A stretch of DNA of 64,000 bases from Bacillota bacterium (GCA_012842395.1 DUSX01000030.1:1-64000), one strand, 5' to 3'; shown: positions 1 to 64,000, counted from the stretch's first letter. A program made the numbers and translations. The notes: a model not told the origin generated them from the sequence alone.

Positions 1-101
1 GGGTTGTTACGCCATCTCTCTATGCGCTTATCGCGTTTGCTCAAGCCCTTTCCCTCCGTGAGTATTCCACAGGGCACCATATATGATACCAGATGGGAGT
101 A

Positions 102-257
102 TTACGTGCAAGGCAGGTTGGGAAGGAGGGGGACCTCCCGGTGACGGAGCTCGCTGGGCGCACGAGCATCGCCATCCCGTTCCACAACCACCTCACTGCC
201 GAGGAGATCGACTACGTCGCCTGCGTCCTCGAGCGGGCGCTCGAGGAGATGCAATAG
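102..257 (+). pseudogene. 3' remnant of a DegT/DnrJ/EryC1-family aminotransferase gene
   Basis: Only the last ~50 codons of a DegT-type (PLP-dependent sugar aminotransferase) gene are readable, ending at a TAG at 255-257. The frame reads KEGDLPVTELAGRTSIAIPF, then HNHLTAEEIDYVACVLERAL, the usual C-terminal end of this family. There is no start, no catalytic lysine and no upstream body in this window, although the upstream part could lie beyond the left edge. A second, closely similar remnant lies at 19012-19256 in the same orientation. Confidence 0.6.
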
Positions 258-331
258 GCCCGGGTGCAGTTTTCGCGACGGTGGCAGGGCGAGAGCGGTT
301 GCCGTAGAGGCATCGAAAGGTTCATTGACGC

Positions 332-360
332 GCGGCAGGATCAAGCGATGTCTTGTCGAA
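332..360 (+). repeat. 27-nt intergenic repeat, copy 1
   Basis: The stretch GCAGGATCAAGCG followed by a TGTCGAA-ending tail recurs at 12854-12880 with about three mismatches in 26-27 nt. Both copies lie 180-250 bp upstream of a plus-strand gene (538 and 13131). The TGTCGAA end resembles a Spo0A box, but that 7-mer alone is expected by chance several times in 64 kb. No other gene content is visible between 258 and 537. Confidence 0.4.
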
Positions 361-537
361 GTAGGCTACTGGATATGTTTGGATCATCGTCGGTTTCTCG
401 TCATCGGTCGTGGCATGGGCTCTGGATGCTTGAAACGTCGCATGTTCTGAAGGAAGGGGGCGTAAGACTAAACCGTCAAGTATGCTGTCCGGACAGAGCG
501 TCGCTCTCCAACCGGACCCAGAAAAGAGGCCGACCGG

Positions 538-1602
538 GTGATGCCGATGGCAGAACACAGTCTTCGCATAACCATTGACGGGGAAGAGATCAGAGAAGGG
601 GTACCGCTGCTACTCCTTGCGACAGTCTTCAGCGGCCTGCAGAGCACGATTTACTACATCGCGATGGCCGAATCCGGCCGCGATGTACGCACGAGGGCTC
701 GCGTGCCCGACGATATTCGGACGCAGTACCAGTTGATACGCACGGCGGAGCACAACAGCGCATATACCATTGAAGCCATGTTTGCACCCCCCGTGCAAGC
801 GTCTCTACCATTCGAACCCAACGGGCGGACGGCGGTGCTTGAGAAGTACACGGCCCTTCTGGGTGCCCTTTCGGAATCCGGCGACCGCACGCTGTCAGCG
901 CTGTTTCCTGACACGACATGGCGGAGGAGGATACTCCGGTCCCTGGAGGCTTATTGCCCGAAGAAGGGGGACCAGTGGCACCTAACCGTCAGTCGCGAGC
1001 CCAAAGGGAGTACGGCAACTCTTTCAGCCGCGACCCGCGCGCAAATAGTCAAACTCCTTGCTGAACCGGGATTCGAGGAGATGACCGTTAGCGGCGAGCT
1101 TGTGCGTATACATCTGGACGAGCACAAGCTTGGGATCTATTATCAGCCGACAAGCCGCGTGCTGGACTGCTACTACGACCCTGAACTGGAGGACCTGATC
1201 GTGGAGAATCTGAAAGGAATCGTCCATGTGACCGGCAGGGTCCAACTCGATGCGAACGGGTTTCCTGACAAGATCGTCAATGTTTCCGACATCCGTGCCC
1301 TTGACCTTCGACCGCTTGTGCTCAAATCAATCGAGACTGCTGGGGGGAGGCTCGTTCTCAGGCGGGCGGAGTCAGTCAAGCCATCATTTGAGAACGGGGA
1401 GGTCGTGTTCGAACTGCCCGACTTGCACATCGTCGCATCGGGCGCCACGCGTGAGGACGCTGTGGAGAAGCTCTTTTCCGATCTCGTCTGGTTGTGGAAG
1501 GAGTATGTGCTCGCACCTCACGACGAGTTGTCTCAGGACGCAAGAGAGCTCTCGGAACGTCTTCGTGGGATGATCGAGGAGGCTTCGGTGGGGAATGGGT
1601 GA
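538..1602 (+). CDS. Large HicB-like putative antitoxin
   Basis: A 354-residue protein encoded immediately upstream of, and overlapping by 8 nt, a HicA toxin gene, so it sits where HicB normally lies. The last ~75 residues look HicB-like: a strand-rich stretch (GEVVFELPDLHIVASGATRE) followed by a helix with a DAVEKLFSDLVWLWKEY pattern. HicB antitoxins are usually 70-140 residues; the ~270-residue N-terminal part is not one I recognise. The start may be GTG 538 or ATG 541; an AGAGG at 525-529 is 8 nt from the GTG. It is expected to neutralise the toxin and perhaps repress the operon; this is inferred from position and the C-terminal similarity. Confidence 0.65.
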   Translation: MMPMAEHSLRITIDGEEIREGVPLLLLATVFSGLQSTIYYIAMAESGRDVRTRARVPDDIRTQYQLIRTAEHNSAYTIEAMFAPPVQASLPFEPNGRTAVLEKYTALLGALSESGDRTLSALFPDTTWRRRILRSLEAYCPKKGDQWHLTVSREPKGSTATLSAATRAQIVKLLAEPGFEEMTVSGELVRIHLDEHKLGIYYQPTSRVLDCYYDPELEDLIVENLKGIVHVTGRVQLDANGFPDKIVNVSDIRALDLRPLVLKSIETAGGRLVLRRAESVKPSFENGEVVFELPDLHIVASGATREDAVEKLFSDLVWLWKEYVLAPHDELSQDARELSERLRGMIEEASVGNG

Positions 1603-1888
1603 GGCGAACCGTAGGGACGTGGAAAGCGCATTACACAAGAAGGGGTTTCGGCGGTCAAATGGCAGTCACCGCAAGTTCGTGTTCTACACGCGCGGCGGAA
1701 AGAAGACGTCGGTGTGGACCGAGATAAGTCACGGGTCCAGCCACAGGGACCTCTCAGAATTCATCCTTCACAAGATGGCTGATCAGTGCCGGCTGTCCTA
1801 TGCTCAATTCAGACGACTGATCGAGTGCCCCATGTCACGTGAGGAATATGAGGGGCTGCTGGTTCAAAACGGGGATGTAAGAGAATAG
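1595..1888 (+). CDS. hicA: HicA-family mRNA interferase toxin
   Basis: A 97-residue protein with the HicA double-stranded-RNA-binding-like fold signature: RRDVESALHKKGFRRSNGSH near the N-terminus, then FVFYTRGGKKTSVWTEISHG. The histidine in NGSH is the expected catalytic residue. HicA toxins cleave mRNA and are held inactive by HicB. The C-terminal part (MADQCRLSYAQFRRLIECPM plus a REEYEGLL tail) matches the longer HicA subfamily. Its ATG at 1595 overlaps the end of the upstream antitoxin gene by 8 nt, indicating translational coupling. A decayed copy of this junction is at 25551-25690. Confidence 0.85.
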   Translation: MGEANRRDVESALHKKGFRRSNGSHRKFVFYTRGGKKTSVWTEISHGSSHRDLSEFILHKMADQCRLSYAQFRRLIECPMSREEYEGLLVQNGDVRE

Positions 1889-2114
1889 GACCTCCAGCAT
1901 CGGCGAGGGGGACGAGGTTACTGCGACTCCGTTTAGCTTCGGACTCCGCTCAGCTTTGTCGTGTCCGGCAACTGCATCCTCTGTGACGTAGCCGCATTTA
2001 ACGGCCATCTCCCAAAGCTGGTTAGGGCCGCATACCTTCTCCTTAAGGGCTAACGATTGCCGAAACGCGCGCCTGGTAGGCGTCGATCGTCGAACGTTTG
2101 AGCTGCAAAAGCCG

Positions 2115-3527
2115 TCACTCGAAAGCAGTCAAGGGTCTTGAAGATGGGATGAGAGACTTGTTTCGCCAGGTCCCTCGACGGTACCAAAGGTAATTGGCGA
2201 CTGCCCCGGCGGTCCAGCTTATGAGAAGCGAGAAGAACAGCGCATCGGGGGACCCTGCATGGTACGTTTGGCTTCTGGTAAGCCATGCCCAGAGATACGC
2301 AACGGGCACACGCACTACGACAGTGGTGAACATCGAAATCCACATGGGCGGCATGGTGTCGCCGGCTCCGCGCATGATGCCTCCGAAGACCTGGGAGACC
2401 GCCATGGCCACGTATCCCGCGGCCAATATGCGGATCTGCCTTACGCCCAGGCGGATGATCTCCTCGGTTGTGGTGAACATGGTTATCAAGTTCTTGCCGA
2501 ACAACAACAATAAGGCCACCAGCACAAAGGACGTAGTCAAGCTTATTCTCAGTATGTCCTTTGCTCCCTGGTTGACCCGGTCCATTCTGCCCGCCCCGAT
2601 GTTCTGGCCGACAAAAGTAGCAATAGCCATGCCGAAGGTGAAGTTGGGCATCATTGCGAAGCCGTCAATTCGCATGACCGCGGTTGTACAGGTCACTACC
2701 TGATAGCCCATGCTATTGGCCAGTGCCTGCACGAACACCATGGACATCGAGAAGATCGCCTGCGTAACGCCTGCCGGTAGCCCCAACCGCAGTAGCTGCC
2801 CGGTCAGCTTCTTGCAGGGGATTAGGTTCGCGCCATCCATGTTCACGACATCTTTCATACTACACAGCCTGATAATGCACAACACCGCGGAGACGGCTAT
2901 CGAAATGACCGTTGCCACGGCAGCGCCTGCGACTCCCATATCGAGGCCTGCGACAAACCAGATGTCCAAGACTATGTTCAGGAACGACGTCAGCAGCAGG
3001 GTCAGCAATGGAAAGATGGAATTGCCCAGCCCACGCAGGATTCCCGACAATATGTTATAGAATCCGACCCACACGACTCCCCAGAGGATGATGGTGAGGT
3101 AGGAGTGGGCCATATCGAATGTCTCCACAGGCGTGTTTGTCAGCTTCAATAGGGAATCCACCAGAGGTATGCCGACAGCCATAACCAGAAGCGAAGACAC
3201 TGCGATCAGGCTGATGGCATTGCCAATTGCGCGCGAAAGCGACTCTTTGTCCTTGGCCCCATAGTATTGTGCAACCATGATACCTGCGCCCGTCGAGATC
3301 GCTATGAAGAGGACATACAGCAGGTTGATAACAGGAAGGGTCGTCCCGATGGCTGAGAGAGCTTTATCACCCACATAGCGACCTACAATGACTGAATCGG
3401 TAGTGTTGTACATCTGCTGGGCTAGGTTGCCGATGAGCAAGGGTATGGAAAACCTCAGCAAGGCAGATCTTGGCTTTCCCACCGTCATGTCTTGCGCGCC
3501 GAACAGTGCGTTAAGCTTCCTGAACAT
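2115..3527 (-). CDS. MATE-family multidrug efflux transporter
   Basis: A 470-residue integral membrane protein with about 12 hydrophobic segments and the two-fold repeat of the MATE (NorM/DinF) family. The N-terminal part reads FSIPLLIGNLAQQMYNTTDS followed by VIVGRYVG, the typical first helix region; the second half repeats it with LGLPAGVTQAIFSMSMVFVQ. MATE proteins export cationic drugs or metabolites by H+ or Na+ antiport at the cytoplasmic membrane; the substrate here is unknown. The start at 3527 is chosen because AAGGTGG lies 9 nt upstream on the minus strand; a longer in-frame start at 3593 lacks such a site. It is transcribed towards hicA, so the two are convergent. Confidence 0.92.
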   Translation of the reverse strand: MFRKLNALFGAQDMTVGKPRSALLRFSIPLLIGNLAQQMYNTTDSVIVGRYVGDKALSAIGTTLPVINLLYVLFIAISTGAGIMVAQYYGAKDKESLSRAIGNAISLIAVSSLLVMAVGIPLVDSLLKLTNTPVETFDMAHSYLTIILWGVVWVGFYNILSGILRGLGNSIFPLLTLLLTSFLNIVLDIWFVAGLDMGVAGAAVATVISIAVSAVLCIIRLCSMKDVVNMDGANLIPCKKLTGQLLRLGLPAGVTQAIFSMSMVFVQALANSMGYQVVTCTTAVMRIDGFAMMPNFTFGMAIATFVGQNIGAGRMDRVNQGAKDILRISLTTSFVLVALLLLFGKNLITMFTTTEEIIRLGVRQIRILAAGYVAMAVSQVFGGIMRGAGDTMPPMWISMFTTVVVRVPVAYLWAWLTRSQTYHAGSPDALFFSLLISWTAGAVANYLWYRRGTWRNKSLIPSSRPLTAFE

Positions 3528-4138
3528 GCAGCAACCACCTTTTCCCCGATGATTATGCCACCTAAATGCCGATAACGCAATGTAGGGTTTCAAGCTGCCT
3601 CATATCCATCCCTCCCTCCCTTGCAAACCGGACGAGGCCCTGCAAACCGAACTAGGTTCTACCCTTGCCATACCCAAGGTCAATCGCGCGTTTGCGCTCC
3701 CGATCAGCCGCCGAATAGAGGGTAATTGTCTCCAGGCACAACGGATTGGGCGCTCGTTCCCAGTACAGGCCGGGTTTGGAGTATGCTTCGTCATAGTTGA
3801 ACACGGGCAACCCTGCCCAACTCCTTTTAGTTCCGGCTGGCCCAGTTAGTCATGCCGAATGTGAACGACGCGTGGATGAACGACGCGCGGAATGGAGTTA
3901 TAGCCCTCTGCTAGAGATTCGCTGTGCTTGTGGTTCTCCCCCCTCATCGTAAGAGTCAGGCAACGCCCAAGCGGCAATCTGCGGGCGAGCAATCTGCGGG
4001 CGGGCTAGCCTCCGCACGCATGGGGCACCGGGTCATCCAGTTTCCATATCGGCAGGCTTTTCCGAAGGAGCTCTTCAGGAAAGGGCGAAATCTCAGCACA
4101 GAAGGATCAACATGAGGTCAACATGAGGTGACTCGGCT
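3528..4138. other. Intergenic region, no convincing gene
   Basis: This divergent spacer separates the MATE gene (minus) from the ABC exporter (plus) and should carry both promoters. No open frame here has a ribosome-binding site together with recognisable protein. It contains short direct repeats: GAACGACGCG twice near 3863-3890, GCAATCTGCGGGCG twice near 3970-4003, and TCAACATGAGGT twice near 4107-4129. They look like slippage products. Confidence 0.5.
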
Positions 4139-5896
4139 TTGCGACACATAACCCGTCTCATTGCAATATCGCGCGACTACTGGAGTTGGATGGTACTGGC
4201 TTTCATAGCGATGCTGGGGACGACTGCCGCCAACTTGGCAGGCCCTTGGCTGATAAGAAGTCTTGTCGGCACAATTGAGGAAAGCTTCAGCCATGGAACG
4301 GCAGGCGCGAGCCAGGTAGTCAAGACGTCGGTGATTCTGCTCCTCGTGTATGCTCTCAGGCCCGCGCTCGCAGCCCTGCAAGTCTGGTCCACTCACGTTG
4401 CAGGGTGGGGCAGTGTGGCTGCGGCTCGGAAGCAGATATACGGGCATCTGCAAAGGCTCTCTCCGAAGTACTACTCGGCCACTCAGACAGGGCAGATCAT
4501 GTCCAGGGCAATCAACGATACAGCCTCTTTTGAGGCTTTGATCGCCCACGTGATCCCCGAGGCCATAGTCAGCCTCCTGACGGTCGGCGGGGTCTTTGTC
4601 GTGCTCTTCTCGATCAATCCAAGGCTGGCCTTATACACTTTGGTGCCCATCCCCTTCATCATACTCGGCTTCATCGCGTACAACCGATTCGTGCGTCCTC
4701 TCTTTCGCTATGCCCAGGCAAAGCTGGGGGATCTGAACGCGATCCTACAGGACAATCTAAGCGGGATGCGCGAGATCCAGGTATTCGCGCAGGAAGAGCG
4801 AGAAATGGAGTCCGTGGGAAAACGCATTATGGTGCATTCTAAGGCTATAACGAAAGCCGTGTCTACAAGCGCCTGCTTCCATGGGGCGATCGACTTCTTC
4901 GCAGGTCTCGGAACAGTCGCTGTTGTCTTGCTGGGCGGTTTGATGGCGCTCAGAGAACAGATATCTGTCGCGGACATCACAGGATTTCTTCTTTATGTGA
5001 GCCTCTTCTATGAGCCGATCATGAGGCTTAACCAGCTCAACGAGTCTCTTCAGCAAGCCTTGGCCGCCTCCGACCGCTATTTCGAAGTGCTCGACACAAA
5101 ACCCGACATAGATGACGCCCCCAACGCCATCCAACTCGGTAGGGTTGAAGGACGCATAACGTATGAGAACGTCTCCTTCAACTATGACGGCACCCCTGTG
5201 CTCAAGAACATAAACCTGGAGATCAAACCTGGCGAGATGGTTGCTCTCGTAGGTCCGACAGGTGTGGGAAAGACAACGATGGCCAACTTGATCCCGAGGC
5301 TCTACGATCCCACCGAAGGACGCATTCTCGTGGATGGCGTGGATATCCGCACTGTGACGGTCTCTTCCCTCCGCAGGAATGTGAGCATGGTGCTGCAGGA
5401 CGTGTTCTTGTTTAACGGGACGATCGCTGAGAACATAGCTTACGGCAGTCCTGACGCTACGTTGGAAGAAATCGTCGACGCTGCAGTAGCTGCAGGAGCT
5501 GATGAGTTCATCAGAGAGATGCCGAACGGGTACGACACCCACATAGGAGAGCGCGGCGTAAGGCTCTCGGGCGGACAGAAACAGAGGCTTGCCATAGCAA
5601 GGGCACTCCTCTACGATGCGCCCATTCTCATCCTGGATGAAGCGACATCATCGGTAGACACCGAAACCGAAGCCAAGATCGCAGCTACGCTGGAAAAGCT
5701 CATTCGGGGCCGGACTACCATAGTCATCGCGCACCGTCTCTCGACAATTCGCCGTGCGGACAGGATCATTGTGCTGGATGAAGGCGAGATAGTGGAGCAA
5801 GGGACACATGAAGAGTTAATGGCTCTGGGCGGCCTGTACGCCAGATTGGTCACGGTTGATTCAGACGGAGCGTGGCTTGCGCCGGAAAAGGCATAG
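4139..5896 (+). CDS. ABC-type exporter half-transporter (fused permease and ATPase)
   Basis: A 585-residue type IV ABC exporter (MsbA/LmrA-like). Residues ~10-310 form the six-helix transmembrane domain and ~340-580 the nucleotide-binding domain. Walker A is GPTGVGKTT at 372-380, the signature is LSGGQKQRLAIARAL from 476, and Walker B plus D-loop reads ILILDEATSSVD. Half-transporters act as dimers and export lipids, drugs or peptides; no partner gene is adjacent, so a homodimer is likely. A TTG start at 4139 is used, with GAGGTGA about 9 nt upstream. It converges on the helicase gene at 6070 with 173 bp between them and no clear terminator. The neighbouring MATE gene suggests both serve export, but they are not co-transcribed. 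Confidence 0.92.
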   Translation: MRHITRLIAISRDYWSWMVLAFIAMLGTTAANLAGPWLIRSLVGTIEESFSHGTAGASQVVKTSVILLLVYALRPALAALQVWSTHVAGWGSVAAARKQIYGHLQRLSPKYYSATQTGQIMSRAINDTASFEALIAHVIPEAIVSLLTVGGVFVVLFSINPRLALYTLVPIPFIILGFIAYNRFVRPLFRYAQAKLGDLNAILQDNLSGMREIQVFAQEEREMESVGKRIMVHSKAITKAVSTSACFHGAIDFFAGLGTVAVVLLGGLMALREQISVADITGFLLYVSLFYEPIMRLNQLNESLQQALAASDRYFEVLDTKPDIDDAPNAIQLGRVEGRITYENVSFNYDGTPVLKNINLEIKPGEMVALVGPTGVGKTTMANLIPRLYDPTEGRILVDGVDIRTVTVSSLRRNVSMVLQDVFLFNGTIAENIAYGSPDATLEEIVDAAVAAGADEFIREMPNGYDTHIGERGVRLSGGQKQRLAIARALLYDAPILILDEATSSVDTETEAKIAATLEKLIRGRTTIVIAHRLSTIRRADRIIVLDEGEIVEQGTHEELMALGGLYARLVTVDSDGAWLAPEKA

Positions 5897-6069
5897 GGGG
5901 ATGCAACCTCCACACTCACGAGGTTTCGCATATACTCACGGGGTTTCGCATGTTGCACCGGTCGCGGAAAGGCCCGGAATCTCCGTGCCTGATGGACCTG
6001 ATGGGATGGTCTCTTTTCGTTCGGCGACCCACTAAAAGTGGTCAACTATCAGATTAGCGTTTACATCGT

Positions 6070-9000
6070 TCAAATGAAGTACTTACGGATAATCGCGTCT
6101 GCCTCCCGGCTCAGGTCTCCTGACTCCTCCGTGATGATGAGCCGACCAGGGAAGAAGCGGTCATACCAGGCGCGTTTCTTCTCCCAGTGAGCCCGGTACT
6201 CAGGCCGGCTTAGTAGGCCTACGTGCTCCCAGTAATAGTCGCTTCCCCTCCAAGTGATAGTGAAATCAGGCAGGTAGAAGCTACCATCCGGACCGTACAA
6301 GGGCTCCTCATACCTAAACGGAATGCCGCGCTCGTGCAACATGTTGGCGATAATGACCTCTGATTTCGACCGGACCATCACGTCAGCAAGAGTGCCGTGC
6401 CCGCGTCCGTCCTCACGCCCACGCCATTCCTGTGCTGCCATCAACCCGTCAGGGACGGGGCGAAAAGCGAACAGCGAGGAGTTGATGCGCTCGAGATGGG
6501 AGTACTCCCGCCGTCGCATCTTGAGCAACATGGATACGTCCCTCTCGACCAGCAGCGTGCAGTGCTTTCTTGCTCGCGTCAAGGCGGTATAGAGCAACTC
6601 AGGAGAGAGCAGACCCTGCTTGCTCGCTGGAACCACCAGGTACACCCGATCGAAATCGCTGCCCTGGGCCTTGTGCACCGACAGCGCATACGCCAGCTCG
6701 AGGTTTTCACCCACTGATTCGTCAGGGCACCCATCGCCGAGATTGCGGCCGTAGCCCACCAGTAGGCCTTCTCGGCGAGCGAACACGACACAGAACCGCT
6801 CGAGGCGAAGACTTCGTGACAGCTCCTTGTCGCGATCAAGGGGGTGGCGCACGACGAAACCGATTTGTCCGTTGAAGACCTCAATGGGCTCGGGCTTGCC
6901 CTTTCCGCATTTGTAGCAGGCCTTAATCGGCCTGGAGCGCGGGCGGTTGACAACCTGGATAACCTTGTCGAAAAGCGTGATGCCGTCGATCGCTCCCACC
7001 TTACTGAGGAGGCTCTTGCGGAGCCGCTCCTGGCAGATTCGATTGATCTCCTCCGTTCCGAAGAACTCGCCCCTGTAGGGAGTAATGATCTGAAGATAGT
7101 CGGGACGCCTGTCGAATGCTTGGCTCCAGAGTACCCACGGTTTGTCTTCGTCCTCCACTGGCTTGCTCTTGCCGCGAGGCGGTCTACGTTCCAGGTCAGT
7201 CCTCATGTCCTGTTCGATCTGGCTGATGAGGAGGTCGTTCAGCTCTGCCTGGCTGCTCCAGTACAGAACGCGGAGGTCGTGGTCGATGTCGCCCCCTTCC
7301 TGGACCCGCTGGAGCATGATCTCCGCTGCCGTGCTGGCATCCTCGTTCTTGGCATCGCGGAGCGCCGTACGCAGGTAGCACTTCGCCAGGTCGATGATCC
7401 CGGTGCCGCCCCCGGTCAGCCTCCCTTGCGCCTGACGTAGGTTCTCAGTGAGCACCGCGACATTCTCCGGATAGTCCTTCTCGAGGTACTTGATGATGTC
7501 GCCGAATACACGCCCACGGCCGATCGGGGGAAGCTGGTTCGGATCGCCAACGAGAATCAAACGCTGTACGGACGACCATCTCACGGACCGGAAGAAGGCT
7601 GCTGCGAGCGAGAGGTCTAGCATCGAGCATTCATCGAGGATATACGTGGAGTACTGGTCTTCGATTTGTCCTCCCTGGCGCTTGAAGGACATGTTGGGAT
7701 TCAGCCATCCGTGGCGTGCGAGGAAAGAATGTATAGTTGCAACCTCCACTTTTCCTCTGAGAGCGTCATCTGCCTCGAGCACTTCTCGGATTCGGTCAGT
7801 GGCCTTCCCGGTGGGTGCGAGCGCGATCACCGACGCGCCTGCGCCGTGTCCCTTCTTGATGGCCTTCACGATAGCTCTCACCACCGTGGTCTTGCCGGTA
7901 CCTGCCTCCCCGCATAAGACGCCGAGCGGCTTCCGGAAGATCTTCTCACAGGCTTCCGCCTGGCGCTCGATTGCTTCTCGGTAGTCTTGTTCGGCCAGTC
8001 CGGCAAGAACGCTCTGCGGGTCGTACAAATAGTCGCGCCAGCTTTGCCTGGTGACCGGGAATTGCGGCTGGATGTCGGGACCTCCGAGGAGAAAGCGGAG
8101 GTCTTCCTCCAGCCTCCGCTCGTCTTCGTACACAGTGCGGAGGTACAGGTAAGTCCGATCGCCCTCGCGACGGATATGGAGCGCTCCGTGCATCACATCC
8201 GCGTCAACCTCGAGGTGCCGCTCACGAAAGGCGCACCGTTTCCATTCCGGCAGTGCGCTCAACCGTCGGTTGACACTCTCGATCAGCTGATCGGCAGCCG
8301 CGAAGCAGTGGGCGCTTTGCCTCTTCAGAGCATCCACGAGCAGCGCTCTCAGACGCCGTGGGTCGTCGACCGCGGCGCGAGAGTCGCAACCCAGGTCCGG
8401 AGAAGGAATCATGCCACGGTCGATTGTACCCCACGGTATGATGTCATCAGGGTCGTTGCCGAGGTATTGCTCGCATAGGATATAGGGGTTATTCGCTATG
8501 GCGTCAAGGTCGGCAGTGATGCCGTTCTCTTCCCTGTTCTCAGAGAGAATGCTGCAGATTTGTGCGGACTCTAGATCAAAACGTGGCAATACATCGCGAA
8601 GCAAGTGTTGCTCGGCCGGGGTCCGCACTTTCCACTTACGCAGGGCACCCTTTGCCTCGTCGGGCTTCAGATCGAGTCCGGGGACCGTGCTTACGCGGCC
8701 TTCAAGGAAACCGAAGATTGCGTCGTGAGCCTCCACCTCGCGGCCATCAAGGGCTTGTTTCTTGAAATAGGGTATGGCAGCGGGGAAGCCGATAGCTTCG
8801 AGCACTGCTCCCATTCCTGGCAGCAATCCTCGGTGCCGCCACAGCTCGGCGATTAGTCCCTGGAGCCACGCGGTACGGCTTCGCCAATCCTCTGTAGTGT
8901 CCCCGATGTCTCGCAGGTTTTCGACGACCCGGAGGAAGCTCTCGACGAGGCCAAGCGCGTCGTCGTCAGACAGGAGGCGGGTAGCGTACTTGCAGACTCG

Positions 9001-9702
9001 CGGGTTGTCCGGGAAGAGAGCAATCTGTTCGAGCACTTCCGGCTGGTTGCGATATTTGTGGTACGGGATTCGAAACCCCTGGTTCGGATAGTGCGATGTT
9101 ATGTTGCGCTGCCATACGAACCCACCACCGTATCGTTCCCGGACTCGTTGGGAGCATCCTTCGTAGAAAAGCTCATCGCCTACCGACTGCACCCTCGAAA
9201 GGCCCACGAGCACGTACCGCTTCATCTCGTCCTCGCTGAACGGGTTGGAGTAGTTTGCGTAGTAGAAGACCAGGCTGCGGTCAGGCTTGATACTATCGAA
9301 GTATGTGCGGGCACGTTCCAGGCGCCTGTCGTAGTCGAAGCGATTCCCGACACGCACATCGTCCGCATACATCTCTTCGTATGGCCAGACGCACACAGTG
9401 GCGGGCGGCACGGGCCATCGCCGGGTCGACGTTCCGTCCTTGAACCAGCTAGGGGGTTCAGCCTCGGCCTGCACCTCTTCGGCTCCAAAAGCGTTGATAC
9501 TGTAGCAACACGGAGGGATCCGGTCGAGGCTGCCACAGTGTTTGCCGGCGCACTGTTTCTCCCAGTTCAAGTCGCGGTTTTCTGCGATGTGCTGCCCGGG
9601 GTACGAATATTCTCCTACGCAGAAGGTGTTTGCGGCCGGGTTCCGGCAGATGCAGCCGTTCCAGCCATCATCGTGCCACGCGAGCCGTGCTGAGATGTGC
9701 AT
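6070..9702 (-). CDS. RecD-like SF1 helicase with cysteine-rich N-terminus and C-terminal nuclease-like domain
   Basis: A 1,210-residue protein. The N-terminal ~100 residues are cysteine-rich (CICRNP at 17-22, C28, then further pairs up to PPCC), suggesting metal binding. A ~450-residue middle of unknown fold follows. A RecD/ExoV-alpha type helicase core has Walker A GEAGTGKTT at ~598, motif II LDECSML at ~689, VGDPNQLPPIG, and a late motif YALSVHKAQGSDFDRVYLV with LLYTALTRARKH. The last ~110 residues (from ~1108) start VRSKSEVIIANML and include LPDFTI and YYWEHVG, a PD-(D/E)XK-like layout. Translation should start at MHIS (9702), because GGGAGGT lies 8 nt upstream; an ATG at 9720 overlaps that site. 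It is probably a DNA-processing defence enzyme, although no named system is recognised. Confidence 0.85.
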   Translation of the reverse strand: MHISARLAWHDDGWNGCICRNPAANTFCVGEYSYPGQHIAENRDLNWEKQCAGKHCGSLDRIPPCCYSINAFGAEEVQAEAEPPSWFKDGTSTRRWPVPPATVCVWPYEEMYADDVRVGNRFDYDRRLERARTYFDSIKPDRSLVFYYANYSNPFSEDEMKRYVLVGLSRVQSVGDELFYEGCSQRVRERYGGGFVWQRNITSHYPNQGFRIPYHKYRNQPEVLEQIALFPDNPRVCKYATRLLSDDDALGLVESFLRVVENLRDIGDTTEDWRSRTAWLQGLIAELWRHRGLLPGMGAVLEAIGFPAAIPYFKKQALDGREVEAHDAIFGFLEGRVSTVPGLDLKPDEAKGALRKWKVRTPAEQHLLRDVLPRFDLESAQICSILSENREENGITADLDAIANNPYILCEQYLGNDPDDIIPWGTIDRGMIPSPDLGCDSRAAVDDPRRLRALLVDALKRQSAHCFAAADQLIESVNRRLSALPEWKRCAFRERHLEVDADVMHGALHIRREGDRTYLYLRTVYEDERRLEEDLRFLLGGPDIQPQFPVTRQSWRDYLYDPQSVLAGLAEQDYREAIERQAEACEKIFRKPLGVLCGEAGTGKTTVVRAIVKAIKKGHGAGASVIALAPTGKATDRIREVLEADDALRGKVEVATIHSFLARHGWLNPNMSFKRQGGQIEDQYSTYILDECSMLDLSLAAAFFRSVRWSSVQRLILVGDPNQLPPIGRGRVFGDIIKYLEKDYPENVAVLTENLRQAQGRLTGGGTGIIDLAKCYLRTALRDAKNEDASTAAEIMLQRVQEGGDIDHDLRVLYWSSQAELNDLLISQIEQDMRTDLERRPPRGKSKPVEDEDKPWVLWSQAFDRRPDYLQIITPYRGEFFGTEEINRICQERLRKSLLSKVGAIDGITLFDKVIQVVNRPRSRPIKACYKCGKGKPEPIEVFNGQIGFVVRHPLDRDKELSRSLRLERFCVVFARREGLLVGYGRNLGDGCPDESVGENLELAYALSVHKAQGSDFDRVYLVVPASKQGLLSPELLYTALTRARKHCTLLVERDVSMLLKMRRREYSHLERINSSLFAFRPVPDGLMAAQEWRGREDGRGHGTLADVMVRSKSEVIIANMLHERGIPFRYEEPLYGPDGSFYLPDFTITWRGSDYYWEHVGLLSRPEYRAHWEKKRAWYDRFFPGRLIITEESGDLSREADAIIRKYFI

Positions 9703-10074
9703 CCCGAGAACCTCCCTCATTGGTTTCCTTGCTCTCAGACGCTGTCAGGCGTTCGTCATGCCGCGGAGGCGCGAGCAGCCGAGGGTCAAGCTACCGGTGT
9801 TGCGTTTGCTATGTCAGCGCCGCCACGTTAAATCGTTCCAAACCACCACTACCGAAACCACCGCCGCGCCCGGCCGAAACCACCGGCTGCCGGTGAGGTC
9901 CAAGAGTCCCATTATTGACAACCGCTGACGAGGCTCAGTGCTGCCCTTCCTCCTAGGCAGCCGTACGCCACCTGCCGCGGGCGCGCGATGGCTGTGTGAA
10001 CCAGAGTCTTGCTGTCCCTCGGAACAGAGCACTACTACCGCACCTGTGACAAACCGACAAAGCCAATTAGCACA
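9703..10074. other. Intergenic region between the two helicase genes
   Basis: About 370 bp between two minus-strand genes, presumably holding the promoter for the RecD-like gene. No open frame with a ribosome-binding site or recognisable product was found on either strand, and no clear terminator. The spacing argues against tight co-transcription of the two helicase genes. Confidence 0.4.
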
Positions 10075-12270
10075 TCATGTCTTCCGGATTACCCTCACGA
10101 ACCAGGCATGCTGCGAAAACGGCAATCGTGCAACCTTCTCGATGCCTAGATAAGGACCAGTTGGGAGCGCTGCCCCTGAAGCAGGCATAAGCAGTCCGGG
10201 GGGAGAATCGATTCTGGCAGCCAGCCCCGCGTTGATGGCCGCTTGCACCCCTGGATTATCGAGCCAAGCCTCACCAGGGAACTCGCGCAGAACGGCGTAG
10301 CTGACATTATTCGGACTCGTGACAGGCTCGGGGGCGCTCTGTGTCTCATGGGGGCGAGCGTCGGGCCCGTGGTCTGACCTTGAGACTGAAGACTCGACTT
10401 CGTCCTTGGGCTCGATTTCGTCCTTGTCAGGGTGTTCGTCTTCGTCGGGACCGCCATTCGAGACGTCGCTTGCGTTAGCATCGGATTCCCGCCTCGATGG
10501 CTCGACGCCGCCTTCGATCTGCGCGATAACCGTGGCCAGGCTGCGCTCCTTATCGGGCGACAGCGCTTCGGCCTCGATGGACTCGAACCACTCGGGTTGC
10601 CCGCCGAGGACAGTGAGTATTGCCCGTGCGCGAGACATCCCAGTGTACAGAAGAGCGGTCCTCACGGGCGCATCCCAGCCCCAGCCGCCTAGAACCTCGA
10701 TCTCGGCCAGGACAACCCCAGGTCGCTCAAGCCCTTTGAATCTCCAGATGGACGATACGAGCACATGCCGGCCGTTTTCTTTTACATTGCGTGGGTCCCA
10801 CGTAAGGATGTAATTGCCGACCCGCTTTCCCTCGGAGAGCTGAGACTTCCCCGCCAACGGCGTCAAAATGACGAAGTCTCGAGGGCTCAGATGTCTCTCC
10901 ACGAAGAACTCATGCAAAACCTGACTCAATAGCTTCGGATTCTCGCTAATCCCGCCTCCCAAGTATATCCGGGGCTCGGGTCCCGGCACGTCTGGAGGGT
11001 TAGGAGTACGGCCTTGATAGAGTTTGACTACCATATCATGAATTGGCCTGGTAAAGCGCACGCTCTGAGGCAGGAGGTATGACGGGCCGCCAATAGGCCA
11101 GCAGCGCTTTGCCGAGTACAGCCGTTGGTTGTCGTCATAGAAGATGTAGAACGCCCCATTCTTCCTGCGAAGCAAATCCAGGGGCACCCACCAGAGTTCG
11201 TCGAAGTCCTGACCCTCGTCCACAATGATTGCATCGAATTGCGGACCCAGGCGCTCGGCTGCCTTCGTAAGAGCCTCGGCCCATTGCGGGTCGTCTCGTC
11301 CGAATCTACGTGGGTCAAGCTGACTAGCGATCTCGTTGAGGCCTGCTCTCGCAGCTAAAGACCGGCAAAGGCTATGAAAGGTCCCCACTTCCAGTCTCAG
11401 TAGGTCCGGAAGATTGCCCGTGCTGCTTCTGATCCTTGTGTGGAGCTCCGGCTTGATCCAATCGGCAAGCGGTCTATTAAAGCACGTCAATAGAACACTC
11501 AGACCCTGCTCGTAGAATTGCTGAGCCTTTATCATTGCTAGGAATGTCTTCCCGGAGCCTGCACACCCACTTATAAGCGCCTCTTTCTGCTGCTCAAGGG
11601 CGGTGAGTATATTGACCTGGGCTTCCGTGAGGCGTGAGATGCCTCCCTCAATCTCGTCAATGACTCGCGACAAATCAACCGGCAGCCGCACAGCGGGGCA
11701 GAGGACTTCGACAAGCGCGTCAACAGCCTTCTTGCCGGAAGCGACGTCATTCCACTTAGGTGCGCCCAATTGCCTTTCGATCTGTCCCAGCCTGGTTTCG
11801 AGATGCCTCAGGTCATTCGAGTCGATGATGCGTTCCCTGGGTATCGGGCCGACCTGCTGATTGCCGGAGATCGATACATCGGGAAAGGCTACAGCCCAGC
11901 CAAATCTGTACTGAATGTTTGACGTGCGGGGATCGGTCTTTAGCTTTCTTTCGATCGCATGCGCATTGTCTTGCGCCTGTCGCACGGGGTCTTTTATCTC
12001 GTGTCTCTTGCCGTTCAGGCTGGTGCTGTACCACGTACCAGTCTCCCGGTCGAATTCGATCGCACCACCCTTTATCTCAACGACCAAGTAGCCCCAGGTC
12101 GTGTCGCCGATAATCACGTCGGCCTCGGCTTCGGACCCTGCTCTCGGGAAGAGGGACAATCCGAACATCGCCACGAAATCGTCCGGTAAGCGTCTGCATT
12201 CTTCGTGGAAGCGGCGTTCTGCCATGCTCTTGACGTGGTTTCCGAGCTTTGCGGGATACAGCTTAGCCAC
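10075..12270 (-). CDS. NERD-nuclease domain/SF1 helicase fusion
   Basis: A 731-residue protein. The N-terminal ~150 residues are a NERD (nuclease-related) domain: D51 in EADVIIGD and E65-I-K67 in VVEIKGG form the restriction-endonuclease-like active site. A UvrD/Rep-like helicase follows: Walker A GCAGSGKTFL at ~236, motif II VDEGQDFDELWW at ~348, and C-terminal SSIWRFKGLERPGVVLAEIE then ALLYTGMSRARAILTV. After residue ~580 comes a strongly acidic, probably disordered linker of ~70 residues, then a short conserved-looking tail. The GTG start at 12270 has GGTGGG about 5 nt upstream. NERD-helicases occur in phage-defence loci. Here the gene lies between the RecD-like helicase and a divergent Gabija-like pair, so a defence role is inferred. 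Confidence 0.85.
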   Translation of the reverse strand: MAKLYPAKLGNHVKSMAERRFHEECRRLPDDFVAMFGLSLFPRAGSEAEADVIIGDTTWGYLVVEIKGGAIEFDRETGTWYSTSLNGKRHEIKDPVRQAQDNAHAIERKLKTDPRTSNIQYRFGWAVAFPDVSISGNQQVGPIPRERIIDSNDLRHLETRLGQIERQLGAPKWNDVASGKKAVDALVEVLCPAVRLPVDLSRVIDEIEGGISRLTEAQVNILTALEQQKEALISGCAGSGKTFLAMIKAQQFYEQGLSVLLTCFNRPLADWIKPELHTRIRSSTGNLPDLLRLEVGTFHSLCRSLAARAGLNEIASQLDPRRFGRDDPQWAEALTKAAERLGPQFDAIIVDEGQDFDELWWVPLDLLRRKNGAFYIFYDDNQRLYSAKRCWPIGGPSYLLPQSVRFTRPIHDMVVKLYQGRTPNPPDVPGPEPRIYLGGGISENPKLLSQVLHEFFVERHLSPRDFVILTPLAGKSQLSEGKRVGNYILTWDPRNVKENGRHVLVSSIWRFKGLERPGVVLAEIEVLGGWGWDAPVRTALLYTGMSRARAILTVLGGQPEWFESIEAEALSPDKERSLATVIAQIEGGVEPSRRESDANASDVSNGGPDEDEHPDKDEIEPKDEVESSVSRSDHGPDARPHETQSAPEPVTSPNNVSYAVLREFPGEAWLDNPGVQAAINAGLAARIDSPPGLLMPASGAALPTGPYLGIEKVARLPFSQHAWFVRVIRKT

Positions 12271-12491
12271 AATCCCACCCCCAGAGTCGCTGAAAGTATA
12301 CTTGCGGCAGGATCCGCCGACGATGCGGGTGTGCCGGATGTGAAGGCGACCTGCGATACCACGCCATCCTCCGCGACGCGCCTACGCTCCCGCACGCCCC
12401 CCGCGCTCATCCGGTAAGGCCCCCACGGTGGTACCGGTGGTGGGCTCTCGACACGACCAGTCGCGCCAACGCAGCGTCATTGGTTTTGGCC

Positions 12492-12851
12492 TCATGTCTT
12501 CTCATTTCGCTTATTTCGCGAAGGGTTGTTGCTCTCCTTCGTAAGATAGCCCATAAGGTGGGACGCAGGATGGCACATGAGATACCGCCGGAACGAGTTT
12601 GCCCTGGCGGCCCCCTTGCAGTCCGCCTCGCATTCCTCCCTACAGTTCGCAGCGGCCTTGACCTTCTCTGAGCGGTCCGTAGCTTCCCTCATCTCCGCCG
12701 ACAGTCCCGGATACAAGGCATTACTGAGCACGCACGCAACATCCTTGCGTTCGCATGCCTTCCTGCCGAACTCCTCCGCCTTTCTATCGAAACCATCGCG
12801 GCCCTCGGCTTCCGTGACCGCAATGCTGCTCCACCCATTGTTTCTTGGCAC
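12492..12851 (-). CDS. Doubtful small hypothetical protein
   Basis: A 119-residue minus-strand frame opening with GTG at 12851. The middle reads like real protein, with mixed charge, helix-prone stretches (FDRKAEEFGRKACERKDVA) and several cysteines, and a G/C-biased third codon position. Against it: there is no ribosome-binding site before the GTG, the overlapping plus strand is also open, and I recognise no family. It may be a decayed gene. The region just upstream of its start is the 27-nt repeat shared with 332-360. Confidence 0.25.
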   Translation of the reverse strand: MPRNNGWSSIAVTEAEGRDGFDRKAEEFGRKACERKDVACVLSNALYPGLSAEMREATDRSEKVKAAANCREECEADCKGAARANSFRRYLMCHPASHLMGYLTKESNNPSRNKRNEKT

Positions 12852-12853
12852 TC

Positions 12854-12880
12854 AGCAGGATCAAGCGGTATCATGTCGAA
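12854..12880 (+). repeat. 27-nt intergenic repeat, copy 2
   Basis: Matches 333-360 (GCAGGATCAAGCG, then the TGTCGAA end) with about three mismatches. It lies 250 bp upstream of the OLD nuclease gene. Its role is unknown; it could be a shared regulatory site or a trace of a mobile element. Confidence 0.4.
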
Positions 12881-13130
12881 ACCGTCGATTGATCACGAAT
12901 GGATCGTGTTCTCTGTCCTACCGATTCTTGGCGGCTGGTCGTGTGTCAGTACTCGGGGCCTAGCGACAGTACCATGCGAGGTTGCCAAGGCCACAGCCAT
13001 CTTCTACGCCACGCGTCGACATTCATTTCACCCCAACCATCACTCCTGAGGACCGACAGCGACCGTAGGCCGGCGCACCGAAGCCAATATCGCTGACTGC
13101 CGGACCGGACGTAACTGGGGGTGACTTAAT

Positions 13131-15179
13131 GTGCTGCTTACTGAGTTGCGCATCGAGAATTTCCGCATGTTCGGAGAGGGGAAGAACGCGCTAGTGCTTC
13201 CTGTCAGGCCAGGTCTAACCGCGCTCATCGGGGAGAATGATGCTGGTAAGACTGCTGTTATAGATGCCCTTAGACTTGCCCTCGGCACTCGTGATCAAGA
13301 GACGATCAGGATCGATGAAGACGACTTTCACCAGGCTGTGGACGGCTCGCGGTCAACGGAGATACGGATTCGCTGCAAGTTTGAGAAGCTCACTCGGCAG
13401 GAGCTCGGGACTTTTCTGGAGCACCTAACCTATGAGGACGAGAACGGCACGAGAGTCCCCGTCCTCTATGTGAACTGGAAGGCTACTGAGACAGCTAGAG
13501 GAACCAGCCAAAGGCGATCTGTGCTCTTCGAGACGCGATCAGGAAAGGCAGGAGACGGTCCTCAGATTGACCGTGAATGCAGAGACTTTCTGCGATCGAC
13601 TTATCTCAGACCATTACGTGATGCCGAGCGCGCGCTGGCCTCCGGTCGCGGTTCGCGCCTCTCCCAGATCCTGCAGAACGCCAAAGAAGTCAAAGAATAC
13701 GGCGAGGACTACGATCCCGAGAAGGGACCACCTAAGGAGCTCGCCAAGTTGAGCGTTCTCGGGATAGGCAGGCTCGCAGATGAGCTTCTGAGTAATCACG
13801 AGGGGATTCAGGCCGCACGCAAACGATTAAATGATCAATTCCTCAAGCCGCTTTCGTTCAGCGGCAGTCCGTTGGAAGGGCACATTTCGGTAAGCGGGTC
13901 AAGAGGAGATGCGAGTTCGCGCCTTCGTCAGCTGCTGGAGAAGCTCGACCTTGAACTGCGCAATGGGACAGGTGAGAGCATTCCGCCCAATCACGGCCTT
14001 GGATCCAACAATCTGTTGTTCATGGCTTGCGAGCTACTACTCCTGGGGTCAGAAGAAGATGGGTTCCCGCTGTTACTCATCGAGGAACCGGAGGCGCATC
14101 TTCACCCACAACGACAACTTCGCCTCATGCAGTTTCTTCAGGAGAGCGTTAGCCAGCGATACCTTGCTGAGCAAACAGGCGACCCCAAGGGACACGGCAT
14201 CCAAATCATTGTCACGACACATAGCCCGAACCTCGCGTCAGCAATTGATTTGGACAACCTTGTCTTACTGCATGAGGGCAAGGCATACTCGCTGGCGTTC
14301 GGCAACACGAAACTCGACAAGTCGGACTACGGGTTCCTCAGGCGATTCCTTGACGTTACAAAAGCGAACCTGTTCTTTGCCCGCGGTGTAATGATAGTCG
14401 AGGGTGATGCCGAGAATATCCTCTTGCCTACCATTGCCGAACTGCTTGGGCGGGATTTCACTGAGTATGGTGTGTCCATAGTCAATGTGGGCGGCACTGG
14501 TCTGCGTCGGTTTGCCCGCATCTTTCAGCGCAAGGATCCTGAGAGAGACGGAATGATCAGCATTCCCGTCGCCTGCGTGGCAGACTTCGATGTGATGCCA
14601 GACTGTGCACCGGAAATCATCGGGAAGGTCAAGGCTGATGAAGGCTGGCCCACCAGAAGTAGCCGTCGCTGGCTGGCCAAGAGGGATTTGACGGAGGATA
14701 TGCTTCGAGAGCGTCGGGATGCGATCCGGAAGAGGGCCAGTGGTCAGTGTGTTGAGACATTCGTCGCAGATCAATGGACTTTGGAATACGATTTGGCTTT
14801 CTTCGGGCTGGCCAAGGAAGTCTGGGCTGCCGCGCATCTGGCTCAGGCAGATGACCAGATTAGCACAGGCAAGACGTCGCTCGAGTGTGTGATCTGCGAA
14901 GCGTCGCGCGCATTCGAGGACCTGTTGGATCAAGGCCTGTCGAAGGAGGAACTGGCGTCACGCGTGTACGCACCCTTCGTGTTGGACTCAAGCATCTCGA
15001 AGGCCACTGCAGCTCAGTATCTTGCACACCTACTGCAAGAACGACAGAGAAAGGAGCCATTGCCGCCAGACGGCTGGCGGTCTATTCTACCACCATATCT
15101 TGTTGGAGCAATCGACTATGTCACTGGTACTACCAGCAACGGAGTGGGCGGCGGAGAGGAGGGTGCACTGCATGCATGA
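13131..15179 (+). CDS. OLD-family ATP-dependent nuclease (GajA-like)
   Basis: A 682-residue protein with an ABC/SMC-like ATPase and a C-terminal TOPRIM nuclease domain. Walker A is GENDAGKT at 34-41, Walker B is LLLIEEPEAHLHP from ~314 and is followed by IIVTTHSPNLAS. The TOPRIM acidic residues are E424 (MIVEGDAEN) and D485/D487 (VADFDVMP). OLD class 2 nucleases encoded directly before a UvrD-type helicase form Gabija-type phage defence, in which the nuclease cuts DNA when nucleotides are depleted. The described GajA is shorter (about 580 residues); the excess here is mostly after the TOPRIM core. A GTG start is used, with GGGGGTGA 8 nt upstream. Its end overlaps the helicase start by 8 nt. 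Confidence 0.88.
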   Translation: MLLTELRIENFRMFGEGKNALVLPVRPGLTALIGENDAGKTAVIDALRLALGTRDQETIRIDEDDFHQAVDGSRSTEIRIRCKFEKLTRQELGTFLEHLTYEDENGTRVPVLYVNWKATETARGTSQRRSVLFETRSGKAGDGPQIDRECRDFLRSTYLRPLRDAERALASGRGSRLSQILQNAKEVKEYGEDYDPEKGPPKELAKLSVLGIGRLADELLSNHEGIQAARKRLNDQFLKPLSFSGSPLEGHISVSGSRGDASSRLRQLLEKLDLELRNGTGESIPPNHGLGSNNLLFMACELLLLGSEEDGFPLLLIEEPEAHLHPQRQLRLMQFLQESVSQRYLAEQTGDPKGHGIQIIVTTHSPNLASAIDLDNLVLLHEGKAYSLAFGNTKLDKSDYGFLRRFLDVTKANLFFARGVMIVEGDAENILLPTIAELLGRDFTEYGVSIVNVGGTGLRRFARIFQRKDPERDGMISIPVACVADFDVMPDCAPEIIGKVKADEGWPTRSSRRWLAKRDLTEDMLRERRDAIRKRASGQCVETFVADQWTLEYDLAFFGLAKEVWAAAHLAQADDQISTGKTSLECVICEASRAFEDLLDQGLSKEELASRVYAPFVLDSSISKATAAQYLAHLLQERQRKEPLPPDGWRSILPPYLVGAIDYVTGTTSNGVGGGEEGALHA

Positions 15180-17193
15180 CTCCTCACGATTCACACTGCC
15201 GGCCATCAGCGACGAGGATGTCAGCTGGGTATGCCAGCTGCTGGGTCTTCCGTCGGACGCATTTTCTGGCCATGATGGCAACGATCCCCGATTGGAAATC
15301 CTCAAATGCGTCGAAACTCTGGACGTTGAGGCTTGCCCAGGTAGTGGCAAGACGACTCTACTCGTCGCGAAGCTTGCCATTCTGTCGCGAAAATGGACAG
15401 ACCCACATCGTGGCCTTTGCGTACTCTCGCACACGAATGCTGCCAGGCAGGAGATAGAGAACCGCCTAGGCAATAGCCCCGAGGGAAGGCGTCTGCTCTC
15501 CTATCCTCACTTTATTGGCACAATCCATGCATTCGTGAACGAGTTCCTGGCGATACCATGGCTTCGCTCTAAGCCGCTTCCGATACGAATGATCGACGAC
15601 GAGGTAAGCCGGGGTCGTCGGTGGAAAAGACTCTCTTCGAACCATCGGCACGCCTTGAGACGAGCCAGGAAAGACCCGAGCATCCTCACGATCTCTGCCA
15701 GCGATTTCAGCGTGGGAGATGTGAATTGGCGTGGGGGCAAGCTGGGGAAAACCACTCTCATCTACCAGGCCATTCAAGCTGCGTGCAAGACAGTGTGTGA
15801 GGAAGGATTCTTCTGCTACGATGAGATGTTTGTCTGGGCGAATGAGCTTCTTGACCAGGTGCCTAGCATTCGAAACGCCGTGAGAGATCGCTTTCCGGCT
15901 GTCTTCATCGACGAGGTACAGGACAACAGCGAGATGCAGTCGCGTCTATTGTTTCGGTTGTTCATGGATGGAGACCACCCTGTTGTTCGCCAACGTTTTG
16001 GCGATACAAATCAGGGGATCTACCAAAACATCGGTCAGACCGAGGGTGCAACTACCGACCCATTTCCCGACCCATCGGTCTGCGTGAGTATTCCGAACAG
16101 CCACCGATTTGGTCAGGAGATCGCCGACATCGCCAATCCTCTGGCGCTTGAACCTCAGGGCCTTGTTGGCTGCGGCCCTCGTAGAGACACCATAACAACT
16201 GACACAACGGGTAAGCACGCCATCTTTGTCTTTAGCGATCAGACCATCCTCAACGTGCTCCCAAGCTATGCTGGCTACCTCATGGAGGTTTTCTCAGATA
16301 GCGAGCTGCGGGCTGGGACGTTCACTGCTGTGGGCGCTGTTCATAGGCCTGAGGCAAACGACAGCCTGCCTCACTCAGTCCGCGACTACTGGCGAGATTA
16401 CGACCCCGAGCTGACCCGCACGGAGCCGAAGCCAAGCACGTTCCGTCAGTATGTCGAAGCAGGTCGGAGGCTGGCACGGGAGTCCGGCGAGTGTCATTGG
16501 ATCGTCGAGAAGATAGCTGACGGAATCCTGCAATCGGTACGGATCTTGAACCCAACGGTGAACCTAGTCACCACAACACGAAAGCACCGGTATGTCCTTG
16601 AATTACTGGCCGACAGGCCGGACCTTAGGGCAGCATATCTTGAACTCGTTACAGCGCTTACCATTGACGAACGCGGTCCGACTGTTGAGGACTGGTGCGG
16701 AAGGTGGTCGGCCGTCATCACAGACATCGCCGCGGCAATAGGCAATACATCCGCTGCTTCGCAAGATGTCCAGCGCTTCCTGGAATGGCCGATACCGGAT
16801 GATGGCGGTCAAACGACGGGCGCCTCGCGGCAGCGTGACAACGTTTTCCGGTATCCTGCCCTGGCACCGAAGGTGCATATCCGCGTAGGGTCTATTCATT
16901 CGATGAAAGGGCAGACTCACACGGCTACGCTTGTTCTTGACACCTACTACAGGGGGAAGCACCATCTCGCGACGCTCATACCTTGGCTCCTTGGGGCAAA
17001 ATCGGGCAAAGGAACCGAGCGTCCGGTGACTCTACTCCGACTTAAGCAACACTATGTCGCGATGACGCGGCCCAGTCATCTCCTGTGTCTTGCCATGAGA
17101 GAAGATGCTTTCCGGAAGGGAGAACTCGATCGGCTGAAGTCCATGCACTGGCGGATTGCCCGGGTTACCGATGGAGATCCAGTGTGGCTGTGA
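15172..17193 (+). CDS. UvrD/Rep-type helicase partner (GajB-like)
   Basis: A 673-residue SF1A helicase. Walker A is ACPGSGKTTLL (54-64), motif II is FIDEVQDNSEMQ (from 245), and the C-terminal part has GSIHSMKGQTHTATLVLDTY and LKQHYVAMTRPSHLL, corresponding to motifs V and VI. ATG 15172 is preferred because GGAGAGGAGGG lies just upstream within the nuclease gene, and the ATGCATGA overlap gives translational coupling. In Gabija the helicase senses DNA ends and activates the nuclease. This protein is longer than the described GajB (~490 residues), so it may belong to a related OLD class 2 subtype. Confidence 0.87.
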   Translation: MHDSSRFTLPAISDEDVSWVCQLLGLPSDAFSGHDGNDPRLEILKCVETLDVEACPGSGKTTLLVAKLAILSRKWTDPHRGLCVLSHTNAARQEIENRLGNSPEGRRLLSYPHFIGTIHAFVNEFLAIPWLRSKPLPIRMIDDEVSRGRRWKRLSSNHRHALRRARKDPSILTISASDFSVGDVNWRGGKLGKTTLIYQAIQAACKTVCEEGFFCYDEMFVWANELLDQVPSIRNAVRDRFPAVFIDEVQDNSEMQSRLLFRLFMDGDHPVVRQRFGDTNQGIYQNIGQTEGATTDPFPDPSVCVSIPNSHRFGQEIADIANPLALEPQGLVGCGPRRDTITTDTTGKHAIFVFSDQTILNVLPSYAGYLMEVFSDSELRAGTFTAVGAVHRPEANDSLPHSVRDYWRDYDPELTRTEPKPSTFRQYVEAGRRLARESGECHWIVEKIADGILQSVRILNPTVNLVTTTRKHRYVLELLADRPDLRAAYLELVTALTIDERGPTVEDWCGRWSAVITDIAAAIGNTSAASQDVQRFLEWPIPDDGGQTTGASRQRDNVFRYPALAPKVHIRVGSIHSMKGQTHTATLVLDTYYRGKHHLATLIPWLLGAKSGKGTERPVTLLRLKQHYVAMTRPSHLLCLAMREDAFRKGELDRLKSMHWRIARVTDGDPVWL

Positions 17194-17779
17194 CCGCGTC
17201 CACATTCTGCCGGCACAGTTGCGCTACATTTCAGCTCTCGATGGCACTCGATGTTTACGCCGACACAACAAAGGGCGTCTCTCTCGGGTTTCACGGAATG
17301 AGGAGTTGGCCATGTCCGCCAACTTCGGCTATACGAGCGGACATTTGCCCGAAGACGATTTGTCACCCCGTGGTCCAGGCCGGTGTCGCCGCAATGGTTC
17401 TCCCCATGCAGGTGGTGAAGGGTGAGGCTAAGGCCTAGGGGCCTAGCCACGCTTAGGTGAATGCCTACCGCGTGGGTGCAGCGCAAAGCTGGCTAGAAGG
17501 GGAGCGGAGGTGTTATCTCTTGTCCCATATTCCTCGCTCATGATGAGCTGGAGCCACGTTCCATTCAGAGGATGGACAAGTGCGAGTCACCGCGGTGTGC
17601 CGACGCCTGCTTTGCGCGTGACGTGAGGTGCTTGCCCTTTCTCAACCTTGGCCCCTTCGAGTACCTGCGACCGGAGCACCGTGAAAATGCATGCTGCAAC
17701 CAGCGGTCCAAGGGCAGAAGGGCAACGTGGGCGGCGGCAACGTTGAAGTGCATCATCACAAAAACTGGGAGGAAGGACA
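17194..17779. other. Intergenic region without a convincing gene
   Basis: About 590 bp separate the helicase from the HEPN-motif gene. Short open frames exist on both strands but lack ribosome-binding sites and recognisable sequence. A frame across 17718-17778 (KGNVGGGNVEVHHHKNWEEG) reads like the end of a lost protein, but it has no start. The spacing suggests the downstream gene has its own promoter. Confidence 0.4.
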
Positions 17780-18658
17780 ATGCGAGTCGAGGTCTTCTAT
17801 AAGCTACATCCTCCCTCAGTCTTCGGGCTTCCCGGCGACGATTACACAGTGATACCTGGGGGAGAAGCCGGCATTAAGGACGTCGTAGGCCCGACGATTG
17901 ATACACTGACGGGCTCGGTTGTAGGCCTCGGAACATTAAGCCAGTATCGAAGGTTTGATGAGAGACTGTCCCTGCGTCTTGAACGCGAGGGTGTAGGAGT
18001 GCAACTTGTAGACAACTATGTGACTCTGACACTAGATATTGACGGCCGGTCTCTGGATCTCGAAAAGTGCGAAAGCCTGATTGAGAGTCTCTGTCTGTGG
18101 CTTACCCACTTCGCGTCCACGCCTGTCTTCGCCGAGCCCCTGCAGGCGGTCATTCCCGAAACCCAACAGGTTCTGCCACTTAGGACAACTTGTACGGCCA
18201 TGAAATACCGATGGTATCATGTCCCAACTATAGAGGGATCTGTCCGTGAGTGGAGTTCTTGTAACTTGCAAGAACACCTGATGGCTGCTCTGCGCTACTA
18301 TCGGCTGGGCTTGCTCTTGGCAGAAACGGGTAGCTCTCACTTTGATTCGTTTCAGGCGCAGCTGATGGTGGAAGCTATCAGCAATTACTGGAAGGCTGTT
18401 TCTGCGATAGTGGGCGATCCTTCAGTGGATCGAGACTATCAAAGGCGTTATCGTCAATACGGTATTGACGAGGCGTTCTTCAAGGGTGAAATCGAATGGC
18501 TCCGCGAGGACATGCGCAATCAGTCAGGTGTTGCACACTATCGTCTGGGCAGACCTGACTCGGCCAGGCTGCTTGAGGACTGCAGTCGGGCAGGCCGCAT
18601 AGCAAAAACAGTCATTGCAGCCGCAATTCGGTACGACATGACGGGCACGTCGCGTTAG
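17780..18658 (+). CDS. Uncharacterised protein with a HEPN-type RNase motif
   Basis: A 292-residue protein starting at ATG 17780, with GGAGGAAGG 4-5 nt upstream. The first ~150 residues look beta-rich and are not recognised. The last ~130 residues are helical and contain MRNQSGVAHYRL, in which R246-N247 and H253 give the R(N)X5H signature (RX6H overall) of HEPN domains, many of which are metal-independent RNases. HEPN proteins act as effectors or toxins in many defence systems. The position, directly after a Gabija-like pair and before the island boundary, fits a defence role. No neighbouring antitoxin (for example MNT) gene is visible. The HEPN call is based on the motif and helix pattern only. 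Confidence 0.6.
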   Translation: MRVEVFYKLHPPSVFGLPGDDYTVIPGGEAGIKDVVGPTIDTLTGSVVGLGTLSQYRRFDERLSLRLEREGVGVQLVDNYVTLTLDIDGRSLDLEKCESLIESLCLWLTHFASTPVFAEPLQAVIPETQQVLPLRTTCTAMKYRWYHVPTIEGSVREWSSCNLQEHLMAALRYYRLGLLLAETGSSHFDSFQAQLMVEAISNYWKAVSAIVGDPSVDRDYQRRYRQYGIDEAFFKGEIEWLREDMRNQSGVAHYRLGRPDSARLLEDCSRAGRIAKTVIAAAIRYDMTGTSR

Positions 18659-19011
18659 TTCATTGGAACGCGTGGGGGTCGCGCCTACCTTGGGACGCGC
18701 TATAACTGGCGGCGGCCAGTAGGATCCGTCGTGCCAGGTCAAGGGGAGACGCGGGATTGGTCTTAGCCGGGCTCTGTGCCAAACGGCGCGCCAGGTGAAG
18801 CTGTTGCAGGTTGCTAACATATGTAATGGGGCTTGTCTCAGCGCGCCGGAGCACGATAGGTTCGGGTATTACGACGAGAGGTACCTAGTTGGTAAGCGTT
18901 GTAATGGCATTAGCTGGCGTCAGCAGATATCAACAAGGGGCGGAGCTCGCCGACCAACGCCCCCCCAACCACCAGCCGGCCAAGCCCGATGTTGTCCATG
19001 CGATCCCGTGC

Positions 19012-19256
19012 GCGACCACGTGATGCGGCGCCTCCAGGACGCGGGGATCGGGTGCCGTCCGTACTTCACTCCCATCCGCCTGCAGCCCTTCTACCGAGCC
19101 GAGTTCGGGTCCAAGGAGGGCGCCTTCCCCGTCACGGGGCTTGCCGGGCGGACGAGCATCGGCATCCCGTTCCACAACCACCTCAACCACCTCACTGCCG
19201 GGGAGACCGACTACGTCGCCTGCGTTCTCGAGCGGGCGCCGAAGAACGCGCAGTAG
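19012..19256 (+). pseudogene. Second 3' remnant of a DegT-family aminotransferase gene
   Basis: The frame reads RDHVMRRLQDAGIGCRPYFT, then PIRLQPFYRAEFGSKEG, then AFPVTGLAGRTSIGIPFHNH, ending at TAG 19254-19256. This is the C-terminal ~80 residues of a DegT-type PLP aminotransferase. The N-terminal three quarters, including the PLP lysine, are missing. Compared with the remnant at 102-257 it carries a 9-bp duplication (CAACCACCT) that inserts NHL. The DNA of the two remnants is very similar, so they share a recent origin. Confidence 0.65.
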
Positions 19257-19540
19257 GCAGGTCTTCACACCCGGTATCCCTCGGGTCGAGAAGGGCCGAT
19301 GCCCCCGGTCATCGGAGTACGGACCCCGGCCTCTTCAAACAACATGGCAGCCACAAGCACGCCTTCCAGGAACGGACGGAGGTTCTCAGCTGTCTCCCAC
19401 TCTCATTCCCGGCCTTCCGTGACAATTCCATGGCTCGATGACGGTCAAATGAGGGACAACCAGGTGAGGCCCGCCAAGGTCCGTAGCCCCCACTGGTTGC
19501 GTGACTCACTTCCTTCTTCTGCACGAATCCCTAAATCTCT

Positions 19541-19816
19541 TCAGGTCTGACGACATCTGCCAATGTCCCTCGCGCGACCTTCGGCCGTTGTAAACGGGGC
19601 GATGATCGCCGCCGACGACGATCGGGTAACGCGCGTTTGCCGAAGCGTGTCCAGCCCGGTACGGAGGAGGCAGGGGTGTGGCTTCTCTTCGAGGTTGAAA
19701 AGGTAGATGCCTCCATCGGCAATGCCATCCTTGAGACGGCTTCGGGCTTCGTGGCTGATGACGTGGTGGCTCGAACCGCTGCACGGCTGGTCCACGTAGC
19801 GCCCGAACTGCTCCAC
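19541..19816 (-). CDS. Small hypothetical ORF coupled to the methyltransferase gene
   Basis: A 91-residue minus-strand frame whose GTG (19816-19814) overlaps the TAG of the upstream methyltransferase gene. The central stretch (SRLKDGIADGGIYLFNLEEK) reads like protein, and codon third positions are G/C rich. No family is recognised and the last third is low in hydrophobic core. The opposite strand is also open, so this may be a decayed or chance frame. The 19257-19540 stretch before it shows nothing further. Confidence 0.3.
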   Translation of the reverse strand: MEQFGRYVDQPCSGSSHHVISHEARSRLKDGIADGGIYLFNLEEKPHPCLLRTGLDTLRQTRVTRSSSAAIIAPFTTAEGRARDIGRCRQT

Positions 19817-20661
19817 TACGCATCTTTCCCTTCACGACTGCCTAGCTTGTAATAGAGAATTCGATGCGCCTTTTTGGCTGCTGTGAAAAGGCCCGCCATC
19901 TTGAATGCCAGGCGATACGCTAACCCGAGCTTCTCAATATCCTCAGCTTGCGTAAAGTACCACTCTTCCTTCAGCTGAATACCTGTTGCCCACCGCTCTA
20001 TCGCCTTGGCATCATCGATTCCCCAGTGAATGGCAGCCCCCGTCTTGTTGATCGATGGATGCCTTTGGGCATTTCTCGCCGTCAGAACGCTATACGCATC
20101 AAACACGAGGTCGCATCCAGGGAAAACCTCTTTCAATTTGAGGATCAACGCCCTTACTTCTTCGTCTTTCAGGTACATGAACAGCCCCTCCGCAATTACC
20201 AGCACAGGGCGACCTCGCGATGAAACGTCAGCCATCCAACCAAACTCCGTGACGGAAGACGGAATCATATGATAAGTATCGGTTTCCCTGTAAAATCTTC
20301 GCCTGAGGTCAATGACGTCAGGCATATCCAAATCATACCACTCGGCTTCACCGTTATTCACCCTGGTATAGCGGCTGTCAAGACCACACCCTAGATGAAT
20401 TACAACACTCCTGGGATGGCGGGCTAAGAATTCTCGCGTATAGGCATCGAACTTCTTTGCTCTTAGGCAAAGCAACACGACTGTTTTTCTAGGAATTCTG
20501 AGTTTGGTAAAGTCATATTCGATGCGGTCCAAAATCTCTTGCGCTTTTCTATCGACGAAGATGGGGCTAGGTTGCTGGCTCTCGACAGCCTTAGAGTACA
20601 GAGGAACCAACAGCGTTTCCTGTTCTTTCGCCAGGAGTATCCTTTCTTTACGGTCTGACAT
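19816..20661 (-). CDS. Leucine carboxymethyltransferase-like SAM-dependent methyltransferase
   Basis: A 281-residue class I methyltransferase of the PPM1/TcmP-like family. The SAM-binding loop is VVIHLGCGLDSRYTRV, followed by the acidic EWYDLDMPDVIDLRRRFY typical of this family. The family methylates carboxylates or small molecules, often in natural-product pathways; no biosynthetic partners are nearby, so the substrate is unknown. The start at 20661 has GGAGGTGG 5 nt upstream. Base composition is lower in GC than the neighbours, which could indicate transfer. Confidence 0.85.
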   Translation of the reverse strand: MSDRKERILLAKEQETLLVPLYSKAVESQQPSPIFVDRKAQEILDRIEYDFTKLRIPRKTVVLLCLRAKKFDAYTREFLARHPRSVVIHLGCGLDSRYTRVNNGEAEWYDLDMPDVIDLRRRFYRETDTYHMIPSSVTEFGWMADVSSRGRPVLVIAEGLFMYLKDEEVRALILKLKEVFPGCDLVFDAYSVLTARNAQRHPSINKTGAAIHWGIDDAKAIERWATGIQLKEEWYFTQAEDIEKLGLAYRLAFKMAGLFTAAKKAHRILYYKLGSREGKDA

Positions 20662-21329
20662 TTTACCACCTCCAATTGTTGACGTGGCCGAACACGGGAG
20701 CAGCCAGTACGCGTCCACCTTCGCAAACCACACGCGTGAAGCTTAGTCGGAGCAAGTCCTTCCAGCCCACCTCGCCGCCTCTGCCGCTCGGCTCCCTGGC
20801 ACCAGATGCGTCCTATGCTTGAGGAACCGAAGGTGGCGCTCAAGTGCTCGGATGCGCCGGATGGACCGGATGGGCCGGATGCGCCATCCCTCAACGATCG
20901 TTCGGTGCACCTCCTCGGAGGGTCCTCCCCACGGTCATAAGCTTCACCGCACGCTCTACCCCACCTGGATGGCTCGAACGTTCAATTCAAGATCCGGGCA
21001 CCATGTCCTCCTTTCCAACTGGAAATGATGGCGAGCCTGGGTCGGAGCCGACCCGCCCCTCGGTACGGAGCAAAAAGCTGGCGTAGCCGCAGTTCGTCAC
21101 GATGACGTAGGAGAAGTCGGCAAAGCCGCCGCTCGCCGCGATGACGGAGGAGAAACCCGGTAAAGCCGGTAGAGGCGGCGTTGGCCGCGGTGATGGAGGG
21201 GAAGGCAGGATGGCAAAACTATCATGAAAATGATGCTCTATGGTTTAGCGGTGAGAAATTGTCATATGTCGGGATCCCACGCGCATAGGATCGGTACGTA
21301 GCTACCCACCGTCACCTCACGCGCGAGAA
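20662..21329. other. Intergenic region with degenerate short repeats
   Basis: No gene is supported. Around 20848-20885 there are five near-copies of GCCGGATG. Between 21070 and 21210 three degenerate units of about 40-47 bp share a GATGACGKAGGAGAA core. Read on the minus strand they give a protein-like string (SSVIAASGGFADFSYVIVT) interrupted by a frame change, so this may be the residue of a dead coding sequence. Confidence 0.4.
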
Positions 21330-21562
21330 TGCTCAAACCCGTGGGCGGGCGAACAGCGCGCGGGCGCAAGCCGACTCAAAAAGCCCTGAAAGGGCGAGGT
21401 GGGTCGGGGGACGTGCGGTTCCATGAGCGAAGCTGGCCGGGGGCGGACGATCCCGCCATTCGGCTCCGGGCACGACACACGCTGGGCATGAAACATGCGA
21501 ACGTCAGACAGAATGTAATCGGACGAGAGGGGCAGGCCTGGCGCCTGTCCCTCTCATTTTCC
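21330..21562 (+). ncRNA. Possible structured small RNA
   Basis: A stretch with no gene that ends in a strong intrinsic terminator (21525-21562). It contains a GCCC-TGAAA-GGGC hairpin near 21383-21395 and a nested stem at 21436-21464, in which GCCG/CGGC encloses GGCGG/CCGCC. No plus-strand gene lies upstream to use the terminator. The promoter and 5' end are not defined. I do not recognise an RNA family. Confidence 0.3.
21525..21562 (+). terminator. Strong intrinsic terminator without an upstream gene
   Basis: GAGAGGGGCAGGC (21525-21537) pairs with GCCTGTCCCTCTC (21543-21555) over 13 bp with one G-U pair and a 5-nt loop. ATTTTCCTTCTT follows directly. This is a textbook Rho-independent terminator on the plus strand. 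Confidence 0.75.
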
Positions 21563-21603
21563 TTCTTGGGAAATTCCCCCTTGAGGAAAATCCGCTCTCG
21601 GCA

Positions 21604-21633
21604 TTGACAGCGGCCAACTAGGAGATATATACT
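21604..21633 (+). promoter_or_regulatory. Consensus sigma-A promoter of the GntR/ABC operon
   Basis: TTGACA at 21604-21609 and TATACT at 21628-21633 are separated by 18 bp. The -10 box abuts the operator palindrome (21634-21663), so transcription would start inside it. The first gene begins 139 bp downstream. Confidence 0.8.
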
Positions 21634-21663
21634 CATAGTGCACTAGGTCACTAGTGCACTATG
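21634..21663. promoter_or_regulatory. Perfect inverted-repeat operator, probably for the adjacent GntR/YtrA regulator
   Basis: CATAGTGCACTAG (21634-21646) and CTAGTGCACTATG (21651-21663) are exact reverse complements separated by GTCA. The site lies immediately after the -10 box, at the expected transcription start. YtrA-type GntR repressors bind such palindromes in front of their own operons, so autoregulation is the natural reading. Confidence 0.8.
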
Positions 21664-21771
21664 ATATCAGCACGCGCTCATGTGGGCCTGCGTCCAACCA
21701 CGGAATCCAACCATTGAACAGATTGCCACCCGCGTCCATGATTTGCCATGAAAGGAGGGTGAGCACCTGTA

Positions 21772-22239
21772 GTGAGAATCGAACTAGACCTCGCTAAGCC
21801 CATATACCAGCAGATCATCGACGAGGTCAAACGGTCGGTGGCTCGTGGCGATCTCAAGCCCGGCGACAAGCTGCCGTCTCATCGCGAACTCGCGCAGAAG
21901 GCCGGCGTGAACCCTAACACGGTGCAGCGGGCATACAGAGAGATGGAACAGGCGGAGCTGGTGGAGACGCTTCGCGGACAGGGGACGTTCATCAAAGACA
22001 ACCCAAGGCTTTTGAGGGAGATACGCACCGGCATGGCCCACCAAGCCCTTGCCGCGTTCATCAAGGAGATGCGAAGCCTGGGGTTCCGGGACGAGGAGAT
22101 CCGAGAACTAGTTGAGGACGGGCTGAAAGGGACAGGGGAGTCCGTCCTTCACGAGATTCAAGAAACCGAGGTGAGCACGAATGAGCATCCTGGCAACGAG
22201 CGGGAGACCACCCCTCGTCAAGACGGAGAGCCTCTCTAA
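21772..22239 (+). CDS. GntR-family regulator, YtrA subfamily
   Basis: A 155-residue protein. The N-terminal winged helix reads KPIYQQIIDEVKRSVARGDL then LPSHRELAQKAGVNPNTVQR, typical GntR. The C-terminal part is short and helical, as in the YtrA subfamily, rather than a UTRA or FCD effector domain. YtrA-type regulators usually repress ABC-transporter operons that respond to cell-wall-active compounds. A GTG start at 21772 is used, with AAAGGAGGG 12-13 nt upstream. The gene overlaps the ATPase gene by 59 nt, and the perfect operator upstream supports autoregulation. Confidence 0.9.
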   Translation: MRIELDLAKPIYQQIIDEVKRSVARGDLKPGDKLPSHRELAQKAGVNPNTVQRAYREMEQAELVETLRGQGTFIKDNPRLLREIRTGMAHQALAAFIKEMRSLGFRDEEIRELVEDGLKGTGESVLHEIQETEVSTNEHPGNERETTPRQDGEPL

Positions 22240-22906
22240 AAGCTACTTTCTTGCCAAAGCCCTTGATAATGTAAACATCGAGATAGAGAAGGGGATAATC
22301 GTTGGTCTCCTGGGTCCCAACGGGAGCGGGAAGTCGACGTTTCTCAAGTGCCTCATGGGGCTTGTGAGGCCCACAGCAGGGCGGGTGCTGATCGAAGGCA
22401 GGGAGCCCGACGTTGTGACCAAGGCGAAGGTGGCTTACCTCCCTGAAGTGGACCATCTCTATCCGTGGATGTCGGTAGCTGAGACCATAAAGTTCGTAGG
22501 GGCGTTCTACAGGGATTGGCAGCCTGAGCGTGTGCAGAGGCTGCTGGAACTCATCAACAACGTCGACCCAAGGGTTCAGGTGGGCAGGCTCTCCAGGGGC
22601 CAGCGCGCCAGGCTCAAGCTGCTCCTCGCCATGGCAAGGAGCGCGCCGCTCGTGCTGCTCGACGAGCCGCTTTCTGGCATCGACCCGCCCTCACGAGCGA
22701 GGATACTAAAGGCCATCGTGTCCGAGTACGAGGCGGGCGAGCAGACCATCATCTTGTCCACCCATGAGGTGGCGGAGTCTGAGAGCATATTCGACAAAGT
22801 GATCTTCCTGCATAAGGGCCGGGTGAAGATGATGGCAGACGCGGAGGAGCTTCGCCAGAGCCGCGGCACCTCAATCCAGGCCATGCTTGAGGAGGAGTAC
22901 GCATGA
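22181..22906 (+). CDS. ABC transporter ATP-binding protein
   Basis: A 241-residue ATPase. Walker A is LGPNGSGKST, the signature is the variant LSRGQRARLKL, and Walker B is LVLLDEPLSGIDP followed by an ILSTHEVAE H-loop. The LSRGQ signature and the PTAGRVLIEG/YLPEVDHLYPW region match the YtrB/bacitracin-type group. The ATG at 22181 has GAGGTGAGC 3-4 nt upstream and lies inside the regulator gene. It should pair with the permease encoded next (4-nt ATGA overlap). Confidence 0.93.
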   Translation: MSILATSGRPPLVKTESLSKSYFLAKALDNVNIEIEKGIIVGLLGPNGSGKSTFLKCLMGLVRPTAGRVLIEGREPDVVTKAKVAYLPEVDHLYPWMSVAETIKFVGAFYRDWQPERVQRLLELINNVDPRVQVGRLSRGQRARLKLLLAMARSAPLVLLDEPLSGIDPPSRARILKAIVSEYEAGEQTIILSTHEVAESESIFDKVIFLHKGRVKMMADAEELRQSRGTSIQAMLEEEYA

Positions 22907-23736
22907 GTAGTTCGTTTTGGAGAAGCGAGTACAGCGGGAACGTGCAGGGTGGAAGTGTGCATTGCACGGGCGCGTATTGGCAGCTTCTCAGCAAAGAGGT
23001 CCGCAGCTCAAAGCTGGTCTTGCTGCTTTCAGTTTCGGCGATAATCGCGTTGGACGTCTTCCTTGCAACTAGGACGGCAAAGTGGCAGGAGGAGCTTGTC
23101 GCGGGTCTTGCGTGGATGCCGCTGGCGCTCCTGCACTTCTACGCATTGTTCTCGGGCACGATGTCCTTCAGCCAGGAGTGGCGCGGGAACCACATGCACC
23201 TTGTGCTTTCGCTTCCGGTTCGTGGTTGGCAGATACTCAGCGCAAAGACGCTCTCCACATTCTGCGAGACCGTGGCCATCACCCTGGTGACCATGGGGGG
23301 AGCTTCCCTCCTGGGGCTCGGTCCTGTGGCAACGCTGCTGCGCAACACTGGAGTGGCGCCGAACGCAGTCCCTGCCGGCCTCGCTTACAAGCTGGTGATC
23401 CTAGCCACGGCGCTGCTGTGGTTCTCGGTGGTCGCCGTCATCATCGCAGTCCAGTTCTCCTACATCGCTGGCAGGATGTTTCAGCGATCCGGAGGGCTCG
23501 TGATGGTCTGGACCTTTCTCCTTAGCCTCTGGGGACTATTCCGGCTCATGTCCGTCGTGACGCCTGCGCTCAGGTGGCTTCCGGACCTGCCGTTCCAGGT
23601 TTGGAGCAACGTGAACGGCCTCATCAGCCTGAGAACTGTGCACCTCGATAGCGCGCCCTTCATGGTAGCGGCGCTGTGGATGCTCGCCCTCTTTGCGGCT
23701 GGATCCTGGCTGCTCGAGCGTCATGTCGAGGTGTGA
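22903..23736 (+). CDS. ABC transporter permease (ABC-2/YtrC-like)
   Basis: A 277-residue membrane protein with about six hydrophobic helices. The first (KLVLLLSVSAIIALDVFL) follows a ~40-residue cytoplasmic N-terminus; the last ends at the C-terminus. The conserved-looking segment FSQEWRGNHMHLVLSLPVRG is the coupling region of ABC-2 type permeases. It starts at the ATGA overlap with the ATPase gene and is the obvious membrane partner. The cargo is unknown; the operon type suggests a role in envelope stress or peptide antibiotic resistance. Confidence 0.85.
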   Translation: MSSSFWRSEYSGNVQGGSVHCTGAYWQLLSKEVRSSKLVLLLSVSAIIALDVFLATRTAKWQEELVAGLAWMPLALLHFYALFSGTMSFSQEWRGNHMHLVLSLPVRGWQILSAKTLSTFCETVAITLVTMGGASLLGLGPVATLLRNTGVAPNAVPAGLAYKLVILATALLWFSVVAVIIAVQFSYIAGRMFQRSGGLVMVWTFLLSLWGLFRLMSVVTPALRWLPDLPFQVWSNVNGLISLRTVHLDSAPFMVAALWMLALFAAGSWLLERHVEV

Positions 23737-23830
23737 GATCCGCTGGGTTGAGGTGGGGTTTGAGACAGGAGCGGAACACAACACAAGAGACGCGCGCCAC
23801 AGGAAACGCACAGCGCGAGGAGGGAACGAG

Positions 23831-24979
23831 ATGAGAGCAAGACTTGCGTTCCTCTTTATACTGGCCGCATTGACCGTCGTGGCGGTCATGGATGCCGCCA
23901 CCGGCGGTTTGAACAAGCTAGACAGGATTGGCCCGGTGCTCATCGAGTCCGGGAATGCCGACATGAATTCGGGGCTATCCGTGGATTCGAGAACGCCTCA
24001 CGTTACGAAGTCGGGCAGCCTCACGATGAGCGCCGCGGGTATCACGAAGTTTGGGATCGCCAACGATTTCGGCAGCGTGGCCATTACGGCCGGCGCAGAG
24101 GGAGCAGCCGGGGCTGAAGACTCCATAGAAGTGGACTACGATATCACGGTCTATGCCGAGTCTGAGGAGCGGGCAAAGGAGTTTGCCAACAGATGCTCGG
24201 TCGACCTCGGCGCGAGCGGCGGCGAGGCGAGGGTGGCGCTGAGTCAGCCACGGGAGAGCTCCGAGAGGATAATGGGGGTGGTCACAAACTACAGGGTAAA
24301 GCTTCCTCCACGCCTCAAGGTCGATGTGGTAAACAGCTTCGGCGAGGTGAGCATTGACGGGGTGTCGGGGGACGTGGACCTCCAGAACCAATACGGCGCC
24401 ACCAGGACGTCCAACCTCGGCGGCTCGCTCGTTGCGAGAACCGGGTTTGCCGCCGCCCAAATCTCCGGGATCGCCAAGGACGCCGACATCACGGTTCAGC
24501 AGGGTAGTCTCACTTTGAACAGCGTCGGGGGCAACGTCACGCTGAGGGCGAGATTCTCGCGGGTTGATGCGTCGGCCATCGCGGGAGCGGTTGACCTCAT
24601 CGCAGAGCATGGCCAGGTCAACCTGGCGGACGTGGGCGGCGGCCTTACGGGCAAAGGCAGCTTCTGCCCGGTGAGCGGACGAAACGTTCGCGGGAGTGTG
24701 CTCCTCACCTCCGATCACGGCCTGGTGGAGATCAGCGGGATCGACGACGAGACGCGTGTGCGGTCCACATACGCCCCGGTCCGGGTGGAACTCGGGGAGG
24801 CGGCCGAGGGTTACAGGGTAGAGATGCGCACCCGGTTCGGAAGCATCGATGCGGATGTGCCTGTCACAACCGGCGGACGCGTTCAGAACGAGGAGCAGGC
24901 GACCGCTGTAGTAGGGCGGGGAGGGATCCCTGTGCATGTGGAATCCGAGTTTGGGACGATAACGCTGCGGACGAGGTAG
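23831..24979 (+). CDS. DUF4097-type putative envelope adhesin
   Basis: A 382-residue protein with one N-terminal membrane segment (LAFLFILAALTVVAVMDAA) and a long beta-helix-like repeat domain. Its units have the form V-x-L-x-x-x-x-G-x-V-x-(I/L), for example FGEVSIDGVSGDVDLQNQYG. This is the DUF4097 family, found next to GntR/ABC or LiaRS-type stress operons and expected on the outer face of the membrane. The start at 23831 has GAGGAGGG upstream; longer in-frame starts lack a site. It is the last gene of the operon begun at 21772. Confidence 0.82.
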   Translation: MRARLAFLFILAALTVVAVMDAATGGLNKLDRIGPVLIESGNADMNSGLSVDSRTPHVTKSGSLTMSAAGITKFGIANDFGSVAITAGAEGAAGAEDSIEVDYDITVYAESEERAKEFANRCSVDLGASGGEARVALSQPRESSERIMGVVTNYRVKLPPRLKVDVVNSFGEVSIDGVSGDVDLQNQYGATRTSNLGGSLVARTGFAAAQISGIAKDADITVQQGSLTLNSVGGNVTLRARFSRVDASAIAGAVDLIAEHGQVNLADVGGGLTGKGSFCPVSGRNVRGSVLLTSDHGLVEISGIDDETRVRSTYAPVRVELGEAAEGYRVEMRTRFGSIDADVPVTTGGRVQNEEQATAVVGRGGIPVHVESEFGTITLRTR

Positions 24980-25214
24980 ACGAGGTAGCGGAGGCGAAGA
25001 GCCAGCAATGTCAAGTGTCGACGGAGCGCGCGGCGGAGTGTACGCGGCGGAGCGGGCGCAGCGGAGCATGCGCGGCGGAGCGTACATGGCAGAACGCGCG
25101 CCGGGAGCGCGAGCATCGCCGTCCCCCTCCGGAGGGGCGAGTCTTGTCCCAGACCCCGAGCGGCCGCGTGGTAGGAGGGGAAGGATGATGGAGGGCATGC
25201 GTGCGGCGGGAGCG

Positions 25215-25510
25215 GTGATGCCAGGCACTCATCGGCTGGGAGGGATGACGCCAGGCACTCGTCCGGGTGCAGGCGTGACACAGGGAACGCGCAGGTTGAG
25301 GAGGGGTGACGGCCGACACGCATGGGCTGGGAGGGACGGCAGAAATCACGCCTGCATAAGGACTGGTGACACATGGAACTGGAGGGACTGTGGTGAGTGG
25401 TGTCCAGCAGGAATGGGCCAGAGACTGTGACGCCAGGCACGCATCCACACGTACGGGTGATTTGGAGCGTGCAAGCCCCATCCAGGGTTGTGCCGATGCG
25501 TCCGAAGAGC
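25215..25510. repeat. Degenerate ~30-bp tandem repeat array, locus 1
   Basis: About ten head-to-tail units of 29-34 bp, each opening with GTGAYG or a close variant and continuing (CC)AGGCAC(G/T)C. The consensus resembles GTGACGCCAGGCACGCATC then GGNTGGGAGGG. Adjacent units are diverged, with no conserved-repeat/variable-spacer alternation. The same unit type forms a second array at 28400-28910. The stretch before it (24980-25214) holds GCGGCGGAGYGTAC-like short repeats and no gene. Confidence 0.6.
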
Positions 25511-25550
25511 GACAGAGCGACGGGGCGCGTCGTTCGGGCTGTCCGCGGAG

Positions 25551-25690
25551 CGTCTCGGGGAATGATCGAGAAGGCTTGGTCGAGGAGGCTGCGGTGAGGA
25601 ATAGCTGAGGCGAACCGCCGGGACGTGGGAAGCGCGTAGCGCAAGAAGGGGTTTCGGGGGGGGGGCAGCCAAATGGCAGTTCCCGCCGCG
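25551..25690 (+). pseudogene. Decayed copy of a hicB-hicA junction
   Basis: Aligns with 1558-1668, the end of the HicB-like gene and the start of hicA at the other end of the window. Shared blocks include ATGATCGAG, then GAGGCGAACCG, GGGACGTGG and AAGAAGGGGTTTCGG, then CAAATGGCAGT. Relative to the intact copy it has an insertion after ATGATCGAG, an expanded G tract at 25655-25665, and in-frame stops (RRDVGSA then TAG). It encodes nothing functional. Confidence 0.7.
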
Positions 25691-25845
25691 GCCGGTGGCA
25701 CCAAGGACGGCAAGGATGGTGGTTGAGGATGGTGCCGGACGGGAGCGTCCGACGAGTAAATAGGGAGGAGTTTTCTGGAACGTCGCAGAATATCCATAGG
25801 TGCGGAACATACCAAACAGACACCATAGGTAAGGGGGAGATAGCG

Positions 25846-26769
25846 ATGCTATCGAAGCGGCTTCAGCGGATCCTGTCTGTGCTGGTCGTACTGGCCCTCT
25901 TGGCAGTGTTCGGCGCCTCCGTTTCCACCGGCGCCTCCGCGGCAAGCTCCGCGGAACGCGAGACCAATGGCATTATCGCGTTCCTGACGGACTGGGGAAC
26001 CCGAGACTTCTACGTCGGTGCTGTCAAAGGCGTCGCCCTGTCAATCTTCCCGGAGGCTACTCTCGTTGACATCACGCATGAGGTGGAACCCTACAACATA
26101 ATGGAAGGCGCCGTGACTCTCCTGCTCGCGGCCAGGGAGTACCCGGCGGGAACCGTGTTTGTTGCAATCGTCGATCCAGGAGTCGGCACTGAGAGGCGTC
26201 CGATCGTCCTTCGGACCGAAGACGACAAGTTCTTCGTTGGTCCCGATAACGGACTGTTCACGTTCGTGGCTCAGGAGTTCGGCGTGAAAGCCGTCTATCA
26301 GATAACAAACAAGGACTTCATGCGTCCCGGACCAATATCATTCTCATTCCATGGGCGCGACATCTTTACGCCAACCGCCGCCCGCATTGCTGCCGGCCGC
26401 AAGGCAAGTGACGTGGGCCCAGCTATCAGTGACTTTGTCGTGCTGGACGTTAAGCCAGCGAGGTTGGAAGACGGCAAATTGATCGGCGAAGTGGTCCTGG
26501 TCGACCAGTATGGAAACATGCAGGCGAACATCTCGAGGGACCTTGTTGCAAAGCTTGGTCTCAAGTTCAACGACAAAGTCCGTGTGACGGTGGGCGACAA
26601 GACCATCGAAAGCAGGTTTGTGAATACATACGGCGATGTGCCCGAGGGCAGCGACCTGATTTTCGTAGCGAGCACCGAATGGGTGGAGATCTCGGTCAAC
26701 ATGGGGAGCGCAAAAGATAGGTTTGGAGGAGACATCGGTTCGCAAGTGATCATCGAAAAGGCCGAATAG
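25846..26769 (+). CDS. Exported SAM hydroxide adenosyltransferase (SAM hydrolase) family protein
   Basis: A 307-residue protein. The first ~34 residues form a Sec signal peptide (MLSKRLQR, then ILSVLVVLALLAVFGASV, with small residues before SSAERE). The mature part matches the DUF62 / SAM-hydroxide adenosyltransferase family: LTDWGTRDFYVGAVKGVAL, VDPGVGTERRPIVL, VGPDNGLFTFV and FHGRDIFTPTAARIAAG. Known members split S-adenosylmethionine into adenosine and methionine or are fluorinase relatives, and are normally cytoplasmic. The start at 25846 has AAGGGGGAG about 8 nt upstream. It appears monocistronic. Confidence 0.88.
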   Translation: MLSKRLQRILSVLVVLALLAVFGASVSTGASAASSAERETNGIIAFLTDWGTRDFYVGAVKGVALSIFPEATLVDITHEVEPYNIMEGAVTLLLAAREYPAGTVFVAIVDPGVGTERRPIVLRTEDDKFFVGPDNGLFTFVAQEFGVKAVYQITNKDFMRPGPISFSFHGRDIFTPTAARIAAGRKASDVGPAISDFVVLDVKPARLEDGKLIGEVVLVDQYGNMQANISRDLVAKLGLKFNDKVRVTVGDKTIESRFVNTYGDVPEGSDLIFVASTEWVEISVNMGSAKDRFGGDIGSQVIIEKAE

Positions 26770-27278
26770 CGCGCAGGAGGCGCCTTTCGAAGTCGCGAAC
26801 TCGAGGTCGCGAAGTCGGCGATGAGAGACGGGTTCCGGAATCGGGATGATGTGTGTACGTGGGTATGACATCGACGTTGGGCTGATTGTGTGTAGTGAGG
26901 TTCCGGAATCGATGGTCCGCATACATGGGGCGGTGACGGGCCACGGGCCTGACACCGCCCTGGCCAACCTGGCCAGCGCAGGCCAGCCCAGCCATCCCAG
27001 ACAGCCTAGACGGCTTGGCCGGCCGCACGCGCAACACAAAACAGATGGCCCGCCTCCTCCCGGTCCTGGGACGGCCGTGGCGGTGGTGGGGTGTTATCTC
27101 AGAGTCGTCCCCCTCCCCTCCCCTCCCCCTCTCCTCTCCTCGCCTTTCCTCTCGTCCCCTCCTCATACAGCGGCCCGGTGCAGCGGCCCGGTGACTCCCA
27201 CCCCTCTCGTCTACTTCGCATCGGGGCACCCGTCTGCTCCGGGAGCAGGAGGGCGGTTGGCGGTCGCGGAGAAATGCC
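26770..27278. other. Intergenic region with a long polypyrimidine tract
   Basis: No supported gene. GGTTCCGGAATCG occurs twice, near 26830 and 26901. A GGCGGTG/CACCGCC stem lies at about 26929-26960 without a T-run. A plus-strand pyrimidine tract spans about 27108-27158, with an uninterrupted run of 34 nt (27108-27141) and only two purines in the rest. Confidence 0.5.
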
Positions 27279-27308
27279 TTGAAGAACCTGGACTACTTTG
27301 TCTATGCT
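27279..27308 (+). promoter_or_regulatory. Probable promoter of the methyltransferase gene
   Basis: TTGAAG (27279-27284) and TATGCT (27303-27308) are spaced by 18 bp and lie 55 bp upstream of the TTG start. The match is moderate, so it is likely but not certain. Confidence 0.45.
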
Positions 27309-27363
27309 ATTCTTGTCGAATTGCCAGACTTGCGTCATGCTGGCTGAGGAGGGTGGAAGAGGG

Positions 27364-28143
27364 TTGAATAGAAGTGAAAACGACGCTTTCAGGGCAACCC
27401 TAGAGGAAGCACTGAGCAAGGATTTTAGGGGGTGGGATTTCACATATCTTGAGGCCCCCAGAAGGATGCACGAATACCCTCTGTCGTGGAACTACACAGT
27501 TGAGGTTCTCCCGTACTTGAAGCAAGCCAAGTCATTATTGGATATGGGGACGGGTGGCGGCGAGTATTTGTCCCTCCTCGCCTCCCTCCATCCTTTACCA
27601 GGGATTGCGTTTGCAACCGAAGGTTACGAGCCGAACATACCTGTCGCACGGGCAAGATTAGCGCCGCTAGGCGTTGAAGTTAGGCGGGTGTCGAGCGATG
27701 ACGAGCTGCCTTTCGATGATGGCGTGTTTGACCTGATAATCAACAGGCATGAATCCTACCACTTCAGGGAGGTATACCGGATCCTGAAGGCCCACGGGGT
27801 TTTTGTCACTCAGCAGGTCGGCGGGATGAATGATTATGAAATCAACCAGATTCTGCATGCTGGCGAGCCCGTGTATCATGAATGGAATCTGGCTACAGCC
27901 GTCCGTGAGCTTGAAGAAGCAGGAATGCGGATTCTAAAACAGAAGGAGGACTACACAAAGACCCGGTTTTACGACATTGGCGCCATAGCTTATTATGTCA
28001 AGACGATTCCCTGGCAGGTGCCTGACTTCACGTTAGACAAGGACGATTATTACGAGGGGCTAAAGTACATGGACGAAGTTATAAAGAGAGTAGGCTTTAT
28101 AGAATTCACATGCCACAGGTTCTTGATTGTGTCTCAGAAGTAG
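27364..28143 (+). CDS. Class I SAM-dependent methyltransferase
   Basis: A 259-residue protein with motif I SLLDMGTGGGEYLSLLASL, an acidic residue after it (ATEGYEPN) and the later LPFDDGVFDLIINRHESYHF motif, as in Methyltransf_11/25 proteins of small-molecule type. The C-terminal helical part resembles other bacterial MTases that open with NRSENDAFRATLEEAL. TTG 27364 is chosen as the start because GAGGAGGGTGG ends 7 nt upstream; ATG 27337 is possible. The substrate is unknown. The neighbour upstream also acts on SAM, but the two genes are 594 bp apart. Confidence 0.88.
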   Translation: MNRSENDAFRATLEEALSKDFRGWDFTYLEAPRRMHEYPLSWNYTVEVLPYLKQAKSLLDMGTGGGEYLSLLASLHPLPGIAFATEGYEPNIPVARARLAPLGVEVRRVSSDDELPFDDGVFDLIINRHESYHFREVYRILKAHGVFVTQQVGGMNDYEINQILHAGEPVYHEWNLATAVRELEEAGMRILKQKEDYTKTRFYDIGAIAYYVKTIPWQVPDFTLDKDDYYEGLKYMDEVIKRVGFIEFTCHRFLIVSQK

Positions 28144-28399
28144 GGGCTCTCCGGGGGCCCTCCGGACCATCGCGGGATCCTACGCCGGGCGCCCTGCCAC
28201 GCCCTCGGCCTGGTTTTTCATGTGTTTGCTGCCTCCTTCGCGCTCCTGCCTCCGGTTGGCTCATCTGAAACCACCATTTGAAACCGCCATTGGCGTCGCC
28301 ACTGGCGTAAGCCACAAGCCAGATGGTGTGAGATCAGCACCGTGATGCGTGATAGGTACATCAGCTTGGTGATGACTGGTCCGGGACAGAACGGCCGGG

Positions 28400-28910
28400 A
28401 CGGAAGTTGTCCCGCTCATCGCGGCAGCGGTGACGTCCGACACGCCCAGTTGGGGATGAGTGACGTCCGACACGCGTAGTTGGGAATGGGTGGGGACCGG
28501 CACACGTAGTTGCGGATAACTGAAAGCCGGCACGCATAGTCGGGAATACCTGAGGCCCAGCACACGTAGTCGGACATGAGTTACGGCCAGCGCGCGTCCA
28601 GGGATATACGTGACATGAGGAACGGGTGCGCTCGGGACGGGGGACAGTCGATACGTGTAGGCCGGGAGGGGTGACAGATGGCACGTGTGCGTGGGGACGA
28701 GTGACGCAAGGGACGCGTGATGCCATGAGGAGTGACATGTGTTACGGGATGGATCGGAAGCATGACGCGCAGAACGATACACCGGAAAGAAGTGATGTGC
28801 GCCACCCATCCTGGTCCGACGGGTGATGCGCGAGGAGGTCTGCCGAGAACGGGTGGCGCACGGTACACGTCGAGTGCGAGCGGTGATGCCCATCACGGAA
28901 CAGACGCGGA
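28400..28910. repeat. Degenerate ~30-bp tandem repeat array, locus 2
   Basis: About 16 consecutive units, each opening with GTGA or a variant. From 28430 to 28609 six units are exactly 30 bp (starts at 28430, 28460, 28490, 28520, 28550, 28580), with the shared core CCGRCACRCGTAGTYGGGAAT. Later units are 28-32 bp and more diverged. Because 30 is a multiple of three, open frames arise on both strands, but none has a ribosome-binding site or varied protein-like composition. The unit is the same type as at 25215-25510. Confidence 0.65.
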
Positions 28911-28999
28911 CGTCATCCCGCGCGCTCGAGACTAGTGCCGCGGTCCAAGGCGAAGGGGCGACCGGAGCTGGTCCACGGAGAGGCATCGGCTCTACCCGG

Positions 29000-29140
29000 C
29001 CCGGGAGTCGTCACTTCCTTTCTCAAGGGCACCAGGGTAGCCGGTGGTTGCACGGGCGGCCAGATTCGAAGCTTCCCGCCGTCCAACCCACCGGCAGCCC
29101 CCAGCGTTCTTCAGGAAGAAAGACGAGAGTCCATGACGCC
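29000..29140. repeat. Intergenic inverted-repeat element, diverged copy E
   Basis: TTCCTTTCTCAAGGGCACC then AGGGTAGCCGGTGGTTGCACG (29018-29062) faces CAACCCACCGGCAGCCC (29085-29101), so the arms form a hairpin. The left arm aligns with the element at 33436 (TTTCTTTTCTTGAGGGCGCT then AGGGTTGCCGGTGCTTGCACG). It lies between the tandem array and the 3' end of the nitroreductase-like gene. Confidence 0.5.
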
Positions 29141-29420
29141 AGAGCCGGGCAACACAACGGTTCCGATGGAATCCATGTCGGGATCTTGGGCGCGACCATC
29201 ATCCGGCAGGCGCGATCGTCATTCGTCATCGGGCTCGGGCTGCCAACGCAATCCCGTTCCAAACCCCAGGTCGCGGCCTGTTTCGCGGCGACACCACCTG
29301 TGGGGGACTCCCGGCGCCTGAGCGTGAGTGTGAGCGCGAGGGCCTAAGCCGAGCTGCGCCCAGCTGAGCCGAGCTGACGGCCCTGCCTACCCAAGCCGCA
29401 TGACCAGTCTATTCCGCAAT

Positions 29421-30148
29421 TCAGCGGGTCACATACGTCACCACGTCATCGAACGCCTTCCGTGTCGACGCGCCCGTTATCGCGTCCACGCTCTCATCTG
29501 ACACGCCGATAAGCAGCACGGCCACGGCGTTCATCGCCTTGGGTATGCCCAATAGCTTGTGGAAGTAATCGCTTCTAGCACCGTTGATGGCGTCGGTGGG
29601 AGAAGAGACTATCTTGGTAGCGTACCCTAGCACCATCGCAGCGACGGACATGTTCTGACAAGCAAGCCCGCAGTCAAACGGGTCTGTGCTCAGGTTGCTT
29701 GTGCTCGACACGACGATGGCGACCTTGGCCGACGCGAGCGACAGTCTCCGAGGCGCACCTCCCACTCGGCCCTGCGCAGGCGCAGGGGCCGGCCCGCCCG
29801 GCGGAGGTGTTTGCCCACCCTGCGAGGGAGCTTGCCCGCCTGGAGGAGGAACCATCATGCCGCCCCCGCCGCCCATGCTGCTTTCTATCTCCTCGAGTAT
29901 CTCCGCATCGCGCACTACGGAAAAGTGCCACCGCTGGCTGTTGCGCGCACTGGGAGCATTGATGCCGGCTTTGAGTCGATGATGTCAATGTCGCTGCGTT
30001 CCGCCTTGGTCGCTGCCTCCGCGACTGATGAGGCATTGCCCTTCTTGTGCGGCTGAACTAACTCCACGCCTGCATAGCAGGTTAAGGCAAGTACCAGTGC
30101 AACAGCAAGGAGCGACCTCGAGTGCGGCGCTGGTGCCATGCGTTTCAT
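29421..30148 (-). pseudogene. Nitroreductase-family lipoprotein gene split by a frameshift
   Basis: Translation starts at ATG 30148 (AAGGAGGGTC 8 nt upstream) and gives a signal peptide with lipobox (RSLLAVALVLALTCYAG), then reads to IDIIDSK near 29980 and soon meets a stop. The reading continues in another frame as AGINAPSARNSQRWHFSVVR, the classic FMN-binding start of a nitroreductase, and runs to 29421 with FDCGLACQNMSVAAMVLGYA and a normal C-terminus. A ~45-residue Gly/Pro/Gln-rich insert (GGGGGMMVPPPGGQ and onward) lies between the halves of the fold. It is either a recent frameshift, a sequencing error or an unusual recoding site. The lipobox implies a membrane-anchored, extracytoplasmic flavoprotein. 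Confidence 0.7.
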
Positions 30149-30835
30149 GCCTAAGACCCTCCTTCCTGAAGCCCTCCTTCGACCTTCGACCTTTCCTGAA
30201 GCCCAGTTGAACTCCCATGCTTTCACCATTCCGTCAGGGGACGCGAGCGATGGCCCCACGCTCCATCTTGTGCGTGGACACGAGTTCACCTGTCCCGGGA
30301 CATTCCTCCCCTGGCCCGCGGTCCCCTTGCCCATCCTTCCAACTCACGCGGACATCTTTCGTGAACCACAACCAGTCTCCTCCAGACCTTCGAGCCTCGC
30401 TACTTGGGAAGTCACTCCGGGCGGTCGCAGTCACATGGACGAGGGGTCGTTGAGACTCCCTGGTGAGTGCGAGTCTGGCCTGCCGCAGCGACGATCTTGC
30501 CTGATTGGGCCGAGCTGCCGTGTTCGCGTGATTTCACGATGCTGTTCGCCCATGCACCCGCGTGCCAGCGTCCCCACGCGCTGGCCGCTGGCATGCTTAC
30601 GTGTGCGTGCCTGAGCCTGCGCGTTGCGATGCCATCGTGTCATCGTGCCAGTGCGCCCGTATGCCAGCGTACCTGCGCGCTTGCGCGTTGCGGTGCCTGC
30701 ACCACGAAGCTGAAAGTTGAGAGAAACGTTGGCAACAGTTTAGGTCTGCTTCAGAGAGCCTTGCCTTCCAATTGCTATCATTCCATTGGAATCTCCATTG
30801 GTGGAATCTCCGTTGGAGTCAGGGTCTGCCGTGCC
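30149..30835. other. Divergent intergenic region, repetitive, no gene
   Basis: About 690 bp between the nitroreductase-like gene and the sigma-54 regulator. It is rich in repeats of the type GTGCCAGCGT/GTTGCGRTGCC (30560-30700) and has TTGGAATCTCCRTTGG-type direct repeats at about 30786-30815. I see no convincing promoter or coding frame. Confidence 0.4.
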
Positions 30836-30860
30836 TTGGCATCTGCCGCCAAGATGCCAA
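30836..30860. promoter_or_regulatory. Perfect 9-bp hairpin before the hydrogenase-like regulator gene
   Basis: TTGGCATCT (30836-30844) pairs with AGATGCCAA (30852-30860) across a 7-nt loop, 47 bp upstream of the chosen GTG start. No T-run follows, so it is more likely a protein-binding palindrome or leader structure than a terminator. Confidence 0.4.
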
Positions 30861-30906
30861 TGTGCCAATGAAGGATGTTCAACTCGCGAGGAAGGGGGAC
30901 GCGTCC

Positions 30907-33423
30907 GTGAGTGTCATCCTCGTTGAGGAGAGCAGGTGTAGAAAGTGTTACGCCTGCATAAGGTCGTGCCCTGTCAAGGCGATCAAGGTTGAGGATGGCG
31001 TCACGAGAGCTGTGGACGGGCTGTGCGTGGCGTGCGGGGAGTGCATCGAGGCGTGCGCGCAGAGGGCGCGACGCTCGCAGCCGGACGGTGGTACTGCGGG
31101 GCTGCTCGACGCGCTTCTGGCTGAAGGGCGCGCCATCGCTCTCCTTGACCCGTCGTTCCCGGCGGCGTTCCCAGGCGTATCTGCGGGCCAGGTGGTGGCG
31201 GGCGTTGCGGCTCTAGGGTTCTCGGAGGTGCGCGACACGTCACCCGCCATAAGGCGTGTCGTCGAGGCGTACCGGGCTGCGCTCCAGACCCTGTCCGCAT
31301 GCCCGTCTTCAGGTCCGGGGCCATCCTACTACGGCCCGGGCCGGAACGAACTCGCCCCGGCGCGTCCGGTCGCTGTCAAGCGTCCTGCGATAAGCTCAGC
31401 GTGTCCGGCGGTGGTGCGCCTTGTGGAGAGGCATTACCCGGACCTCGTGGACAATCTCGTCCCTGTCGCCTCGCCTCCCATAGTTGCAGCGCGCGTGATC
31501 CGCGAGGCTCTTCAGGCGGTTGACGATGATGCGCTGCTGGGCTCGCGAATCTCCGGCCGTGGCAAGGGCCGCAGGGCGTCGGAGCCGCCCGCGGCACTGC
31601 CTGCGCCCGGCGGGCCCGCAGCAGCCAGGCGGGCGGGCAAGCCTTCCGGCAAGCCCGGGGCCGCGGCGCGCTCGGACGCAGGCGTCAGGATCGTGTATGT
31701 TGGACCGTGTGTCGCGCGAAAGGCCGAGGTCTCCGAGCTCGGGGCCGCATCGGGCATAGATGCAGTCCTCACGTTTGACGAGCTTGCCGCGGCGTTCGAG
31801 GCGAGGGACATCGTGCTCCGGGATCTTGGCCCGCGAGCGCTCGACGGTCCCATTGCGCCGTATGAGCGCCACGTGGCTTTCGCGGGCGGGCTGTCGTGGC
31901 TCATGGGGATGTCGAAGGGGCTTTCCGACGAAGAGCTCGTGATAGCGGCGGGCGGGTCGAGGTGCGTCGAGGTGATGGGCGACCTCGCGCGGGGCGTCCT
32001 CAGCCCGCTCTTCGTCGATGCGTCCATGTGCCGTGGTTGCCTGGACGCGCCCGCGCTTCGCAGGCGCTCCTCGGTCTCCGTGCGCAAGCATGCATGCCAA
32101 GCGTTCGCTCTGGAAGAGGCGGCGTCCCCCGGAGAGCCTGGCGACGCGCCGGTCGGAGGTGGCGCGTGTGGCGGAGGCGAGGTCAAGGCCGATGTGCTCG
32201 GGCGCACGTTCAAGGCGTGCGGGGTTAAGCTGCCCATTCCCAGCGAGTCAGAGATAGCCGAGATCCTGGCGTTCTCAGGGAAGATCTCGCCCCAGGACCA
32301 CCTGGACTGCGGAATGTGCGGTTACCCCACGTGCAGGGCATACGCCGTCGCCGTGTACCAGAACATGGCCCGGTCCGACATGTGCGTGCAGCATGTGGTG
32401 GATAGGCTCAGGGACAAGGTGGAGAATATGAAGGCCGAGCTCGTATCGGTGAGGACATCGTCTTTCGACGATATCTACGGTGCAAGCCACCAGATCCGGG
32501 TGGCGAAGGACCTCGCCGAGAGGGCTGCGCGGAGCGGGTCCACCGTGCTCCTGCTGGGGGAGAGCGGGGTGGGGAAGGAGGTTTTCGCGCGGGCCATCCA
32601 CTCGGCGAGCTCGCGGCGGGGAGGGCCGTTCGTGAGCGTGAACTGCGCCGCCATTCCGGATAACCTCATGGAGGCTGAGCTGTTCGGCTATGTGGAGGGA
32701 GCGTTCACTGGGGCGGTGAAGGGGGGCAAGCCGGGCAAGTTTGAGCTGGCAGCCGGGGGCACCATCTTCCTGGACGAGATCGGCGACATGTCCGTGCAGC
32801 TCCAGGCGAAGCTGCTTCGGGTGTTGCAGACCCACAAGATCGAGCGCGTGGGCGGGACGCGGGAGATCGAGGTGGACGTGCGCGTGATGGCCGCCACTAA
32901 CAAGGACCTCGAGGCGATGGTGAGGGACGGTGCGTTCAGGTTGGGCCTTTATTACCGCCTCAACGTGGTGACCATCCGCATACCCCCGTTGCGCGAGCGC
33001 ATCGAGGACATCCCGCTGATAATCAGCATGTCCCTTGCCAAGCTCTCAGCCCGTTGCCCGACGAAGGTGACATCGGTGTCGCCGGAGGCGCTGCGGATCC
33101 TGCTCGACTACAGCTGGCCGGGGAATGTGAGGGAGCTCGAGAACGTGCTGGAGAGAGCGCTCAACCTGGCGGACGGCGAGGTCATCGGGGTGGAGCACCT
33201 GCCAAGCCATGTCGTGGATTCCGCCAAAGGGCCGGGCCGCGCGGTAGCCGTCTACGGGCACGGGGCAGGCGAGGCCTTGAACGACGTGGTCGCGAGGGCG
33301 GAGCGAGAGACGCTCATCGAGGTCCTGAAGGCCACCGGTAACAACAGGAGCCGCGCCGCGAGACAGCTAGGGATCTCACGATCCGCGCTTTACGAGAAGC
33401 TGCGAAAATACGGGATCGTGTAA
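30907..33423 (+). CDS. Sigma-54 activator fused to ferredoxin and [FeFe]-hydrogenase-like sensor domains
   Basis: An 838-residue protein. Two 4Fe-4S motifs come first ([12 protein letters not shown] at 11-22, [11 protein letters not shown] at 40-50). Next is an iron-only hydrogenase large-subunit-like domain ([19 protein letters not shown]), interrupted by a Gly/Ala/Pro-rich stretch, then a further Fe-S domain with [15 protein letters not shown] sigma-54 AAA+ domain follows (Walker A GESGVGKE 551-558, GAFTGA 598-603, FLDEIGDM), then a Fis-type HTH ([20 protein letters not shown]). GAFTGA means it can contact sigma-54. The GTG at 30907 has AGGAAGGGGGA just upstream. It probably senses redox state or H2 and activates -24/-12 promoters; no target promoter was found here. 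Confidence 0.88.
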
Positions 33424-33435
33424 GGATTGCAGTAT

Positions 33436-33652
33436 CTAGGTATGGTGCCATACGTTCTCGTTTCTTTTCTTGAGGGCGCTAGGGTTGCCGGTGCTTGCAC
33501 GACGAGGCGTCGAGAATTAGGCAGGCCTGCGCGCCAAATTCGAACGAGGCTCGCCGCAAGCGTGCCGTCCCCGGAGGGCAACACCGGCAACCCTGGGCCT
33601 GGGCAGGATTCGCGCGCTGAAAAGTAGCGCGAACTTGTGGCGATGTACCTAG
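33436..33652. repeat. Intergenic inverted-repeat element, full-length copy A (217 bp)
   Basis: Both ends are CTAGGTA/TACCTAG. The arms match imperfectly over their whole length: left CTAGGTATGGTGCCATACG and right, reverse-complemented, CTAGGTACATCGCCACAAG. Each arm ends in AGGGTTGCCGGTG (33480-33492) or its complement CACCGGCAACCCT (33582-33594). No coding capacity. It starts 12 bp after the regulator's stop codon. Related copies or half-copies lie at 29000, 40735, 43621 and 49005. The length and inverted-repeat ends suggest a MITE- or BIME-like element. Confidence 0.7.
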
Positions 33653-34054
33653 CTACGGCTCATCGAGTTCTCGTCCCCCTCCTTATTGCGGCAGCGCGGC
33701 TCTTCAGCTCAATCGCTCAGGACCGCCGTTGTGCCGGGTGCCAGGCGGATCTGGTGGACAATGGGGAGGTTCAGCAATCTCCCGGCGATACACTTGGTCT
33801 GTCGAGGGAGGATACGAGGACCCGACCGGACCGATGCCGCCGAGCGGCAGAGCGGAGGCCTGAGATGGTACCGCAAGGGAAACGGTCTCTCCTGACGAAG
33901 TACCGGACCACCGGCCATGGACCGAAGGGCCGATGGGCCGGTGCACCTGTGGCGCGGTCGGGCGGTCCGTGATCGAGCGGTCGATCAGTCGGATAGAGAG
34001 CAGAGCGACAGGGCGCCGCCAAGCGCTCCTGCTGGAAATGAGGGGTATGACGCC

Positions 34055-37000
34055 TTGGACGATAACGCGCGCTTGGGAGATACACGCCGGCCTGACGGGA
34101 CTCGCACTCCAGGGCCGGGTACACCGAACCTGACGGGTGCTCTGCCTTTTCGTCGGTATATCCAAGGTCAGGAGATGTCGCTCGGGATGCTCCTGCGCCT
34201 CGCGGTACGTCTGTGCGATGCGATCTTCCGGGCGCACAGCGAAGCTATCGTCCTCGGCAACTTGAACCCCGATGGCGTCCTGGTGAGTCTGGAAGATGAG
34301 AAGGTGTACTTGGCAGACCCCATTCGCACCGGGCAAACGGAAACCGACCGCGATGCCGTATTCTACCTTGCGCCTGAACAAACCGGTCGCTTGAGCAGGC
34401 CCGTTGACCTGCGGGCCGACCTGTTCTCGCTGGGCGTGATCCTTTACGAAGCGCTCACGGGCCGGCTGCCAGTGGAGGGTAGGAACAGGCTAGAATGGTT
34501 CCACAACCTGATGGCAGGGCGCATCACGCCCCCGAACGAGGTGGATGTACGGATTCCCGTGGTGCTCTCTGACATCGTCATGAAATGCCTTGCCAGGGAT
34601 CCTGACAAGAGGTACCAGAGCATCGAGGGCATAGGGCACGACCTGCGCCGGTGTCTCGAGGAGTGGGAGCAGCGTAGCAGCATCGCCCCTTTCAAGATAG
34701 GCCAGCACGACCGGGGCGACGCCCAGCGCGAGGCTGTCCCTCGATTCCAGGGTTTGGTCGGCTTCTATGGGAGAGAACGAGAGCTTGAGCTGTTGCACCA
34801 GGCGTTCGATAGGGTGGCTCGCGGTCCCGCTGAGGCAGTCTTCGTCACGGGACAGGCGGGGATTGGGAAGACCAGGCTGGTTCAGCAGTTCGCCATGAGC
34901 GTTCGGACGACGCGGAGCCTTTTCGTAGGCGGGAAGTCTGAGTCTCTTGAGAAGGACGTGCCCTACGGGCCGGTAATAGCTGCCTTCGAGCAGTTGTTTC
35001 AGTGGATTGAGGGTCGAGGGAGCGAAGAGCTATCCGCTTGGCGCGAGGTCGTCCTTTCCAAGCTTGGAGCGAACATTCCCTTGGTCACGGCGTTGATACC
35101 CGGCATGGAGCGGCTCGTGGGCAGGCACCCGGGGCCAAGGGTGGGCTCGAGCGTGGAAGCTGGGGAACGGCTCTTCTATGCCTTGTCGCAGTTGCTTCAG
35201 GTTTTCGCCACCGAGAGCGCGCCTTTGGTGCTCTTCCTCGACGACTTGCACTGGGCGGACCCCGGGTCTCTGAAGCTGTTGGAATCGCTCTTCCTGGAGC
35301 ACGAGATCGGTCATGTCCTATTGATAGGCACCTATCGGGAGGAAGAACTGCCCTCCGCCCGGTTCCTGGACGCGACGGTCAAGTCCATGGAACGGGCAGC
35401 CGCCAGATTCAGCACGATCCGCCTGTCCTCCCTCAGCTGCTCGGACGTCGAGCAGGCGATTGCAGCCAGCCTTTGCTGCAGCGTGGAAGATGCACGGCCG
35501 TTGGCCAGATTCCTGTACCAGAAGGCAGGGGGTAACCCGTTCTTTATCCAGGAGCTCCTGCAGGCTATGTACAAGAAGGGGCTGATAGTGCCCGAGCCCG
35601 ACGAGGCTGCGGCGGCAACCGGTTCCGAGGATGCCGCGCACGTGCGGGGCACAGTCGGCACTACCACGGAGGGCTTTGCGGGCACTGCAGGCAGGGCTTC
35701 CACAGGCTGCGTTGTTGACGTTCCCTCTGCTGCGGGCACCGAAGCAGACACGAGCGCGGGCAAAGGCGCGACCGCCCCGGCTACGGTGCACGCAAGCGCA
35801 GGCGGGGAGGTCACTGCCGGGACGGCGGACGCAGGCACGGGTGAGGTTGCTGGGGTTGCTGCAAGCACGGGCATGGCGCGCGCCGGCATGGGGCGCGCGG
35901 GAAGCATGGCACGCACAGGCGCGGGCGTCTCGCGCAGCAGCGGCGGCGACCGTAGGTGGCGCTGGGACCTCGGCCAGACAGAGCGCGCGGAGATCGCGAG
36001 CGACGACGTCACGAGCTTCCTCGTGCAGAGGATCACACACCTACCCGCGGGATGCAGAGATGCGTTGCGACTCGCGGCCTGCATCGGGAACACTTTTGAT
36101 GTGCCGTTGCTCGCCAAGGTTTCCCGCCAGCCTGAGGCAGTCGTGGAAAGGTATATCGGGGACTGTGTCGCGGAGGGGCTCGTCCAACGACTCGACGGAG
36201 GGATATACGGCTTCGTCCACGACCGTGTGCACCAAGCTGCATATCTCGTGACACCCGAGGGAGAACGGAGGGCGATCCACCACCGCCTGGGCTGTCTGAT
36301 CCTCGAGGAGATAGGGGAGCCACCGGAGGGGGGAGATGTGCCAGGCGCGGCCTTGCCGGCCTTCTTCGCGGCGGTCGGCCACTTGAACTTGGGAATAGAG
36401 CTACTAGTCGGTGAGACTGCGAGGATCCGAGGCGCCAGACTGAACCTACTCGCGGGGAGGAAGGCCAAGCAGGCGTCGGCCTTTGTCGCGGCGCTCAAAT
36501 ACCTTACGATAGGGCTGCGGCTGCTGGACGAAGAGTGTTGGAAGACCGACTACCGCTTGGCTTTCCAGCTTCACAGCGAGTACCTGGAGTGCCAGTATCT
36601 TTGTGGCCGCTACGACGAATCGGAGAGGCTCTTCCAAGAGCTCCTTGGCCGGGCTCGAGACAAGCTGGATAGGACGCAATTACGTTTGATCGCTATCCTG
36701 TTTGCAACGAAGAACGACTTCGATAACCGGGCCATCCAAATCGGCCTTGAAGGGCTAGCAGAGTTGGGGTACCACATCCCGGCTAACCCTTCCGCACTCT
36801 ACATCGTCCGGGAGCTGCTCAAGGTCAAGAGGCTGATAAAGAGGACGGGGATCGATCGCATACCAGACCTGCCGCCGGCGCGGGATGCGGAAGTCCAGGC
36901 TGCTTCGAGCCTGCTATTTGCGATCTCGCCGTGCGCCTACAACAACAGCGGAGATCTGCTCTTCGCCATCGCGCTGAAGATCTGCGAGCTCTCCCTGCGC

Positions 37001-40000
37001 TTCGGACACTTTCCCAACTCCGGCTCGGGCTACATGGCGCTCGCGATGGTCAGCGTTGTACGTCTGAAAGACTTCCGCATCGGGGTCCCCTTGGGGAGAA
37101 TCGCCTTGGCGCTTGCTGAACGATACGGGACTCCGGCGGAGAAGTACGTGGTCGACTTTCTCTACGGCACCTTCTTCACGCCCTGGTTGGAACACACCCA
37201 AGAAGGCGAGCAGTACCTGGAACGAGCCAAGTCGGGCAGCCTAACCTGCCGCGACTTCACATACGCCGGCTATGCAATGACCTTCTCCCTGGTCTCGAAG
37301 CATTTCAGGGGCCTGCCCCTCCCGGAACTCGTGGAGCAAATACAGGAAAGCTTCGCATTCGCATCCAGGGTGAAGGATCCGTACTTCCCGAGCTTCCTGT
37401 CGATATACCGGCAGATGGCGCTCGCGCTGCAGGGTCTCACGCAGGCACCGAACAGCCTCAACGACGATTCCTTCGACGAAGAGGGGTTCATCGGGGGAGA
37501 TGCGGCGTACCACATCAGGGACAAGGAACTCTTCGACTACTACCTGTGCAAGAACCAGCTGTACTACCTCAATGGCGACTACGAGCGGGCGTTGCCTCTT
37601 CTCAGGGAAGCCGAGCGTCTGACCAGGCTGTATTTTGGTGAAGTATATCTCGCTGACCACGCCTTCTATTATTGCCTGACGGTCGCTGCCCTGTACCATG
37701 CCTTGCCGGTCGGTAAGAGAGTCGCATACTGGCTGCTCCTCCTCAGGAAGCATCGCCAGATGGCGCAGTGGGCACGTCATTGTCCCGCGAACTTCGAGCA
37801 CAAGCGGCTTCTCATCGAGGCGGAGATGGCCCGGATACGCCGAAGGAACGACAGGGCGGCCTTGCTATATGACCAGGCCGTCAGGTCGGCAAAAGCCTAC
37901 GGCTTTGTCCAGAACGCGGCCATCGCCAGCGAGTGTGCGGCAAGGTTTTACTACTCGAGAGGCATCGCGGGGATCGCCGAGAAATGCGTGAGGGAGGCGT
38001 ACGAAGGGTATAGAGCGTGGGGCGCACGGGCCAAGGTCGAGCAGCTCCAGTCCCAGTATCCGTGGCTGGCGGAAGGGGAGCACAGTGCCGCGGGTACCCC
38101 ACAGCAGGGACCGCTGTCGTCTTTGACGAGCCGCAGCTTGTCTCAGATGGTCGACATGGAGGCGATTTTCCAAGCAGCCCAGCTCCTCTCTGGCGAGATC
38201 ATCCTGGAAGATCTGTTGAAGAAGATGATGGAGACGGTGGTGCAAGACGCCGGGGCGGGTCGGGGCGCCTTGCTCCTGCCGAAGGACGGGTGCTGGTACG
38301 TAGAAGCTCACATGGAAACAGGCCTCCGTGTGGAAAGCGGGCGCCGTGCCGGGATCGATACTCGCGTTGACCCCGTCTCTTGTGCGGGGGACGGCTCTCG
38401 TGCGGAAGGCGCTCTTCATGAGGAAAGCGGGTTGAGCTGGGGGCAGGCCCAGGTCCTCCAGTCGTTACCTCTCGAACAGTGCGACTTCTTGCCCCGGTCT
38501 GTGATCGATTACGTGGCCAGGAGCGGCGAGACGGTGGTACTGGATGACACGGCCAAATCGGGGGCGTTTGCAGGGGATCCCTATATGGCCGCCAGGCTCC
38601 CTTCGTCTGTCCTCTGTCTGCCCATCGTCGGCAAGGGGAAAACCGTGGCCATCCTTTACCTCGAGAACAGCGCGTCCGCAGGCGTGTTCACTCCGGACCG
38701 GGTGGAAGTCTTGAAGCTGCTCTCTTCGCAGATGGCCATCTCCATTGAAAACGCGCGCTTGTACGCGGACCTGGAACGATCGCGCGATCAGCTTTCGGAG
38801 TGGAATCGGATGCTCGAGCAAACGGTGGCTGAGAGGACCAGGCAGCTGCAGCAAACCAACGAGGAACTCACGAAGGCGAAGGACGCCGCTGATGCCGCCA
38901 ACCGGGCCAAGAGCGACTTCTTGGCGGTCATGAGCCACGAGATACGCACGCCCATGTATGGTGTCATTGGCACGGCCGAGCTCCTGCTGCAAACATCGCT
39001 CGACCGCGAGCAGCGGGAATACGTCTCTGCCATCATGGACGCCTCAGAGGTGCTGCTCACGGTCATCAACGACATCCTTGACTTCAGCAAGATTGAAGAG
39101 GGCAAGTTCCGGCTGCAGCCGACAGACTTCCACCTTCCGTCTCTGAGCAAGAACGTTCTAGCTGCGTTGGCGCCTAGGGCGCGCAGCAAGGGGATATCCC
39201 TTCGGCACCATCTCGCACCCGATATCCCTAGTTCGCTCCGTGGGGACCCTACTCGCCTGAGCCAGGTGCTTTTGAACCTCTTGAACAACGCTGTCAAGTT
39301 CACCGACAAAGGCGGGGTGACGCTTAGGGTTTTCGTGGAAAGCGAGGATGCGGACAGACTGACAGTCCGCTTCGAGGTGCACGATACTGGGATAGGCATA
39401 CCCCGGGAAGCTCAAGACTCGCTGTTCACGGCGTTCTATCAGGTCGATTCGCCGGCTGCCAGCAAACACGTCCGTGGCGGCACCGGCCTCGGCCTCGCCA
39501 TTTGCAAGCGCCTCGTGGAACTCATGCGCGGTAGGATTGGCTTCGAAAGCACGGTGGGGCGAGGGTCCACCTTCTGGTTCTCTATCCCATTCGAGCGGGG
39601 TCACGCGGAACCTGGGTCTGTTGAGCGACAAGGGCATGGTCAGGGTTGGAGTCATCTCCCGGGGAGATGGCAGGCGGCGCATGGGGATGCCTTCGTCAGC
39701 GGCCTAGCGTCAACGCAGGCAGGAGCTCGGGCGGAAAGAAGCGAGGGAGTGGGCACCGTGCTTGTGGCTGAGGACGATGTCGTCAACCGGCGACTCATCG
39801 TATCGCAGCTGGGGAAGCTGGGCTTTGCGACCGAGGTCGCGTGTAACGGCAAGGAGGCGGTGGAGGCCTACTCAAGGGCGCGTTACGCGCTCGTCCTGAT
39901 GGACTGTCAAATGCCTGTGATGGATGGCTACGAAGCGGCCATGGCCATACGGAAGATGGAGACAGCTGGGAGTGGCCCGCGGGGGCGAACCCCCATAATC

Positions 40001-40738
40001 GCCACAACTGCTGGTACAATGCCGGGAGAAGAGGAGAAGTGCCTCGAGGCTGGGATGGACGATCTTCTGAGGAAGCCCATCAGGATACGGGATCTTCAGG
40101 CAGTGCTGGAGCGCTGGCTACCCGGCGCGGGCGCGGGTATCGAGGCCGATGCCGATGTCGCCGCTCCAAGCACGGATGCCGACGCGAAGGGGGCGCGCCT
40201 GGTCGAGTCGTTTGTGTCGGCGTTTGTTGATCCTGCCAGGCGCAGCCAATTCAAGGAACTGATAGGCGGCGATGGGGATTTCCTCATCGAGCTCCTGGAG
40301 ACCTTCTTGCGGGACGTGCCCGCCAAGCTCGCTGCGCTTCGAGAGGCGCTCGCCCGGGAAGACGCCGCGACTGTGCGACGACATGCCCACGGCATGAAAT
40401 CCAGCGCATACCTGTTGGGGCTCAGCAGGCTCGCCTCCCTGTGCGAGCAGTTGGAACGCGCCGCTGCCGTCGCTGCAGCCGCGCCTGCTGGCCGCGAGGT
40501 TGCCGAGGTTGCCGGAGGCGCCGGGGGAGACAGCCCCGGCACAGAGACCGGGATCGACAGGCCCGACATTGGGATCGGGATGCGGGTGGCGGCGATCGGC
40601 GAGTGCGCGGACGCTGCGTCTACCACTGCGGACACGAACGCTCTGGAAAAGCTGATGGCGGCCGTTGAAAGCGATTGCAGGCAGCTTTGCGGGAGCATAT
40701 CGGCATTCCTCGAAGACGCGCGACGCAATCCAGCCTAG
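34055..40738 (+). CDS. Giant hybrid sensor: pseudokinase, AAA ATPase, GAF, histidine kinase, receiver, HPt
   Basis: About 2,227 residues. The first ~190 are the C-lobe of a Ser/Thr-kinase-like domain ([20 protein letters not shown]); the HRDxKPxN loop is degenerate ([11 protein letters not shown]) and no glycine loop precedes it. An AAA_16 ATPase follows (TGQAGIGKT at 265, [11 protein letters not shown]), then a ~110-residue Ala/Gly/Thr-rich insert (~520-635) and a long helical TPR-like region. GAF is ~1365-1565, HisKA has H1628 (MSHEIRTP), HATPase has DTGIGIP and GGTGLGLAI, the receiver has D1950, and HPt has H2112 (HAHGMKSS). This is the trifunctional kinase/ATPase/histidine-kinase family plus a phosphorelay. 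The start is uncertain: TTG 34055 follows GAGGGG; ATG 33917 and ATG 34175 are alternatives. The stop codon lies in the border of repeat copy B. Confidence 0.85.
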
Positions 40739-40801
40739 GTATGGTGCCGCGAGTCTTCTTTTCGTGAAGGTGCCAGGGTTGCCGGCGCTCGCACGACGGG
40801 G
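40735..40801. repeat. Intergenic inverted-repeat element, left-arm copy B
   Basis: CTAGGTATGGTGCC at 40735-40748, then TCTTCTTTTCGTGAAGGTGCC and AGGGTTGCCGGCGCTCGCACGACG, matching the left arm of the 33436 element. Its CTAG border supplies the TAG stop codon of the giant sensor gene. No right arm is adjacent. Confidence 0.6.
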
Positions 40802-40811
40802 GTGGTCGCGT

Positions 40812-41537
40812 TCACCGGTAGTGGAACTTGTATCCTATCCCCCTGACCGTGACGATGTAACGAGGGTTGGACGGGCCCGGCTCGATCTTCTTGCGAAGCC
40901 TGCTCACATGGACCATGACCGTCCTGTAGTCGGCGTCGTACTTGAACTGCCAAACCGACTCCAATAACTGGTGGTATGAGAACACCCGGTTCGGATTCTG
41001 TGCGAGCAGGGCGAGAAGCTCGAATTCCTTGTTGGTGAGAGCAACCGGCGAGCCGCCTACCAGGACCGTACGGCCTAAGAGATCTATCTCCAGACCGGGG
41101 TAAGAGATCCTTTCCTTCTCTTGCTCTTTCCTGTCGCTCCATCCGGAGACCCCGAGCGCGCTGCTTGACTGGCGGCTCCTGCGCAGGTGCGCTTTCACGC
41201 GTGCTATGAGTTCCTTCGGGTTGAAGGGCTTAACCACGTAGTCGTCCCCACCAACACCCAGGCCAAGCACAACGTCGGAAGAGTCTCCCTTCGAAGTCAG
41301 GAATATTATCGGGACGTCGCTCTTCTTGCGTATCTCTCGGCATATTTCTATGCCGTCGATGTCAGGCAGGAGTATATCAAGGATGATGAGCGCTGGGTCA
41401 TGAAAACGAATGAGCTCGAAGACGCTGCCACCGTCTTTCCCCACGACGACGCGAAAACCCTCTCGCATCAGGTGGTGCTCGATCACCTTCCTCACTACTG
41501 CTTCGTCGTCAACCACTAAGATAGTCTCGCCGGCCAT
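40812..41537 (-). CDS. OmpR/PhoB-family response regulator
   Basis: A 241-residue regulator. The receiver has acidic D10/D11, phospho-acceptor D54 (IILDILLPDIDG), T in IIFLTSKGD and K in VVKPFNPKEL. The C-terminal winged helix (VALTNKEFELLALLAQNPNR, then VSRLRKKIEPG and RYIVTVRGIGYKF) is PhoB-like. The start at 41537 has AGGAGG 5 nt upstream. It converges with the giant hybrid sensor (73 bp apart). That sensor already has its own receiver and HPt, so it could phosphorylate this regulator by relay, but this pairing is inference. No classical histidine kinase is adjacent. Confidence 0.92.
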   Translation of the reverse strand: MAGETILVVDDEAVVRKVIEHHLMREGFRVVVGKDGGSVFELIRFHDPALIILDILLPDIDGIEICREIRKKSDVPIIFLTSKGDSSDVVLGLGVGGDDYVVKPFNPKELIARVKAHLRRSRQSSSALGVSGWSDRKEQEKERISYPGLEIDLLGRTVLVGGSPVALTNKEFELLALLAQNPNRVFSYHQLLESVWQFKYDADYRTVMVHVSRLRKKIEPGPSNPRYIVTVRGIGYKFHYR

Positions 41538-41880
41538 GAGCTCCTCCTGCCAGGTCGTCACGTCAAGCAGTTATTCTCTTCGTTCGAGCCATTTCCTCTT
41601 TGGTGAACAAGATGCCAGTGCCCGTGAAGACGGACCTACCTGGCGACCGAGTGATTGAGCTCGCGCGACCGGACATCCGTTCCGGTCCCGACATCTGCAT
41701 GAAGAGCACGCCGCCTTTCTTACTCCCGGCATCGAACACGCAGGACGAGCGCGAGCTCTGCTCGGTGAGAGGCGACGTCGCGAGACGGCACCGCGGACGG
41801 GTGCTCGGCACCCGAGACCGAGACACCCGAGGCCGCCCCAGTCGGAGAGAGGAGTGAGAGGCGCCCGCACTGCTCGTTGT

Positions 41881-41921
41881 TGAAAAGGGGGAACGGAGCT
41901 GACGCCGCGGCTCCGTTCCCC
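41881..41921 (-). terminator. Intrinsic terminator on the minus strand, orphaned
   Basis: GGGGAACGGAGC (41888-41899) pairs perfectly with GCTCCGTTCCCC (41910-41921); on the minus strand the stem is followed by a short T-run (AAAA at 41883-41886 on plus). It lies 34 bp after the stop codon of the substrate-binding-protein remnant, so it was probably that gene's terminator. Confidence 0.65.
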
Positions 41922-41954
41922 GAGAAGACCCGCTCTTCAGAGTGCCTGATGTTC

Positions 41955-42077
41955 CTATTTGGTCGGGTAGAAGAACTTGCTTATGCGTTGGTCGTTCATG
42001 TTGTCCCGCGTAGCGATGACGGTGCTGCAGAGGACCTTCGACGGGACGTAGTCGGCCCGTCCGTTCAGGATTCTATG
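41955..42077 (-). pseudogene. C-terminal remnant of a sugar ABC-transporter substrate-binding protein
   Basis: The minus strand reads RILNGRADYVPSKVLCSTVI then ATRDNMNDQRISKFFYPTK and stops at 41955. This resembles the C-terminus of LacI-like/ribose-type periplasmic binding proteins, where a (V/I)VTxDN motif follows the last strand. An in-frame stop at 42078-42080 ends the readable part and nothing upstream continues it. Confidence 0.55.
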
Positions 42078-42360
42078 TCATTCCTCATCTTTCACAGGGA
42101 AATCACGCATCTTGCCGGTGTCATCGATCGATCTCCACCGATGGCAGGGCGGGTTGCGGCGGCTTTGCGCCTAACCAGGGCCGCCGCGCGGCAGGAATTG
42201 CAATCCACCCGGCGAAAGCACAGAACATGGTACCGCAGTAGAGGCCACAACTCGGATCATGTCGGGCCGGTGCGTTTTCGGCGGGTAGTGGTTGGTCCCT
42301 CGAGAGACTAGACAAGCGAGCAAGAGTCGCAGGCGCGCCGGTTCAGCGAGGAGGGTGCCT

Positions 42361-43524
42361 ATGGAGAACTTCGTCTTTCAGAACACCACTAAGGTCATCT
42401 TCGGTAGAGGCACGGAAGAGCAAGTCGGGCAGGAGGTAAGGCGGTACGCCAAGAAGGTGTTGCTGCACTACGGCGGTGGGAGCATAAAGAAGACCGGCCT
42501 GTACGACAGGGTCATGAATTCCATTGCCGAGGCTGGCGTTGCCGTTCACGAGCTGGGTGGCGTCAAACCCAACCCCAGGGTGGACCTGGTGAGGAAGGGC
42601 ATCGCGATCTGCCGAGAGAACGGAATCGGCTTCATACTTGCGGTGGGAGGCGGCAGCGTTATCGATTCCGCCAAGGCGATTGCCATCGGCGTCCCCTATC
42701 AGGGAGATGTGTGGGACTTCTATGCCGGCAAAGCTGAGATCGAGAGCGCCCTGCCGGTCGGGGTGGTCCTGACCATACCGGCTGCCGGTAGCGAGACGAG
42801 CGGCGCATCCGTTATCACAAACGAGGAGGGTCACTACAAGAGGAACGTTGGCCATGAGGTGCTTCGCCCCAAGTTTGCCATCCTCAACCCGGAGCTTAGC
42901 TTCACCCTTTCAGCTTATCAGACCGCATGCGGGGTCGCGGACATCATGGCCCACGTCATGGAAAGGTACTTCACCAATGCGGAAAACGTCGACCTTACCG
43001 ACAGGCTGTGCGAGGGCACTCTCAAGACGCTGATTTACAACGCCCCGATCGCGATTCAGGAGCCGACCAACTACGCGGCCCGTGCCGAGATCATGTGGGC
43101 CGGCACGATTGCTCACTGCGACCTTCTCGGGACCGGCCGTGTTGAGGACTGGGCTTCCCACATGATCGAGCACGAGCTCAGCGGGATCTACGACGTTCCC
43201 CACGGCGCCGGCCTTGCGGTGGTGTTCCCCGCCTGGATGAGGTATGTATACAAGCGGAACATCGGCAGGTTCGCGCAGTTTGCGGCGAGGGTCTGGAACG
43301 TCGAGCCTGATTTCACCTCCCTGGAGAAGACAGCTCTTGCCGGAATCGAGAGGCTCAAGGGATACTTCCGGTCGATCGGGTTGCCGGTCACCCTCAAAGA
43401 GCTCGGGATCCCCGAGGACAGGCTCGAGGAGATGGCTGCCAAGTGCACTGAGCGTGGCCCTGTGGGTAGCTTCGTGAAACTCGGGAAAGACGATGTCCTG
43501 AGCATATACAATTTGGCGAGGTAG
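42361..43524 (+). CDS. Iron-containing alcohol dehydrogenase (butanol dehydrogenase-like)
   Basis: A 387-residue group III dehydrogenase opening MENFVFQNTTKVIFGRGTEE, the BdhA/YqhD-type start. The cofactor loop is VGGGSVIDSAKAIA and the metal ligands lie in DIMAHVMERYF and in HMIEHELSGIYDVPHGAGLA. The family interconverts aldehydes and alcohols with NAD(P)H, commonly at the end of fermentation; the exact substrate is not readable. The ATG at 42361 has GAGGAGGGT 5 nt upstream. It is transcribed alone; a GC hairpin follows its stop. Confidence 0.92.
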   Translation: MENFVFQNTTKVIFGRGTEEQVGQEVRRYAKKVLLHYGGGSIKKTGLYDRVMNSIAEAGVAVHELGGVKPNPRVDLVRKGIAICRENGIGFILAVGGGSVIDSAKAIAIGVPYQGDVWDFYAGKAEIESALPVGVVLTIPAAGSETSGASVITNEEGHYKRNVGHEVLRPKFAILNPELSFTLSAYQTACGVADIMAHVMERYFTNAENVDLTDRLCEGTLKTLIYNAPIAIQEPTNYAARAEIMWAGTIAHCDLLGTGRVEDWASHMIEHELSGIYDVPHGAGLAVVFPAWMRYVYKRNIGRFAQFAARVWNVEPDFTSLEKTALAGIERLKGYFRSIGLPVTLKELGIPEDRLEEMAAKCTERGPVGSFVKLGKDDVLSIYNLAR

Positions 43525-43541
43525 GCGAGTCTTGCGAGGCA

Positions 43542-43576
43542 GCCGGGCGCGCGCGGCAGGACGCGCCGCGCCCGGC
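43542..43576 (+). terminator. GC-rich hairpin after the alcohol dehydrogenase gene
   Basis: GCCGGGCGCG (43542-43551) pairs with CGCGCCCGGC (43567-43576). Only a weak T-run (GGTTTTG, about 10 nt on) follows, so it is a probable but not typical terminator. Confidence 0.4.
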
Positions 43577-43620
43577 CACTTCGAGGTTTTGAGCATTTGA
43601 ACGCGCTGCACGCGGCTGCA

Positions 43621-43730
43621 CGCGCCGCAAGCGCGCCGTCCCCCGAGCGTAGAGCGTAGCACCTGCAACCCGGGGCAGGGCCCCTCCGTCGAAAAGTCGC
43701 GGGAACTCTTGGCTACATGCTTACAACTAG
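43621..43730. repeat. Intergenic inverted-repeat element, right-arm copy C
   Basis: CGCCGCAAGCGCGCCGTCCC, then ACCTGCAACCCGGGGCAGGG, then GAAAAGTCGCGGGAACTCTTGG, matching the right arm of the 33436 element. The outer border again carries CTAG (43727-43730), which supplies the stop codon of the M14 peptidase gene on the minus strand. Confidence 0.6.
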
Positions 43731-45103
43731 ACTCCTTGGCAGCGCCCGTCGAGCGCGTCCAGCACTCCGAGAAGCGCCCCGTATTGCACCTGGACGAGGT
43801 CGCGAATGGGAACGACCTCGTACTGCAGGTTGGTCTCGATGTCTTTTGCCCATTCATCGATGCACGCCTCGAGTTCGTCGCAGGCGCGCCTCACGGCGCT
43901 GCCGCTCCTCCCGCCCCCCGTCGCGGCAAGCTGTGCCTTAAATGCCCGCTGCAGCATTCCGCCAAGGAGCATTCTGTAGAACCCGCTTACCCAAAGGGCG
44001 TCGGCCTTTTGAGCCACCGTAGCCGGTTCGTCCATCCCCGGTGCTTCCTTCACCCACTTCTCCTGGCTCGGGAGAGACTTGAGCTCCGACTCGACGAACA
44101 CCGTGACGGCATTGAGGAATATGGCGCCTTCCGTCATTTCCCCCTTGGTCTCGGTGAGTAGGCGCTCGAGTGTCCCGAGGATGCTCCTTGCCCTCTCGAT
44201 CCCCTGGAGGAGGACTTCGCCTCGCCTCTCGTCAATTCGCGACGTGTTCCCGATCTTCGGGGATTTGAAGTAAGGAGCCTCGGTCACGAGGCAGAACGGA
44301 GAACTCACACGCTCCGCGAATTCGAAGCTCGACGCGCCGCCCGTTATGTACGAGGCAGGGTCGCCTTCGGCATACTTCTCGTAGTAATCGTATGAATCAG
44401 TCGCCTTCGGGACTCTGTACACCGCCGGGTGAAACTCGACAGCCCACGGCATCTCCGGTTCGCCCAGGGACATCGGAAGCCCGCGCTCGGTCGGAATGCG
44501 ATGGAGAGTCCGGTAGAGGCTTGGGAGCGGCTCTGAGATGTAATAGTACACGCCGCCGAAGCCCGCGTTGTGCAGGGAGTACATCACATCCGGCTTTGCG
44601 ATCTGGATGGCATTCATCAGGGCCCTTGTCTCCGGCGTCGGGTCGTTCCAAACGAACGTCTTGTATTCAATAGGGAAGGTCCACTCGACCTGGTCCTGGG
44701 GACGAGGCCGGTAATAATGTCTTGCGTAGTTCCTGATATTGAATGGCCCCTTGAACCATCCCTCGTTCAACCTCGTCCCGTCCGGGTCAACGCACGGGAG
44801 AAGGTGCCAAGTGCGTCCTTCCCTGAGAGCTTCGTTGACGATGAGCTCCTCGCTGAGGAAGCTCACCAGCATGGCGCCGACAGGCTCGTTCGGATGAGGG
44901 CAAGCAAAGACCATTACGTGACGAGGACCGTTCCCGATGGTGAGCATGGGTATCGCATCGCCTCTGGTGGACGTGCCGACTACCTCGTAACGGGCCATTT
45001 CAGGGTGGGCCTGGCTCACGGATCGTGCGTGATCGAAGAGCTCATCCACTGTTAAGAAACGCTGGTAAGAAGGTACTCGGGAAAGAAGGAGATCGATGTC
45101 CAA
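43727..45103 (-). CDS. M14-family zinc carboxypeptidase
   Basis: A 458-residue protein with the M14 zinc ligands H70 and E73 in FACPHPNEPVGA and a likely third ligand in MYSLHNAGFGGVYYY. LPCVDPDGTRLNEGWF carries the substrate-binding region. There is no signal peptide, so it should act in the cytoplasm on imported peptides or amidated substrates. The ATG at 45103 has GGGAGGTAAG 10-11 nt upstream. It is the promoter-distal gene of a minus-strand series after the peptide ABC-transporter genes, which fits peptide uptake followed by hydrolysis. The C-terminal ~100 residues beyond the catalytic domain are helical and unassigned. Confidence 0.85.
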   Translation of the reverse strand: MDIDLLLSRVPSYQRFLTVDELFDHARSVSQAHPEMARYEVVGTSTRGDAIPMLTIGNGPRHVMVFACPHPNEPVGAMLVSFLSEELIVNEALREGRTWHLLPCVDPDGTRLNEGWFKGPFNIRNYARHYYRPRPQDQVEWTFPIEYKTFVWNDPTPETRALMNAIQIAKPDVMYSLHNAGFGGVYYYISEPLPSLYRTLHRIPTERGLPMSLGEPEMPWAVEFHPAVYRVPKATDSYDYYEKYAEGDPASYITGGASSFEFAERVSSPFCLVTEAPYFKSPKIGNTSRIDERRGEVLLQGIERARSILGTLERLLTETKGEMTEGAIFLNAVTVFVESELKSLPSQEKWVKEAPGMDEPATVAQKADALWVSGFYRMLLGGMLQRAFKAQLAATGGGRSGSAVRRACDELEACIDEWAKDIETNLQYEVVPIRDLVQVQYGALLGVLDALDGRCQGV

Positions 45104-45233
45104 GACGCTTACCTCCCTGTCTTGTGCCCGGCGCGGCTTTCCTCAATGTATGAAGTCGTGCGATGTGTAGAGTCATGTGTAGAATCACGCCGCGCCACCG
45201 CGTCACACGGTCATACGGCCTCACCGGCGCGCG

Positions 45234-46118
45234 TTAGTGGAGCTGCCTGCTCAAGCGCGGGTCCAGCGCGTCTCTCAGCGCGTCTCCAACGAAGTTGAAG
45301 CTGAGCACGACGAGGAATATGCAAAGACCCGGCCACACAATGAGATTGGGATTGAGCAGGATGAAATCCTTGCCTTCACTTACCATCGCACCCCATTCAG
45401 GCGTTGGGGGTTGGACCCCGAAACCCAGGAATCCCAGGGAAGCCGACGACAGTATCGCGGAAGGGATTCCGAGCGTCGCCGATACTATCACCGGGGTCAG
45501 GACGTTGGGAAGCACGTGCTTGAACATGATCCTAGCGTCCCCGCACCCCGTGGCCTTGGCGGCTTGCACCAGGTCGGTCGTCTTGAGGGAGAGCACCTGC
45601 GCGCGGACGAGCCTGGCATACATTGGCCAGCTCACAACGCCCAGCACCCACATGACATTGAATATGCTCGGGCCGAAGAGCGCCATCACGGCTATCACGA
45701 GGATGAGGAAGGGAAAGGAATAGAACACCTCAACCAGGCGCATCACAGCCTGGTCAACCCAGCCCCCGTAGTATCCGGAGATGAGCCCCAAGCACGTGCC
45801 GAGTGCGCTCGCTATCGAGACCACGACCACCCCTATGAGCAGCGAGATGCGCGAGCCGTATATCAGCCGGGACAGGATGTCTCGCCCGAAGTTGTCGGTT
45901 CCCAGGATGTGCCCGGGTGTTCCAGGCGGCTGATTGGGGTTTGCAAGATCCATGGCGTACGGGTCGCAAGGGGCGACCCATGGAGCAAACACGGCGGCCA
46001 ACACAAAGATGGCGACCATCACCGCCCCCACCACGCCGAGCCTGTGCCGGGTGAACATCTTGCCGAAACGGATGGTCTGTGTCTCTATGTGCACTACCTC
46101 TCGTTCCATGTTACTCAT
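45234..46118 (-). CDS. dppC: Peptide ABC transporter permease (DppC/OppC type)
   Basis: A 294-residue permease with an N-terminal transmembrane segment (LGVVGAVMVAIFVLAAVFAP), the PNQPPGTPGHILGTDNFGRD loop characteristic of DppC/OppC, and a C-terminal BPD_transp_1 domain with the coupling motif around AAKATGCGDARIMFKHVLPN. Start at 46118 is preferred: GAGGATC lies 5 nt upstream, and its ATGAGTAA overlaps the stop of the dppB-like gene, indicating coupling. It forms the membrane channel with the DppB partner. No ATPase genes (dppD/F) are encoded nearby. Confidence 0.93.
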   Translation of the reverse strand: MSNMEREVVHIETQTIRFGKMFTRHRLGVVGAVMVAIFVLAAVFAPWVAPCDPYAMDLANPNQPPGTPGHILGTDNFGRDILSRLIYGSRISLLIGVVVVSIASALGTCLGLISGYYGGWVDQAVMRLVEVFYSFPFLILVIAVMALFGPSIFNVMWVLGVVSWPMYARLVRAQVLSLKTTDLVQAAKATGCGDARIMFKHVLPNVLTPVIVSATLGIPSAILSSASLGFLGFGVQPPTPEWGAMVSEGKDFILLNPNLIVWPGLCIFLVVLSFNFVGDALRDALDPRLSRQLH

Positions 46119-47058
46119 ATTTGATCCTCGGGTCAATGAAAATGTACAGTAGGTCGGTTGCCAGCGTAACCAGGACGAAGCCCACCGCGAACACCAGCAC
46201 CGTGCCCTGGATAAGGGGTATGTCTCGTTGCTTGACCGCGTTCACGGCGAGCATGCCTAGACCCGGCCACGAGAAAATGGTCTCGGTTATGACAGCGCCG
46301 CCCATCAGCGATCCGAACTGCATGCCGAAGGTGGTCACCACCGGGAGCAGCGCGTTTCGGAGAGCGTGCTTGTATAACACGACCTTCTCCGCGACCCCTT
46401 TTGCGCGTGCGGTCCGTATGTAATCTTGAGCGAGTGTCTCCAAAACGCAGGCCCGCGTCAACCTGGTCAGGATCCCCGCCATTGAAGCCCCAAGGGTTAT
46501 GGCGGGCAGTACGATATGCCTCGCGAACTCAAGGAATCCGGCATCAAGCCCAGACATACCTCGTATGGGGAGCCAGTGGAGCTTGAGACCGAAAGCGATT
46601 ATGAGGAGCAGGCCGAGGTAGAACCCAGGCAGGGACACTCCGACTATGGCAAGGGTGCTGCACACATAGTCGAAAACGGACCGCGGCTTTGCAGCAGCAA
46701 TGACTCCCAGCGGAAGGGCGATTATCAGCGCTATCACGGCCGACGCTGTGGCAAGGATCAAAGTATTCGGAAGCCGCTCTTTTATTTGCGTGGCGACGGG
46801 ACGCCGAAACGTGATGGAGCGACCCAGGTCTCCCCTCGCAAGCCGCGCCATGTAGTCCGCGTACTGGACGTACCACGGTTTGTCCAAGCCCAGCTCGACT
46901 CTGAGCTTCTCTATGTTTTCAGGGTTAGCGGTCTCTGACCCAAGCATAAGGTTGATTGGATCGCCAGGGGCGAAGCTCACCATAGCAAAGACTATGAACG
47001 TCACGCCAATCAAGACAGGGACTGTCACAGCCAAACGACGGATTATATGCTTGAGCAC
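46111..47058 (-). CDS. dppB: Peptide ABC transporter permease (DppB/OppB type)
   Basis: A 315-residue permease starting MLKHIIRRLAVTVPVLIGVT, the usual DppB opening, with FAPGDPINLML just after. Six transmembrane segments; the coupling helix is in ARAKGVAEKVVLYKHALRNA, and the C-terminus ends DLLYIFIDPRIKYE as in most family members. The GTG start at 47058 follows AAAGGGAG. It is the first permease gene after the substrate-binding protein, 243 bp downstream, with a terminator between them. Confidence 0.93.
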   Translation of the reverse strand: MLKHIIRRLAVTVPVLIGVTFIVFAMVSFAPGDPINLMLGSETANPENIEKLRVELGLDKPWYVQYADYMARLARGDLGRSITFRRPVATQIKERLPNTLILATASAVIALIIALPLGVIAAAKPRSVFDYVCSTLAIVGVSLPGFYLGLLLIIAFGLKLHWLPIRGMSGLDAGFLEFARHIVLPAITLGASMAGILTRLTRACVLETLAQDYIRTARAKGVAEKVVLYKHALRNALLPVVTTFGMQFGSLMGGAVITETIFSWPGLGMLAVNAVKQRDIPLIQGTVLVFAVGFVLVTLATDLLYIFIDPRIKYE

Positions 47059-47085
47059 CGTGTTTCTCCCTTTCGGGCCTCCTAG

Positions 47086-47110
47086 GGTTTAGGGTTTGGG
47101 GTTTAGGGCC
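47086..47110. repeat. Short TTTAGGG-like heptamer repeat
   Basis: AGGGTTTAGGGTTTGGGG then TTTAGGGCC: about three and a half units of TTTAGGG with one variant, just upstream of the dppB-like gene's ribosome-binding site. It resembles plant telomere repeats but is too short to mean more than local slippage. Confidence 0.5.
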
Positions 47111-47220
47111 TAGCGCTTCTGGGGCTTTACATCAACCGCGTTCATCACCCTCGTGACCTTCATCATCCTCATCCTCATGCGGGCAACCACGCGGACAACC
47201 ATCCCTGACAAGCGATGGGA

Positions 47221-47250
47221 GATAAAACGGGGCGCCAACCGGGCGCCCCG
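47221..47250 (-). terminator. Intrinsic terminator after the peptide-binding protein gene
   Basis: CGGGGCGCC (47228-47236) pairs with GGCGCCCCG (47242-47250) across a 5-nt loop; on the minus strand the stem is followed by TTTTAT. It lies 52 bp after the binding-protein stop codon, so it should let the binding protein be made in excess over the permeases. Confidence 0.65.
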
Positions 47251-47301
47251 GCCACACCGTCACGTCCATCACGTCCGGACGCGCAAGTCTGTCTCCCGGG
47301 C

Positions 47302-48915
47302 TCACTTGGAAAGCCACACGTTGTTCTCGATAGATACCAGGTACAGGCCGCCCCACGGCGGAACCCAATCGTGGACCTTCTTGTTGCAGACGGAGTACCC
47401 CCACTCGAAATACAGGGGGATGGCAGCCCGATCCTCCATGATCTTGCGCTGCGCCTGCTTCCACAGGCTTTCAAGCTTTTTCTCGTTTGTGGTCCCGAGC
47501 GCTTGATCGAGCAAGGAATCCACCTGCGCACTCGAATAGAAGTGAGTATTGGACTTGCCTATCATGCTGCTGTGGAACAGGGAATGAAGGCCGGTTGTGC
47601 CGGCGTAACTGAAATCAAAGAACACGCCGGTATTGCCCTTGATGAGGTCGTCCACCCACACCGCCATGTCCTGCTGCAGCACGGACGCGTCTACGCCGAG
47701 CGCTTTCAGCTGCGTGGCAAGGATCGTGAGCACCCTCACCTGCGAGCCGGGGATGGTCTTGATCTGCACTTTCAGCGGCTGTCCCTTGCGGTCGAGTATC
47801 CCATCGCCGTCACTGTCCTTGAAACCGGCCTTGGCAAGCTCTGCGAGGCCTGCCTTGGGGTCGTATGGCCACAGGCTCTTGAGGCTTGGGTCGTAGCCGA
47901 AGGGAACCCAGGGCGGGCATTGGCCATAGGCCCTCTCCCCGAAATTCCCTATAACGGACTTCACCGCGCTATCGATATCGAGCATCTTCGCTATCGCGTC
48001 GCGAACAGCCCATTCGTTAAATGGAGGCGTCTTCACGTTGATCCCGAGACCCCGGTACGATCCGCCGCGGGACAGAAGCACGAGATTTGGATCTTTCGAC
48101 AAGGTCCCCATGGAATCCACATTGAAAATGTAGGGAACCACGTCGACCTCGCCCGCACTGAGGGCCATGGTCTGCACCGTCGGATCGGGGATGACCACGA
48201 ATTCAACCCTGTCGAGATGAACCGGGAGCCAGTAGTTTGGATTCTTCTCAAGGACGAGACCTTGGTCTGGCGTGAAGCTCTTCAGCTTGAAGGGGCCGGT
48301 TCCGATGGGCGTCTTGGCCACACCGTCCTCGCCCAGCTTCTCGACGGCTTCGTGGGGCATGATGACCACTCTCGCCAGGCGGTTGGGATCGTTGACCAGG
48401 AACGGCTCCGGCCGCTTCGTCTTGATGACGACGGTATACTTGTCTTGCGCCTTGACGCTAGCGATGTCACCCAGGACAAATGCGGTGCTCACCTTGCGGA
48501 AGCGCTCGATGGAGTACACGACGTCGTCTGCGGTCATCTCGCGCTTGGTTCCCTTTGGAAACACTGCGTTCCCGTCGTGGAAGAGGACACCCTTACGAAG
48601 GTGGAAGATCCACGTCGTGTCGTCGGGATTCTCCCAGCTCTCGGCGAGGTGCGGTATGGGTTTGAAGTTATTCTTACTCAGAATGAATAGCGGGTCATAG
48701 ACGAGGGTGCATGCATCGATCTCGTCATTGGCAGCGGTTTTGTACGGATCGAGTTGCTGGATCGAGGAGGCGGCGATACGCAATGTGCCGTCGTCCCTTG
48801 CCTGTGCCATCACTGCCGGAGGCACGCCGAACGCGATGAGAACGAGTAGAAGGACTGTGAGTACGCCCAAAGCTGCGCGGCCTTTCCGCATATTCTGCAT
48901 ATGTACAGCCCGCAT
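47302..48915 (-). CDS. Peptide ABC transporter substrate-binding protein (SBP_bac_5)
   Basis: A 537-residue extracytoplasmic binding protein. The N-terminal signal peptide reads MRKGRAALGVLTVLLLVLIA then FGVPPAVMAQA. The family 5 signature is in SWENPDDTTWIFHLRKGVLF then HDGNAVFPKGTKREMTADDV; the later TPIGTGPFKLKSF and YDPKAGLAELAKAGF are typical of DppA/OppA. ATG 48915 has GGGAGG 7-8 nt upstream; further in-frame ATGs follow at 48900 and 48891. It delivers peptides or related ligands to the DppB/DppC permeases. It is the first gene of the minus-strand cluster. Confidence 0.92.
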   Translation of the reverse strand: MRAVHMQNMRKGRAALGVLTVLLLVLIAFGVPPAVMAQARDDGTLRIAASSIQQLDPYKTAANDEIDACTLVYDPLFILSKNNFKPIPHLAESWENPDDTTWIFHLRKGVLFHDGNAVFPKGTKREMTADDVVYSIERFRKVSTAFVLGDIASVKAQDKYTVVIKTKRPEPFLVNDPNRLARVVIMPHEAVEKLGEDGVAKTPIGTGPFKLKSFTPDQGLVLEKNPNYWLPVHLDRVEFVVIPDPTVQTMALSAGEVDVVPYIFNVDSMGTLSKDPNLVLLSRGGSYRGLGINVKTPPFNEWAVRDAIAKMLDIDSAVKSVIGNFGERAYGQCPPWVPFGYDPSLKSLWPYDPKAGLAELAKAGFKDSDGDGILDRKGQPLKVQIKTIPGSQVRVLTILATQLKALGVDASVLQQDMAVWVDDLIKGNTGVFFDFSYAGTTGLHSLFHSSMIGKSNTHFYSSAQVDSLLDQALGTTNEKKLESLWKQAQRKIMEDRAAIPLYFEWGYSVCNKKVHDWVPPWGGLYLVSIENNVWLSK

Positions 48916-49004
48916 ATGTAACGCCTCCCTTGCCAGCATATCAGGACGTTTTCATACTTTATACCACCAAACCATATCTCAGTCAAGACGTCCGCGCCTG
49001 CGCG

Positions 49005-49160
49005 GCCTGCGTACCTGCGCGCCTGCGCACCGCGGCGCACCTCCCTAAGAATTCGGTACGCAGGCGCGCCAAAGGCCAAGCATAGGCGCTCCGTCGCGCA
49101 GGAGCTGGCAACTTCAGCGCTCTCAAGAAAAGAGACGAAAACCTCCGGCATCACGTTTAG
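49005..49160 (-). repeat. Intergenic inverted-repeat element, diverged copy D
   Basis: Read on the minus strand it gives TTTTCGTCTCTTTTCTTGAG, AGCGCTGAAGTTGCCAGCTCC and later TTTGGCGCGCCTGCG, matching the left arm and core of the 33436 element. The outer border is CTAA rather than CTAG. It lies in the divergent spacer between the peptide-binding protein gene and the GntR gene. Confidence 0.5.
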
Positions 49161-49339
49161 AAGAGATTCGTGCGAATCCGCATGTACCGAGCAGGAAAAT
49201 CACCGCTTCCCTCGAACAAACAGAGAGGAATTCACAGAGTTATATGATATCATGATAGTACCACTTGTTATCTTTCATGTGTTTACCGGGGGTTGCCGAC
49301 GAGCCGACAATAGTCCTGCAAGTGCATAGGGGTATGGGG

Positions 49340-50029
49340 ATGATCGACAGGCTCAGTAATATTCCGCTGTACGTGCAAGTGTATGACGCCATGAGAGACA
49401 ACATCGTCTCGCACAGGTGGCTGCCTAGGCAGCGCCTGCCTTCGGAGGCCGAGTTGGTCGAGCAGTTCAACGTCAGCAGGATCACAGTGCGACGTGCCGT
49501 CGACGAGCTCGTGCGCGATGGCTTGGTAATTCGGCAGAAAGGTCTCGGCGCTTTCGTCGCGCCGCCGAGGCACTCATCTAGCGTGACGATGCTGACGAGC
49601 TTGACGGAGGACTTAATCGAAAAGGGCTTCCACCCGGGAACCGAGATCCTGGATTTCTCGGTCGTCCCTGCTGCTGTGGAAGTGGCTCAACGCCTCAACT
49701 TGTCCCCGGGGGAGCAGGTGTTTCGCGTCGAACGTCGTCGTTTTGCTGACGACAAAGTCGTGGCGCTGAACCTATCGTACATCCCGTATACCGTCTGCCC
49801 GAAGCTTTCTCGGGAAGACGTAGCTGTCGGGTCCTTGTACGGGGTGCTCGAGGCCAAATACGGGCTTTCTATCAGGAAGGCAAGCCGTGACTTCGAGATG
49901 GTCGAGGCGGGCGAGTACGAGGCGCGGTTGCTGGAAATACCAGCGGGAACGCTGATCCTCAGGATCACTGGCACCGTCTCGACCGGGGACGGGAAAGCCG
50001 TGGATTATCATATCAAGCACTACAAGTAG
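49340..50029 (+). CDS. GntR-family regulator with UTRA domain (HutC subfamily)
   Basis: A 229-residue repressor. The winged helix spans ~5-72 (PLYVQVYDAMRDNIVSHRWL, LPSEAELVEQFNVSRITVRR) and the UTRA ligand-binding domain ~85-229 (TSLTEDLIEKGFHPGTEILD and the closing DYHIKHYK). The start at ATG 49340 is preferred because AGGGG ends 7 nt upstream. HutC-type regulators sense sugars, phosphosugars or amino-acid derivatives. It may control the pentose-phosphate cluster that follows at 50612, or the divergent peptide transporter; the palindrome at 50455-50464 favours the former. Confidence 0.88.
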   Translation: MIDRLSNIPLYVQVYDAMRDNIVSHRWLPRQRLPSEAELVEQFNVSRITVRRAVDELVRDGLVIRQKGLGAFVAPPRHSSSVTMLTSLTEDLIEKGFHPGTEILDFSVVPAAVEVAQRLNLSPGEQVFRVERRRFADDKVVALNLSYIPYTVCPKLSREDVAVGSLYGVLEAKYGLSIRKASRDFEMVEAGEYEARLLEIPAGTLILRITGTVSTGDGKAVDYHIKHYK

Positions 50030-50611
50030 TCCAGGGAGTGGTCCAAGAACGGGGCGGCATGGTATGGTCTGGCCGAAAGATGGCATGGGCTGGCCGACAG
50101 GTCTACCGGCGTCGAGTGTCGTGTGGATTTCGGGATTTCCTCTTAAGTTCCTATTCAAGGTAGTCGTCCCTGGCGGCCAGCTGACGCCGCTATCCGGAGG
50201 ATGAAAACGGCAACTGACTGCTGTTTTCAGGACAGTTGAGGTCTGAACGACCGCGTCTACTCGTATCTCATCTCACGTCACACGCTGAACCCGATGCGCG
50301 CTCTTTGTTTGGGGCGCCATCGGGTTCTTGCGTTGCGCGCGCCCGGGGTCATCCAGGGGCTTTGGACGGCTTGGTTCCGGGCATTGTTTTTATCCGCATA
50401 AGAAGGAGAAGCAGACTTGAGAGCGAATATTACTATAACAGCAGGCTTCTATGATGTTATAACAAGACCCGCCAAGCTGGTCTTTTGTAACAGGGCCTGA
50501 TGCTGGTGCGAGTTCTGCGACCGGCCTTGAAGCCCCGTCAAGGCATTACACTAGGCCAGCGGGGCGTGGGCAGCCAATAGAATGACTTAATGAGTTGAGG
50601 AGGGGATTCCG
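50030..50611. other. Regulatory spacer before the pentose-phosphate cluster
   Basis: About 580 bp with no gene. It contains an imperfect hairpin (GAAAACGGC with GCTGTTTTC, about 50201-50228), an AT-richer stretch at 50415-50465 with TATAACA twice, and the TGTTATAACA palindrome. Promoter boxes could not be assigned with confidence. Confidence 0.5.
50455..50464. promoter_or_regulatory. Candidate GntR operator palindrome
   Basis: TGTTATAACA is a perfect 10-bp palindrome about 150 bp upstream of the transaldolase-like gene, with a further TATAACA half-site at 50434-50440. GntR/HutC proteins bind such AT-rich palindromes. The link to the regulator at 49340 is inference. Confidence 0.35.
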
Positions 50612-51817
50612 TTGGGTGGCAACCGGAAAGGCGGCGCCATGTGGCGGCTCGCCGGGACGAGCGAAGGCATGGAGTTATGGTGGGATTCAAATCCGCTGAT
50701 ATACGAAGCGTGGTGCGCGAGGTTCATCGCCTCGGCTCCCCAGGGCCAACAAGACGAGCTTCGTGAAGAGCTGAGGGGAATGTGGGACGCGGCCGCGGAT
50801 CCGACCGGCTGGGTCTTCAAGGGAGTGACCACTAATCCTCCGCTGACGAAGGCGGTATTTCAGGACTATTTGAAGGACGAAGGGGTATCAATCATAAAGG
50901 ATATCCGACGAGGCAACCCCTCGCTTGGCCATCAAGAAGTAGCGTGGGAAGCTTATAAGGAAGCTGCCCGGAGGGGGGCGCGCCGGTACCTTCCGCTTTT
51001 CGAGCGATCTGAGTACCGATACGGCTATGTATGCGCGCAGGTTGACCCGAGGTTGTGCAGTGACGCTCCGGCAATGGTCCGACAGGCTCTCGAGCTTTGG
51101 GCGTTGGAACCTAACATCATGATAAAGGTGCCTGCCTCCCGGGCGGGCGTCGCGACCATGTGTATTCTCACTGCCCTTGGGGTCCCAACCAACGCGACGC
51201 TTTCGTTCACCGTTCCCCAGATAATGGCTGTGGCGCGCGCCGTGAGGAAGGGCAAGCAACTGGGTGAGCAGCTTGGTACGAGCTACGCCAAGTGGCGGTC
51301 GGTCATTACCTTCATGGTCGGCCGGTTCGAGGACGCCGAGACGTTCCGGAGCCAGGCGACGGAGAAGGGCATTCAGCTAACAGACGAGATGAAGCGGTGG
51401 TCAGGAATCGCCATAGCCACGAAGGCGTGCAGGCTGCTGGAGGACGGCGGGTACCCGTCCAAACTGCTCATAGCGTCGAGCAGGGTGGGGCCGACCGTCG
51501 GCGGGCAGCAGCGAATATGGCACATAGAGCAGCTAGCCGGACGGAACATCGTGTATACGATGAACCCGGAGCTCATCCAGGCATTCATGCAGCTTTATGC
51601 CAACTTGCCCCTGGAGAATAAGTCGAATCAGGATCCGGTACCGCCGGCCGTGCTAGAGCAGTTGCTGCGTGTTCCCTATTTCGCCCGGGCATATGCTGAA
51701 GACGGCCTGCGCGAAGACGAGTTTGACTCTCTCGAGCCTTTTGTTACCACTTATCGACAGTTCTCTGGCGCTATGACGAGTCTCGAATCGTATGTTCAGA
51801 GCGTCCTCGGGGCATAG
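50612..51817 (+). CDS. Transaldolase-family protein
   Basis: A 401-residue TIM-barrel aldolase. Transaldolase motifs are present: KGVTTNPPLTKAV, AQVDPRL, IMIKVPAS with the Schiff-base lysine at K172, and NATLSFTVPQ, then ASSRVGPTVGG. Transaldolases move a three-carbon dihydroxyacetone unit between sugar phosphates. This protein is longer than the classical ~220- or ~320-residue forms and has an unusual ~60-residue N-terminal part (WWDSNPLIYEAW and onward). A TTG start at 50612 follows GAGGAGGGG. The split transketolase and RpiB genes downstream support a role in pentose-phosphate metabolism. Confidence 0.82.
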   Translation: MGGNRKGGAMWRLAGTSEGMELWWDSNPLIYEAWCARFIASAPQGQQDELREELRGMWDAAADPTGWVFKGVTTNPPLTKAVFQDYLKDEGVSIIKDIRRGNPSLGHQEVAWEAYKEAARRGARRYLPLFERSEYRYGYVCAQVDPRLCSDAPAMVRQALELWALEPNIMIKVPASRAGVATMCILTALGVPTNATLSFTVPQIMAVARAVRKGKQLGEQLGTSYAKWRSVITFMVGRFEDAETFRSQATEKGIQLTDEMKRWSGIAIATKACRLLEDGGYPSKLLIASSRVGPTVGGQQRIWHIEQLAGRNIVYTMNPELIQAFMQLYANLPLENKSNQDPVPPAVLEQLLRVPYFARAYAEDGLREDEFDSLEPFVTTYRQFSGAMTSLESYVQSVLGA

Positions 51818-51978
51818 CCGCTGCTCCGACCAAAGAGAGACTCGAGGGACGGGCCGAACGGTCCGGACTCGGTAGCCGCTGCCAGCGCGCGACTGTAGCC
51901 AGAGCGGGACTCCGCGCCCCGGGCGCGATCGCCACGAATGGGGCGAATACAATGCTAACGTAAGGGGCTAAGAAAGCT

Positions 51979-52818
51979 GTGGGCTGCACTGACAGTTCGA
52001 AAATCCATGCGATCGAGATGATTGCCAGACAAATAAGACGGGACGCCATATGGATGAGCACGAAGGCAGGCTGCGGACACTTGGCCCCGGCGCTGTCGGT
52101 GGCTGACATCGTGGCCGTCCTGTACGGGGGGATCATGAGACATGATCCCAAGAACCCTGCATGGCCCCAAAGAGACAGATTCATTCTCAGCAAAGGGCAC
52201 GGATGTTTGGCGCTCTACTCCGTGCTGTCCCAGATGGGCTATTTCGACAGGCGACTGCTCGGAGGGTTCTGCTCTGAGTACGGCACGATGCTCGCCGGTC
52301 ACCCGGAGAGGAGCCTGCCTGGCGTTGAGGCCAACACAGGATCCCTAGGCCACGGAATCGCGCTAGGCCTGGGCATGGCCTTAGGAGCCCGCCTGGACGG
52401 CCTGGACTACCTTGTTTTCGTGCTGGTGGGCGACGGCGAACTCGAAGAAGGCAGCAACTGGGAGGCCGCGATGGCCGCTGCCCGGCATGAGGCAGGCAAC
52501 CTTGTGGTCATCGTGGACCGGAACGGGCTGCAGCTGGGAGGCTTCACTGAGAAGATAAGCCGCCTGGAGCCCCTTGACCAGAAGTGGCAAGCCTTCGGGT
52601 GGAACGTGAAGACCGTGAACGGCCACGACATCCCCGAGCTGATGGCGACCATAGCAAGCGTCCGGCACGCGCAGGCCCAGCCCACCGTCGTAATCGCTCA
52701 CACGGTTAAGGGGAAGGGACTGGAGATAGCGGAAAACAAGGTGGAATGGCATTACAAAGCGCTCACTCGAGAGCAGTACAACGCACTGGATCCGGAAGTG
52801 CGACTGGAGGTGCTCTAA
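51979..52818 (+). CDS. Transketolase, N-terminal (TPP-binding) subunit
   Basis: A 279-residue subunit covering the pyrophosphate-binding half of transketolase. Evidence: AGCGHLAPALSVADIVAVLY, FILSKGHGCLALYSVL, and the TPP/Mg motif GDGELEEGSNWEAAMAA with DRN (VIVDRNGLQ). It needs the C-terminal subunit encoded 1 bp downstream. Transketolase moves a two-carbon unit between sugar phosphates in the non-oxidative pentose phosphate route. The GTG start at 51979 has a modest site; ATG 52018 is an alternative. Confidence 0.92.
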   Translation: MGCTDSSKIHAIEMIARQIRRDAIWMSTKAGCGHLAPALSVADIVAVLYGGIMRHDPKNPAWPQRDRFILSKGHGCLALYSVLSQMGYFDRRLLGGFCSEYGTMLAGHPERSLPGVEANTGSLGHGIALGLGMALGARLDGLDYLVFVLVGDGELEEGSNWEAAMAAARHEAGNLVVIVDRNGLQLGGFTEKISRLEPLDQKWQAFGWNVKTVNGHDIPELMATIASVRHAQAQPTVVIAHTVKGKGLEIAENKVEWHYKALTREQYNALDPEVRLEVL

Positions 52819-52819
52819 T

Positions 52820-52867
52820 ATGGCTGAGTATGCATCAACGCGGATGGCTGAGTATGCATCAACGCGG
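52820..52867 (+). repeat. Exact 24-bp tandem duplication at the transketolase-C start
   Basis: The 24 bp beginning ATGGCTGAGTATGCATC are repeated exactly at 52820-52843 and 52844-52867. The identity of the copies points to a recent duplication; it adds eight residues and a second in-frame start codon. Confidence 0.9.
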
Positions 52868-53785
52868 AGCGCCTTCATAGCGGCACTGCTTGAGTCCGGG
52901 AGAAAGAATACCAGCATAGTCGTGGTAAGTGCGGATTCTGAGTCGCGTTACGGCGAATTCGTCAAGGAGTTCCCAGACAGGAGCTTCAACGTGGGCATCT
53001 CTGAGCAAACCATGATAGGGGTCGCGGCTGGTCTGGCTCTGACTGGCAAGACAGCCGTGGTGACTGCCTACGCGAATTTCCTGGCCTTCAGGGCATTGGA
53101 GCAAATACGGGTCGACATCGCCGCGGAGAAGCTCGATGTTAAGCTCGTCGGTACCGACACAGCCTTCTCCGCCGGCTGGTCGGGCTACACTCATCTGGCC
53201 TTGGAGGACATGGCCGCGATAAGGGCCCTCCCCAACATCGTGATCGTGGATCCTGCGGACGGCAACGAGGCGTTTGAGGCCACGCGGGCCATGTTCGAGT
53301 ACCGCGGGCCAGTCTACATACGTTTACGTGGGAGACAGAAAGACCCCGTGCTTCCCGTTCCAACGAGACCATTCGCCATAGGGCGGGGGGAGGTCCTGGT
53401 GGAGGGCAAGGACGTGCTGATCGTTGCCTGCGGCAGTGCGGTATACGAAAGCCTGAAAGCAGCGAGCCTGCTCCAGGCCCAGGGATGGAGTCCCGCGGTT
53501 GTGAAGATGTCCACGATTAGGCCCCTGGACGGTGAGCTTCTCCTTGAACTGACCGGGCGCATACAAAGGGTGGTGACTGTGGAGCACCACAATATCGTTG
53601 GCGGTCTCGGAAGCGCCGTGGCGGAGTTCATGTCCGAGGCAGGCATAGGCGGGCGGCTTCTCAGACTGGGTGTGACGAACGGTTTCTGCAGGGCCGGATC
53701 GGAAGACATGTTGAAGAAGGCGTTATCTCTGGACGGCGAGGGCATAGCTTCAGCCGTAAGCCACTTCTTGCTCAAAGAGAAATGA
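52820..53785 (+). CDS. Transketolase, C-terminal subunit
   Basis: A 321-residue subunit with the pyrimidine-binding and C-terminal transketolase domains (FPDRSFNVGISEQTMIGVAA, LALEDMAAIRALPNIVIVDP, VTVEHHNIVGGLGSAVAEF). It starts one base after the stop of the N-terminal subunit and completes a split transketolase. The N-terminus carries an exact duplication, MAEYASTR twice, from a 24-bp direct repeat; both copies provide an ATG (52820 and 52844). GGAGG 10 nt upstream favours the first. Confidence 0.93.
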   Translation: MAEYASTRMAEYASTRSAFIAALLESGRKNTSIVVVSADSESRYGEFVKEFPDRSFNVGISEQTMIGVAAGLALTGKTAVVTAYANFLAFRALEQIRVDIAAEKLDVKLVGTDTAFSAGWSGYTHLALEDMAAIRALPNIVIVDPADGNEAFEATRAMFEYRGPVYIRLRGRQKDPVLPVPTRPFAIGRGEVLVEGKDVLIVACGSAVYESLKAASLLQAQGWSPAVVKMSTIRPLDGELLLELTGRIQRVVTVEHHNIVGGLGSAVAEFMSEAGIGGRLLRLGVTNGFCRAGSEDMLKKALSLDGEGIASAVSHFLLKEK

Positions 53786-53801
53786 TCAAGGAGAAATGAC
53801 T

Positions 53802-54266
53802 ATGAAAGTGATTGTCGGGGCTGACCATCTGGGTTTCGAGTTGAAGGAGACCATAAAGTCTCATCTGAGGGAGAAAGGGATAGACGTTATAGACGCGGGC
53901 ACCTACGACACGAATCCTGTGGACTATCCTGACGTCGGCCTTGCGGTGGCGAGGAGGGTGGCAGCCGGGGAGGCCGAGAGGGGCATCCTAGTATGCGGCA
54001 CGGGGATCGGCATGGCTATCGTGGCCAACAAGGTCCCCGGCGTGAGAGCGGCCCAGTGTCACGATGTGTATTCCGCGGAGCGAGCCAGGAAGAGCAACAA
54101 CGCGCAGATCATGACCCTGGGTTCCTTGGTAGTGGGACCCGAGCTGGCGAAGAAGCTCGTAGACGTGTGGCTGGAGTCCGAATTCCAAGGGGGCAGATCC
54201 GGGCCGAAGGTCGAGAAAATCAACGCGATAGACCGTATGTACCGCAAAGACGAGGGGGCCGTCTAA
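53802..54266 (+). CDS. rpiB: Ribose-5-phosphate isomerase B
   Basis: A 154-residue RpiB/LacAB-family sugar-phosphate isomerase. It opens MKVIVGADHLGFELKETIK, has the active-site cysteine in ILVCGTGIGMAIVANK, and the later CHDVYSAERARKSNNAQIMT and RMYRKDE. RpiB interconverts ribose 5-phosphate and ribulose 5-phosphate, some members allose phosphates. ATG 53802 is preferred over 53796 because AAGGAG lies 8 nt upstream of it. It follows the split transketolase by 16 bp, forming one operon with it. Confidence 0.92.
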   Translation: MKVIVGADHLGFELKETIKSHLREKGIDVIDAGTYDTNPVDYPDVGLAVARRVAAGEAERGILVCGTGIGMAIVANKVPGVRAAQCHDVYSAERARKSNNAQIMTLGSLVVGPELAKKLVDVWLESEFQGGRSGPKVEKINAIDRMYRKDEGAV

Positions 54267-54664
54267 CGGCCGCTGGCCGCCACGGTCCTTCACAGAAGTC
54301 CCGTCGCTTTTGCGTGCGCGGCCGAGGCCGCGCGCTTGTCCGGTGCTCGCGGCTGCCCGTCGGTGCCCATCGCTGCTCGTCGGTGCTCGCCGGTGCTCGC
54401 ACGCGGTATGTCTCGCTGGCTTCTCATGCTTCTCTTACGCGTGTGCGAGACAGACCCGCGAGAGAAGGACGCCGCCTCGTGACCCGGAGACTGCCCGGTG
54501 AGGAATCCGCCGATCTGCCGGTCGGCGGCGGCTGGAATGTGCAAGCCGAAAGGAGGGGAGACAAGGGGGAAAGAGTGACGCGGACGTGATATCGCAGGCG
54601 GGCGCTGGCGCGCGATGGTGGACAAACGCCAACGAAAACGCCAACGGACTGTGGGGTGCCATGA
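54267..54664. other. Intergenic region with low-complexity repeats and a GC hairpin
   Basis: About 400 bp after rpiB. A GCGCGGC/GCCGCGC hairpin (54316-54333) without a T-run may be a weak terminator. From about 54340 to 54405 a GGTGCTCG(C/T)-like unit is repeated several times. No gene is supported. Confidence 0.4.
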
Positions 54665-55615
54665 ATGAAAAGGTACGAATGTGACCTTCACTGCCATACT
54701 GTTAGGTCCGACGGGAACGATACGCCGAAGGAACTGATAGACAACGCAGCTACACTGGGTGTAAGGGTCGTAGCCATTACCGATCATGACGTGCAGCCGC
54801 CTTTGCACGTTGATGTTAACGGGGGTAGTGTGGACATACATTCGTACGCACGGGAACAGGGCGTCGAGGTTGTGCTGGGTTATGAGTTTTCGTGCGACAC
54901 GTACGTGGACGACGTCCATGTGTTGGGCTACAGAATGGACTGGAACAGCGCCCTCCTAGCCGAGGAGGTAAGGCGTGCCCGCGAGAGCAAGACCGAGGCT
55001 TACAGGCGCCTGTGCGAGAGGCTGACCCTGAAGGGCATGCCGGTGGATTTCGACAGGGATGTGCTGGCGGTCCCGGGTCCGGACGGGCAGGTTGTATTTC
55101 GGGATCCCGACGACGTTGAGAGGAAGCACGTTTTCGAGGCCATGGCCAGAAAGGGCTACGCCCCGAGTTGGAAGGACGCGAAACTGCTCGTCAGGGACGA
55201 CCCGGAATTGAACGTCAGAAGAGAGAAGATCGATCCAGGCGAAGCCATCCGCCTCATTAAGGAGCTAGGGGGGACAGCAGTCCTTGCCCATCCGCTCCTC
55301 ATAGATGAGATAATCCGGTACCCGGACGGGAAGGTCTTGACGCGCGAGGAATACATTGCGAGGCTCATAGCCCAAGGCCTGGATGGAATAGAGGCACGTT
55401 ACACGTATGGCAAGACAAGCTACAAGGGCCGCATGTCCGACGCGGAGGCCGAGGACTACATCCGCCGAGAATACACCGGCAAAGTCAAGATCATCACCGG
55501 CGGCTCGGACTACCACGCAGACGCACGAAAGGGCGTGAACAACCCCAGATACATTGGGGAGGCCGGCATATCCTTCGAAGAATACGAGGCGATCAGGCCT
55601 TTCCTTACGCGATAG
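54665..55615 (+). CDS. PHP-domain metal-dependent phosphoesterase
   Basis: A 316-residue protein with the four PHP metal motifs: DLHCHTVRSDGNDTPKELID, AITDHDVQ, AVLAHPLLI with the catalytic histidine, and GGSDYHADARKG. Family members hydrolyse nucleotide 3'-phosphates or phosphosugars (YciV/TrpH-like). An insertion of ~90 residues between the second and third motifs (from about YDVHVLGYR-like VDDVHVLGYRMDWN to LNVRREKI) is usual for this subgroup. The ATG at 54665 has a weak GGGGTG upstream. It might process a phosphorylated intermediate linked to the sugar-phosphate genes upstream. Confidence 0.87.
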   Translation: MKRYECDLHCHTVRSDGNDTPKELIDNAATLGVRVVAITDHDVQPPLHVDVNGGSVDIHSYAREQGVEVVLGYEFSCDTYVDDVHVLGYRMDWNSALLAEEVRRARESKTEAYRRLCERLTLKGMPVDFDRDVLAVPGPDGQVVFRDPDDVERKHVFEAMARKGYAPSWKDAKLLVRDDPELNVRREKIDPGEAIRLIKELGGTAVLAHPLLIDEIIRYPDGKVLTREEYIARLIAQGLDGIEARYTYGKTSYKGRMSDAEAEDYIRREYTGKVKIITGGSDYHADARKGVNNPRYIGEAGISFEEYEAIRPFLTR

Positions 55616-56224
55616 ATGAATAAACAGTCCACGATAGACGGGTGAGCGAAGCGGCGGCTGGGTTCAGCGGAGGGTGTCGGATCATCGCGGAGCTTCCGTT
55701 CAGTGCACCTTAGGGCCTGGTTTACCTTCGCGCCGCCGCCTGACCCCGCGCCCGGTAGCCCTTCCCATTTCTTGAGGACCCTGTAGGATGTGCTGAACGT
55801 TGCGTGGCACCGTCCTAGCAGCCCGACTGCGTATCTCTCACCGTGAATGTCGAGGCCGAGCACGCGGGCCATCATGTGTTCCGCCACCCACATCCAACCA
55901 ATGTGTATGACCAACACGTCGATCAGCGCACAGACACATTTACGTTCACATCGGCGGTTCCCTCCTAGATCCCTCCATAGTCCCATCTTGTATAGTCCCA
56001 TCTTGCCGTAACGGAGCCGGGAACCACTTCCCCAAGCCCCGTGAACTCTGGGCACCGTGCAATCGGCGATCGGCTATATCTGTAATAGACAAAAATTGCC
56101 GTCATCTTTCATCGTTATGGACAAAGGATTCTGTGTGTATGCGGTGAAATAGTGCACCAAACGAGTTCTAGCAGATATGGCCCTGATCAGGCGGCAACAA
56201 ATCGGTTTCTCGCGGGGGAATAGT
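55616..56224. other. Intergenic region, possible minus-strand gene remnant
   Basis: About 600 bp. The minus strand is open from 56055 to 55510 and reads GWMWVAEHMMARVLGLDIHG, then RYAVGLLGRCHATFSTSYRV, in a protein-like manner, but it runs antisense into the PHP gene and shows no family I recognise. A 13-bp direct repeat (TAGTCCCATCTTG) occurs twice at about 55977-56005. No convincing promoter was found. Confidence 0.35.
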
Positions 56225-57448
56225 GTGAACTCTCGAATTGAACGCTCGCGTGTCAGAGAAGTGATGGGCAGGGTCATCGAGATCCGGAGAAAGGTTCATG
56301 CCCATCCTGAACTCGGGTATGAGGAACACGAGACCTCGAAGCTGGTTTCGGAGGTTTTGGAGCCTTTGGGCTTAGAGGTCAGAACAGGAGTGGCCGGCAC
56401 AGGGGTCGTAGGCGTCCTGCACGGCCGCGATACCGGGCATACTGTGGCGCTTAGGGCAGATATGGACGCACTGCCGATAACCGAGGACACCGGGCTGGCG
56501 TTTTCCTCCACTGTCCCAGGGAAGATGCATGCGTGTGGGCACGACGGTCACGTGGCGATGCTGCTCGGAACTGCGATGGTTCTATCTGGAGTGAGGGACC
56601 TCATTCACGGTAGCGTGAAGTTCATATTCCAACCTTCAGAGGAACGCACAGGCGGGGCGCTTCCAATGATCGAGAGAGGAGTGCTCGAGGACCCTGATGT
56701 CGACGCGATTTTCGCGGCGCACCTGTGGCCGGACGTTCCCTTTGGTTGCGTCGGAGTGCACGAGGGACCAGCTATGGCCGCGCTCGACGAGATACATATC
56801 GAGATCTATGGCAAGGGTGGACACGTAGCAACTCCTCACAGGAGCATAGACGCAGTACTAGGCGCGGCCTCATTCATTTTAGAGCTGCAATCCATTGTCA
56901 GCCGGGAAATCGACCCGACTGAACCCGCGGTTGTAAGCATCGGACAGGTATGCGGAGGGACGGCATACAACGCGATTGCGGATAAGGTCATGCTGGGCGG
57001 GACCGTTAGAGTCGTAAACCCAGACCTACGCCAGGTTATGGAGAAGAAGATCTCCGACAGGCTCCGTGGTCTTCAAGAGAGTTACGGAATACAGCACAGC
57101 TTCGAGTATAGATTCGGATATCCGCCCGTGGTGAACGACCATGAGATGGCGAGGTTTGTGCGAGAAGTGGCGGGAGAGTTGCTCGGAAGGGACAAGGCTT
57201 TCCAGATAGCTCGTCCGGTGATGGCAGGAGAGGATTTCGCATACTATCTCGAGCGCGTCCCAGGGGCCATCTTCCTTCTCGGGATAGGTGATAGCAGTGT
57301 TGGGAACCACCCTTTACATCATCCGAAGTTCATGTTCAACGAAGATGTCTTGGAAGTTGGGGTATGGGTCCTGTCGCAGATCGCAGTGAGCTACCTGGAG
57401 AGATTCAAAAGCCCACGGCGGGACCATGACCGGATCGCTAGACCATAA
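56225..57448 (+). CDS. M20-family amidohydrolase (N-acyl amino acid deacylase type)
   Basis: A 407-residue M20D/IAA-amino-acid-hydrolase-like enzyme. Motifs: RRKVHAHPELGYEEHET, RADMDALPI, MHACGHDGHVAML with the metal-bridging ligands, FQPSEERTGGALPMIE, and the dimerisation domain containing YGKGGHVATPHRSIDA. The enzymes release amino acids from N-acyl conjugates or hippurate-like amides. GTG 56225 (after CGGGGGAA) gives the usual N-terminus; ATG 56177 is an alternative without a ribosome-binding site. It directly precedes a Liv transporter, so hydrolysis of an imported amide or supply of branched-chain amino acids is plausible. Confidence 0.9.
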   Translation: MNSRIERSRVREVMGRVIEIRRKVHAHPELGYEEHETSKLVSEVLEPLGLEVRTGVAGTGVVGVLHGRDTGHTVALRADMDALPITEDTGLAFSSTVPGKMHACGHDGHVAMLLGTAMVLSGVRDLIHGSVKFIFQPSEERTGGALPMIERGVLEDPDVDAIFAAHLWPDVPFGCVGVHEGPAMAALDEIHIEIYGKGGHVATPHRSIDAVLGAASFILELQSIVSREIDPTEPAVVSIGQVCGGTAYNAIADKVMLGGTVRVVNPDLRQVMEKKISDRLRGLQESYGIQHSFEYRFGYPPVVNDHEMARFVREVAGELLGRDKAFQIARPVMAGEDFAYYLERVPGAIFLLGIGDSSVGNHPLHHPKFMFNEDVLEVGVWVLSQIAVSYLERFKSPRRDHDRIARP

Positions 57449-57557
57449 GAGACGTTAACACGTGGGAGGTGGTGGCGAAGGGCTGAGACAATGCGGCAGT
57501 GAATCCCGTGGCGGCCTTCAGACGAAACCATATTGACTTTAAGGAGGGCGGTTTCAA

Positions 57558-58691
57558 GTGTTCAGACGGCTTTCGATCGCAACTATTGTAGCTGTCCTGT
57601 TGGTCACAAGCCTAGCCCCCATTGCGATTGGTGCTGAGCCTACCTACAAAATAGGCCTGGTGGCGCCATTCACAGGTCAAGGGTCTATTCTCGGAGACTA
57701 CATCAAGAATAGCTTCGTGATGGCAGTTGACGAGATCAATGCCGCCGGTGGAGTCAGGGGACGCAAAATAGATTACGTGATCTACGATGACGCCGCCTCG
57801 CCGGCTACGTCGATTAACGTCGTAACCAAGGCGATCGTCAATGATAGAGTGGAAGCGCTTTTCGGTCCGAATATGTCCAGCTGCGTCTTGGCTGTTCACC
57901 AGGTAGCATGGGACAATAGGGTCCCGATGCTGGTGGGTGCCACGTCTCCCTCGTTCGGTTACGACAGGGTCGGGAACCCGTGGCTCTTCAGACTACGTGC
58001 CGACGATGATGTAAAGGTCGTAAACCTCGTTAAATACGCGGTTGAAGTCATGAAGGTCAAGAAGCCCGGGATTATCCACGGCTCGACTGACTACTGCATC
58101 GTCGCCAGGGACGTTGCCATAAGAGAGTTCAAAAAGTACGGTATTGATGTCGTGGCCGCCGAGCAAATCAAGGAAGGCGAGAAAGATGCCACCGGCCAAC
58201 TTCTCAAGATAAAGCGAGCTGGCGCGGATGCGCTCATTGGGCTCACGCATGAGCCGGAAGCCGCGGTCTCGGTGAGGCAGGCCAAACAACTCGGCTTGAA
58301 CGTGCCCATAATCGGCTTTTCGGCTTGGGGAGTCCCCGCGTTTACCGACCTCGCGGGCGATGCCGCAATCGGTGTCATTTCTGTACAGGGCTTTACGCCC
58401 GAGTACAAGGACCCCAAGGTCCAGGAGTTCGTGAAGAAATATCAGGCCAGATGGGGTCAGTTGCCGAGCGACCCTGCTCAGGCATACTACGATGGCGTTT
58501 ACATCCTCGCCCACGTCATAAACCAGGTGGGATTCGACCGTGAGGCGATCCGCAAAGGCCTTGAGACTCTCAAGGATTTCAACGGCGTCCAGGGCAAACT
58601 CACCTGCGACAGTAAGCACAACTTCACGAACTTCTCGTTGATCTCTAGGTTCAAAGGAGACCGCTGGGAGATAATCGATGCCATATTCTAA
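57558..58691 (+). CDS. livJ: Branched-chain amino acid-type ABC transporter substrate-binding protein
   Basis: A 377-residue type I periplasmic binding protein (LivJ/LivK family). It has a Sec signal peptide (RLSIATIVAVLLVTSLAPIA, cut near IGA-EP), then IGLVAPFTGQGSILGDYIKN, DEINAAGGVRGRKIDYVIYD and EALFGPNMSS. No lipobox cysteine is seen. GTG 57558 has AAGGAGGG 9 nt upstream. It should capture a branched-chain amino acid or a related acid or amide for the LivHMGF complex encoded next. A hairpin between it and livH may raise its expression relative to the permeases. Confidence 0.93.
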   Translation: MFRRLSIATIVAVLLVTSLAPIAIGAEPTYKIGLVAPFTGQGSILGDYIKNSFVMAVDEINAAGGVRGRKIDYVIYDDAASPATSINVVTKAIVNDRVEALFGPNMSSCVLAVHQVAWDNRVPMLVGATSPSFGYDRVGNPWLFRLRADDDVKVVNLVKYAVEVMKVKKPGIIHGSTDYCIVARDVAIREFKKYGIDVVAAEQIKEGEKDATGQLLKIKRAGADALIGLTHEPEAAVSVRQAKQLGLNVPIIGFSAWGVPAFTDLAGDAAIGVISVQGFTPEYKDPKVQEFVKKYQARWGQLPSDPAQAYYDGVYILAHVINQVGFDREAIRKGLETLKDFNGVQGKLTCDSKHNFTNFSLISRFKGDRWEIIDAIF

Positions 58692-58712
58692 AAGACTGCA
58701 TGTCTAGGGTGA

Positions 58713-58752
58713 CCTGGGGTGTAGCTGGAGCGCATGCTCGGTGCACCCCAGG
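58713..58752 (+). promoter_or_regulatory. Stem-loop between livJ and livH
   Basis: CCTGGGGTG (58713-58721) pairs with CACCCCAGG (58744-58752), with an inner GAGC/GCTC stem. No T-run follows. A structure at this place typically protects the upstream mRNA end or partly stops transcription, giving more binding protein than permease. Confidence 0.55.
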
Positions 58753-58789
58753 GCCTACCCTGTGGGGAATGAGAGGTGGTGTGAGGGTC

Positions 58790-59668
58790 ATGCTGAGCCA
58801 GATAGTTCAGAACGCCGTGAGCGGTGTGGCCATCGGCCTCCTGTACGGTCTTATCGGGCTAGGGGTTGTGCTGTTTTTCCAGACGACGAACCTGATCAAC
58901 TTTGCACATATCTCTTCCGCTATGCTTGGCGCGTACCTGTTCTATACGTTTTACGTGTTATTGCACCAGAGGTTTGTCACATCCCTTGTCGTGGCTGTTC
59001 TCATGGTCGCCCTTTACGGAGCCCTCCTCAAGCGGTTTGTGTACAACCCTCTGTTAAAGCGTCAAGGCGGACGACTGGAGTTTATTATCGCCACTCTTAT
59101 GCTTTCGGTTTTTCTTCTGAACGCGGTAATAGTCCTTTGGGGTGGCATCCCGCTTCCGTTCCCGCCCGTATTCGGAGACCCTACGAAGCCTTTGATACTG
59201 GGGGACATTGTGATCCAGTATCACTCATTGTGGGTATTGGGATTCGTTGGTTTGTTTGTTATAGCGCTTCAGCTATTCTTCACCAAGACCATTACCGGGA
59301 AGTCTCTCCGGGCCGTCGCTCAGAATCCCAGAGCGGCCAGGCTTATGGGCGTTGACGTTGACAAGATGCTCCGCCTTTCATTCATGTTGAGTACCGGGAT
59401 TACGGCTCTGGCCGGAATCCTGCTAGCGCCGACGTACTTTGTGTCGCTGGATCTCGGAGGTGGTATCATCGGAATCAAGGGGTTCGCTTCGGCCGTCATT
59501 GCAGGGTTGAAGAAACCTTATCTTGCGCTGCTCGGCGGGGTCATGATCGGGCTTGCGGAGAACTTTGTCGTGCTGTACTTCTCGTCCACCTACAGGGACG
59601 TCATCACTTTCTTTCTCCTGATATTGTTCCTGGTGGTCAGAAGACAGCCCGAGGAAGCGGGAAGGTAA
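58790..59668 (+). CDS. livH: Branched-chain amino acid-type ABC permease LivH
   Basis: A 292-residue permease with about eight transmembrane helices. Family features: IGLLYGLIGLGVVLFFQTTN then LINFAHISSAMLGAYLFY at the N-terminus, and SLRAVAQNPRAARLMGVDVD, the coupling segment that meets the ATPases. ATG 58790 follows GAGGTGG/GAGGG. It pairs with LivM, encoded 15 bp downstream. Confidence 0.93.
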   Translation: MLSQIVQNAVSGVAIGLLYGLIGLGVVLFFQTTNLINFAHISSAMLGAYLFYTFYVLLHQRFVTSLVVAVLMVALYGALLKRFVYNPLLKRQGGRLEFIIATLMLSVFLLNAVIVLWGGIPLPFPPVFGDPTKPLILGDIVIQYHSLWVLGFVGLFVIALQLFFTKTITGKSLRAVAQNPRAARLMGVDVDKMLRLSFMLSTGITALAGILLAPTYFVSLDLGGGIIGIKGFASAVIAGLKKPYLALLGGVMIGLAENFVVLYFSSTYRDVITFFLLILFLVVRRQPEEAGR

Positions 59669-59683
59669 AGGGGAGAGAGCGCC

Positions 59684-60700
59684 ATGAACAAGAAACGAGC
59701 AGTCCTGATCGCGATGACCGCCGCATTTCTGCTCATTCCCGTGCTCGACAGGAACCAGTACCACATCTATATCCTGGACCGGGCATTGATAAACTGTATA
59801 GTCGCCAGTGGCCTTGTTGCCTTGACAGGGCTGGCGGGTCAGATGTCGCTTGGGCATGCAGCATTCTACGGGATAGGCGCCTACACTTCCGCCCTATTGA
59901 CCGCGAGGCTCGGTGTGCCGATATGGCTGGGCATCGTCGTGGCGGCCGTTGTCTGCCTTGCGGCAGGGATGCTTCTGGGCATACCGTCCTTCAGAGTCTC
60001 GGGCTTTTACCTCTCTCTCGTCACGATCGCGTTTGGCAACATAGTCTGGATGGTCATCGTGAACTGGCAGTCACTGACCGGAGGGCCACTTGGGCTGCTT
60101 GGCATCCCCACAATCAGGGTCAGCGGCAAGCCCATTGGCAAAGTGGGGTTCTTCTATCTGTCCGCCGTGGTTCTCGCGTTAACCTTCATCATCAGCCGCA
60201 GGATCGCCGGCTCCTATCTTGGACGCGCAATGAGGGCGATGCGCGACGACGAAGTGGCGGCCACCACCATGGGAATAAACGCTAGAGCCTTAAAACTCAT
60301 GGTATTCTCCCTTTCGGCAATGTACGGCGGAGTTGCGGGGGGCCTGTACGCGCACCTTTCGACATTCCTGAGCCCCGAGAGCTTTGTGTTCCTGGAGTCA
60401 TGCAATTTCGTTGCCATGGCTGTCGTGGGAGGGCTGAGGCACATCTTCGGTGGAATACTCGGGGGCATTGTGGTTACGCTGGTCCCGGAGTTTCTTCGAG
60501 TCAAGGGATGGGAGATTTACTACCTTATGGGCTCCAGCCTCGTGATCCTGCTCCTGGTGATCTACCTGCCCTCAGGGCTAGTTCCCGCAATCGACAACGT
60601 TTTCGACCGTCTCTTTGTGAGGGGGAGTAGCTCAGTCGCGCGCGGCAGCGGAGCTTCTCCCACCGGCACTGGCCCGGCGAAGGTCACGAAAGGTAGGTGA
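59684..60700 (+). CDS. livM: Branched-chain amino acid-type ABC permease LivM
   Basis: A 338-residue permease. LVALTGLAGQMSLGHAAFYG then IGAYTSALLT, and SLVTIAFGNIVWMVIVNWQS then LTGGPLGLLGIP, are the conserved LivM segments. The coupling helix is GRAMRAMRDDEVAATTMGIN. After the last helix comes a ~30-residue Ser/Gly-rich tail. ATG 59684 follows GGGGAGAG. It is co-transcribed with livH and livG. Confidence 0.93.
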   Translation: MNKKRAVLIAMTAAFLLIPVLDRNQYHIYILDRALINCIVASGLVALTGLAGQMSLGHAAFYGIGAYTSALLTARLGVPIWLGIVVAAVVCLAAGMLLGIPSFRVSGFYLSLVTIAFGNIVWMVIVNWQSLTGGPLGLLGIPTIRVSGKPIGKVGFFYLSAVVLALTFIISRRIAGSYLGRAMRAMRDDEVAATTMGINARALKLMVFSLSAMYGGVAGGLYAHLSTFLSPESFVFLESCNFVAMAVVGGLRHIFGGILGGIVVTLVPEFLRVKGWEIYYLMGSSLVILLLVIYLPSGLVPAIDNVFDRLFVRGSSSVARGSGASPTGTGPAKVTKGR

Positions 60701-60706
60701 TGGCGG

Positions 60707-61471
60707 GTGGCTATTCTAACCACGAAGAATCTCACGAAAAGGTTCGGCGGACTTGTCGCGGTCAATGACCTCAGCGTTGAAATCCCGGAAGGACAGGTGA
60801 CCGGCCTCATTGGCCCCAACGGGTCGGGGAAAAGCACTTTTATCAACCTCATTTCCGGGGTGTACAGGCCAACCTCCGGCGAGATTCACTTCAACGGCCA
60901 GGATATCGCGGGCAAACCTGCCCATGTTATCACGGCTATGGGTATGGCCAGAACCTACCAGCAGATCCGGCTTTTCGAGCAACTCACCGTCCTCGAAAAC
61001 GTCCTCGTTGGGAGGCACCTGAGCTATTCGTCGAACCTCCTCGACATCCTCCTCGCCACAAAGAAGCTTTCGGCCGAGGAGAGGACCGAGAAGGAAAAGG
61101 CGTTTGAATACTTGCGACTCGTCGGGCTCGCTGACAAGGCAGATGAGTATCCGAGAAACCTGCCGTACGGTTTCAGGCGGAATCTCGAGATAGCGCGGGC
61201 TCTTGCGCTCGAACCGAGACTCTTGCTCCTAGACGAGCCGGCGGCGGGCATGAACCGCGACGAATTCCTTGCGGTCACTCAACTCATCCTCAACCTCAAG
61301 GCCCAGGGGCTTTCCATCTTGCTTGTGGAGCACACCATGGAATTCATCGAGACGGTTGCCGATAAGGTGATAGTCCTCAACTTTGGATGCAAGCTGGCTG
61401 AGGGCACGTTCGGGGAGATCGAGAGAGACCCGAACGTCATCGAGGCGTACCTGGGCAAGGAGGGGCTGTGA
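60707..61471 (+). CDS. livG: ABC transporter ATPase LivG
   Basis: A 254-residue ATPase. Walker A is GPNGSGKST; the Q-loop region holds ARTYQQIRLFEQLTVLENVL, the LivG hallmark. The signature is degenerate, LPYGFRRNLEIARALAL in place of LSGGQ, as in many LivG proteins. Walker B is LLLLDEPAAGMNRDE and the H-loop is VEHTMEF. A GTG start at 60707 follows AGGTAGGTGA. It works with LivF as a heterodimer. Confidence 0.93.
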   Translation: MAILTTKNLTKRFGGLVAVNDLSVEIPEGQVTGLIGPNGSGKSTFINLISGVYRPTSGEIHFNGQDIAGKPAHVITAMGMARTYQQIRLFEQLTVLENVLVGRHLSYSSNLLDILLATKKLSAEERTEKEKAFEYLRLVGLADKADEYPRNLPYGFRRNLEIARALALEPRLLLLDEPAAGMNRDEFLAVTQLILNLKAQGLSILLVEHTMEFIETVADKVIVLNFGCKLAEGTFGEIERDPNVIEAYLGKEGL

Positions 61472-61472
61472 G

Positions 61473-62210
61473 ATGCTCGAAGTCCGCAACCTGGACGTCG
61501 CTTACAACGGAATTCCAGCTCTTCGTGGCGTTTCTTTGGACGTGAGAGAGGGCGAGGTCGTGTCAGTGCTAGGGCCAAACGGTGCAGGCAAGACCACGCT
61601 GCTCAACGCGATATCGGGGCTTGTGAAACCCGATCCGTCCAGCAAGATACTGTTCATGGGAGAGGACATATCTCAACTCGAGCCCGGCCAGATAGTTGCC
61701 AAGGGGATTATCCAGGTCCCGGAGGGCCGGCAGATATTCCCAGAGCTGACCGTGCTCGAGAATGTGGAGGTCGGCTCCATAAGGAGGAAGGACCGGGCGA
61801 AAATCAAGAAGGACATAGAAGACATATTCGAGGTATTCCCGGAGCTCAAAGGAAGAAAGCGACAACTCGGAGGCACGCTCAGTGGCGGCGAACAGCAAAT
61901 GCTCGCTATAGCGCGGGCCCTAATTGCTGAGCCAAAGCTGCTCATGATTGATGAGCCCTCCATGGGACTTGCCCCGATCGTCGTCCAGAGGATATTCAGG
62001 CTTATACAAACCGACATCCGTAAGCGCGGGATCACGGTCCTCTTGGTTGAGCAGAACGCTTATCTCTCAATGGCTGTGAGCGACAGGGCATACATCTTAG
62101 CCCAGGGCGAGGTTGCCTTGAACGGGACGGTCGAGGAACTCTCCCGGGATGCCAAGGTCAAGGAGACCTATTTCAGAGGCAGAAGTCTCGGGGCGCAGAG
62201 CGGTTCTTAG
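61473..62210 (+). CDS. livF: ABC transporter ATPase LivF
   Basis: A 245-residue ATPase with Walker A GPNGAGKTT, Q-loop region IIQVPEGRQIFPELTVLENV, signature LSGGEQQMLAIARAL, Walker B KLLMIDEPSMGLAP and H-loop VEQNAYLS. ATG 61473 has AAGGAGGGG 7 nt upstream and starts one base after livG ends. It completes the five-gene livJHMGF unit. Confidence 0.94.
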   Translation: MLEVRNLDVAYNGIPALRGVSLDVREGEVVSVLGPNGAGKTTLLNAISGLVKPDPSSKILFMGEDISQLEPGQIVAKGIIQVPEGRQIFPELTVLENVEVGSIRRKDRAKIKKDIEDIFEVFPELKGRKRQLGGTLSGGEQQMLAIARALIAEPKLLMIDEPSMGLAPIVVQRIFRLIQTDIRKRGITVLLVEQNAYLSMAVSDRAYILAQGEVALNGTVEELSRDAKVKETYFRGRSLGAQSGS

Positions 62211-62285
62211 GCGGTCGCGTAGTAGGTCTTGGATGCGAGATGAAGCGACAACGCTCGTCAACACCACGAAGGGGGTTCAGAGAAA

Positions 62286-63956
62286 GTGGACCTTAGGAGC
62301 CGTAACATCACGCTCGAGCCACCGCAGCGCGCTCTCTTGAAAGGCGTTGGGCTCAGTGACGAGGATCTTGAACTCCCTCTTATCGGGATCGCCAACTCGT
62401 TCAGCGAGCTCTCTCCTGGTCACATTCACCTGCGCACGATATCTGACTACGTCCGGCGCGGGATCAGGTACGCCGGGGGGACCCCCCTCGAGTTCAACAC
62501 CATAGCGCTTTGTGATGGGCTTTCCGGGGCGTTTGTCCGGCACAAGGAAGCGCAACGCTATACGCTGCCTCATAGGGATCTCATCGCCGACTCCGTCGAG
62601 ATGGCGATAGAAGCCAACCAGCTGGACGGGCTCGTGGCCATAGGCACGTGCGACAAGATCGTTCCAGGCATGCTCATGGCCTGTGCTAGGCTGGGAATTC
62701 CGGCCATATTCGTTTTCGGCGGGTCGATGCTTCCGGGCAGGTACAAGGGCCGAGTGATCTGCGGCGGCGCCACCGAGATGATAGAGGCCACGGGCCAGTA
62801 TAAAGCGGGCGCTCTCAGCAAGGAAGACATGGACGCAATGGTTGAGAACGCCTGCCCAACCCCCGGCGCGTGTGGCGCTATGGTAACGGGAAACAGCATG
62901 GGCGTCATTGCTGAGGCCCTCGGCATGGGCCTCCCCGGGTCCGGAACCGTCCCAGCCCTCGACATGCGCCAGCTCAGGCTAGCCGAGCTTGCTGGGCGAA
63001 GGATTGTGAGCCTCGTGCGTGCTGGTATCACCGCTAGGGACGTGATCTCACGGGAAGCTATGGAAAACGCCATAAGGGTACTGTGCGCGACTGGCGGGTC
63101 TACCAACTGCATTCTACATATCATGGCCATCTCCAGGGAGGCGGGGCTCGATGTGGACCTCGATTTGATTGACGAACTCAGCCGCAGGACACCGCATCTG
63201 TGCCCACTCATCCCGTCCGGGGAGTTCAGTGTGCCCGAGTTTCATGACGCTGGCGGAGTCCAGGGCGTTATGAAAAGGCTTGCGCCACTGCTGCACCTCG
63301 ATTGTATGACGGTCACTGGCGAGACTCTGGGCAAGAACCTCGAGCGAGCTGAGGTCCGTGACGAACGAGTGATTAGGCCTCTGCACGATCCTTACAAGCC
63401 AGAAGGTGGCATTGCGGTGCTCAAGGGAAATCTCGCTCCCGAAGGCGCCGTCGTCAAGCAATCCGCCGTGTCCGAACGAATGCAGTACCACGTGGGACGC
63501 GCCCGGGTGTTCGATTCCGAGGAGGATGCGACCGAGGCGGTCTTGGCCGGCAAGGTCCACGAAGGAGAGGTGGTCGTCGTCAGGTATGAGGGACCCAAGG
63601 GAGGTCCCGGTATGCGGGAAATGACGACCGTGATCGGCGCGATATGGGGTAAAGGCCTTCAAAACTCAGTTTCGCTCATCACCGACGGACGGTTCTCAGG
63701 AGCGATAAGGGGACCGGCCATAGGCTATATTTCCCCGGAAGCCGCGGAGGGCGGGCCGCTTGGGGTGATCGAAGACGGTGATTTAATCGAGATCGACATC
63801 CCCCGCCGAAAACTAGAGGTTCGCCTGGATGAAGCCCAGATAAGAGAGCGACTGGCACGCTGGACGAGGCCTGCGTTCAAAGTGGAGAGGGGCTGCCTTC
63901 GCATGTATGAGCGTTTCTCGAGCTCTGCGAACAAAGGGGCGGTAATCGAGCCATGA
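62286..63956 (+). CDS. ilvD: Dihydroxy-acid dehydratase / IlvD-Edd family dehydratase
   Basis: A 556-residue Fe-S dehydratase. Cluster cysteines are in CDGLSG-like, VAIGTCDKIVPGM and NACPTPGACGAMVTGNSMG; the C-terminal domain has LITDGRFSGAIRGPAIGYIS. IlvD makes the 2-keto acid precursors of valine and isoleucine; close relatives dehydrate sugar acids. The catabolic setting, after a Liv transporter and overlapping a LarA-like gene by 4 nt, makes a sugar-acid or hydroxy-acid role possible, so the symbol is a family assignment. GTG 62286 has AAGGGGG about 13 nt upstream, rather far. Confidence 0.88.
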   Translation: MDLRSRNITLEPPQRALLKGVGLSDEDLELPLIGIANSFSELSPGHIHLRTISDYVRRGIRYAGGTPLEFNTIALCDGLSGAFVRHKEAQRYTLPHRDLIADSVEMAIEANQLDGLVAIGTCDKIVPGMLMACARLGIPAIFVFGGSMLPGRYKGRVICGGATEMIEATGQYKAGALSKEDMDAMVENACPTPGACGAMVTGNSMGVIAEALGMGLPGSGTVPALDMRQLRLAELAGRRIVSLVRAGITARDVISREAMENAIRVLCATGGSTNCILHIMAISREAGLDVDLDLIDELSRRTPHLCPLIPSGEFSVPEFHDAGGVQGVMKRLAPLLHLDCMTVTGETLGKNLERAEVRDERVIRPLHDPYKPEGGIAVLKGNLAPEGAVVKQSAVSERMQYHVGRARVFDSEEDATEAVLAGKVHEGEVVVVRYEGPKGGPGMREMTTVIGAIWGKGLQNSVSLITDGRFSGAIRGPAIGYISPEAAEGGPLGVIEDGDLIEIDIPRRKLEVRLDEAQIRERLARWTRPAFKVERGCLRMYERFSSSANKGAVIEP

Positions 63957-64000
63957 AGACGACCGGGCCAGGAGAGGTCTCGATTCCCTTCGGTGATGGC
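63953..64000 (+). CDS. Start of a probable LarA/DUF2088-family gene, cut by the window edge
   Basis: Only 16 codons are visible (MKTTGPGEVSIPFGDG). The ATG overlaps the ilvD stop in ATGA. SIPFGDG followed by a beta strand is how many lactate-racemase-like (DUF2088) proteins begin. The assignment rests on these few residues and on co-occurrence with IlvD/Edd dehydratases. Confidence 0.4.
   Translation, partial: MKTTGPGEVSIPFGDG

What the first reader, a model, noticed from the sequence alone, without database searches (positions are those of the whole stretch)
6070..12270. RecD-like helicase with cysteine-rich N-terminus and C-terminal nuclease, next to a NERD-helicase: possible undescribed defence module
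Two large minus-strand nuclease-helicases of different types stand side by side within a defence island. The first has an N-terminal Cys-rich domain and a ~450-residue middle domain that I cannot assign. Each on its own resembles single-gene nuclease-helicase immunity; the pair does not match a named system that I know.
Basis: partly seen in the sequence, partly recalled or inferred. Interest (0 to 1): 0.75.

Follow-up and report, generated by a model that had tools for sequence, protein, structure and literature searches.

The report
Single-gene helicase-nuclease, already a defence candidate
The large gene is a mobile helicase-nuclease that probably cuts invading viral DNA and is already listed as an uncharacterised phage-defence candidate (PDC-S68); its apparent pairing with the neighbouring NERD-helicase is not repeated in other genomes, so there is no new two-gene system here.

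Summary
The gene at 6070-9702(-) encodes a 1210-aa protein with a Cys-containing N-terminus, a long unassigned region, a RecD2-type helicase core and a C-terminal PD-(D/E)XK-like nuclease. It lies beside a NERD-UvrD helicase and a complete Gabija pair.

The large protein matches PADLOC family PDC-S68 over its full length (1708 bits), so it is an already listed but uncharacterised single-gene defence candidate. It is not RecD2: 220 bits against a 500 cut-off, and the genome has a separate RecD2.

The pair is not a module. No NERD-helicase lies in the flanks of about 75 homologous loci. It occurs in 2 of 50 genomes that carry S68, against a base rate of 18 of 398.

The family is spread over many phyla, two archaeal lineages, plasmids and viral contigs. 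Its members often sit tightly beside or inside R-M, BREX-like and SNF2-helicase operons.

Possibly new is residues 1-390, a confidently modelled region with no Pfam, PDB or BFVD relative. It carries three cysteines that are kept or lost together.

Most likely the N-terminal region senses or loads on DNA, the SF1B motor translocates, and the nuclease cuts. These steps are inferred, and no activity has been measured.

The parts
6070..9702 (-). PDC-S68 family helicase-nuclease gene, 1210 aa (ORF can be read from 9720)
   Evidence: PDLC05066 1708 bits over residues 7-1214 of 1216; Shine-Dalgarno-like GGGAGG before the ATG at 9702
9478..9702 (-). N-terminal Cys motif, residues 1-75 (R-x-x-WHD-x-x-W-x-G-x-x-C-x8-C ... 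C65 ... F72)
   Evidence: C19/C28/C65 present together in 64 of 67 homologs, absent together in 3
8533..9405 (-). unassigned region, residues 100-390; beta-rich part about 140-245, helical part about 246-390
   Evidence: AlphaFold model mean pLDDT 91.3 for residues 1-575; no Pfam, no PDB or BFVD match at E<0.001
8008..8505 (-). RecD2-like N-terminal (HHH/winged-helix) region, residues 400-565
   Evidence: TIGR01448 alignment starts at residue 406 of the 1216-aa reading; PF14490 in 15 of 59 homologs
6523..7989 (-). SF1B RecD2-type helicase core, residues 572-1060; Walker A GEAGTGKT, Walker B DE, GDPNQLPPIG
   Evidence: Pfam AAA_30/AAA_19/UvrD_C_2; motifs invariant in 67 homologs
6085..6405 (-). 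C-terminal PD-(D/E)XK-like nuclease, residues 1100-1206; S1112-K1113-S1114-E1115, P1145-D1146-F1147, E1159-H1160
   Evidence: invariant E, PDF, EH; Foldseek best hits Bax1, DrdV, R2, Hjc, TnsA
10075..12270 (-). NERD-UvrD helicase gene (independent neighbour, not part of an S68 system)
   Evidence: PF08378 and PF00580; PDLC03813 RTasNERD-Hel 163 bits; no linkage to S68 elsewhere
13131..15179 (+). gajA of Gabija (neighbouring, separate system)
   Evidence: PDLC00099 701 bits; OLD-like TOPRIM domain
15172..17193 (+). gajB of Gabija (ORF opens at 15022; PADLOC match begins at residue 56, so a start near 15172 is likely)
   Evidence: PDLC00105 625 bits

Best explanation
The 6070-9702 gene is a complete member of the candidate defence family PDC-S68. 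It most likely works alone as a single-protein immune helicase-nuclease. The N-terminal region (1-390, with a three-cysteine site that probably binds a metal) recognises or loads the enzyme on an infection-specific DNA feature, such as a free end or an ssDNA-containing replication intermediate. The RecD2-type SF1B motor then translocates 5'->3', and the C-terminal PD-(D/E)XK-like domain cuts the DNA. Shown here: the architecture, the conservation of motor, nuclease and Cys motifs, wide mobile distribution, and repeated placement among other defence operons. Inferred: metal binding, translocation polarity (from the RecD2 family), the trigger, and the antiviral outcome. The NERD-helicase and Gabija are separate neighbouring systems.
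For: Full-length PDC-S68 match. About 65 full-length homologs in bacteria and archaea, also on plasmids and viral contigs. Gene tree mixes phyla; the nearest relatives of the window protein are Caldisericota (64-65%), another genome of the window's phylum (58%), Myxococcota, Bacteroidota and Alphaproteobacteria. Absent from 5 same-genus and 6 same-family genomes. Neighbourhood: methyltransferase-like ORF within 8 kb in 29 of 66 S68 loci against 0 of 13 housekeeping RecD/RecB control loci. PADLOC families at E<=1e-20: 178 among 111 nearest neighbours against 16 among 91 control neighbours. SNF2-type helicase within about 4 kb in 13 loci. Tight same-strand neighbour in 39 of 64 loci. S68 lies between PglXI and BrxHI in L020. 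Helicase and nuclease motifs invariant; nuclease fold hits. PDCs were defined by embedding inside other immune systems (PMC12988326). The single-gene precedent Hna is a helicase plus C-terminal PD-(D/E)XK protein (PMC13381803).
Against: No phage-sensitivity or biochemical data for any S68 protein in the held library. The nuclease fold match is modest (best E 3e-3), and the usual catalytic lysine after the second acidic motif is replaced by EH, so the active site is inferred. The frequent operon partners could mean that S68 needs a partner in many hosts, which would weaken 'works alone'. The control set for neighbourhoods is small and the methyltransferase test is a motif search.
Confidence: 0.62

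Rival explanations
1. S68 is an accessory effector that depends on a co-resident restriction-modification or BREX-type operon: it processes DNA nicked or cut by, or marked as unmodified by, that system. In this genome it would act with whatever modification system is present.
For: Methyltransferase-like genes within 8 kb in 29 of 66 loci; S68 placed directly after type III res, type I hsdS or hsdM, or between PglXI and BrxHI; tight operon-like spacing in 39 of 64 loci.
Against: Partners are of many unrelated kinds, and 37 of 66 loci show no methyltransferase-like neighbour by this test. In the window's relative G348 the gene is flanked by ordinary genes and a transposase-like ORF (my reading). 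The window itself has none within the ORFs scanned.
Confidence: 0.2
2. S68 and the NERD-helicase (10075-12270) form a two-gene defence module.
For: Adjacent, same strand, about 370 bp apart; both carry a nuclease and a helicase.
Against: No NERD-helicase in flanks of about 75 S68 loci; 2 of 50 S68 genomes against 18 of 398 base rate; only the window's genome has both in the phylum sample; the 370-bp gap is long for an operon.
Confidence: 0.04
3. S68 is a DNA-repair or recombination enzyme carried on mobile elements (a RecD2 or RecBCD-like end-processing enzyme), not an immune effector.
For: RecD2-type core; present on plasmids and in viral contigs, where end processing or plasmid maintenance could be selected.
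Against: Patchy distribution (6 of 398 genomes of the phylum), strong enrichment for defence neighbours, a fused nuclease and a 390-aa N-terminal region that RecD2 lacks, and a separate intact RecD2 in the same genome.
Confidence: 0.12

Closest known systems
PADLOC PDC-S68 (phage-defence candidate; models PDLC05064, PDLC05065, PDLC05066)
   Same: Full-length match, 1708 bits to PDLC05066 over 7-1214
   Different: Nothing tested differs; the family itself has no published mechanism in the held library
RecD2 (TIGR01448, SF1B helicase)
   Same: Helicase core and part of the preceding helical region; 27% identity to this genome's own RecD2 over residues 513-1051
   Different: Score 220 against cut-off 500; S68 adds about 390 N-terminal residues and a C-terminal nuclease
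Hna (single-gene helicase plus C-terminal PD-(D/E)XK nuclease; PMC13381803)
   Same: One protein with a helicase motor and a C-terminal PD-(D/E)XK-type nuclease
   Different: Hna has an N-terminal SF2 motor; S68 has a RecD-type SF1 motor and a long N-terminal region
Nhi (single-gene nuclease-helicase, said to respond to phage SSB; PMC12904381)
   Same: Single-gene nuclease-helicase logic
   Different: The PADLOC Nhi model is not among the 25 best hits for S68
DRT-associated NERD-helicase (RTasNERD-Hel) and C3a187 (for the neighbour at 10075-12270)
   Same: NERD plus UvrD architecture, 163 and 64 bits
   Different: No reverse transcriptase found among the nearby ORFs scanned; about 175 extra C-terminal residues

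Membership tests
PDC-S68 | profile match over the whole protein | tested here: met
   PDLC05066 E=0, 1708 bits, residues 7-1214 against model 3-1200 of 1202
PDC-S68 | found embedded in or beside other defence systems | tested here: met
   for the family: PglXI-S68-BrxHI in L020, R-M and SNF2 neighbours; in the window: beside Gabija
PDC-S68 | antiviral activity | not testable with these tools
   no paper found
RecD2 (TIGR01448) | NCBIfam cut-off of 500 bits, full-length match | tested here: not met
   220 bits, partial; the genome's own RecD2 scores 895 bits full length
Hna | N-terminal SF2 helicase | tested here: not met
   matches are SF1/RecD-type: TIGR01448, TIGR01447, UvrD_C_2
Hna | C-terminal PD-(D/E)XK nuclease | tested here: inconclusive
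   fold hits to PD-(D/E)XK enzymes at E 3e-3 to 0.3; E, PD and E motifs invariant; catalytic Lys not placed
Two-gene S68 plus NERD-helicase system | recurrent co-occurrence | tested here: not met
   0 of about 75 loci; 2 of 50 genomes against 18 of 398
Gabija (13131-17193) | GajA with TOPRIM next to GajB | tested here: met
   701 and 625 bits, adjacent, same strand
DRT with RTasNERD-Hel (10075-12270) | adjacent reverse transcriptase | tested here: not met
   the adjacent ORFs are S68, a 119-aa ORF without a Pfam match, and GajA

The most novel reading that the evidence does not exclude
Residues 1-390 of the PDC-S68 family are a previously unclassified sensor region with a three-cysteine metal site, which confers infection specificity on a RecD2-type motor-nuclease. 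The family would then be a distinct SF1B class of single-gene immunity beside the SF2-type Hna.
Probability: 0.35. Interest if true: 0.6.

Novelty: new member of a known kind. Interest (0 to 1): 0.36.

Why it matters
It removes a false two-gene 'module' and points to a widespread, mobile, unstudied single-gene candidate. If active, S68 would be an immune enzyme built on the 5'->3' RecD2-type motor with a sensor region that has no known structural relative. The all-or-none loss of three cysteines gives a direct handle for mutagenesis.

Tried and rejected
(1) S68 plus NERD-helicase pair: rejected by neighbourhood and genome counts. (2) Housekeeping RecD2: rejected. (3) Phage decoy: a viral contig (L014) encodes only the first 96 residues of the S68 N-terminus, 63% identical, which looked like an anti-defence mimic. 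The ORF just before it joins the N- and C-terminal ends of a methyltransferase related to the one upstream of S68 in L020. The pair is therefore better read as an internally deleted remnant of a methyltransferase-S68 operon. (4) Middle domain as a PUA/EVE-like modified-base reader: suggested by the S-L-V-F-F-Y ... V-G-V-G pattern, but Pfam scans at E up to 5 gave nothing and Foldseek gave no support; left as speculation. (5) Empty-site comparison: the flanking genes at 4139-5896 and 19816-20733 have no close match in the five same-genus genomes, so the island borders could not be set. (6) Repeats at the island borders: none of 22 bp or more.

Full report
What is there. The gene at 6070-9702 on the minus strand encodes 1210 residues. 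The start at 9702 has a Shine-Dalgarno-like GGGAGG, and nearly all homologs begin there. Pfam places RecD/UvrD-type helicase domains at about 585-1056 and nothing before residue 580. NCBIfam RecD2 (TIGR01448) matches only partly, 220 bits against a cut-off of 500. The genome carries its own full-length RecD2 elsewhere, 895 bits, which aligns to S68 only over residues 513-1051 at 27% identity. PADLOC model PDLC05066, PDC-S68, matches over the whole length with 1708 bits. The 10075-12270 gene is a NERD-UvrD helicase. The genes at 13131-17193 are an intact Gabija pair.

The family. A profile scan of genome contigs, read back as ORFs, gave about 65 full-length homologs. They come from Pseudomonadota, Actinomycetota, Bacillota, Bacteroidota, Planctomycetota, Myxococcota, Acidobacteriota, Spirochaetota, Caldisericota and others, and from two archaea (L031, L054). 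Further homologs lie on plasmids and in IMG/VR viral contigs, nine of them full length. A tree of 67 proteins mixes phyla (24 label changes where 13 is the least possible). It puts the window protein with a Caldisericales MAG, then with a same-phylum genome and with Myxococcota, Bacteroidota and Alphaproteobacteria. Only 6 of 398 genomes of the phylum have the gene. None of the 5 same-genus or 6 same-family genomes does. This is the pattern of a mobile gene.

Anatomy. In 67 aligned homologs the Walker A and B motifs, the GDxxQLPPIG motif and the HKxQGS motif are invariant. So are E1115, P1145-D1146-F1147 and E1159-H1160. The C-terminal model (mean pLDDT 85) has PD-(D/E)XK enzymes as best structural hits: Bax1, DrdV, R2, Hjc, TnsA. 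The E-values are only 3e-3 and weaker, and no canonical lysine could be placed. The N-terminal model (residues 1-575, mean pLDDT 91) has no PDB or BFVD match at E<0.001 and residues 1-390 have no Pfam family. Residues 406 onwards align with RecD2, and HHH_RecD2 appears in 15 of 59 homologs. C19, C28 and C65 occur together in 64 of 67 proteins. They are lost together in the remaining three, which form one clade (L013, L040, L078). This all-or-none pattern suggests a shared metal site; that is inference.

The pair. Flanks of up to 10 kb around about 75 S68 loci contain no NERD-helicase relative at E<1e-5. Among 398 genomes of the phylum, 6 have S68 and 18 have the NERD-helicase at E<1e-30; only the window's genome has both, where about 0.3 would be expected by chance. 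Among 50 other S68 genomes, 2 have the NERD-helicase, which is the base rate. The adjacency is therefore most simply co-location in a defence island.

What S68 keeps company with. Of 64 loci, 39 have a same-strand gene packed against S68. SNF2-family helicases lie within about 4 kb in 13 loci. Methyltransferase-like ORFs lie within 8 kb in 29 of 66 loci, against 0 of 13 housekeeping RecD/RecB loci (a motif test on a small control). Nearest neighbours hit 178 PADLOC families at E<=1e-20 against 16 for control neighbours. In L020, the closest homolog, S68 lies between PglXI and BrxHI. By blastp clusters, other loci place it next to relatives of hsdM, hsdS, hsdR or type III mod/res genes; these names are my reading of the clusters together. 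PDCs are described as single-gene candidates found by 'guilt-by-embedding' (PMC12988326, citing Payne et al. 2024). The observations here agree with that.

How it most likely works. By analogy with Hna, where a helicase domain and a C-terminal PD-(D/E)XK domain act in one protein and a phage SSB triggers it (PMC13381803), I infer a three-part enzyme: N-terminal recognition, SF1B translocation, cutting. Architecture and conservation are shown; activity, polarity, trigger and outcome are not. Autonomous action is preferred over dependence on an R-M operon because the partners are unrelated to one another, many loci show no methyltransferase-like neighbour, and neither the window nor G348 shows such an operon.

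A false lead. A viral contig carries a stand-alone copy of the first 96 residues. The preceding ORF fuses the two ends of a methyltransferase related to the L020 one. The pair is best read as a deleted remnant of a methyltransferase-S68 operon and not as an evolved decoy.

Verdict. The description is right and the pairing is wrong. The larger gene is a new example of a catalogued but unstudied defence candidate. The part worth a specialist's time is the unclassified N-terminal region with its three-cysteine site.

Noticed in passing
window 13131-17193 (+): Complete Gabija pair (GajA 701 bits, GajB 625 bits) beside the two genes of the finding; no second GajA-like match in the genome.
   Followed up: yes
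window 10075-12270, residues about 556-731: The NERD-helicase has an acidic linker and a C-terminal region beyond the PADLOC model; the best homolog (G373, 42% identity) aligns to residues 1-727, so the tail is shared there.
   Followed up: no
L014 7804-8424 (IMGVR_UViG_3300017971_000034): Remnant of a methyltransferase-S68 operon: a 66-aa ORF joining the two ends of a methyltransferase, then the first 96 residues of S68 with a different tail.
   Followed up: partly
L013, L040, L078: A clade of S68 proteins (Vibrio plasmid, Mycobacteriales MAG, Enterococcus) has lost all three N-terminal cysteines and H10 together.
   Followed up: partly
L020 7170-16413: Contiguous PglXI methyltransferase, S68 and BrxHI helicase in a Caldisericales MAG.
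   Followed up: partly
L075 9980-15868: S68 homolog whose open frame continues to 1963 aa; the last 703 residues have no Pfam match.
   Followed up: partly
window 538-1602 (+), 17780-18658 (+): Two ORFs of 354 and 292 aa near the island with no Pfam, PADLOC or NCBIfam match.
   Followed up: no
window 18795-19256 (+): ORF whose C-terminal half looks like the end of a DegT/DnrJ-type aminotransferase (my reading, not searched), a possible gene fragment at the island edge.
   Followed up: no
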